A stretch of 32,661 nucleotides of DNA from Alphaproteobacteria bacterium RIFCSPHIGHO2_02_FULL_46_13. Its GTDB lineage: Bacteria; Pseudomonadota; Alphaproteobacteria; Micavibrionales; Micavibrionaceae. This document shows, in pieces, positions 1 to 32,661 of the stretch. A model generated the notes under the pieces. That model saw nothing but the letters and a program-made list of their open reading frames with translations, ran no database searches and had not been told where the DNA came from. The stretch covers positions 1-32,661 of the forward strand of contig MEMI01000010.1 in NCBI GenBank assembly GCA_001767915.1, written 5' to 3'. Every line of letters begins with the position of its first letter. The first letter of the stretch is position 1. The translations under genes and the position numbers were made by a program.

Positions 1-1
1 C

Positions 2-172
2 TACTACCCCTATTTCAAGCATCACCCCACCTCCCCAGAGGCCAGAGCCGAGGCCAGAAAGCAGAAAAACGCCAAAAGAAAACCAAAAAAGACCAATCAC
101 CTCTACGAGGTCTTTGACTATTTCACCAAACTCGGCGAAGAATGGGAAAAGACATGCCCGCGTTTTACTTGA
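2..172 (+). CDS. C-terminal end of an unrecognised protein (5'-truncated by window edge)
   Basis: One reading frame is open from base 2 to a TGA at 170-172 and gives 56 residues. The product is strongly basic in its first half (repeated Lys, Arg and Ala) and then has an aromatic/acidic helical-looking tail ending in ...EEWEKTCPRFT. I do not recognise the family. The composition (clustered charges, aromatic residues, no low-complexity repeat) looks like real coding sequence, and the frame ends just where the AT-rich upstream region of ftsZ begins. The start lies outside the window, so neither length nor domain content can be judged. Confidence 0.5.
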   Translation, partial: YYPYFKHHPTSPEARAEARKQKNAKRKPKKTNHLYEVFDYFTKLGEEWEKTCPRFT

Positions 173-191
173 CGTTGATAAATCTGCACAC

Positions 192-262
192 GAATCTTTT
201 TCTTCTCTTGCACGCAGAGTCATCGTTGGATTAGACTTACTTATTGATTCGTCACACGAGTC
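192..262. promoter_or_regulatory. Cluster of four GANTC (CcrM-type) sites upstream of ftsZ
   Basis: GANTC motifs lie at 192-196, 217-221, 246-250 and 258-262, with a fifth just inside the gene at 382-386. Four sites in 71 bases is well above the random expectation of about one per 256. In Caulobacter, CcrM methylation of GANTC sites influences ftsZ transcription. The same control here is an inference. I see no convincing -35/-10 pair in this gap. Confidence 0.45.
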
Positions 263-348
263 GATTTGAAAAGCACATTTCCCCATAGAAAAAATTCGAA
301 TACCTTATCTTTGCAACCGATACACCCTCGGCAGGAGACCTCTTCAAT

Positions 349-2079
349 ATGATTAACATCAGGATGAATAACGTGACCCCAGATTCAAAAAAACTCTCAC
401 CAAAAATCGCCGTGATCGGCGTCGGTGGTGCGGGTGGTAATGCCGTCAATAATATGATCACCTCCAATTTAAACGGAGTTGAATTCGTTGTCTGTAACAC
501 AGACTCCCAAGCTTTGATCGGAAGCCTCGCCGAACATAAAGTTCAACTCGGCGCCATCGTGACCGAAGGTTTGGGCGCAGGTGCAAAACCGGAAATCGGT
601 CGCGCCGCCGCTGAGGAAAGCCTCGACGATGTGATGCAATATTTAGAAGACGCCAACATGGCCTTCATCACAGCCGGTATGGGTGGTGGAACTGGTACTG
701 GCGCAGCCGCAGTGATTGCAAAAGCTTGCCGTGAACGTGGCATTCTGACCGTTGGTGTGGTGACCAAACCTTTCCACTTCGAAGGCACTCGCCGCATGAA
801 AATGGCTGAGGAAGGTTTGTCCGAATTACAAAACTACGTTGATACACTTATCGTTATTCCGAACCAAAATCTGTTCCGTGTTGTGAATGATAAAACAACA
901 TTCGCTGACGGCTTTAAAATGGCTGACTCCGTTCTTCAATCCGCTGTACGTGGCGTGACTGACTTGATCGTCATGCCGGGTCTCATCAACCTTGACTTCG
1001 CGGACATCCGTTCCGTGATGCAGGAAATGGGCAAAGCCGTGATGGGTGCAGGTGAGGCAACTGGCGACAACCGAGCGATTGAAGCGGCAGAAAAAGCCAT
1101 CAGCAATCCGTTGCTCGATGACGTATCAATGAAAGGCGCCAAAGGCGTTATCGTCAATATCACTGGCGGTTATGATATGACCCTCTTTGAAGTGGACGAA
1201 GCTTGTAACCGCATCCGTGATGAAGTTGACCCAGATGCCAATATCATCTTCGGCTCGACCTTCGACGAAGCATTAGAAGGCACAATCCGCGTATCTGTTG
1301 TAGCAACCGGTATCGAAGCAAACACAGCACGCGCAACAACACCTATTGGTGCTCGTGGTTTGGTTGGTGCAGTATCAGCCCAACCGATTGGCGCTCGCGC
1401 TTCACGCTTTGAACAAGCACGCCCGGCTGCGTCCCGCGTTCAAGAACGTGCGCAAGAACAACGTGCCGCAGAAGCCATTGCAAATGTTGCCCCTGCGCGT
1501 GCGTCATTCCCTAAAAACGTATCTTACGCACCTGTTGCGCAACAACCATACCAAGAAATGGAAGTTGCCCCTCAACAAGTGTCCTATCAAGCAGTGGCTC
1601 AAGCTGAACCAAACTATGCTCGCGGCACAAGAATGGGCGATGCCTATATTCCTCCACAACCGATGGAAGTTGGCGGCAATAACGGTTATGCTTCCCAGAT
1701 GTCCCAACAGGCACCTGTTCAGGCGCAACCAACCTACTACGCTGAAGAGCCACAACAATATGCAGCTCCACAAGCATCTGCGCCAGCTCAAGCTCGCCGC
1801 AAATCACCATCCTTGTTCGAACGCATCACCAGCGGCTACCGCCGTGTTGAAGCCAGCATCGAATCCTTCTCAAATGAAGGCGATGATTTCGGTGGAGTCC
1901 CACAACAAGGTCAACAACAACGCACCCAACAACGCGTTGTGCCAACGGTATCCGCACCAGTGGCTCAAAACACTGCTGCCCCTGCCCAAGGCCGCCTGAA
2001 TATCGATACCCCATCAGCGGCGAAAACCGAAGAAGACGAATTGGATATTCCAGCGTTCCTTCGCCGTCAGACAAGCTAA
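349..2079 (+). CDS. ftsZ: Cell division protein FtsZ
   Basis: This is the tubulin-like GTPase that forms the cytoplasmic Z-ring. The N-terminal nucleotide-binding region carries [13 protein letters not shown] (about residues 24-36) and the tubulin signature GGGTGTG at 112-118. The globular core ends near residue 325. It is followed by a roughly 230-residue disordered linker rich in Gln, Pro and Ala, a short conserved SLFERIT segment near residue 490, and the C-terminal peptide [12 protein letters not shown] that binds FtsA and other partners. At 576 residues it is longer than enterobacterial FtsZ (about 383) but fits the long-linker alphaproteobacterial type. An AGGAG ribosome site at 333-337 supports the ATG at 349; an in-frame ATG at 364 is the alternative. 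The gene stands alone, followed by a terminator, rather than directly after ftsA. Confidence 0.98.
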
Positions 2080-2103
2080 TGGCCTATAGACAAATAACAA
2101 AAA

Positions 2104-2125
2104 CCCGCCGATTGGCGGGCTTTTT
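2104..2125 (+). terminator. Rho-independent terminator of ftsZ
   Basis: CCCGCC (2104-2109), loop GATT and GGCGGG (2114-2119) form a perfect 6-bp GC stem followed by C and five T. A run of A precedes the stem, so it may also work for the convergent methyltransferase gene. It sits 24 bases after the ftsZ stop. Confidence 0.85.
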
Positions 2126-2142
2126 ATTACCAGATTTTTAAA

Positions 2143-2946
2143 TTATTTTTTCCAAGGCTCCAACATCGCATAAAGCGCAATCCCTGTTGCCACCGAGAGA
2201 TTAAGACTATCCGCCCGACCATTCATCGGCAAACGGATGCAAGTGGTTGTGATTTCACGCAGGGCATCGGACAGCCCCATCTGTTCATTCCCCATCAAGA
2301 GTAGGATCGGGCCTTTCGGTGTCACTTCGCGGAAATCGACCGAGGTCTGGAGGGTTGTACCGATCACATCGCCCGCCCATCCTTTGCGCCATTCAATAAA
2401 ATCATCGCGCGTTGTCTGGACAATCGCCACGGAAAAAACTGAACCCATCGTGGCGCGCACTGCCTCAACCGAATAAGGATCACAACATTGCTCAACAAGG
2501 ATCACACCGTCAGCACCAATCGCATCCACAGTACGCAAAATCGTGCCCAAATTCCCGGGGTCGCGCACCTGTTCCAATACGACCCAGCATTTTGATTTTT
2601 GAGGGTCAACATATTTCAAACTGCTCAAGCGTTGTTCGAACACACCGATGACCGATTGAGGGTTATCTTTATGCGATAATTTCGCGAGAATTTCTGATGT
2701 AACTTCCATCGCCAGACCTTTGCATTTCTCGCAATACTCAACGCATTTCTGAAGCTCGGGTTTCTCTGCCGACTCCGCATGAAACGCAATATATTTAAGT
2801 GTCGCGCCCAGCTCAACACCTTCAATAACGGAACGCAACCCCTCAACAATAAAGAGGCCGGTTTCCTTCCGCCGTTTGCGCATCTCTAACGCTTTAATAT
2901 CCTTGATAATCGGATTGGAGGGGGACGAGATAAGTTTGGCAACCAT
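2143..2946 (-). CDS. SpoU/TrmH-family RNA 2'-O-methyltransferase
   Basis: A 267-residue SPOUT-class enzyme that uses SAM to methylate ribose 2'-OH in rRNA or tRNA. The N-terminal about 95 residues resemble the SpoU substrate-binding domain (ISSPSNPIIKDIKAL, then FIVEGLRSV). The knotted catalytic domain shows all three SpoU motifs: DPGNLGTILRTVDAIGAD with its conserved Asn and Arg, LLLMGNEQMGLSD, and LPMNGRADSLNLSVATGIALY near the C-terminus. The exact target (RlmB-like 23S rRNA or another site) cannot be read from the sequence. It begins 3 bases after the stop of the upstream methyltransferase gene, so the two are almost certainly cotranscribed. It converges on ftsZ across the shared terminator. 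Confidence 0.9.
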   Translation of the reverse strand: MVAKLISSPSNPIIKDIKALEMRKRRKETGLFIVEGLRSVIEGVELGATLKYIAFHAESAEKPELQKCVEYCEKCKGLAMEVTSEILAKLSHKDNPQSVIGVFEQRLSSLKYVDPQKSKCWVVLEQVRDPGNLGTILRTVDAIGADGVILVEQCCDPYSVEAVRATMGSVFSVAIVQTTRDDFIEWRKGWAGDVIGTTLQTSVDFREVTPKGPILLLMGNEQMGLSDALREITTTCIRLPMNGRADSLNLSVATGIALYAMLEPWKK

Positions 2947-2949
2947 AAT

Positions 2950-3849
2950 TTATACAGACCATCTGGAATAAAGGGATGTCGAGAGGAAACGATTTCCGCT
3001 CTCTTGTTTAATAAGGAGTTCACCATATTCGACCGCGCCGCCCTTGTCCGCCGTCACGTCCGACATGATGTTGGACAATGTGACCGATGACAAGCGCATC
3101 GCATAGGCGGTGAGGATCATAAAGGACGGGTTGTCGGATAATAATGACGCACAGTCGGTTAAGAACGGCGTCAAATCTTCTTCGATCTGCCAACGCTCTC
3201 CATCTGGCCCGCGTCCGAATTTTGGGGGGTCCATGATGATGCCGTCATATTTACGGCCACGGCGAATTTCACGGGCAACGAATGCTTTTGCATCATCGCA
3301 AATCCATCGGATAGGTTTATCCTGCAACCCACTGGCCTCTTGATTATCCTTGCCCCATTGGATGGCTTTTTTAGAGGCGTCCAGATGAGTGACAGTCGCA
3401 CCCGCTTGTGCCGCCGCCAAGGTCGCCGCGCCCGTATAGGCAAACAGATTTAAAATATTGAGGGGGCGGTTGGCCTTTTTAATTTTCTCATTCACCCATT
3501 GCCAATGGGTCAATTGTTCGGGGAATAACCCCATATGACGAAAGGACATCAAACGGCAGATAAAACTCACCCCGTTCCAGCTCACAGGCCATGCGTCAGC
3601 AACGTCATGGTGAATGCGCCACTTACCCGTCTCGGAATCCTCGCCACCGCTATCGGTGAACGTGGCATGGGCATTGGCCCATTGTTCTTCGGGCAGGGAC
3701 GGTGTCCATAAGGCTTGAGGCTCCGGACGATCCACGATGATTTTGCCATAACGTTCGAGTTTCCGGCCATGACCAGAGTCCAAAAGGGCGTAATCGCCCC
3801 AAGATTCGGCGACCAAAGGATTAATAAGGGGGGTAATGCTTGCTTTCAT
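2950..3849 (-). CDS. Class I SAM-dependent methyltransferase, COG1092 (RlmI/RlmK-like)
   Basis: A 299-residue Rossmann-fold methyltransferase. Motif I is LNILNLFAYTGAATLAAAQAG, followed by the acidic ribose-binding segment VTHLDASKKAIQWGKDN and the motif IV loop IIMDPPKFGRGP. This DPPK-type arrangement is typical of COG1092 enzymes related to 23S rRNA methyltransferases. The N-terminal segment (YALLDSGHGRKLERYG) matches the family's compact N-terminus without a PUA domain. I chose the ATG at 3849 (MKASITPL); an upstream in-frame extension to 3963 would run into coaD and has an unconvincing composition. No good ribosome site precedes 3849. It is divergent from coaD (56-base gap) and lies in an operon with the SpoU gene. 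The RNA target is unknown. Confidence 0.85.
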   Translation of the reverse strand: MKASITPLINPLVAESWGDYALLDSGHGRKLERYGKIIVDRPEPQALWTPSLPEEQWANAHATFTDSGGEDSETGKWRIHHDVADAWPVSWNGVSFICRLMSFRHMGLFPEQLTHWQWVNEKIKKANRPLNILNLFAYTGAATLAAAQAGATVTHLDASKKAIQWGKDNQEASGLQDKPIRWICDDAKAFVAREIRRGRKYDGIIMDPPKFGRGPDGERWQIEEDLTPFLTDCASLLSDNPSFMILTAYAMRLSSVTLSNIMSDVTADKGGAVEYGELLIKQESGNRFLSTSLYSRWSV

Positions 3850-3905
3850 AAAAAATGACTTTATAGATAGTTTTCGGCTTAAACAAGAATTTAAGGATGT
3901 TTTGA

Positions 3906-4427
3906 ATGCCAGAAAACGCTGAATCACGACCAGAACCGCGTATCGGAATTTACGCAGGAACATTTGACCCTATTACCAAAGGTCACCTGCATATCATCAA
4001 ACGCGCTAGCAAGTTGGTGGACCATCTGATCGTGGCGGTTGCCAATAACCAGAAAAAAGGCCCCCTCTTCTCGATTGAAGAACGTCTGGACATGGCGCGG
4101 ACAGATATTGCTAACCTGCCAGACAAGCACTGCCCGATTACGGTTGAGACGTTTGAAACGCTCCTAATATCCTACGCGCGGGCGAAAAATGCAACTTGCC
4201 TGTTCCGTGGCCTGCGCGCTGTATCCGACTTTGAATTTGAATTCCAAATGACGGGGATGAACGCAAAATTGGCTCCCGACATCGAAACCGTTTTTTTGAT
4301 GGCCTCGGATAAGTGGCAATTTGTTTCTTCGTCATTTATCAAGGAAATCTGCTCTCTTGACGGGGATATTAGCGAATTTGTGACCCCGTCCGTTGAAACG
4401 CGTCTCCTGAAAAAATTTAAATCCTAG
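3906..4427 (+). CDS. coaD: Pantetheine-phosphate adenylyltransferase
   Basis: Catalyses transfer of AMP from ATP to 4'-phosphopantetheine, the penultimate step of coenzyme A synthesis, in the cytoplasm. The 173 residues show the nucleotidyltransferase signature GTFDPITKGHLH with the (T/H)xGH element as TKGH at 24-27. The substrate-binding stretch LFRGLRAVSDFEFEFQM follows, then the C-terminal SSSFIKE motif that contacts ATP. Length matches the family (about 160-170), with a short extra N-terminus. AAGGATG at 3893-3899 is a good ribosome site for the ATG at 3906. It is divergent from the methyltransferase gene. An imperfect hairpin and then tRNA-Lys follow. Confidence 0.96.
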   Translation: MPENAESRPEPRIGIYAGTFDPITKGHLHIIKRASKLVDHLIVAVANNQKKGPLFSIEERLDMARTDIANLPDKHCPITVETFETLLISYARAKNATCLFRGLRAVSDFEFEFQMTGMNAKLAPDIETVFLMASDKWQFVSSSFIKEICSLDGDISEFVTPSVETRLLKKFKS

Positions 4428-4434
4428 CCTCTAG

Positions 4435-4457
4435 AAACCCTTGGAAAATAAGGGTTT
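4435..4457 (+). repeat. Perfect 8-bp inverted repeat after coaD, possible weak terminator
   Basis: AAACCCTT (4435-4442) and AAGGGTTT (4450-4457) are exact reverse complements with a 7-base loop, 8 bases after the coaD stop. The stem is only moderately GC-rich and the downstream strand continues with A-rich rather than T-rich sequence, so termination would be weak. Confidence 0.45.
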
Positions 4458-4500
4458 TAGAAAAAAATTGGTAAAATAGTAAATAAATACAATTCTTTAC

Positions 4501-4529
4501 TTGACGAAAGCAGAGTCCTTCCGTATTTT
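4501..4529 (+). promoter_or_regulatory. Candidate sigma70 promoter for tRNA-Lys
   Basis: TTGACG (4501-4506), a 17-base spacer and TATTTT (4524-4529). Transcription would start near 4536 and give a 5' leader of about 60 bases, to be removed by RNase P. Confidence 0.5.
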
Positions 4530-4596
4530 ACCCCAACTTTCAGCCCCCCAAGCTAAAAGAATCACGCAAGTGAAATACCGGATGGGAAATTAAAAT

Positions 4597-4672
4597 GACC
4601 GTGTAGCTCAGCCGGTAGAGCAACTGACTTTTAATCAGTAGGTCGCGGGTTCGAGCCCCGCCGCGGTCACCA
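4597..4672 (+). tRNA. tRNA-Lys (anticodon TTT)
   Basis: A complete 76-base cloverleaf. The acceptor GACCGTG (4597-4603) pairs with CGCGGTC (4662-4668) with one G-T wobble. The anticodon stem ACTGA/TCAGT encloses loop CTTTTAA with TTT at 4630-4632. The T arm is GCGGG, TTCGAGC, CCCGC. Discriminator A at 4669 and an encoded CCA at 4670-4672 complete the 3' end. It decodes AAA and, by wobble, AAG lysine codons. Confidence 0.97.
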
Positions 4673-4686
4673 TCTTTCTTCTTTTT

Positions 4687-4706
4687 CAATCGCTCGGTTG
4701 TTTTTT
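4687..4706 (+). terminator. Likely tRNA-Lys terminator
   Basis: CAATC (4687-4691) and GGTTG (4696-4700) form a 5-bp stem with one wobble and a 4-base loop, followed by six T (4701-4706). It starts 14 bases after the tRNA CCA and touches the stop codon of the convergent amidase gene. Confidence 0.55.
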
Positions 4707-5400
4707 ATGTGTTTTGGATCAGAAATCCCAAAGCATCAATATCTGCGTTGGTCAGATATTTTTCATTTAATAAATGTGGCAAGAAATGGCGACGAAATTC
4801 TTTGAGGAGGATTTCTTGGTCGTTGGTATAGGTGTAGCCATATTGTTTTAATGCGCCATAGAAATCATCAATTTCAAATGATGCGGAATAGTTTGCATCG
4901 GGCATTAAACCTATTCCCGCCTCTGCCAATTTTTTCCATGGGAATTTTTCGCCCGGGTCTAATTTGCGTCCGGGAGCAACATCGGAATGTCCCAGAATAT
5001 TTTTATGCGGGATATTATGTCGGGTGCGAATATCTTTGATCAGGTCAATGACCGCATCAATTTGCAAAGGGATAAATTCTTCAAAATCATATTCGTGACC
5101 AGTGTTCCAGATTTCAATGCCGATGGATGCAGAATTCACATCGGTAATATCGCCCCATGAGGCGCGCCCCGCATGCCATGCGCGGCGATCTTCATCGACA
5201 AATTTATGAATGCCGCCATAGCCGTCAATCATGTAATGCGGTGAAATGCGCCCGATGGAATCGGACGGCGCATCATCACAAAAACGAAGCCGCGCTTCCT
5301 CGGATGTCAGTGTACCGGTGTAATGAATAATAATCATCGAAGGCGATTGCCCGCCCGCGCGTTCATCAGAATTTGGCGATGGGCAGGGAATAAAATTCAT
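4705..5400 (-). CDS. AmpD-type N-acetylmuramoyl-L-alanine amidase
   Basis: A 231-residue zinc amidase of the Amidase_2 (PGRP-like) family that cuts the bond between (anhydro)muramic acid and L-Ala in peptidoglycan. From the ATG at 5400, likely zinc ligands are His26 (MIIIHYTGT), His138 (ILGHSDVAPGRKLDPG) and Asp148, with Glu96 in ASIGIEIWNT and Lys146 as probable catalytic residues. No signal peptide or lipobox is visible, which favours a cytoplasmic muropeptide-recycling role like AmpD over periplasmic AmiD. The C-terminal about 60 residues form an extra helical segment of the kind seen in AmiD-like members. I chose ATG 5400, preceded by AGAAGAGAG and 11 bases after the ftsA stop, over an in-frame TTG at 5418. 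It is the last gene of the ftsQ-ftsA operon. Confidence 0.9.
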   Translation of the reverse strand: MNFIPCPSPNSDERAGGQSPSMIIIHYTGTLTSEEARLRFCDDAPSDSIGRISPHYMIDGYGGIHKFVDEDRRAWHAGRASWGDITDVNSASIGIEIWNTGHEYDFEEFIPLQIDAVIDLIKDIRTRHNIPHKNILGHSDVAPGRKLDPGEKFPWKKLAEAGIGLMPDANYSASFEIDDFYGALKQYGYTYTNDQEILLKEFRRHFLPHLLNEKYLTNADIDALGFLIQNT

Positions 5401-5411
5401 GGCGCTCTCTT

Positions 5412-6680
5412 CTACCAATTCTCACGAAGCCAGAGCTTGGCACGTTGCCAGATTGTCCCCGCTTCGACCGTTGCCATGATTTCCGCAGGCATTTCATTAA
5501 ACCGTTCTGTAACGTAATGGAGCAACCCTGCCGTTGCCGAAAACGCAGGGCCACTGACCGCATCGGGAAGACCTTGCAACCTGATTGGACGACCCAAGCG
5601 CACTTGTTTCTCGAGATATTTTTGGGAGAGTTCGCGAAGTCCCGGGATCTGGCTCGCGCCGCCTGTGAGTACGACGCGGCGACCAGCAATCGGCCCAAGG
5701 CCGCTATCAATCAGGCGGGAGCGTACCAGCTCCATCGTCTCTTCAATCCGTGGAGCAATAATGCTGACCAGATAGGAACGGGGAACATGGTTCGGGCTCA
5801 AGCTATCTTCCTCACCCAACGGGGGCACATCGATCAAATCTTTTTCATCGGTCGCGGTTGCAATCGCACTTCCGTATAATGTCTTCATGCGTTCAGCGGC
5901 GTGGATGGAGGTTGTGAGTCCGCGCGCAATATCGTTGGTCACATGTTGCCCGCCAACGGGAATCGCATCTGTATAAATCAGCTCACGTCCGTAAAAGACA
6001 GCGATAGAGGTTGTACCGCCGCCCATATCGACAACAGTACAACCCATATCCATTTCATCTTCGACAAGGCACGCAAGCCCCGCCGCATAAGGTGTGGAGC
6101 AAAGGGCGGTAATATCAAGGTGGGAGGATTGAATACAGCTCGCCATATTTCGGAGTGGCGCGATATTGCCCATCACCATATGGACATCGACATCCAGATG
6201 TTGACCATATAGTCCGCGCGGTTCTTTAATCCCCTCATGCCCGTCAATACGGTAAGCGGTCGGGATGGTGTGGATCAGTTCGACATCATTGCCGACCACC
6301 TGATCCTGCGCCTTGGCCAGCGCGCGGCGAATATCATTTTCGGTGACGGCAGAACCAAGAATTTGTACGCCCATATTCATGAGGCGGGAATGGGAATGGG
6401 TTGCGGGAACATTCACAATCACTTCGCGGAGCGGATAACCTTTGGTGACATCTGCTGCCATATTTTCTGCGGCATGAACGGCTTGCTTAATCGCGCCTTC
6501 GGCTAAGTCCAGATCAACAACAGTGCCAGATTTAATCCCTTGTGAAGCCTGATGCCCGATACCGATTAAATCAATATTGCCGATGTCGTCACGGATACGC
6601 GCGATGAAACAAGCGATCTTGGTTGACCCGATGTCCAACGCCGCTATCACTGACCCTTTTGGATGAAATTGTTTACTCAT
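5412..6680 (-). CDS. ftsA: Cell division protein FtsA
   Basis: An actin-like ATPase that tethers FtsZ to the inner membrane and recruits later division proteins. Over 422 residues it shows the phosphate-1 motif ALDIGSTKIACFIARI at the N-terminus, a SHS2/1C domain (GIKSGTVVDLDLA, then VNVPATHSHSRL), phosphate-2 CTVVDMGGGTTSIAVF and the adenosine motif VVLTGGASQIPGL. The C-terminal amphipathic membrane helix is TIWQRAKLWLRENW. The ATG at 6680 has AAGGGG at a normal distance; an upstream GTG at 6689 would abut that site and is less likely. It begins 12 bases after the ftsQ stop and clearly shares an operon with it. ftsZ does not follow; an AmpD-like amidase does. Confidence 0.97.
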   Translation of the reverse strand: MSKQFHPKGSVIAALDIGSTKIACFIARIRDDIGNIDLIGIGHQASQGIKSGTVVDLDLAEGAIKQAVHAAENMAADVTKGYPLREVIVNVPATHSHSRLMNMGVQILGSAVTENDIRRALAKAQDQVVGNDVELIHTIPTAYRIDGHEGIKEPRGLYGQHLDVDVHMVMGNIAPLRNMASCIQSSHLDITALCSTPYAAGLACLVEDEMDMGCTVVDMGGGTTSIAVFYGRELIYTDAIPVGGQHVTNDIARGLTTSIHAAERMKTLYGSAIATATDEKDLIDVPPLGEEDSLSPNHVPRSYLVSIIAPRIEETMELVRSRLIDSGLGPIAGRRVVLTGGASQIPGLRELSQKYLEKQVRLGRPIRLQGLPDAVSGPAFSATAGLLHYVTERFNEMPAEIMATVEAGTIWQRAKLWLRENW

Positions 6681-6692
6681 TAAACCCACCCC

Positions 6693-7547
6693 TTAAATAT
6701 TTTTCTGAGGGTGATAGGATGCTTGGTATTCTTCGACTGCGCCCGGTTCGGTCTGCACCACAATCCGCAATGGGTCGCGTAAATCGATTGATTGGATTTT
6801 ACGGTCCATCAATTTCGCCTCGCCCTGCGCGCTCGCTAAACGGCGGACAGCTTGGCCTAAATCATCTTCGGGTAATTTTACGGACACACCGTTTTTCAAA
6901 TATAAATCCCAACGGCGACCACCAATCCATTTGGCGGATTCAACGCGCGATCTTAAATCAGGTTCAACGGTGATCATGGATACTAAATCTTTCGCCTGTT
7001 TTGGCGCGTCATCCCCCACCAGAATCATCAGGTTTTTAAAACGTCCCAGATTCCCGTCAGATAAAACTTCGCCCTCAGAATCAATCACCGATAATTTACC
7101 TTGATGTTGCCACAAGGCCATCGGGCGGCGCTCTTCCAGACGGATGGCAATCGTGTCCGGCAAATGACGTTCAACAATTGCCGACTTGACCCATGTCACA
7201 TGTTCCAATTTATCCTTAATCGCGTCGATATCGGGCTCGAAAATCGATTGGCCTTTTTGAATATCGACGATGTATTTCAGGGCTTGGATATTTGCGTTCT
7301 GGCGCCCCTCCACCACAACATTTTGAACTTTGAATCCACTCTCAACCATCTGGGCATGAACACTACGCATCATTCGTCCTTCGATCTGGTCAAAATAGCC
7401 TGATGATGAAGCATAGGCAAAACTACCGATCACAATCCCCGTCACCGCAACCGCCAGACCAACACGTTTCGCCCAGTATTTTAACTGAGCATGTTGACCC
7501 GCGCGGCGGTTCATAATGGTTGTTCTGCGAGTTCCGGTTTTTGCCAT
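6693..7547 (-). CDS. ftsQ: Cell division protein FtsQ
   Basis: A bitopic inner-membrane protein that links cytoplasmic and periplasmic division factors, with FtsB and FtsL as usual partners. The 284 residues comprise a basic cytoplasmic N-terminus, a transmembrane helix at about 29-48 and a POTRA domain at about 72-140 (starting FKVQNVVVEGRQNANIQ and ending IAIRLEERRPMALWQHQGK). The beta domain follows, with SVIDSEGEVL and the later WIGGRRWDLYLKNGV and VKLPEDD segments typical of FtsQ. It is the first gene of the ftsQ-ftsA-amidase operon. The ATG at 7547 has no ribosome site and lies only 11 bases from a perfect TATAAT, which suggests a nearly leaderless mRNA. The divergent neighbour is the double ddl. 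Confidence 0.95.
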   Translation of the reverse strand: MAKTGTRRTTIMNRRAGQHAQLKYWAKRVGLAVAVTGIVIGSFAYASSSGYFDQIEGRMMRSVHAQMVESGFKVQNVVVEGRQNANIQALKYIVDIQKGQSIFEPDIDAIKDKLEHVTWVKSAIVERHLPDTIAIRLEERRPMALWQHQGKLSVIDSEGEVLSDGNLGRFKNLMILVGDDAPKQAKDLVSMITVEPDLRSRVESAKWIGGRRWDLYLKNGVSVKLPEDDLGQAVRRLASAQGEAKLMDRKIQSIDLRDPLRIVVQTEPGAVEEYQASYHPQKNI

Positions 7548-7558
7548 GACTTTTTTAT

Positions 7559-7564
7559 ATTATA
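7559..7564 (-). promoter_or_regulatory. -10 element for ftsQ, almost adjacent to its start codon
   Basis: On the minus strand TATAAT ends 11 bases before the ftsQ ATG, so the predicted 5' leader is only about 4-5 bases. The best -35 candidate (TTCGCC, 17-base spacing) is weak. No Shine-Dalgarno sequence lies between. Confidence 0.5.
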
Positions 7565-7694
7565 GAAAATAGTTGCGAACGGGCGAAAGCCCCTTAAAGA
7601 AGATTTACATTATACATTGAAATCACGAATTCCAAGGAATTTATTTTACACTTATTTTGGATTTATTTTGCGTTTATTTTGTGAGGCGCGTGTA

Positions 7695-7700
7695 TATACT
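7695..7700 (+). promoter_or_regulatory. -10 element for the double ddl, predicting a leaderless mRNA
   Basis: TATACT ends 7 bases before the ATG at 7708, so transcription would start at or next to the initiation codon. No Shine-Dalgarno sequence is present; the nearest purine tract, GAGG, is about 21 bases upstream of the ATG. The -35 region is an AT-rich tract without a clear hexamer. Confidence 0.45.
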
Positions 7701-7707
7701 AAACCTT

Positions 7708-10110
7708 ATGTCCAAATCTGATTCCTCTCTTAAAATTGCGGTTCTGTGTGGTGGCCCTTCACAAGAACGTGGTATTTCCCTCAATTCTGCGCGTTCGGTG
7801 ATTGATCATCTGACGGATGACCATATTGCCGTTATCCCCTTTTACGTTGACCCGCATCTTAATTTTTATGAATTGTCGCGGTCACAAATTTATTCGAACA
7901 CGCCGAGCGATTTTGACTTTAAATTGGCCGATACCCATAAACGCCTTGATGAAGACGGGCTGGGTACACGCCTGAAGGATTTTGACCTGATATTCCCCGC
8001 CATCCACGGAGCATTTGGTGAAGACGGAACTGTCCAGCAATTGATGGATGATTATGACCTGCCTTATGTCGGATCACCCGCCGAGACTTGCCGCAAGATG
8101 TTTAATAAAAACCGTGCGGCGTTTCTGCTTCGCAAGGCTGGGTTTCCGACATTGCCCTCCGTCACCCTCCGCCAAGGCAACCCGCATAACCGCGAAATGG
8201 TTGAGAAATTTTTTGCCGACAATAAATTATCCCGCGCCATCATAAAACCATCTGCGGGTGGATCGAGCATCGGCGTGTTTTCCGTGACCTCCGCTGACGA
8301 AGCCATGTCAAAACTCGAGAATAATATTTTCTCGAAAGAAATTGATTCATCAGGTTTATTAGAACCATTTTGCGAAGGACGCGAATTCACCGTCATCATC
8401 CTGCAAAATGATGCGGGTGAACCTGTCGCGCTTATTCCCACCGAAATCAGTATGAGTTATGCGGATAACGCCATTTTTGATTTCCGCCGTAAATATCTGC
8501 CGACCAATATGGTGTCATACCATTCCCCGCCACGCTTTACAGACAGCCAGATTGCAGAGATTCAAAAAAATGCCGAAAGCATTTTCAAATTGCTCGGCAT
8601 GCGCGACTTTGCGCGTCTTGACGGGTGGTTGATGCCCGATGGAAAAATCTGGTTTTCTGATTTTAACCCTATATCGGGCATGGAGCAAAATTCATTCATG
8701 TTCCAGCAAGGGGCGCGGATTGGTCTGTCGCATGTGGACATGATCCGCATGGCGGTGCGTTCCGCCTGTCGCCGCCACAATCTTACAATCCCCGAAACGC
8801 CTGTTCTATCCGGCGCACGCAAAAAAGTGCGCGTATTATTCGGCGGTCAATCTGCTGAACGTCAAGTATCATTGATGAGCGGTACAAATGTCTGGTTAAA
8901 ACTCCGCGCGTCCAAAGAGTTCGAGGCAGCGCCTTACTTCCTCTCCCCCTCTGGGCAAGTGTGGCAAATTCCTTATATGTTCTGCCTGTTCCACACGATT
9001 GAAGAAATTGTTGAAAGCTGTAAGAACGCGCACGATATTATCTCGAGACTCGAAGAGCTTGCGCCCAAAGTGCGCGCCCGTTTGGGACTCTCCCCCACCG
9101 TCACCTTCCCGCAACCTGTTCCGCAAGACCTGACAGATTTTATTGCCGATGCAAAATCCGATGATGCTTTTGTGTTTCTGGGGCTGCATGGCGGGATTGG
9201 TGAAGACGGCACCATTCAAGCGATGCTTGATAAGGCTGGCGTTCTTTATAACGGCTCCGGCTCTGTTGCCTCTGCCCTTTGTATGGATAAGAATGCGACA
9301 GGAGCCGCAATTACGGCGGCGAATATTCCGCATGTATCGACTGCGCTTAAACGTGCCGTGCGTATTCCCGAAGATTTTAAAAATTATAAAAATGATGATT
9401 ATCTTTCTTTTTGGGACGGGCTCTGTACCGCCCTCAAAACCAAAAGCTTTATCATTAAACCTCAATCAGACGGCTGTTCTGCGGGGGTTATTCATCTTCG
9501 TTCTGCAAAAGATATTCAAACCTATGTTGACCTTTTGAAAGACAATGCGCCGTTCATTCCCGCAGGAACTTTCCATGGACAAAAGGAACTGGTCGAGATG
9601 TCGCGGTCTGGATCAGCATCCTATTTAATCGAATCTTTTATCGAGACAGATGCCATTCGCATCAATCACACCACACTTTCCTATCAGGAAAAACAAGGCT
9701 GGGTCGAATTGACCGTTGGTGTCTTGACCAATGTTTCCAAGGGTGAATTTTATACACTCAACCCGTCCATCACCGTCGCCGAAGGCGATATGTTATCGCT
9801 TGAAGAAAAATTTCAGGGCGGGACAGGAATCAATATCACCCCTCCACCCGAATCGATTCTTACCAAAAAACAATGTGATCATTTGCGGGGTTCAATTGCA
9901 AAAGTTGCCAAAGCCTTGGGGATTGATAATTACGCGCGCATCGACCTGTTTTATAACCGCAAAACAGATGACGTGATCGTGATTGAGGCCAATACATTGC
10001 CAGGGCTAACCCCCGCCACTGTGATCTATCATCAGGCCTTGGCAGAGGTTCCGCCCCTCTTCCCGACCGAGTTTTTAAGCCTGCTGATCCACAGAAAGAT
10101 TGGCTTATAA
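7708..10110 (+). CDS. Tandem double D-alanine-D-alanine ligase (Ddl-Ddl fusion)
   Basis: Two complete ATP-grasp D-Ala-D-Ala ligase units in one 800-residue chain, against about 300-370 for normal Ddl, which makes the dipeptide end of the peptidoglycan stem. Unit 1 (about 1-365): GGPSQERGISLNSA (Glu20), HGAFGEDG, KPSAGGSSIG (Ser186), EGREFTV, RKYLPT (Tyr263), ARLDG (Asp305) and an altered metal loop SDFNPISGME (Asp318, Asn320). Unit 2 (about 372-800): GGQSAERQVSLMSG (Glu384), HGGIGEDG, KPQSDGCSAG (Cys590), VELTVGVL, EEKFQGG (Phe702), ARIDLF (Asp746) and the standard loop IEANTLPGLT (Glu760, Asn762). Unit 1 thus keeps the E-S-Y specificity triad of E. coli DdlB but has Asp for a metal-binding Glu. 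Unit 2 has standard metal ligands but an E-C-F triad. The frame runs through without a stop. I chose ATG 7708; a TTG at 7657 encodes a poor N-terminus. Confidence 0.93.
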   Translation: MSKSDSSLKIAVLCGGPSQERGISLNSARSVIDHLTDDHIAVIPFYVDPHLNFYELSRSQIYSNTPSDFDFKLADTHKRLDEDGLGTRLKDFDLIFPAIHGAFGEDGTVQQLMDDYDLPYVGSPAETCRKMFNKNRAAFLLRKAGFPTLPSVTLRQGNPHNREMVEKFFADNKLSRAIIKPSAGGSSIGVFSVTSADEAMSKLENNIFSKEIDSSGLLEPFCEGREFTVIILQNDAGEPVALIPTEISMSYADNAIFDFRRKYLPTNMVSYHSPPRFTDSQIAEIQKNAESIFKLLGMRDFARLDGWLMPDGKIWFSDFNPISGMEQNSFMFQQGARIGLSHVDMIRMAVRSACRRHNLTIPETPVLSGARKKVRVLFGGQSAERQVSLMSGTNVWLKLRASKEFEAAPYFLSPSGQVWQIPYMFCLFHTIEEIVESCKNAHDIISRLEELAPKVRARLGLSPTVTFPQPVPQDLTDFIADAKSDDAFVFLGLHGGIGEDGTIQAMLDKAGVLYNGSGSVASALCMDKNATGAAITAANIPHVSTALKRAVRIPEDFKNYKNDDYLSFWDGLCTALKTKSFIIKPQSDGCSAGVIHLRSAKDIQTYVDLLKDNAPFIPAGTFHGQKELVEMSRSGSASYLIESFIETDAIRINHTTLSYQEKQGWVELTVGVLTNVSKGEFYTLNPSITVAEGDMLSLEEKFQGGTGINITPPPESILTKKQCDHLRGSIAKVAKALGIDNYARIDLFYNRKTDDVIVIEANTLPGLTPATVIYHQALAEVPPLFPTEFLSLLIHRKIGL

Positions 10111-10116
10111 ATTTTA

Positions 10117-10133
10117 TTAAGAATCATTCTTAA
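10117..10133. promoter_or_regulatory. Fur-box-like palindrome 1
   Basis: TTAAGAAT, C, ATTCTTAA: a perfect 17-base inverted repeat of the 7-1-7 Fur type (compare GATAATGATAATCATTATC). It lies just after the double ddl stop and upstream of the promoter for the small gene at 10220. It has no following T-run, so a terminator role is unlikely. Confidence 0.65.
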
Positions 10134-10139
10134 TTGATG

Positions 10140-10156
10140 TTGACAATCATTCTCAA
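10140..10156. promoter_or_regulatory. Fur-box-like palindrome 2, overlapping the -35 element
   Basis: TTGACAAT, C, ATTCTCAA: an inverted repeat with one mismatch, centred 23 bases (about two helical turns) from palindrome 1. It covers the TTGACA hexamer, the layout expected for repression by iron-loaded Fur. Confidence 0.7.
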
Positions 10157-10167
10157 TTGGATATATT
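10140..10167 (+). promoter_or_regulatory. Sigma70 promoter of the small Fur-box gene
   Basis: A perfect TTGACA (10140-10145), a 16-base spacer and TATATT (10162-10167, 5 of 6). Start of transcription is expected near 10174, about 46 bases before the ATG. A short imperfect hairpin (ATCGG/CCGA) lies in the leader. This is the best promoter match I saw in the window. Confidence 0.7.
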
Positions 10168-10219
10168 TGCCCCCATCGGACAAACCGACGGTAAATATAT
10201 AAAAAATTGAGGATGTAAA

Positions 10220-10537
10220 ATGTCAGTAGTTACAATGAATTTCCCTGAAGAATTTCCTGAACTTGCAGGTATATGCCAAGAGGCCTTCGTTACCTCCGCC
10301 ACATCAGGCACACTGCCTGAATGTTCATTACGCACAACCCCTTCCTATGGCATCGTGACCATGGAAGATGGTGAAGTCAGTCAGGGGGCAAAAAAAACTT
10401 CTGCTGAGGCCGCATTTATCCTTGCGCATCTGGATGAAGAGCCCGTGCCCACTCCTGCTCCTGCCACACCGTCAACGCCACCGCGATGCATACCAAACCA
10501 TCGCCCTTGCAATGGTGAGCCAGCTTATTGCTGCTAA
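10220..10537 (+). CDS. Small protein of unknown function under a Fur-like operator, possibly frameshifted
   Basis: 105 residues from ATG 10220, with a clean GAGGA ribosome site at 10209-10213. I do not recognise the family. The first about 75 residues look like a folded, acidic soluble domain (NFPEEFPELAGICQEAF, later SAEAAFILAHLDEE) without signal peptide or membrane helix. A Pro/Thr/Ala linker follows. The last 18 residues in this frame (from PRCIPNH, ending CC) are Cys-rich and unlike the rest. In the +1 frame from about 10482 the sequence instead reads RDAYQTIALAMVSQLIAAKNN, a plausible helix that continues to a stop at 10598. Either the window has a frameshift near 10480 or the Cys-rich tail is real. 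Upstream elements imply expression under iron limitation. It converges on the AraC-type gene with 8 bases between. Confidence 0.65.
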   Translation: MSVVTMNFPEEFPELAGICQEAFVTSATSGTLPECSLRTTPSYGIVTMEDGEVSQGAKKTSAEAAFILAHLDEEPVPTPAPATPSTPPRCIPNHRPCNGEPAYCC

Positions 10538-10545
10538 AAATAATT

Positions 10546-11565
10546 CTATTTCTTCGTTTGGCGATATTCGGACGGAGAAATGTTCATCACATCTTTAAAA
10601 ACGCGATTGAAAGTCGGCAATGATGAAAAGCCGACTTGTTCAGCAATCACCTGCATCCCTGCATCTGTTTGCTCCAGCAGTTGGAGGGAATCCCTGATCC
10701 GTAGCTCATTAATCAACTGGGGCAATGACTTGCCGAAATGGCTACTCACAATCCTTGATACATTGGCCTCGGAGACATTCAATTCACGCGCCAAATCTGC
10801 GCGTGAGAAATTAGCCTCTTGATAGACTTTATCCAACTCTAACAGCCCCTTGATTCTACTGACAATTTCTTCATCGTCCTTGGAAAGTATTTTCTCAACC
10901 TTTACTTTCTCGACCAATTTGACGGATTGAGGATATATCCTCAGCAGACTTGTCGAGGCCAGATAGACCATCCCGATCCCCAACACATCACGTATCAATA
11001 TAAAATCTGCACCTTCAATATACCCCGATACATTCAAAAGCGTTGAAAAAATAATCAAGATATTCATCACAACGAAAGACACAATCAGCCAGTATCTTTC
11101 GTTCTTGGTATGTTTATCATCACGCAAATCTGCAAACGATCTTCGCCCCGCCCAAAGTGCCAGAAAACAAAGACAGCCAGATATGCTCCCCAATGTCATC
11201 AGCACATCTGAACTCCGCAAAAAGCCGTAACCCACAATCCCTGCAATCACTGGTAAGACAAGAGTCATCCAATAAGCACGACTTGGCAATCTTCCGAAAT
11301 CTGCGACTTGACCAATCAGCAACGCAGAAAAAGCGGGCAACGAAATCCACAAGAAATTCCTGATCAATTCAGCATGCGGCCATTCCTTAAACCTCGGCAC
11401 ACCAAAATCTGCGGTAAAGGATAAGGCCAGAATGGTGAAACACATAAACGGCACAATCACATTCCGGATATGCCCCGCCCTGAATAAAATATAGACAATC
11501 AAATAAACGGATTGCACCAGCCCCATCAGAGCCAGCACATCCGCAAAATTAAAATTCTCTGTCAT
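10546..11565 (-). CDS. Membrane-embedded AraC-family transcriptional regulator
   Basis: 339 residues in two parts. The first about 210 residues contain six or seven hydrophobic segments (for example VLALMGLVQSVYLIVYILF at the N-terminus and YWLIVSFVVMNILIIFSTLL), so the protein should sit in the inner membrane. After a charged linker rich in Lys and Glu, residues about 240-339 form an AraC/XylS double helix-turn-helix: FSRADLARELNVSEANVSRIVSSHFG, then IAEQVGFSSLPTFNRVFKDVMNISPSEYRQ. Such proteins are thought to sense a membrane or periplasmic signal and bind DNA from the membrane. The ATG overlaps the upstream stop (ATGA), so it is the last gene of the permease/anchored-protein cotranscript. 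Its target may be this pilus-like operon. That is inference only. Confidence 0.85.
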   Translation of the reverse strand: MTENFNFADVLALMGLVQSVYLIVYILFRAGHIRNVIVPFMCFTILALSFTADFGVPRFKEWPHAELIRNFLWISLPAFSALLIGQVADFGRLPSRAYWMTLVLPVIAGIVGYGFLRSSDVLMTLGSISGCLCFLALWAGRRSFADLRDDKHTKNERYWLIVSFVVMNILIIFSTLLNVSGYIEGADFILIRDVLGIGMVYLASTSLLRIYPQSVKLVEKVKVEKILSKDDEEIVSRIKGLLELDKVYQEANFSRADLARELNVSEANVSRIVSSHFGKSLPQLINELRIRDSLQLLEQTDAGMQVIAEQVGFSSLPTFNRVFKDVMNISPSEYRQTKK

Positions 11566-12293
11566 GGTTTTACGTTTTCACACAGAGGGTTTGTCTTCCT
11601 CTGCTCTGGGGTTATCAAATGGTTACATATTTGATCAACCATATAATTAATTTCAACGGGGTCAAGCCCTTGCTTCTGGTTTTGAAGGGCATCGAGCATC
11701 ATATTATAGGCCATTTCTTTCTCACCCATTTTACTGGCCAGAATAGACCTCATCTGCAATGGCCATGCAGGCATTCCAGGCTTATAAGTTTTCTCTAATT
11801 CCTCCGCCAATTCCATGGCAAGCTCGTTATTTTTCATTTTATGATAAGCTAGAAAAACAGCCTGCCCCAAATATCTCCATTTATCTGGCTCTGAATACGT
11901 GCCGATACGACGCAAATAATTTATGACCGGCATTAATTGTGACGGGTCTTGGCTTCCCCCAAAATAATAGGCCGCCAAGAAAGGAACATAATCCGACTTT
12001 GAATTGAGACTATCTGTCAGATCAAACCATGTCCCCAGATTCTCGTAATTATAATCTTTGAGGGCCTGTACCTGCCCCGCATCATTTCCAAAACTTTGTA
12101 ATGTCAAAGCCATTGAGCGATACGCCAATTCTGTATCCCCAAGGAAGGCAGCTGTCGTCCCAACAGTTGATGGGGCAAGCGGTACATTCGCCCATTCAGG
12201 AATACGCGGTGATGTATAAAACCAGACAGCCAGATTGAGAAGCAATGCCCCTAGAAGAACAAGATAATCAATATGTTGGCGGAGTTTGTTCAT
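11562..12293 (-). CDS. Membrane-anchored helical-repeat protein, possible ABC-transporter accessory
   Basis: 243 residues: an N-terminal transmembrane anchor at about 9-27 (YLVLLGALLLNLAVWFY), then a soluble, probably periplasmic, alpha-helical region. Its TPR-like spacing of Ala, Leu and Tyr is clearest in KWRYLGQAVFLAYHKMKNNELAMELAEELEKTY and KMGEKEMAYNMMLDALQNQ (each written here only in part of the repeat). I do not recognise a named family. The gene overlaps both neighbours (TAATG with the permease, ATGA with the AraC-type gene), so its product should be made together with them. By position it is comparable to the accessory protein PilG beside the ABC proteins PilH and PilI of Myxococcus. 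I cannot show homology by eye. Confidence 0.75.
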   Translation of the reverse strand: MNKLRQHIDYLVLLGALLLNLAVWFYTSPRIPEWANVPLAPSTVGTTAAFLGDTELAYRSMALTLQSFGNDAGQVQALKDYNYENLGTWFDLTDSLNSKSDYVPFLAAYYFGGSQDPSQLMPVINYLRRIGTYSEPDKWRYLGQAVFLAYHKMKNNELAMELAEELEKTYKPGMPAWPLQMRSILASKMGEKEMAYNMMLDALQNQKQGLDPVEINYMVDQICNHLITPEQRKTNPLCENVKP

Positions 12294-13072
12294 TAAAATT
12301 GTCGCCGACGCAGATCAAGCCATGTTGCAATACAGGCTAATGAAAGAAACGCAAACCCTTGCACCACAATAAATATCCAAGACGAGAATGTACCGCCGCC
12401 ATAAATCAACCATGATGTTTGCGCCAAAAGATCAAGGCGCGGAAAAATCACAGAGATCACAGAGAATAAATGGCCCAAGCCATTCATCACATAGCCCTGA
12501 ATGGTATCAGGGTTGGGGTTATGATGCAAAATAGAGAGCAATTGCCCCATCAATCTGGCCAATATATAGAACCCGAATGTTGCCATCCCCGCCGTCACAG
12601 GACTTGATAAAACCATCGAGAAAAAGAATGCCACATTCACAACAATCATCAATTCAAAGGTAATCCCGAAACACCACAGATAGAAAGATGAATGGACATC
12701 ATAATGGTATGCAACGACAGACATAATCAGGGAAATAAAGATACCAGATACAATCGTTAGAATAGAAAACGCCAAAACATGAGAACCGACAAAAGAAACT
12801 TTTGAGATCGGTCTGGTCAACAGAAACTCTACGTCACGGGAATCAAATGATCGCCTGACATAAAAAACTGTAAAAAGCGTTAGACCCAAGAGGGCAATAA
12901 TTCGCAATCCACCAGCCATATAAGTCAGGATAAACTGGTTCTGCTCAACGATTGCGGCTGATCCGGAAAAAACTGACAAACAAACGCCCAAAATGGACAT
13001 GGCGGCAATTCCCCACAATAACTTGTCACGAATAGCCGCCGTCAATATATACTTAGTCAGAATAAGTGACAT
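12293..13072 (-). CDS. ABC-2-type transporter permease
   Basis: A 259-residue integral membrane protein with six predicted hydrophobic helices. A cytoplasmic segment after helix 2 reads FYVRRSFDSRDVEFLLTRPI, the pattern that ABC-2 permeases use to contact their ATPase (RS.D.RD.E.LL.RP.S). The last residues are Arg-rich (DLRRRQF). It probably pairs with the ABC ATPase encoded about 7 kb upstream in the same direction, since no other ATPase or permease is in the window. The ATG at 13072 is assumed; a TTG two codons upstream (13078) is better spaced from an AGGA site and may be the true start. It lies 16 bases after the secretin stop and overlaps the next gene. The transported substrate is unknown. 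Confidence 0.85.
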   Translation of the reverse strand: MSLILTKYILTAAIRDKLLWGIAAMSILGVCLSVFSGSAAIVEQNQFILTYMAGGLRIIALLGLTLFTVFYVRRSFDSRDVEFLLTRPISKVSFVGSHVLAFSILTIVSGIFISLIMSVVAYHYDVHSSFYLWCFGITFELMIVVNVAFFFSMVLSSPVTAGMATFGFYILARLMGQLLSILHHNPNPDTIQGYVMNGLGHLFSVISVIFPRLDLLAQTSWLIYGGGTFSSWIFIVVQGFAFLSLACIATWLDLRRRQF

Positions 13073-13088
13073 ACTCAATCACCAATTC

Positions 13089-15143
13089 CTATAATTTATC
13101 AGGTCTACGATCTTGTGAAAAGACGCGGTAAAGGTCTTTATCTGTTTGGTGGATGCTGTCTCCCGGATTATCCAAAATTGTAGCCTTGATAAAAACAACC
13201 AATTCTTTTTTGGAGACTTTGTCCCCTTGATTTCTAAATAAGCCCCCCAGAACAGGCACTTCACTTGCAACAGGAACCCCATCTTGGTTAGATTGAGTTA
13301 TGTCTTGCAAAAGCCCCCCCATTACCATCATTTGTTTATCACGCAAATTCAAAACAGAATCTGTTTCCTGAACATTCATCACAGGGATTGCGTTGGTTGC
13401 TCCTGCTGCATTGTTCAGCGCCAATGTAGGGTCATTCACAAAATCTACAATTTTTGTAATGGTTGGGCGAACCTGCATGGAAATTGCCCTCCTATCCAAA
13501 TCAATAGACGGAAGGACGTTAATCATCACACCTTCAGGAACTGTTTTGATAGTTGCGTCAAAAGTTGCAGGTGTATTTCCAGCCGTAGCACTAGTTACAC
13601 CAGGAGTCACCTCAATCTCAAAATAAACCTGATTCTTAGCAACATTCAAAACCGCAGATTGATTATTTAGAACCGATAGTCTTGGGCTGGCCAAAGCATG
13701 AACAGTTCCGAAACGGGATAGAGCGGACACAAAAGTTGATAAATCAGTCCCATTAAATCCAAAGCCAACAAATGAACCGCTCGCCGGATTAAGGTCTGGA
13801 GCTGTTGTATTCGCACGGAAATCGAAATCACCTATCGGCCTTAAGAGATTCCAATCAATCCCCGCAGCAAATTCATCACTAAGCGTTACTTCGAGAACCT
13901 TTGCCTCAATCAATACTTGTGATGTAGAGGTACGGCGCAAATCCTCGATATAAGAAGCCACCTGTTTATGAAGACGCTGATTGGCATAAACAGAAATAAT
14001 ACCAGCCTGCTTGTTGATTGAGTAAGCTGGTGTAAATTGCACTGCATTTGCCCCCCCAACAGACGTTCCAGTAGCCGCAGCCGTTGGCAAAGATTCAACT
14101 TTCAACACAGGGGCTTGCGCAGGTACAACAGGCTTAGACGACAAAGGTTGTGGAGCTGCGGCAGTCTCAGCGGCAGCAGTTGTCGATGTAGCAGACGGAG
14201 TTTCCGCCGTTACTGGAGGATTAGCTGTCGTTGTGGATGATGCATCCGCTGTTGCGGCTGCCGAATCCGCCGCAGGAGATGGCGATGCTAATGCTGTATC
14301 GGATGGAAGAGATACGGGCGATGATACATAATCTTCTGTTCCCGCTTGCGGAACAGTTGAAGACAATGCGGACGCATCAATAGGCGGCACGGGCGGCGTC
14401 ACAGGATTGCTGGACGTTAAAGAAATCGCTGGATCTTCATTAGTTTTCAAGTAGCTGGGGGACGCATTTGAAGCCAAAATTTGTTTCAAGTTTGCATCCA
14501 GCTCCCCCCAGAAATCACCTTCGGATTTGCTGGAAATATCAAATTTAGAACCTCCTCCAGATTTAGCATCCCCACTCGACGAAATGGAAACATCTGTATT
14601 AATAGTGCTATTATTACCGCGAACGATGTTTAAGAAATCGATTTTATAATTTTTACTATACGGAGTATCAAGCTCAATACGAATAGTGTTGTTATCAAAC
14701 TTGTAACGCAAACCTGAAATTTCGCAAATTCTATCAATCACTTCATCAAGGGGTCTGTTTCTGGCAGTAAAGATGATCGAGCCACTGATTCTTGGATCAA
14801 GCTCAATATCATAATCTGCCTGTTTCGACAGTTCGAAAAGCGCCTCTCTTAAAGGAATGCTCTGGTTGATTGACAATGAAACAAGTGGCGAAGATTTTAA
14901 GCTTTGAGAATCGTCAGCCACATAAGATTGAACTTCCGGAATCCCCATGGTATCGCCAGCAGCATCTGCACCAGGAATTTCGCGAGGAGCCATCGCATCG
15001 CGATAATCTTGCATCTCGCTATTTGTAGAACGATCTAATTTTGTAAAGTTATTTGCGAGGTCGCACGCGCTCATAGGCAAGAATGCGGATAATGCAAAAA
15101 GGCTGGTTAAGGCGGCCTTGCGATTGAAAGACTTGAAAATCAT
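13089..15143 (-). CDS. MshL/PilQ-like secretin lipoprotein
   Basis: The outer-membrane channel of a type IV pilus/MSHA-like or type II secretion-like machine, 684 residues. A signal sequence ends in LPMSAC, a plausible lipobox with Cys27, so it may be lipid-anchored and reach the outer membrane without a pilotin. An STN/N0-like domain follows at about 85-160 (INQSIPLREALFELSKQ, then DEVIDRICEISGLRYKF). Next is a very long Ala/Ser/Thr/Pro-rich insertion (about 245-355), a short N-domain (GIISVYANQRLHKQVASYIEDL) and the C-terminal secretin barrel (VLIEAKVLEVTLSDEFAAGIDW, through ETDSVLNLRDKQMMVMGGL to VPVLGGLFRN). ATG 15143 is preceded by GAGAA; an ATG at 15161 has no ribosome site. A 107-base gap separates it from pilU. 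Confidence 0.92.
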   Translation of the reverse strand: MIFKSFNRKAALTSLFALSAFLPMSACDLANNFTKLDRSTNSEMQDYRDAMAPREIPGADAAGDTMGIPEVQSYVADDSQSLKSSPLVSLSINQSIPLREALFELSKQADYDIELDPRISGSIIFTARNRPLDEVIDRICEISGLRYKFDNNTIRIELDTPYSKNYKIDFLNIVRGNNSTINTDVSISSSGDAKSGGGSKFDISSKSEGDFWGELDANLKQILASNASPSYLKTNEDPAISLTSSNPVTPPVPPIDASALSSTVPQAGTEDYVSSPVSLPSDTALASPSPAADSAAATADASSTTTANPPVTAETPSATSTTAAAETAAAPQPLSSKPVVPAQAPVLKVESLPTAAATGTSVGGANAVQFTPAYSINKQAGIISVYANQRLHKQVASYIEDLRRTSTSQVLIEAKVLEVTLSDEFAAGIDWNLLRPIGDFDFRANTTAPDLNPASGSFVGFGFNGTDLSTFVSALSRFGTVHALASPRLSVLNNQSAVLNVAKNQVYFEIEVTPGVTSATAGNTPATFDATIKTVPEGVMINVLPSIDLDRRAISMQVRPTITKIVDFVNDPTLALNNAAGATNAIPVMNVQETDSVLNLRDKQMMVMGGLLQDITQSNQDGVPVASEVPVLGGLFRNQGDKVSKKELVVFIKATILDNPGDSIHQTDKDLYRVFSQDRRPDKL

Positions 15144-15250
15144 GGCTTTTCTCGTGAACATTGAGCGGTTGATTGGAAAATGGGTAAGGACGTTCTGTTA
15201 ATTACAACAAAAGGATTCTACATCATTTTTTGAGCTTTTACTATAGGCTA

Positions 15251-16378
15251 TTACTCTGAAATTTTAAGAACGGACGTGTCCATTCCAGATAAGCCCCCAG
15301 AATTGCCGCCAATTTTAATTTTTTGAATTTTAAGGCGCATGTCGCTCGGCAAGTCGCTCTGCGAAATAGCCATTTCTTCGGAAATCACACCCTCTTCATA
15401 CAAACGAATCAACGATTGATCAAAGGTGATCATGCCAGACATTTCATTGGCTCCCATGACCTCGGAAATTTTAGAAATTTTACCATCAACAATCAGATCT
15501 CGCACCAAACCTTCGTTCAGCATGACCTCCATAGCTACGGCAAGCCCCCCGTTAATTGTACGAATCAAACGTTGAGAAATAATCGCCCTTAAATTCATAG
15601 CCAAGTTATTCCGAATTTGCCCGCCAGATTCCTCAGGGAACATATTTACAATTCTTTCAATAGCTTGGTACGCATTATTCGTGTGAATTGTCGACAGACA
15701 AAGATGCCCTGTTTCGGCGGCAGTCAAGGCCTGCTCCATTACCTCGCGGTCACGAATCTCACCAACTAAAATCGCGTCAGGACGCTGCCTCAACGCATTT
15801 TTTAACGCTATTGCGTAACTCTCTGTATCTACACCAACTTCTCGCTGCGTGATAACTGATTTTTTATGGTCGTGGAAATATTCGATTGGATCCTCAATCG
15901 TCAAAATATGCCCCGACGAATGGGTATTTCTATAGTCTATCATTGACGCGAGAGTCGTTGTCTTACCCGACCCCGTCATTCCAGTCACAAGAATAAGCCC
16001 TCGCTTTGTCAAAGCAAGCTTTTCCATGATTTGCGGAAGCCTCAGCTCACTAAAGCTTGGAATTCTTGAAATAATTCGGCGAATCACCAACGCCGATTGA
16101 AGCCTTTGCTGGAAGATGTTGACACGGAACCGACCATGAGGCCCCAGATCAATAGCCGTATTCAGCTCCATTTTCATTTCAAAATCACGACGCTGCCTCG
16201 TTGTCAAAATATGAGATAGCACATCATTCATTTGCGCCATGTCCATCGCTTTGTCCGATATATAAACCAAAGCATCATCGATGCGCATCGTTGGCGGAAC
16301 CCCTATTGTTAAATAGAGGTCGGTGGCATTTTTTCGCCCCATTTCAGTTAAATATTTTAATATGATTGGTTCTATCAA
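15251..16378 (-). CDS. pilU: PilU-like pilus retraction ATPase
   Basis: A 375-residue hexameric secretion ATPase that helps PilT depolymerise pilus fibres at the inner-membrane base. Walker A is GMTGSGKTT (133-141), the Asp box HILTIEDPIEYFH, Walker B DAILVGEIRDREVMEQAL and the His box AETGHLCLSTIHTNNA. The C-terminal part (VRDLIVDGKI, EVMGANEMSGMITFDQSLIRLYEEG, then the S/D-rich LPSDMRLKIQKIKI ending) is diagnostic for PilU rather than PilT. It overlaps the pilT stop by 4 bases (ATGA), so translation is coupled. pilTU as a pair argues for a dynamic, retractable type IV pilus and not a type II secretion system. Confidence 0.93.
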   Translation of the reverse strand: MIEPIILKYLTEMGRKNATDLYLTIGVPPTMRIDDALVYISDKAMDMAQMNDVLSHILTTRQRRDFEMKMELNTAIDLGPHGRFRVNIFQQRLQSALVIRRIISRIPSFSELRLPQIMEKLALTKRGLILVTGMTGSGKTTTLASMIDYRNTHSSGHILTIEDPIEYFHDHKKSVITQREVGVDTESYAIALKNALRQRPDAILVGEIRDREVMEQALTAAETGHLCLSTIHTNNAYQAIERIVNMFPEESGGQIRNNLAMNLRAIISQRLIRTINGGLAVAMEVMLNEGLVRDLIVDGKISKISEVMGANEMSGMITFDQSLIRLYEEGVISEEMAISQSDLPSDMRLKIQKIKIGGNSGGLSGMDTSVLKISE

Positions 16379-17523
16379 AATGAATACCCGCTATCTCCGG
16401 CTTCTGCCCCATGAGGGTCTGCGCCCGATGTCATTTTAGATTTCGCATTAGTAGCGGCAGAAACAGCAGGGTCTCTATCCGCACCATCCTCATCTGTCGA
16501 TTTGGCCAGAACAACTCTTGCCTCATCTTCATCAATTATCCCCCGCTCTAACAAATCATGAACGGAATCCTCCATAGTAATCATCCCATAGCGTGATCCC
16601 GTTTGAATCATGGAATACATCTGCGGAATTTGGTTTTCACGAATAAGGTTTCGCACCGCGTTTGTTCCCACCAGAATTTCAAAAGCAGCCACACGCCCTT
16701 TGCCCCCCACTTTTTTCAAAAGTGTTTGGGCAACAACCCCCTGCAACGAACTGGCAAGCATCGCGCGAATCATCTCTTTATCCCCTGTCGGGAAAACGTC
16801 GATAATACGGTCAACGGTTTTTGCAGCAGAGCTTGAGTGAAGTGTTCCAAAGACCAAGTGACCCGTTTCTGCGGCCGTTAATGCCAAAGAAATTGTTTCA
16901 TGGTCACGCATCTCCCCCACCAGAATAACGTCAGGGTCTTCACGCAATGAACTTTTCAGAGCTCTTGCAAAGCTGTGCGTATCGTTCCCCAATTCCCTGT
17001 GATTGACCAATGACTTTTTGGATGTGTGGAAGAATTCGACAGGATCTTCAATCGTCAGAATATGTTTTGGCTGCGTTTCGTTGATATGATTAATCATCGA
17101 TGCAAGTGTTGTTGATTTCCCTGAACCTGTTGGCCCTGTCACAAGGACAATCCCCTTTTCAAGATCAGAGAACCGTCTGATGACTGCAGGAAGATCAAGC
17201 TCTTCCATCGTTGGCACAACAGATGGAATGGTACGAAAAACAGCGGCAGAACCTTGACGGTTTGTAAACGCATTGACACGAAAACGCGCCTTCTCACCAA
17301 ATGAAATCGCAAAGTCGAGCTCCATATCTTTCTCGTAATCGGAACGCTGCTCGTCAGTCATAATGGAATATAACATCGCGCGAATAGTCTCGTTCGTCAG
17401 AACGTCAGATTTCAATCGTTTGAGACTACCATACACACGAACGATAGGAGGATTTCCTCCACTCAAGTGAAGGTCAGAGGCATCGTTTTGCATCACGAAA
17501 GCCAAAAGTTGCGTAATATCCAT
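16375..17523 (-). CDS. pilT: Twitching motility retraction ATPase PilT
   Basis: 382 residues. Walker A is GPTGSGKST (130-138), the Asp box HILTIEDPVEFFH, Walker B DPDVILVGEMRDHETISLAL and the His box AETGHLVFGTLHSSSA. The PilT-specific segment NAVRNLIRENQIPQMYSMIQTG, close to the canonical AIRNLIRE motif, is present. After residue about 345 there is a non-standard tail of roughly 35 residues rich in Asp, Ala, Ser and Gly. It drives pilus retraction with PilU. The ATG has an excellent GGAGG site. It is the first gene after a 128-base gap, so an internal promoter may exist, although I could not identify a convincing one. Confidence 0.94.
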   Translation of the reverse strand: MDITQLLAFVMQNDASDLHLSGGNPPIVRVYGSLKRLKSDVLTNETIRAMLYSIMTDEQRSDYEKDMELDFAISFGEKARFRVNAFTNRQGSAAVFRTIPSVVPTMEELDLPAVIRRFSDLEKGIVLVTGPTGSGKSTTLASMINHINETQPKHILTIEDPVEFFHTSKKSLVNHRELGNDTHSFARALKSSLREDPDVILVGEMRDHETISLALTAAETGHLVFGTLHSSSAAKTVDRIIDVFPTGDKEMIRAMLASSLQGVVAQTLLKKVGGKGRVAAFEILVGTNAVRNLIRENQIPQMYSMIQTGSRYGMITMEDSVHDLLERGIIDEDEARVVLAKSTDEDGADRDPAVSAATNAKSKMTSGADPHGAEAGDSGYSF

Positions 17524-17651
17524 ATTTATCCTCCAGACAGGAAAGGCAATGACACTCTATTCATAGCAATAAATTACAAACGGATAGTAAATTTTTGACA
17601 GGGTAGAAGGATTATTATTGCGAAATCCCTCTTCTTTTATCAATAAAGCCT

Positions 17652-18152
17652 TCATACGTTCTTACTTCCCCATATTAGCGCGTAAAGCAGAATAAATATA
17701 TTGGAAAAAAAAAGTCCGTAAACATAAAAGGGCGGCCTTGATCGTTGAAGAAGCAACAATATAAAGGCCAACGCAAATGGCAATGTTATAACAAATGCCA
17801 ATAAGCTAACCGCCCCCCCTCCAGCATAGAACAAACCAACCATAAAGATTGCCCCAACCATTTCAATGAGAGGATAACGCCCTGAAATTTTAGCCTTACA
17901 ATATCTGCATTTTCCACCCAGACAGACCCACGACAAAACGGGGATTAAATCGAGCACCGACAATTGATGATGACAAGATGGACAGAAAGATCGTGCGGGT
18001 TGCCTTCCCCCGCTGGAATCCCGATCAACGATCCAGCTTTTCTGATGGGCAATACGGTAAGCAATAGCACTTGCAAAACTACCAAGACATGCCCCAATCA
18101 AGCAGTATGTTAAAACCATCAGAGATGTCAGGATATTGTCCGAACTATCCAT
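17652..18152 (-). CDS. Prepilin-peptidase-like protein lacking the protease domain
   Basis: 166 residues matching only the first part of PilD/GspO enzymes. TM1 with GACLGSFASAIAYRI is followed by the cytoplasmic zinc region with two CxxC pairs, Cys57/Cys60 (SFCPSCHHQLSVLDLIPVLS) and Cys82/Cys85 (KCRYCKAKISGRYPLIE), and then hydrophobic helices. In full-length PilD (about 270-290 residues) the A24 protease domain after this region carries two catalytic Asp residues. Here no Asp occurs beyond the CxxC region, and the chain ends at ...LIWGSKNV. Only 128 noncoding bases lie downstream, so a frameshifted protease half cannot be hidden there. It may keep the part linked to N-methylation, or partner a separate peptidase. 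It lies 8 bases after the TPR gene stop. Confidence 0.85.
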   Translation of the reverse strand: MDSSDNILTSLMVLTYCLIGACLGSFASAIAYRIAHQKSWIVDRDSSGGRQPARSFCPSCHHQLSVLDLIPVLSWVCLGGKCRYCKAKISGRYPLIEMVGAIFMVGLFYAGGGAVSLLAFVITLPFALAFILLLLQRSRPPFYVYGLFFSNIFILLYALIWGSKNV

Positions 18153-18160
18153 GAAGAATT

Positions 18161-20023
18161 CTAATTTCCACGAATTTGGGCGAGACGATCATAAATTTTT
18201 TCCCTTGGGATATTATTCTTGCCATCACCATAGATAGCATCCAATTCCAAAGCTTTTTCGTAATATGAAACAGCCTGAGACGCTTTGCTCGCCTTCTCGG
18301 AAATAACGGCCATATTATAAAAATGAAGTGCATTTTTAGGATCCATAGAAGCCGCATCTCCCAAGTAACGCAACGCATCCGCATAATTCCCCGAATCTGC
18401 ATAAGCTACACCCAATTGGGCAGTAACCGCAGTGTTATTCGGTACCTTCATATGAAGATCGAGCAATTTATTGAGCGCCACAGCAGGATATTGTTTACGG
18501 ATAAGACCTGCAAGATTGACGATAGCGTCTGTATTATCAGGATAAATATTCAGCAATTCTTCATATGCGGAAATTGCCTGATCTGCAAACCCCATTCTTT
18601 GCAACAGAATGGCACGACCAGATAATATTTGTCCGTCACGAGGGTTCAACCTATACAACTCATCATACATTTCTTTTGCCGCATCATAACGACCAAGTTT
18701 TACAGCACGATTGGCCGATATAATCTGAGCGGTCAGACTTGTTGTTTCAATCGTGACTCTGTCAGCAGGCCCAGATGGTTGAGGAACTGGCTTTTTTCCC
18801 TGCTTATTGACGATAATAATACTCTGATTACCGCCCTTTTTGGGATCCATGGACGGCGCAGGAATATCTTTCAACATCTGACCATTTGGCGAGTCAAAAT
18901 ATTTATTCAAATTCGCATCATCCAAAACTTTTTGTTCTTCTTTCGAAGTCACAATAACCGGCTTTTTATCGTCAGCAATCAAGGTATTCCCTTTTGAAGA
19001 ATCCTCCACTTTTTCTACTGCACCAGGTTCAGACTTTGGGGCCACCATTGCGGTTGGTGTTGCCGTCACCTGAGGGGCTGGGGCTTTTGCATGGCTCTCA
19101 TCAACAGCAGCTTCATCCTCTTTATCATTGGTTGGCACAATCACATCAGAGGAAGGATCAACGCTTGTAGTAGTCGCAGTTGAAGGTTTTGCATCAGGCA
19201 CGGCAGTCGGTTCAGGCGAGGTTGCCACAACAGCAGGCGTAGACTCTGGGACGGGAGCAGCAATCGCCTGAACAGCAGGAGCATCAACTTTTACTAGCGG
19301 AGTTTGATCCGGCACTGATTTTGTGGCCTCTATCGTTGGGGCCAGGGCAGGTGCTGGAGTTGTGGTTGGAGTAGATACAACCGGACTTTCTACGAGAGGT
19401 GCAGGTGCTACAGCAGATGAATCGACGGTTTTTATATCGCCATCCGGTAATTTCGGAGCCGTATCTAATAAATCATTCGGAGCATCATTCAGTTGGGCAT
19501 CCGGGACAACAACATCAGACTTCGCCATATCCGCATCAACAACCTGCTGAGGCACAGGGGTTGGCTCTGCACTTTGAGCAACTACGTCAGTATGGGTTGC
19601 CTCAGTGGAGTCAGTAACAGCGGGTTCGTTTGGAAGAGTGACACTCTCCTGCCCTTGAAGATTATTTGTAACTTTTGATAAAATATCCGGATTAGACACA
19701 TATACGAACGCCCCTACCCCGACAAATGCCAACAAAGACACCGCCCACATCAAAGAAGACGACTTTTTACCTTGCGGTTTTTCGCGGCGAGCTGGGGCAA
19801 AGATGCCATCATCAATATCCTGATCACCTGAATCTGCCGTACCATCCGTGATAAAATCATCAGAAGTTTCTGGGTCAACGTCAATAAATCCTGTAGGTGG
19901 CCCTACTGTATCTGAAGCCTCTTTCTCCAAGATATCTTCTACTGTGCCTTGGTCGGAATTGGGTTTTGAGCCGTCAAAGATGATTTCATATTCATCCGGT
20001 TCATCTTGACTATTATTAGACAT
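18161..20023 (-). CDS. Bitopic TPR protein of the pilus cluster (MshN-like)
   Basis: 620 residues in four parts. An acidic cytoplasmic N-terminus (about 1-85, over one quarter Asp/Glu) precedes a transmembrane helix at about 90-109. A very long periplasmic low-complexity stretch rich in Pro, Ala, Thr, Val and Ser follows (about 112-400). From about 440 there are at least four TPR units (for example AAKEMYDELYRLNPRDGQI, AISAYEELLNIYPDNTDAI, ADALRYLGDAASMDPKNAL, AVSYYEKALELDAIYG). The layout resembles MshN of MSHA systems, an inner-membrane TPR protein thought to aid assembly, but the family call rests on layout and position. A 245-residue ABC ATPase gene precedes it (81-base gap) and the peptidase-like gene follows. 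Confidence 0.85.
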   Translation of the reverse strand: MSNNSQDEPDEYEIIFDGSKPNSDQGTVEDILEKEASDTVGPPTGFIDVDPETSDDFITDGTADSGDQDIDDGIFAPARREKPQGKKSSSLMWAVSLLAFVGVGAFVYVSNPDILSKVTNNLQGQESVTLPNEPAVTDSTEATHTDVVAQSAEPTPVPQQVVDADMAKSDVVVPDAQLNDAPNDLLDTAPKLPDGDIKTVDSSAVAPAPLVESPVVSTPTTTPAPALAPTIEATKSVPDQTPLVKVDAPAVQAIAAPVPESTPAVVATSPEPTAVPDAKPSTATTTSVDPSSDVIVPTNDKEDEAAVDESHAKAPAPQVTATPTAMVAPKSEPGAVEKVEDSSKGNTLIADDKKPVIVTSKEEQKVLDDANLNKYFDSPNGQMLKDIPAPSMDPKKGGNQSIIIVNKQGKKPVPQPSGPADRVTIETTSLTAQIISANRAVKLGRYDAAKEMYDELYRLNPRDGQILSGRAILLQRMGFADQAISAYEELLNIYPDNTDAIVNLAGLIRKQYPAVALNKLLDLHMKVPNNTAVTAQLGVAYADSGNYADALRYLGDAASMDPKNALHFYNMAVISEKASKASQAVSYYEKALELDAIYGDGKNNIPREKIYDRLAQIRGN

Positions 20024-20104
20024 CTCTTATCACCATTAGAAAAGGAAACTGAGGAAGGAAGAATTTCATCGAATACTACATCATTCTATAGAGTTTGCAT
20101 AGAG

Positions 20105-20842
20105 TCAGGCGGCTTTGCCTATGATTTTAAGGAAAGATTTTTCAAGATACTGTTCTTGGGTTTGTAATTTCATATTTGCAGGTGTGCCGGAAAACTGAAC
20201 TCTTGCCGAATCAATCACTGTCACAGAGTCACAAATCTCGTCCATATCAGCCAGAATATGACTACTCAGAATAACAGTCCGCCCCTCCTCTTTCACAGAA
20301 CGCAAAAGATTTTTAACAAGGCTTCTCGCTAACGGGTCAAGGCCACTCATCGGTTCATCCAAAATCAGAATCTGGCTTCCGGTTAGAACCGTTGCGATCA
20401 GCCCTAATTTTTGGCGCATTCCTTTAGAGTATGTCTGCACTTTATTTTTCAAAACTTTTGGGTCCAGCGCTAATTTTTCACAGGCCTCCTCCATACTTGA
20501 AAGAGAAACTTTCCGACCATAGAGAGACGCCGCAAATTGAACGAATTCCCCACCCTTTAAAAACCATGGAGGATCAAATCTTTCAGGCAAGTACGAAATA
20601 TCATAACGAACCGATGCGTCAGATGATTGTTTACCAAACACCCTCACCACCCCAGATTTGGCATTTTTTAGACCTAATGCAATTTTGATAAGGGTTGTTT
20701 TTCCAACGCCGTTCAAACCGATCAAGCCATATGTTTGCCCACGTTCAACAGAGAAACAAACTCCCTCCAACACTTGCTTGGCACCATAATTTGCAGCGAG
20801 ATCAACAACCTCTAAAGCTAAATGGGAATTGTCTTGCGTCAT
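20105..20842 (-). CDS. ABC transporter ATP-binding protein
   Basis: A 245-residue ABC ATPase of the ABC-2 exporter kind. Walker A is GLNGVGKTT (42-50), the Q-loop region lies near ISYLPERFDPP, the signature is YSKGMRQKLG, Walker B is ILILDEPMSGLDPLARS and the switch His is in ILSSHILADMDEI. It sits between the MshK-like gene and the TPR gene. Its probable membrane partner is the permease encoded at 12293-13072, so the transporter genes flank six pilus genes. I used ATG 20842; an upstream in-frame GTG at 20890 would overlap the MshK-like gene. The combination recalls the PilH/PilI proteins needed for type IV pili in Myxococcus xanthus. Confidence 0.9.
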   Translation of the reverse strand: MTQDNSHLALEVVDLAANYGAKQVLEGVCFSVERGQTYGLIGLNGVGKTTLIKIALGLKNAKSGVVRVFGKQSSDASVRYDISYLPERFDPPWFLKGGEFVQFAASLYGRKVSLSSMEEACEKLALDPKVLKNKVQTYSKGMRQKLGLIATVLTGSQILILDEPMSGLDPLARSLVKNLLRSVKEEGRTVILSSHILADMDEICDSVTVIDSARVQFSGTPANMKLQTQEQYLEKSFLKIIGKAA

Positions 20843-20867
20843 AGGTAAATACTCTTGTTTCTTATTC

Positions 20868-21554
20868 TTACAGGCCAGGAAGGAAGACACGGGTGTCCAG
20901 ATTAAATCGCTGATTCATGCGCAGACGAATCGGGAAAACCTGATTGGTCAAAGAATCAAACCATTTGAGTTCGATAAAATCTTTATAAACACGCAAATCT
21001 ATTGCTTCAGCTGGCAAAGCATCAGGGGTAACGCGATTATTATTTAACCAAATGGTCCAATCATCCGGCGTATTGAACGCGATCCCGCCTAAACGCACAT
21101 CCCGCAAAGCAACTGGAGGCCTGTAGTTCGGGTCATTCGGATCTCCTGCTTTTGCTAATTCCTGCAATGTTGGGATACGCGTATTAAATCCTATACGCGC
21201 CTCTCTTAACAACGCATATTGGCTTGGTGTGAACACCAGAGAAGGGACTGAACTTCTTTCAAAAATTTCATTTCCCTTTTTCTTTTTGATTTCTGTCTCA
21301 ATGCTTTTTAATATTTTTAATTCAGGGGCATCTTTTGTTAAGACAGCGCCATCGGTTTTCGTACCTGTCGCGGCGCCATCCGGTGTCGTAGACGCTGCTA
21401 CGGCTGACGCATCAGCTGGAACAATTGCTTCAGCGGGGGACGCAGATGGTGCAACAACCTCTTGAGCTCGAGCCGATTGAAGAGCCAAGCCCCCCATCAG
21501 CAAGGAAAAACAAAGCACTGAAAACAGTGGGAAAATTTTCTGGTTTGATTTCAT
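20868..21554 (-). CDS. Periplasmic pilus-assembly protein, PilP/MshK-like
   Basis: 228 residues beginning with a clear signal peptide (hydrophobic core about 8-25, cleavage likely after ARA at residue 30). An Ala/Thr/Ser/Pro-rich linker (30-75) and a helical segment follow. The C-terminal domain reads VRLGGIAFNTPDDWTIWLNNNRV and LRVYKDFIELKWFD, a short beta-rich module of the type that PilP, MshK and GspC use to contact the secretin N-terminus. The family assignment is by layout and gene order (after the PilO-like gene) rather than a diagnostic motif. Its ATG overlaps the upstream stop by one base (TAATG), which indicates coupled translation. Confidence 0.75.
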   Translation of the reverse strand: MKSNQKIFPLFSVLCFSLLMGGLALQSARAQEVVAPSASPAEAIVPADASAVAASTTPDGAATGTKTDGAVLTKDAPELKILKSIETEIKKKKGNEIFERSSVPSLVFTPSQYALLREARIGFNTRIPTLQELAKAGDPNDPNYRPPVALRDVRLGGIAFNTPDDWTIWLNNNRVTPDALPAEAIDLRVYKDFIELKWFDSLTNQVFPIRLRMNQRFNLDTRVFLPGL

Positions 21555-22198
21555 TATTTTACTCCCTCAGTAGGGGCGACAACATTTTTAGGAGCCATCG
21601 TCAACCAATCAAAAGAGATTTTCGCATCGACCAATGGCGTTGGGGAACCTGACCCGATTTTTCTTAAAATAGTGGTGTCAAAAATTTCCATCCTGTTGAG
21701 TGAGAAGGATGTTATATCAATACGCCCAGGGAATTTCTCCTCAACAAATTTAATGAAGCTATAAACATCCACGTCATCAATCGACTTTACCTCAACATCC
21801 ACTGGGCTTTTAAGTACAACCTGCCCCGCAAGATCAGCCCCTTCATCCTTCACCGTGGCTCCTGCTCCAAACTTCAAGTTTGCTTTTAATAGCTGTGCAT
21901 ATTTGCTCAACTTATCAAGGTTATCAACTGCGGCCGCTCTGTCCTGATCATTAAAAAAACCGCGCGCCTCCAACTCCTTGTATGATCTCAACTGACTCTG
22001 CAAAAGAACATATTCTTCTTTCAACCTTGCAACATCTTGATATTTTTGGGTAACGGCTGCCTTTGATGTCTCCAACTCTTGAGTTGATTGCTCGTGAGCG
22101 GGGATAATAAAATCATAATAAGCATAGCCAATAATGGCCAATGCGGCCACCATTAAGCAAATGAATGTAAGCCGCTTACTGCCCAGGACTTTTAACAT
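21554..22198 (-). CDS. Inner-membrane PilO/MshJ-like assembly protein
   Basis: 214 residues: a short cytoplasmic N-terminus, a transmembrane helix at about 10-29 (LTFICLMVAALAIIGYAYY) and a coiled coil at about 35-75 (TQELETSKAAVTQKYQDVA, then RLKEEYVLLQSQLRSYKEL). A periplasmic ferredoxin-like domain of the PilO type follows, with DVDVYSFIKFVEEKFPGRIDI. It should pair with the PilN part of the upstream protein in the inner-membrane alignment complex. ATG 22198 has AGAAGG at the right distance; the TTG at 22204 does not. The start overlaps the end of the upstream gene by 23 bases. Confidence 0.8.
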   Translation of the reverse strand: MLKVLGSKRLTFICLMVAALAIIGYAYYDFIIPAHEQSTQELETSKAAVTQKYQDVARLKEEYVLLQSQLRSYKELEARGFFNDQDRAAAVDNLDKLSKYAQLLKANLKFGAGATVKDEGADLAGQVVLKSPVDVEVKSIDDVDVYSFIKFVEEKFPGRIDITSFSLNRMEIFDTTILRKIGSGSPTPLVDAKISFDWLTMAPKNVVAPTEGVK

Positions 22199-23825
22199 GA
22201 TCAACCTTCTGAATAAGAACTTTTGAAGTATATCTTTCGCTCGATGCGCGTAAATTTGCAGTCAACCCAACCTCCTGGTCAACGGCCCCAGAGAATGTCA
22301 GGTTCTGAAGCGGCACAGAGACACTTGCCAAATAATCCATGGGCTTTAATTTGGTATTTAGACGATCCACCAAGTCCTCCATTTCTTTATTACCGTCTTT
22401 AGGGTTTGTGTTCCCCGCATAGCTAAAAGACAGCTCTAATTTGGCCTTCCGTGTTGGCGGCATCTCCGTCTTCGAAGGGGATTTCCAAAGTACATCACCC
22501 TCGTTTTTGAATTCGAACGAGTCAATACGAAGATTATTAAGTTCGCCACTCACGGTTTTAAGAAGACCAAGAACGTCAATATGTTGTCTCTGAATACGAC
22601 CATCAATATCCAGAGAGCTGGTAATGGCGTTGACATCAATCCCTAGCGCCGATTTACGTTTTATTTCTTCTCGATAGATGCGCTCAATTTCGGCCAATTG
22701 AGTATTGGCAACCTCAAGATTACGAGAGTTCTCGTAAAGTCCCTGCGCTTCCATTGAGGCCATATAAAGCACGCCGCCCAGAGCACAAGTCAATAAAAGC
22801 ATAACAACCGATGCAATTTTTCTTGGGCCTGAAATATCCGCAATTTCTTTGGATGACAAAGGTAAATCAAGAGCGAGTTTTTTTCCGCTCCATGCCGCGT
22901 GAAGCCCATCCGTGAAATGATCCCCATCCGCAAAACTCAACTTAATTCCAAGAAGTTGCCCCGCTTCAAATGGAGACAAAGCTTCAAAATTAGAAGGCAC
23001 AGAAATCATCCCGTCCAAAACGTCGGCAAATTCTTTGTTCCCGATAATGATGATATTCAACCCGTCATCCGGAGAATATCCGAAACGCGAGAGATAACTT
23101 AATGTGGCCTGTAATTCTCGGGAGACATCTTTCGCCCATATATCGGAGTACCCTTCTTTGGGTTCTTCGACGGGCGTGACGCGCGTCAAAGCCAGCTCAC
23201 TGTTCCGCACAACAATTTGACGCAACCCGCCGCCACGATGCTGTCCTATTAAAATAGTCCACTCTGCCTTTGCGGGGGCTTTACGCTTTTCCGCTAATTT
23301 TTGGGCAAGCACCTTCAACATACTGGCCGATTCAATCGGCAACAAACCGTACCCAAAAAAGTTATAGTCCGTGTTTTGAATACTTCTTATTAAACGGGAA
23401 AATGTCTCAGTTGATGGGGAGGCCGCAAAAAGATATGGCTTACTTTTATCTACATCCTTATCCTCTTTATTTTTTGCGCCCGCACCTTTCTGCTCTTTTA
23501 ATTCAATCGCAGCTCGCATCGGATAACTCGGGAACGCCACATTCAAACGGCGCTTGATGATATTTGCCTTATCAAAAGAAGTCGGGATAAGAATACGTTC
23601 TTTTCTATAGTGCTGCTCAACCGCATCATTCAAAATCAGAACAGAAGTCACCTTTGCCGCTTCTAAAATTTCCGTGAGCTTGATTTCAAAATTAGCCACT
23701 CTCCAAGAAACAGTGTCGATATATTGGGAGCTACCATTGGCAACCCTATGAACACAAACTCCCTCGTCCATCATCATAATGACCGCACGACTAGGAGGAA
23801 AGAAAGGTATACCAGAAATAGCCAT
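22176..23825 (-). CDS. PilM-PilN fusion (MshI/GspL-like) alignment protein
   Basis: 549 residues. Residues about 1-325 form a cytoplasmic actin-like domain of the PilM/GspL-cyto type (late segments EAGQLLGIKLSFAD and KLALDLPLSSKEI). A transmembrane helix at about 338-357 (ASVVMLLLTCALGGVLYMAS) and a PilN-like periplasmic portion follow. That portion contains a helical stretch (NLEVANTQLAEIERIYREEI) and a beta-rich end (LASVSVPLQNLTFSGAVDQ). In most type IV pilus systems PilM and PilN are separate proteins; fusion is the MshI/GspL arrangement. It links the assembly ATPase to the periplasmic parts. The ATG is preceded by GGTGG and lies 10 bases after the platform gene stop. Confidence 0.82.
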   Translation of the reverse strand: MAISGIPFFPPSRAVIMMMDEGVCVHRVANGSSQYIDTVSWRVANFEIKLTEILEAAKVTSVLILNDAVEQHYRKERILIPTSFDKANIIKRRLNVAFPSYPMRAAIELKEQKGAGAKNKEDKDVDKSKPYLFAASPSTETFSRLIRSIQNTDYNFFGYGLLPIESASMLKVLAQKLAEKRKAPAKAEWTILIGQHRGGGLRQIVVRNSELALTRVTPVEEPKEGYSDIWAKDVSRELQATLSYLSRFGYSPDDGLNIIIIGNKEFADVLDGMISVPSNFEALSPFEAGQLLGIKLSFADGDHFTDGLHAAWSGKKLALDLPLSSKEIADISGPRKIASVVMLLLTCALGGVLYMASMEAQGLYENSRNLEVANTQLAEIERIYREEIKRKSALGIDVNAITSSLDIDGRIQRQHIDVLGLLKTVSGELNNLRIDSFEFKNEGDVLWKSPSKTEMPPTRKAKLELSFSYAGNTNPKDGNKEMEDLVDRLNTKLKPMDYLASVSVPLQNLTFSGAVDQEVGLTANLRASSERYTSKVLIQKVDHVKSPGQ

Positions 23826-23835
23826 AATCCACCGC

Positions 23836-25053
23836 TTATATATTTATATGTTCAAAACTTGCATAAATAGGCCCAAAGACCCCCGCAGCAATCCATAATA
23901 TCATTATACCAAGAAGAGCGGTTAGCATAGGCTCAATCATCGTGATCAATCCCTGCACCGCCTCGTCAACGTCCTTGGTATAGAATTCCGACACCTGCAT
24001 TAATACCGGAGTCAGATTACCTGATTCTTCTCCAATTTTAATCATGCGAATGACCAAAGTCGGGAATTCTCCCGATGAATTAAACGCTTGAGATAATGGA
24101 GCCCCTGCCTGTACACGTGCTTCCACCGTCTCCAACGCTTCGATCAAAGCCAAGTTTGTCACCGTCTTTTTTGCAGATTTCAAACAATTGATCACATCAA
24201 TCCCGCTTGAGAAAAGAGATCCAAATGTTTGAGAATACCTAGCAATAGAAATCTTACGAATGAGCACACCTGCAATCGGCATCCTCAAAAACCAAGAATC
24301 CATAGTATACGCAAACCCTTCCGAGCCCTTACGAATCGTTTTATATGTAATGAATAAAACGATAGGCGCTGCCAAAACCGCCCACCAATATTCTTGGAAA
24401 AACTCGGATGTCGCCATCAGGGACGTTGTCATAAAGGGAAGCTCCTGACCAAGGTTTTTAATAAAACCAACGATCTGCGGAACAACAACCCCCATCATAA
24501 CAACAATCGTCAAAATCACAACCACCAACAAAATTGTCGGGTACCTCGTTGCTTTCTTAATTTTTGTTTGCATATCATCCACCCATTTCAGGTATTTGAT
24601 GAGCTGGGTATATGATTTTTCAAGATCCCCCGTATCCTCCCCCGCTTTAATGAGAGAAACATAGAGACTGGTAAACACTTTTGGGTAATTCCCCAAGGAT
24701 TCAGAAAGGGAAGCACCATCAAAAACACTTCGGTGGACATCAGTCATAATATCTTTAAGTGTCTGGTTATCAGCAGAATCCCTCACATCAGCAAGAGAAT
24801 CAAGCATCGGAACACCCGCGGCTTGCAATTGCTCAAGATGCATAAAGAACTGAATTAGGTCTCTAGTTTTGATTTTGGGGCGCATAATAGAGAGACCACC
24901 TAAAGCAGACTCCTTTTGAACGGGAGAACAACTGACCAGCTCCATTCCAGAGCTTTTCAATTGATTATAGAGGTCAGCCTCATTGGCCGCAGAAACGACA
25001 CCGCGCACGGCTCGCCCTTTAGCGTTATAAGCTTTGTACTTATAAGGTTGAAT
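23836..25053 (-). CDS. Inner-membrane platform protein MshG/PilC/GspF-like, apparent ATT start
   Basis: 405 residues counted from the proposed ATT at 25053. Two T2SSF domains are visible, each with the helical bundle and GE(D/E)(T/S)G motif: SLIKAGEDTGDLEKSY and RMIKIGEESGNLTPVL. Three membrane segments are clear (TILLVVVILTIVVMMGVVV, YWWAVLAAPIVLFITYKT, MLTALLGIMILWIAAGVFG). The conserved N-terminal strand PYKYKAYNAKGRAVRGVVSA, universal in this family, lies upstream of the first standard start (GTG 25008). The only initiation site that includes it is an ATTATT pair located 3 and 6 bases after a strong TGGAGG. The frame is closed by a TAA four codons before the first ATT. The protein transmits ATPase motion to pilin assembly or extraction. 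Confidence 0.9.
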   Translation of the reverse strand: MQPYKYKAYNAKGRAVRGVVSAANEADLYNQLKSSGMELVSCSPVQKESALGGLSIMRPKIKTRDLIQFFMHLEQLQAAGVPMLDSLADVRDSADNQTLKDIMTDVHRSVFDGASLSESLGNYPKVFTSLYVSLIKAGEDTGDLEKSYTQLIKYLKWVDDMQTKIKKATRYPTILLVVVILTIVVMMGVVVPQIVGFIKNLGQELPFMTTSLMATSEFFQEYWWAVLAAPIVLFITYKTIRKGSEGFAYTMDSWFLRMPIAGVLIRKISIARYSQTFGSLFSSGIDVINCLKSAKKTVTNLALIEALETVEARVQAGAPLSQAFNSSGEFPTLVIRMIKIGEESGNLTPVLMQVSEFYTKDVDEAVQGLITMIEPMLTALLGIMILWIAAGVFGPIYASFEHINI

Positions 25054-25059
25054 AATAGA

Positions 25060-25065
25060 CCTCCA
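25060..25065 (-). promoter_or_regulatory. Strong Shine-Dalgarno that decides the ATT start of the platform gene
   Basis: On the minus strand TGGAGG is followed by TCT, ATT, ATT, CAA. The second ATT is 6 bases from GGAGG, a normal distance. No ATG, GTG or TTG lies within reach, whereas GTG 25008 is about 50 bases away and has no ribosome site of its own. Confidence 0.7.
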
Positions 25066-25095
25066 AAATTAGTATAAAAAGTGCCAGAACTGGCT

Positions 25096-26970
25096 CTAAT
25101 CCTTGTGTATATGAACTGCACCAGCAACTTCTTCGAGACTGGTAATACCGTCCAATACCTTGAGGATACCATCATCTCGCATATTTTTGAATCCCTTTTG
25201 TTGCGCCACACGCTTTAATTCTACTTTTGTCCCGCCGCGCGCAACAACTTCATCCAAATCTTCATCCATCAGCAAGATTTCTGCAATGGCGACACGACCT
25301 TTATAACCTTGACCGGAACAGGCATTACACCCCCCCTGCGCTGCCTTAAAGATTGTACGCGGGTCATCCGCCTCAATCCCCAGAATTTTACATTGTTCTG
25401 GATTAGGGGCAATTTCCACCTTACATTCAGGACATAATTTTCTGACAAGACGTTGCGCAAACACGGCAATGACCGCCCCAGCAATCATCCCTGGCTTCAA
25501 CCCCATATCAATCAAACGCGGGAAAGCACCAAACGAGTCGTTGGTGTGCAGCGTTGTATAAACTTGGTGCCCCGTCATCGCGGCCTTCAACGCCATCTCC
25601 CCCGTCACCCCGTCACGAATTTCACCAATAAAAATAATATCAGGGTCTTGACGCAGCAAAGCCTTAATACCATCGGCAAATTCGAGAATTCCTTCACGCA
25701 CATAGGTCTGGCGGATCATCGGCAGAGAATACTCAACAGGATCTTCCAATGTCTGAATATTCACTTCTACCTTATTGATTTCATTAATCATTGAGTAAAG
25801 GGATGTACTTTTACCACTCCCCGTTGGACCGGTAACGATAATAATCCCCTCCGGACGGCTCTGTGCACGACGAATTCGCGATAGGTTTTCGGGACTAAAT
25901 CCCAATTTTTCCAATGGCTTAATACTGGCACTTTTATCCAAAACACGAAGAACGATATTCTCGCCATGAACTGTCGGCAGAGAGGACACACGGAAGTCCG
26001 CCTCTCTATCCCCGATATTCAAATTGAAACGACCATCCTGAGGTGCCAATTTATCGGCAATATTCATTTTGGACATAATTTTGATACGTTGCGAAATACC
26101 GTTCCAGAGTTTTCTATGGAGAATCTGTGCGGTAAACAGCACCCCATCCAGACGGTAACGAAGTCGTACGAAGTTTTCTTCTGGTTCAAAGTGCAAGTCG
26201 GATACACCGGTTTTAACCGCTTCGATCATCAGCGCATTCACCAAACGAACAATCGGATGGGAATACGCCTGATCTTCGGAAACTTTTACCACATCTTCGG
26301 GGTTTGATTTCCCCGAATCCAGCTCTTTCAAAATATCTTCGATAACACTTGAATAGCCATAAGCCGCATCAATCGCATCAGATAAAACCGATGGTGTTGC
26401 AATAAGGTATTTTACAACGGTTGTTTTAGGGACAATCCGCTTAATACTATCCATCGCGACAATGTCGTAAGGGTCAATAACAGCAAAGACGGCCACATCT
26501 TCCCGAAAGGAAACAGGTAGAATTCTAAGTTTCTTAGCCTCATCTTTCCGAAGCAACGCTAAGGCATCGCCATCAAAAACAGTTGATTTCGGCTCAAATA
26601 CATCATGCCCCGAGCTATCCGCCAAAAACTCGACCAACTGGTTTTCGGTAATAAAGCCAAGCTCGATCAGAACCTGCCCCAGTAATTTACCGCTAATTTT
26701 CTTTTCTTGAAGAGCAACATTCAGTTGCTCAAGAGTAATCATCCCGTGGGCAACCATACGTTCGCCCATACGACCACGGGGATCCATCCCCTTAGCTTGA
26801 TCTTCAAAAACCCGATTGCCCGCTTCCGTCAGAACACTCGATTTTTTTACCAGAGCACCCCCGCCGAAGCCAGCATCACCAGATTTTCCTTTACCGACCT
26901 CATCAAGACGAGCAGGAAGATTTGAATCTCCGCCCACTTTCTGCTTTCCGGTTAAATCAATTACTTCCAT
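25096..26970 (-). CDS. Type IV pilus/MSHA assembly ATPase, MshE/PilB/GspE-like
   Basis: A 624-residue cytoplasmic hexameric ATPase that powers pilus extension. A Gly/Lys-rich N-terminal tail (1-60) leads into an MshEN/GspE N1-type domain (about 65-205: GERMVAHGMITLEQLNVAL, KLLGQVLIELGFITENQL). In MshE this domain binds c-di-GMP through such RLGxx/L-rich repeats; binding here is inferred. Then come Walker A GPTGSGKST (381-389), the Asp box TLEDPVEY, Walker B DPDIIFIGEIRD (442-453), the His box AAMTGHQVYTTLHTND and the zinc tetracysteine Cys513, Cys516, Cys548, Cys551 (LCPEC, GGCNACSG). The ATG has AGGA 7 bases upstream. It is the first gene of the minus-strand block; the platform gene follows after 42 bases. 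Confidence 0.95.
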   Translation of the reverse strand: MEVIDLTGKQKVGGDSNLPARLDEVGKGKSGDAGFGGGALVKKSSVLTEAGNRVFEDQAKGMDPRGRMGERMVAHGMITLEQLNVALQEKKISGKLLGQVLIELGFITENQLVEFLADSSGHDVFEPKSTVFDGDALALLRKDEAKKLRILPVSFREDVAVFAVIDPYDIVAMDSIKRIVPKTTVVKYLIATPSVLSDAIDAAYGYSSVIEDILKELDSGKSNPEDVVKVSEDQAYSHPIVRLVNALMIEAVKTGVSDLHFEPEENFVRLRYRLDGVLFTAQILHRKLWNGISQRIKIMSKMNIADKLAPQDGRFNLNIGDREADFRVSSLPTVHGENIVLRVLDKSASIKPLEKLGFSPENLSRIRRAQSRPEGIIIVTGPTGSGKSTSLYSMINEINKVEVNIQTLEDPVEYSLPMIRQTYVREGILEFADGIKALLRQDPDIIFIGEIRDGVTGEMALKAAMTGHQVYTTLHTNDSFGAFPRLIDMGLKPGMIAGAVIAVFAQRLVRKLCPECKVEIAPNPEQCKILGIEADDPRTIFKAAQGGCNACSGQGYKGRVAIAEILLMDEDLDEVVARGGTKVELKRVAQQKGFKNMRDDGILKVLDGITSLEEVAGAVHIHKD

Positions 26971-27081
26971 CTGGGGTTCCTATAATAAGAAAATATGCCA
27001 ATTTCTGAAAAAGGCTAGAGTTGAATATCCAATTAAACAGATTAAGGGGAAAGTGTTAAAAAAAACTTATGTTTTTGAGTA

Positions 27082-27109
27082 TTGCAAAAATGAATGAACA
27101 ATGTAGGAT
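27082..27109 (+). promoter_or_regulatory. Weak candidate promoter for the gene at 27147
   Basis: TTGCAA (27082-27087), a 16-base spacer and TAGGAT (27104-27109), each 4 of 6. A perfect TATAAT also occurs on the plus strand at 26981-26986 but has no -35 partner. This 176-base divergent gap must also hold the promoter of the pilus block, which I could not locate. Confidence 0.25.
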
Positions 27110-27146
27110 TTCCGCAGAAAAAAACGCTCCCAGAAGGCGATACAAT

Positions 27147-27587
27147 ATGGCAATCGAAATCAGACGCTTAATTTTTAACCATAACGAAGCCATTGAGGCG
27201 ATCAAAGCTTATGCAGCAAAAAATAATGTTACCTTCCCTAACGGAAAAATCATCCGTGCGAAGTTTGCAGGGCTAGCTGAATTTGAAATCAATGCCTTTA
27301 AACAGATAAAATCCGAGGTTCAGGGAAGCTATAATGTGAAAGAAGACCCTCGCGCGGTCATTCTGACCATTTTCTCGGAGGAAACGCTGGAGCAGAAATA
27401 TTTTAACCTAACCGCCAATTTCATAAGCATCGCGCTGATTGAATATTGCTTCGCTCATAAGATCATGCTGCCAAAAGATGCCGAGAAAAGTCTGGATATG
27501 ACCGACTTTAACATGTGCCTAGACATCAGCCGCGATAGCTTCACTGGAAGCGACAAATCGGAAGCCCGTCTTTCTCTCGAGGATTAA
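27147..27587 (+). CDS. Small soluble protein of unknown function
   Basis: 146 residues from ATG 27147 (MAIEIRRLIFNHNEA), which has AGAAGG 9 bases upstream. An in-frame start at 27069 would add an unlikely 26-residue leader. I do not recognise the family. It has no signal peptide or transmembrane helix. The sequence alternates helices and strands: EAIEAIKAYAAKNNV, then GKIIRAKFAGL, then AVILTIFSEETLEQKYF, which resembles a short beta strand before a helix, and FISIALIEYCFAHKI near the end. It is followed by pgsA after 70 bases. It is divergent from mshE, so it could be linked to the pilus block, but nothing in its sequence requires that. Confidence 0.8.
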   Translation: MAIEIRRLIFNHNEAIEAIKAYAAKNNVTFPNGKIIRAKFAGLAEFEINAFKQIKSEVQGSYNVKEDPRAVILTIFSEETLEQKYFNLTANFISIALIEYCFAHKIMLPKDAEKSLDMTDFNMCLDISRDSFTGSDKSEARLSLED

Positions 27588-27657
27588 ACGTTTCTTTTAT
27601 GTGAATAAATCGTTTTAACCAGTTGAAGCGGTTTAAAAATATTCGTAAAAGTAACCC

Positions 27658-28206
27658 ATGAAAAATTTACCGAACGCCATGACAATTGGGAGATTGATGA
27701 CTCTCCCACTCCTCGTTATCCTGATGATGATTGACGCCTCTTGGGCGGCATGGTCAGCTCTAGGGATTTACACTCTCGGATGCATTACCGACTATCTGGA
27801 TGGCTATATCGCAAGACGTTATAAGCTCGAGAGTAATTTCGGGAAGTTTTTAGACCCCGTTGCCGATAAAATTTTTATTGCAACAGTGCTGATCAGTCTT
27901 GTTGCAAATGGTAATCTCGGTGGGTTGTGGGTGACCCCTGTCCTTTTAATTTTGTGCCGCGAATTTTTGATCTCGGGTCTGCGTGAATTTTTTGGCCCAC
28001 AGAATATCCAGTTCCCCGTATCCAAATTGGCGAAATGGAAAACCGGAATTCAGATGTTTGCCCTCGGGTTTTTGATTATGGGGCAATATGGCGTACCTGT
28101 CCTGCCGCTCAATATCGAGATTGGTTATACCCTCCTCATCGCGGCAACTATTTTAACGGTCATCACAGGATGGACGTATGTTAAAGAAGGAATGAAACAT
28201 CTTTAA
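27658..28206 (+). CDS. pgsA: CDP-diacylglycerol-glycerol-3-phosphate 3-phosphatidyltransferase
   Basis: Makes phosphatidylglycerol phosphate from CDP-diacylglycerol and glycerol-3-phosphate, the committed step to phosphatidylglycerol and cardiolipin. The 182-residue integral membrane protein has the CDP-alcohol phosphatidyltransferase signature D(x2)DG(x2)AR(x8)G(x3)D(x3)D from Asp45 to Asp70 (DYLDGYIARR, FGKFLDPVAD). Other family features are the N-terminal NLPNAMTIGRL and several hydrophobic helices. Length matches bacterial PgsA. The ribosome site is weak. The pyrD start follows the stop by one base, so the two are cotranscribed. Confidence 0.95.
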   Translation: MKNLPNAMTIGRLMTLPLLVILMMIDASWAAWSALGIYTLGCITDYLDGYIARRYKLESNFGKFLDPVADKIFIATVLISLVANGNLGGLWVTPVLLILCREFLISGLREFFGPQNIQFPVSKLAKWKTGIQMFALGFLIMGQYGVPVLPLNIEIGYTLLIAATILTVITGWTYVKEGMKHL

Positions 28207-28207
28207 A

Positions 28208-29299
28208 ATGTATCAAAGTTTAAAACCCCTCCTCTTTTGCTTGCCCGCCGAAACTGCACACCGCCTGACCTTGGCGGCGCTGAAATACACTCCGACGGCT
28301 TTGCTTCCTCATTACGCATCCAACTCACCCGAACTCAAAGTCACTCTCTGGGGACGGGTTTTCCCGAACCCTGTCGGACTGGCGGCGGGCTTTGATAAAA
28401 ATGCCGAAAGTTTGAACGGACTCTTTCATTTGGGCTTTGGATTTATCGAGGCCGGAACGGTCACCGTAAAACCGCAATCAGGAAACCCACGTCCCCGTGT
28501 CTTCCGCGAGCCTAAATTTAATGCGGTCATCAACCGTATGGGATTCCCGAATTGTGGCGTGGCGGCGTTCAAAGATAACCTCCGTAAATTCCTTGAGAAA
28601 AAACCACGCCCTACCGGTGTACTGGGTTTGAATATCGGAATGAACAAAGACCAAACCGAACCCGCAAAAGATTACACGGCGTTAGTCAGATCATTGGCCC
28701 CTATGGCAGATTATCTGACCATCAATATCTCCTCCCCCAATACTCCGGGGCTTCGTAATTTACAGGAAAAAGGGCCGCTCACCGAACTCCTGACCGCCGT
28801 ACTTGCCGAACGCAAGGCATCCTGCGGGGAATTTCCACCACCACTCTTCGTCAAACTCGCGCCCGATTTAACCGATGCGCAAATTCAGGATATCGCATCC
28901 GTTCTGCTGGAACTGAAAATTGATGGGGTTATCCTTAGTAATACAACGCTATCTCGCCCCGAAGAACTGCCAACATCCTTCCGCGAACAAAAAGGCGGAT
29001 TGAGCGGCGCGCCCTTAACCGACCTTTCAACCGCCGTTATTCGCCAATTTTACGCGGTGACCAAGGGACAAATCCCGATTATCGGGGTCGGCGGCATCGG
29101 GAATGCGATGGATGCCTATGCAAAAATCCGCGCTGGAGCATCCCTTGTCCAGCTTTATAGCAATTTAATCTTCCAAGGCCCGTCATTACCAAGTATGATC
29201 AACAAAGGTTTGCTTGATTTGCTTGCCCAAGATGGCTTTAAGCATATTTCCGAAGCAGTTGGCGCAGATCACAGAACAAATGACAGGGAAGCAATATAA
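28208..29299 (+). CDS. pyrD: Dihydroorotate dehydrogenase (quinone), class 2
   Basis: Oxidises dihydroorotate to orotate in pyrimidine synthesis, passing electrons from FMN to membrane quinone. The 363-residue protein has the amphipathic N-terminal helical domain of class 2 enzymes (MYQSLKPLLFCLPAETAHRL), then an FMN-binding barrel: NPVGLAAGFDKNAE, NRMGFPNCG, LTINISSPNTPGLRNLQ with the class 2 catalytic Ser region, FVKLAPDLTD, VILSNTT and PIIGVGGIGNAMDAYAKIRAG. The ribosome site lies within the end of pgsA. The TipF-like gene begins 5 bases after the stop. Confidence 0.97.
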   Translation: MYQSLKPLLFCLPAETAHRLTLAALKYTPTALLPHYASNSPELKVTLWGRVFPNPVGLAAGFDKNAESLNGLFHLGFGFIEAGTVTVKPQSGNPRPRVFREPKFNAVINRMGFPNCGVAAFKDNLRKFLEKKPRPTGVLGLNIGMNKDQTEPAKDYTALVRSLAPMADYLTINISSPNTPGLRNLQEKGPLTELLTAVLAERKASCGEFPPPLFVKLAPDLTDAQIQDIASVLLELKIDGVILSNTTLSRPEELPTSFREQKGGLSGAPLTDLSTAVIRQFYAVTKGQIPIIGVGGIGNAMDAYAKIRAGASLVQLYSNLIFQGPSLPSMINKGLLDLLAQDGFKHISEAVGADHRTNDREAI

Positions 29300-29304
29300 G
29301 AAAA

Positions 29305-30714
29305 ATGTTCAACGTGATTGATAAACTAACCCAATACCCATCTTTCTGGCTCGGCGTTTATATATGCGGTTCAGGCATGGTGATTGCGACCATCGCAGGG
29401 ACAGCGGGCGCTGTTGCGGCGGGGTCGGCGACGGGTTTCTTTTTGCTCGCAGGAACATTCGGATATGAATCCTTGACCCGTCGCGGGTTAGAGGAGAAAA
29501 TCGGCAAGCGTGTCGCCCGTATGGAACAGGCACAAGAGAAAATGCACCGTGATTTATCACGCACCCGCAATGATATTGACCTGTTAAAAGACGATATGTC
29601 CGAAACCGCCCAGACCTTAAACCGCGAAGTCCATAAAATCCTTAATCAAGCTGAACCTGCGGCGCGTGCCCCGGCACAAGCCATGCGCCTGATGCAGAAA
29701 TCATTTGAACGGATGGGAAATAAGGGAAATAAGGCCCGTGATCCTCAAAGCTTTATGCCTCAACAAGCTCCGGCAAACGAAGTTGAACACGCCCCAACTG
29801 AAATAGAGCTGAAAGCACCAGCGCGTCCTTCTGCCGTGCAATCCAAAACGCAAAAATACAAAGACCTGTTGCTGATGGCTGCCTCTCGCCAGAAAGAAAT
29901 GGGGACGGAAGAAAAACGTGAACCGCAATTCACACAAACAACGCCAGAATATTCGGACACCGTGATTGCCGAACTGATCAATCATGCCATTGAAAATGAA
30001 CGGATTGAAATTTTCGCGCAACCGATTGTCAAACTGCCTTCACGCCGTTTGCAATATCTGGAACTCTTTGCGCGTATTCGCGCCCGTTCAGGTATTTATC
30101 TGACGGCCGAGAATTATCGCCCGATGGCCGAGAAAGAAACAAAGATTGAAAATGTCGATCATTTGTTACTCCTCCATGTGTTAGAAACCGTCCGTAATGA
30201 TTCACGGCGCGGCATTGATATTGGCTATTTTATCAATATTTCCTCACGCTGCCTCAAAGATAAAAATTACATGACAGATTTGTTAGAATTTGTACGGATG
30301 CGCCGAGAACTCGCACCTCATCTGGTGTTTGAACTGCAATATGCAGACATTCAAAACCTCTCCCCCGCTTGCTTTAAAATGATTGACGGGTTGTCCCATA
30401 TCGGATGCAAATTCTCGGTCGATAATATTTCGGATTCAAATTTCAATGCCGACGATCTGGCCGAGAAAGGTTTCTCCTTCCTCAAATTCAACGCCGGAAA
30501 ATTGATGGAAATGTGTTCGTCTTCTCGCGGTGAGATGGAAGTGGCCAGAATGAAATCGGCACTTGATAAATCACGCCTTACACTCATTGTTGAAAAACTT
30601 GAAACCGAACATGATTTAAAAGAACTTCTCGATTTCGAGATTGATTTAGGCGAAGGCTATCTCTTCGGGCGTCCGGATTTGGAAATGGCCTACCGCCCTC
30701 GCCGCACAGCTTAA
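29305..30714 (+). CDS. TipF-like membrane protein with degenerate EAL domain
   Basis: 469 residues laid out like Caulobacter TipF, a polar c-di-GMP receptor needed for flagellum assembly. Two N-terminal membrane helices (about 13-33 and 36-53) are followed by a coiled coil (about 62-115: KIGKRVARMEQAQEKMHRDL), a variable linker, and an EAL domain at about 212-460. The EAL active site is degraded. The signature motif reads ELF, the metal-binding ITE segment reads FELQ, and DDFGTG is replaced by DNISDSN. Lys in FLKFNAG, Glu in VEKLE and GYLFGRP remain. It is therefore likely non-catalytic and perhaps a c-di-GMP sensor. It shares a plus-strand run with pyrD. Orthology to TipF is inferred from layout. 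Confidence 0.75.
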   Translation: MFNVIDKLTQYPSFWLGVYICGSGMVIATIAGTAGAVAAGSATGFFLLAGTFGYESLTRRGLEEKIGKRVARMEQAQEKMHRDLSRTRNDIDLLKDDMSETAQTLNREVHKILNQAEPAARAPAQAMRLMQKSFERMGNKGNKARDPQSFMPQQAPANEVEHAPTEIELKAPARPSAVQSKTQKYKDLLLMAASRQKEMGTEEKREPQFTQTTPEYSDTVIAELINHAIENERIEIFAQPIVKLPSRRLQYLELFARIRARSGIYLTAENYRPMAEKETKIENVDHLLLLHVLETVRNDSRRGIDIGYFINISSRCLKDKNYMTDLLEFVRMRRELAPHLVFELQYADIQNLSPACFKMIDGLSHIGCKFSVDNISDSNFNADDLAEKGFSFLKFNAGKLMEMCSSSRGEMEVARMKSALDKSRLTLIVEKLETEHDLKELLDFEIDLGEGYLFGRPDLEMAYRPRRTA

Positions 30715-30740
30715 TAAAAAATATATCGGAGTTACATAGT

Positions 30741-32528
30741 ATGAAAAAACTTCCACTCTTCCTGACATTAAGCCTGCTCTCATTCAGCGCAATGGCAGGC
30801 ACTCCGAAACCTGCAATCTCTCTGTATGGTGATTTGAAATACCCTGCCGACTTCAAACATTTCAACTATGTGAATCCTGATGCGCCAAAGGGTGGCGAAC
30901 TCAAACTCTCTGCCATCGGATCATTCGATAATCTCAATCCTTATATCATTAAGGGCGAGGCCGCAGACGGCGTGGACGCCCTGACCAACGTCACATTAAT
31001 GACCCAAAGCTATGACGAGGCCTTCTCGATGTACGCCATGCTTGCCGAAACGGTTGAACTCGCGGATGATCACTCCTCCATCACCTTCAACCTCAATCCA
31101 AAAGCCGTTTGGGATGATGGCAAAGCAATCACTGCGGATGATGTTGTCTGGACATTTAATACACTTCAAAAAGACGGCGCACCGTTTTACCGTGCTTATT
31201 ATTCAGACGTGGCAAAGGTCACGGCAGACAGCAAACAAAAAGTAACCTTCACTTTTAAAACAAAAGAAAACCGTGAACTGCCGTTGATTATCGCGCAAAT
31301 GCCGATCCTCCCCAAACATTACTGGGCTGATAAAAAATTCGCGGAGACAACCTTAACACCACCTGTTGCGGGTGGCCCATATAAAATATCCAAAGTGGAT
31401 GCAGGGCGCACAATCGAATTTACGCGCAAAAAAGATTGGTGGGGCAATGCCCTGCCGACCAATAAAGGCCGTTATAATTTTGACAAAATTACCTACACTT
31501 ATTTCCGTGATCAGAATGTGGCGCTTGAGGCTTTCTTCGCAGGTCAATTTGATTTCCAACAAGAAAGCATCGCCAAACTCTGGCAAAGTGCCTATAACGC
31601 ACCACCCGTAAATGACGGACGCATCATCAAGAAAGAAATTGAAAATACGCGCCCCGTGGGGATGCAGGCTTTCCTCTATAACGTCCGCCGCCCTGTGTTC
31701 CAAGATATCGCCGTACGTAAGGCTTTGGCCTATGCCTTTGACTTTGACTGGGAAAACAAACAATTTGCTTTCGGGTCTTATAAACGCACACGCAGCTATT
31801 TTGAAAACTCTGAGCTTGCAGCAACTGGCCTCCCGTCTCCTAAAGAACTGGCTCTCCTCGAACCTTTAAAAGACAAAGTTCCTGCGGAAGTTTTCGCGAC
31901 AAGTTATAACCCACCCTCAACAGATGGCAGCGGGAATAACCGCGCCAATCTGAAAACAGCATCCGACATATTGGACGCCGCAGGATATAAACTCGGCAAA
32001 GATGGAATCCGTGTGCATGAGAAAACAGGTGTTCGCCTTTCTTTTGAATTTGTTGAATCAAATCCGGCATTCGAACGTTGGATTTTGCCTTTCTCGCAAA
32101 ACCTGAAACGCATCGGTGTCGAATGTAAATTCCGCGTACTGGACAGCACCCAATATATCAACCGCATGCAGAAATTCGATTTTGACATGACGACCAGTGT
32201 CATAGGACAATCCGACAGCCCAGGCAATGAACAACGCGAATTCTGGACATCTGCCAAAGCCGACATGGTCGGATCACGCAATTATATCGGCATCAAAAAT
32301 CCTGCCGTTGATATATTGGTTGATAAACTAATTGCATCCAGCACCCGCGAAGACCTGATCGCCTCAACCCGCGCCCTCGACCGCGTCCTGCAATGGAATT
32401 ACTATGCCATCCCGAACTGGTTCTACAACAAATGGCGCCTCGCATGGTGGTCAAAATTAGAACACCCCGAAAAATTATCGGGAATGACGCCAGCCGTTGT
32501 TGATACTTGGTGGGTGAAAGAAAAATAA
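30741..32528 (+). CDS. yejA: YejA-like periplasmic peptide/microcin C-type solute-binding protein
   Basis: 595 residues. A signal peptide (MKKLPLFLTLSLLSFSAMA) is followed by a family 5 extracellular solute-binding fold. Family markers are ISLYGDLKYPADFKHFNYVNPDAPKGG (quoted here only to show the YejA-type start), FDNLNPYIIKG, WDDGKAITADDVVWTF, GGPYKISKVDAGRTIEF, RKALAYAFDFDWEN and a Trp-rich end (NKWRLAWWSKLEHP). YejA proteins bind oligopeptides, or microcin C in E. coli, for the YejBEF importer. Here no yejB, yejE or yejF follows within the window; a hydrolase gene begins at the next base. A CGGAG ribosome site lies about 10 bases before the ATG. Confidence 0.92.
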   Translation: MKKLPLFLTLSLLSFSAMAGTPKPAISLYGDLKYPADFKHFNYVNPDAPKGGELKLSAIGSFDNLNPYIIKGEAADGVDALTNVTLMTQSYDEAFSMYAMLAETVELADDHSSITFNLNPKAVWDDGKAITADDVVWTFNTLQKDGAPFYRAYYSDVAKVTADSKQKVTFTFKTKENRELPLIIAQMPILPKHYWADKKFAETTLTPPVAGGPYKISKVDAGRTIEFTRKKDWWGNALPTNKGRYNFDKITYTYFRDQNVALEAFFAGQFDFQQESIAKLWQSAYNAPPVNDGRIIKKEIENTRPVGMQAFLYNVRRPVFQDIAVRKALAYAFDFDWENKQFAFGSYKRTRSYFENSELAATGLPSPKELALLEPLKDKVPAEVFATSYNPPSTDGSGNNRANLKTASDILDAAGYKLGKDGIRVHEKTGVRLSFEFVESNPAFERWILPFSQNLKRIGVECKFRVLDSTQYINRMQKFDFDMTTSVIGQSDSPGNEQREFWTSAKADMVGSRNYIGIKNPAVDILVDKLIASSTREDLIASTRALDRVLQWNYYAIPNWFYNKWRLAWWSKLEHPEKLSGMTPAVVDTWWVKEK

Positions 32529-32661
32529 ATGCAGCCCAGAAATATCATCGTCATTCATGGCACAAAAGGGGCTCCCCATATCAATTGGTTTCCTTGGCTC
32601 AGCCAAGAATGTATGAAACTGGGGCATAAAGTTTATGTTCCGGAATTTCCAACACCTGAAA
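32529..32661 (+). CDS. RBBP9/YdeN-family alpha/beta hydrolase (3'-truncated by window edge)
   Basis: The first 44 residues are visible from the ATG directly after the yejA stop. IIVIHGTKGAPHINWFPWL and LGHKVYVPEFPTPE match the N-terminus of small serine hydrolases of the RBBP9/YdeN kind, where HGTxGxPxxNWFPWL is characteristic. The catalytic Ser-Asp-His residues lie beyond the window. The start has no spacer from the previous gene, so translation is probably coupled. Confidence 0.85.
   Translation, partial: MQPRNIIVIHGTKGAPHINWFPWLSQECMKLGHKVYVPEFPTPE

Follow-up and report, generated by a model that had tools for sequence, protein, structure and literature searches.

The window, a stretch of 32,661 nucleotides from an alphaproteobacterial draft genome (contig MEMI01000010.1), carries a gene for a predicted double D-alanine:D-alanine ligase (Ddl), here called the double (Table 1). 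On one side of it are ftsQ, ftsA, an amidase gene, a tRNA-Lys gene, coaD, two methyltransferase genes and ftsZ, and on the other side are a small open reading frame without a Pfam match and an AraC-type regulator. The double is encoded in a single open frame of 800 residues from its ATG to its stop codon, and the mechanically called open reading frame starts at TTG 7657. A Pfam scan found both Dala_Dala_lig_N and Dala_Dala_lig_C twice along the chain, N followed by C, with whole-protein scores of 163.3 and 140.9 bits, respectively, in two stretches each and above the cut-off; in unit 1, the N domain covered residues 9-123 and the C domain residues 140-347. The original prediction of two full Ddl units within one 800-residue chain was thus borne out. 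The whole chain scored 327.5 bits against TIGR01205 (cut-off, 245.65), and unit 1 alone scored 197.1 bits, which is below that cut-off. The two units are ~23% identical to each other, and the positions of Escherichia coli DdlB E180 and E187 are separated by 24 residues in unit 2 versus 6 in DdlB and unit 1. The assignment of unit 2 as a van-type ligase was rejected: among the matches listed (25 of 42 families), the Van models gave the whole chain 114.6-213.6 bits, far below their curated cut-offs of 495-775.

Table 1. Positions in the window of the double Ddl gene, its parts, and its neighbours on the ftsQ side
Feature	Position	Strand	Description
ftsA	5412..6689	-	TIGR01174
ftsQ, divergent neighbour	6693..7547	-	POTRA_1 + FtsQ_DivIB_C
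Double Ddl gene	7708..10110	+	800 aa, stop included, ATG 7708; two Ddl units
Unit 1	7720..8787	+	Residues 5-360; full Ddl fold (predicted), Tyr-type, Asp at metal Glu site
Y263 (unit 1)	8494..8496	+	At DdlB Y216; 82/82 doubles
D318 (unit 1)	8659..8661	+	At DdlB metal ligand E270, in FSDFNPISGME; Asp in 82/82 doubles
Unit 2	8815..10107	+	Residues 370-800; full Ddl fold (predicted), Phe-type
C590 (unit 2)	9475..9477	+	At DdlB S150; Cys 76, Ser 6 of 82 doubles
F702 (unit 2)	9811..9813	+	At DdlB Y216, in KFQGGTG; Phe in 82/82 doubles

An AlphaFold model of the full chain, built with 81 sequences, had a pLDDT of 91.2 and a pTM of 0.90. When this whole model was submitted to VIA-align, only unit 1 was represented among the matches listed, and unit 2 was therefore modelled separately (52 sequences; pLDDT, 92.7). 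In these predicted models, unit 1 aligned to LmDdl2 (1ehi_A) with a Z score of 39.6 over 343 residues (rmsd, 2.4) and unit 2 aligned to 6u1f_A with a Z score of 37.7 over 319 residues (rmsd, 2.2), each unit matching the fold of solved Ddls. The stretch beside F702 was among the least certain parts of both models.

Residue equivalences were taken from a MAFFT alignment to E. coli DdlB. The active-site positions of unit 1 were E20, H100, K134, K180, S186, K262, Y263, R303, D305, D318, N320, G324, and S329, and those of unit 2 were E384, H494, K528, K584, C590, K701, F702, R744, D746, E760, N762, G766, and T771. The DdlB specificity triad E15/S150/Y216 fell on E20/S186/Y263 in unit 1 and on E384/C590/F702 in unit 2, in agreement with what had been predicted by eye, and the equivalence of S186/Y263 with C590/F702, on which that prediction depended, was upheld. 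The metal ligands were also as anticipated, with D318 of unit 1 lying on DdlB E270 in place of the metal-binding Glu and D746, E760, and N762 of unit 2 lying on D257, E270, and N272 as a normal set.

The conservation of these positions was counted over 82 aligned doubles, made up of 5 of the genomes compared here (G handles) and 77 contig loci (L handles). Loci L087-L089, which duplicate G007, G002, and G026, were removed ahead of the counts, and G021 was left out because contig ends divide its gene into pieces of 632 and 156 aa. Unit 1 had Asp at E270, Tyr at Y216, and Ser at S150 in every one of the 82 sequences. Unit 2 had Phe at Y216, Glu at E270, and Thr at S281 in all 82, Ala for Gly at G276 in 27, and Cys at S150 in 76; the 6 sequences with Ser at S150 constitute one Rickettsiales-type clade. 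The equivalents of E15, H63, K97, K144, K215, R255, D257, and N272 were invariant in both halves, as were those of E187 (E226 and E667). Small departures were seen at E68 (Asp in 1), G153 (not Gly in 3), and E180 (Gln in 1) of unit 1 and at S151 (Thr in 2) and E180 (Gln in 2) of unit 2. As a control, Ser150, Tyr216, and Glu270 were present in 49 of 49 single Ddls of the order, consisting of 34 standard rows, two of which are second, DdlA-like genes (G005b and G016a), and 15 long ones; fragments in G039 and G052 were excluded. Nine Ddl-like rows of a "tandem" group (adjacent ATP-grasp genes) were kept out of this control and had Ser (3), Ala (2), Thr (2), Asn (1), or Cys (1) at S150, Trp (5), Tyr (3), or Phe (1) at Y216, and Glu (8) or Asp (1) at E270. 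The original claim of complementary active-site changes in the two halves was strengthened by these counts, the differences being fixed (nearly so for the Cys) in 82 doubles from several phyla. Its further suggestion that one half may be regulatory found no sequence support, because both halves keep the main ATP, metal, and oxyanion residues. The doubles were gathered by means of two unit 1 motifs, N[TN]P[SG]DFDF and [IM]HG[AE]FGED, and from the best 80 of 276 relatives; the set therefore leans to close relatives, and more divergent doubles may break the invariance.

Of 58 genomes, comprising the one that contains the window and its nearest relatives, 6 had the double: four of the 11 members of the genus, plus G026 and G021, which belong to other genera. 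The fusion frame was uninterrupted in G002, G007, G009, and G026. A contig scan matched 320 stretches, 276 of which were relatives; the best 80 of these 276 were kept, and all 80 carried the double over nearly the whole query. Other Ddl-Ddl fusions were thus found in 81 distinct cases, namely, G009 and the 80 contig loci. G002, G007, and G026 are counted here through their records among the loci, which also contain one near-identical pair (L098 and L100). The record titles of these best 80 of 276 named Patescibacteria (Peregrinibacteria, Nomurabacteria, Kaiserbacteria, and others), Alphaproteobacteria including Rickettsiales, Parachlamydiaceae and other Chlamydiae, and a few Gammaproteobacteria. 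In the contig collection, named near relatives are a "Rhodospirillaceae" metagenome-assembled genome (MAG) with 91% identity and an Alphaproteobacteria MAG with 83%. In wider draws at E <= 1e-60, the double was found in 6 of 142 genomes of the order, 7 of 385 of the class, and 14 of 379 of the phylum of G182, with the window itself counted in two draws and several genomes already among the 77. No standalone unit 1 was seen among the 27 matches listed from these three draws. The double is rare and patchy, occurring in Alphaproteobacteria, Chlamydiota, Patescibacteria, and a few Gammaproteobacteria bins, and many of its carriers belong to groups known as episymbiotic or intracellular.

A tree of the 82 doubles intermingled phyla, and four Pseudomonadota bins fell on the Patescibacteria side. 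Transfer of the double between phyla is likely, and we put this no more firmly because nearly all of the carriers are metagenomic bins, which may be contaminated. In a tree of 71 rows, units 1 and 2 shared a joint branch (97/93). The program warned of long-branch attraction, which may account for this branch, and we therefore make no claim for an origin of the halves in a single duplication. In G263, an Alphaproteobacteria bin that is 70% complete, unit 2 is encoded by a separate gene of 425 aa that has its own ATG and immediately follows a DotU gene, and it keeps the Cys and the Phe (by eye). Two of the three TIGR01205 matches in this bin were listed, the unit 2 gene and a 452-aa frame of biotin-carboxylase size, with no unit 1 among them. 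Unit 2 can thus occur outside a chain with unit 1, and the free-standing gene argues that it is an independent enzyme, provided that unit 1 is not encoded in the part of the genome that the bin lacks.

The genome that contains the window is a 2.13-Mb draft that is 97.24% complete, and the profile matches listed for it include no Ddl other than the double. The five PF07478 matches were the two halves, a CarB-like protein (identified by eye), a biotin carboxylase, and a PurK protein. TIGR01205 gave seven matches, of which the four listed were the two halves, the CarB-like protein, and the biotin carboxylase, the other three scoring lower. A second standalone Ddl in this genome was rejected on these grounds. 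No other Ddl hit above 100 bits was present in any of the six double-bearing genomes of the order, and the other seven genus members, which lack the double, have an ordinary ddl. For 77 further genomes (loci L090-L166), 64 had no other Ddl hit above 100 bits and 13 had one (10 of 50 and 3 of 27), these counts of absence being approximate because many of the genomes are incomplete bins. One of the 13, the Chlamydiia bin G151, has a second Ddl of 310 bits in an 857-aa frame besides the double. The double usually replaces the ordinary Ddl in its carriers.

The gene order around the double was compared across carriers. It is murC-murB-double-ftsQ-ftsA-ftsZ in G026 and murG-murC-murB-double in G021, the Mur names resting on inspection by eye together with MurC and MurB matches, and it is ddl-ftsQ-ftsA-ftsZ in G001, where the gene is an ordinary one. 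The double stands divergent beside ftsQ in G000 and G007 and lies outside the ftsQ cluster in G002 and G009. MurB and MurC were directly upstream of it at L114, L116, and L164 (and at L089, the record of G026), and an FtsQ hit was downstream at L114, L116, L125, and L145. The double can fill the murC-murB-ddl-ftsQ slot. Of 77 loci, 68 had a downstream open reading frame within 500 bases, with Ala_racemase_N in 17 of the 68 and Ala_racemase_C in 16; the upstream neighbours (n = 68) included M24 peptidases (10), FtsA (4), and MurB_C (3). By a second method, 18 alanine racemase neighbours were found, 16 of them on the strand of the double with gaps of -13 to 112 bases. All 16 fall on the Patescibacteria side of the tree and none on the side of the window, and this partnership points to D-Ala as the substrate pool on the Patescibacteria side only. 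Elsewhere, the alanine racemase gene of G000 lies at another place in the genome, no alanine racemase hit was found in G021 or G026, and 37 of 50 other carriers had a match (31 over the cut-off) while 13 had no hit.

Judged by substitution rates, both halves are under purifying selection. Between the window species and G007, dN was 0.032 and dS was 1.07 for unit 1 (dN/dS, ~0.03), and dN was 0.072 and dS was 1.378 for unit 2 (dN/dS, ~0.05); against G002 and G009, silent sites were saturated or nearly so. We consider it probable that this gene is the Ddl of the cell, built as a putative covalent, asymmetric pseudo-dimer of two unlike heads. Each half would bind ATP-Mg and join D-Ala to a second acceptor. 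Unit 1, the Tyr-type head, would be the main maker of D-Ala-D-Ala, feeding MurF, and unit 2, the Phe/Cys-type head, would be a second competent head that differs in acceptor preference or kinetic setting. The fusion would hold the two unlike heads at a fixed 1:1 pairing, which an ordinary Ddl homodimer cannot do. The main catalytic positions are invariant in the aligned doubles, yet such conservation is no proof that both halves turn over.

A division of products between the heads, with unit 1 making D-Ala-D-Ala and unit 2 making D-Ala-D-lactate or another D-Ala-D-X to give two stem ends per cell, is a bolder special case of the pseudo-dimer reading, and the odds of the two overlap; we regard this special case as unlikely. 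It draws on the Phe that occupies the Tyr216 site of unit 2 in 82 of 82 doubles. D-Ala-D-Lac or another second product from unit 2 is possible because, according to the available text of a study of lactic acid bacteria, Phe versus Tyr at this site decides depsipeptide versus dipeptide activity in lactobacilli (PMC5996685). In addition, a CPR resistome survey speculates from Van-like hits that the cells may make D-Ala:D-Lac or D-Ala:D-Ser precursors; its available sections make no mention of the double (PMC8651080). Near the 80 loci, some of which have short flanks, an LdhA-like gene was found at 2 and a DdpX-like gene at 2 others, and Pfam placed two hydroxyacid dehydrogenases (D-2-hydroxyacid dehydrogenases, both upstream) and three M15 peptidases (two upstream and one downstream) among 136 direct neighbours. 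However, neither a dehydrogenase nor a dipeptidase recurs as a partner, and the recurrent partner on the Patescibacteria side is the alanine racemase. Nor do M15 peptidases track the double: they were present in 1 of 4 double-bearing versus 7 of 7 single-Ddl genus members and in neither G021 nor G026, and within the genus neither these peptidases nor alanine racemase lent support to a D-Lac pathway. The KFQGGTG loop of unit 2 is, apart from its Phe, unlike the DdlB loop. The neighbourhood does not favour D-Ala-D-Lac as a product of unit 2. Two heads held at an obligatory 1:1 ratio might yield two stem-peptide ends in several phyla, with D-Ala-D-Ala coming from the Tyr head and the Phe head supplying D-Ala-D-Lac or another D-Ala-D-X; this strikes us as rather unlikely.

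A division into a single catalytic half and a companion with a structural or allosteric role, able to bind ATP or D-Ala but not to turn over, is doubtful. In its favour, the triad or the metal set is atypical in each unit, conservation is somewhat lower in unit 2 (median identity to the protein of the window, 0.48 versus 0.54 for unit 1), and the loop at ~704-706 was modelled with low confidence in the full chain. Pseudo-enzymes, however, usually lose some catalytic positions, whereas eight such positions are invariant in both units across 82 sequences from several phyla, and unit 2 stands alone in one bin. An ordinary tandem fusion with two redundant D-Ala-D-Ala sites and no functional division appears quite improbable. 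Because Ddls work as homodimers, joining them head to tail would be mechanically easy, but the halves here are far apart in sequence and their differences are fixed, whereas redundancy would let one half drift. Finally, an assembly or sequencing error that joined two adjacent ddl genes has a negligible chance of explaining the double, because the frame continues uninterrupted in 81 other doubles from other records and assemblies, and the fusion is a real gene.

The comparisons made here support the double as a real Ddl with two heads, conserved and asymmetric, that takes the place of the ordinary enzyme in most carriers and whose chemistry is predicted. Ddl, which synthesizes the end of the peptidoglycan stem, is a target of D-cycloserine, as given in the available text of PMC5717164. 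Duplicated, separate ddl genes are discussed in the available part of PMC7691350, and no description of a Ddl-Ddl fusion was found in the open-licence PMC literature, searched mostly at the level of titles and the starts of abstracts. A form of the enzyme that is conserved across phyla and carries two unlike active sites per chain is a natural experiment on how its labour can be divided. It also bears on the peptidoglycan ends of uncultured Patescibacteria and of intracellular bacteria, a point that the available portions of PMC8651080 and PMC5814848 do not settle.

Compared to DdlA and DdlB (TIGR01205; E. coli DdlB [2dln] and the Staphylococcus aureus and Thermus thermophilus Ddls), each half of the double has the full fold, as modelled, and a nearly full active site, and part of the carriers have the gene in the same genomic slot. 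The known enzymes, however, are single units of ~300-390 aa, whereas here two unlike units share one chain, one with Asp at E270 and the other with Phe and Cys at Y216 and S150, respectively. CarB, the large subunit of carbamoyl phosphate synthase, has two tandem ATP-grasp units in one chain and is alike in that respect; it is not a Ddl, and the double gives no sign of two units acting in sequence on one substrate. The Phe-type D-Ala-D-lactate ligases (LmDdl2 [1ehi] and the lactobacillus Ddl) share the Phe at the Tyr216 position with unit 2 only, and they are single-unit enzymes, whereas unit 2 differs further in its loop and in the Cys at Ser150. The MurC-Ddl fusion of Chlamydiae (NF011171), as described in the available text of PMC5814848, likewise joins a Ddl to another cell wall enzyme, but there the partner is MurC and in the double it is a second Ddl.

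A third type of Ddl, consisting of a single unit of 399 to 444 aa, was present in 15 of the 58 genomes compared (the window's own and its nearest relatives), and its members formed a monophyletic group in the tree. When the 15 loci were aligned, NPxPGS was found to replace the NTxPGMT loop of E. coli DdlB, and the S281 position was aligned with either Gly or Ala. A match to FtsQ was detected near 10 of these loci, compared to 32 of the 34 standard Ddl loci that had either FtsQ or MurB nearby. In Micavibrionales, three Ddl types therefore share one genomic slot, the place of ddl in the cell-wall and division cluster (murC-murB-ddl-ftsQ). When two relatives, G034 (96% complete) and G057 (100% complete, 6% contamination), were searched with the Ddl model, only weak, distant ATP-grasp matches were obtained (best E values of 1.1e-12 and 1.8e-16, respectively), and ordinary Ddl is possibly absent from both.

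Unit 2 was also found free-standing, adjoined by a DotU-family gene. One double Ddl was fused to a C-terminal part of approximately 390 aa, which by eye was PLP aminotransferase-like. A Pfam scan of the 105-aa ORF behind the window's double Ddl gave no match. By eye, an AT-rich, Fur-box-like repeat precedes this ORF, and a similar ORF lies at the equivalent location in G007, a genome of the same genus that also bears the double Ddl. Elsewhere in the window, the secretin and ATPase genes are a portion of a secretion or pilus cluster.

Locations of Ddl-related and other features
Feature	Locus and positions	Strand	Genome
Third-type Ddl	L013, L015, L016, L017, L018, L020, L021, L023, L025, L027, L028, L033, L066, L067, L068
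Free-standing unit 2, 425 aa	L181 1191-2468	-	Alphaproteobacteria bin
Double Ddl with C-terminal extension	L153 5980-9546
Adjacent Ddl-like ATP-grasp genes	L072 879-5080
Adjacent Ddl-like ATP-grasp genes	L073 1109-3053
Adjacent Ddl-like ATP-grasp genes	L074 1027-3533
Adjacent Ddl-like ATP-grasp genes	L075 1322-3261
105-aa ORF directly behind double Ddl, with the repeat preceding it	window 10120-10537
ORF resembling the 105-aa ORF	L079 3305-3706		G007
Secretin and two T2SSE-type ATPase genes, consecutive	window 13089-17523	-

Adjacent Ddl-like ATP-grasp genes come as pairs, with three present in G033, and in G025 the second gene is fused to a GNAT acetyltransferase. Aligned with E. coli DdlB, their products lack His at the H63 position and carry Trp, Tyr, or Phe at the Y216 position.
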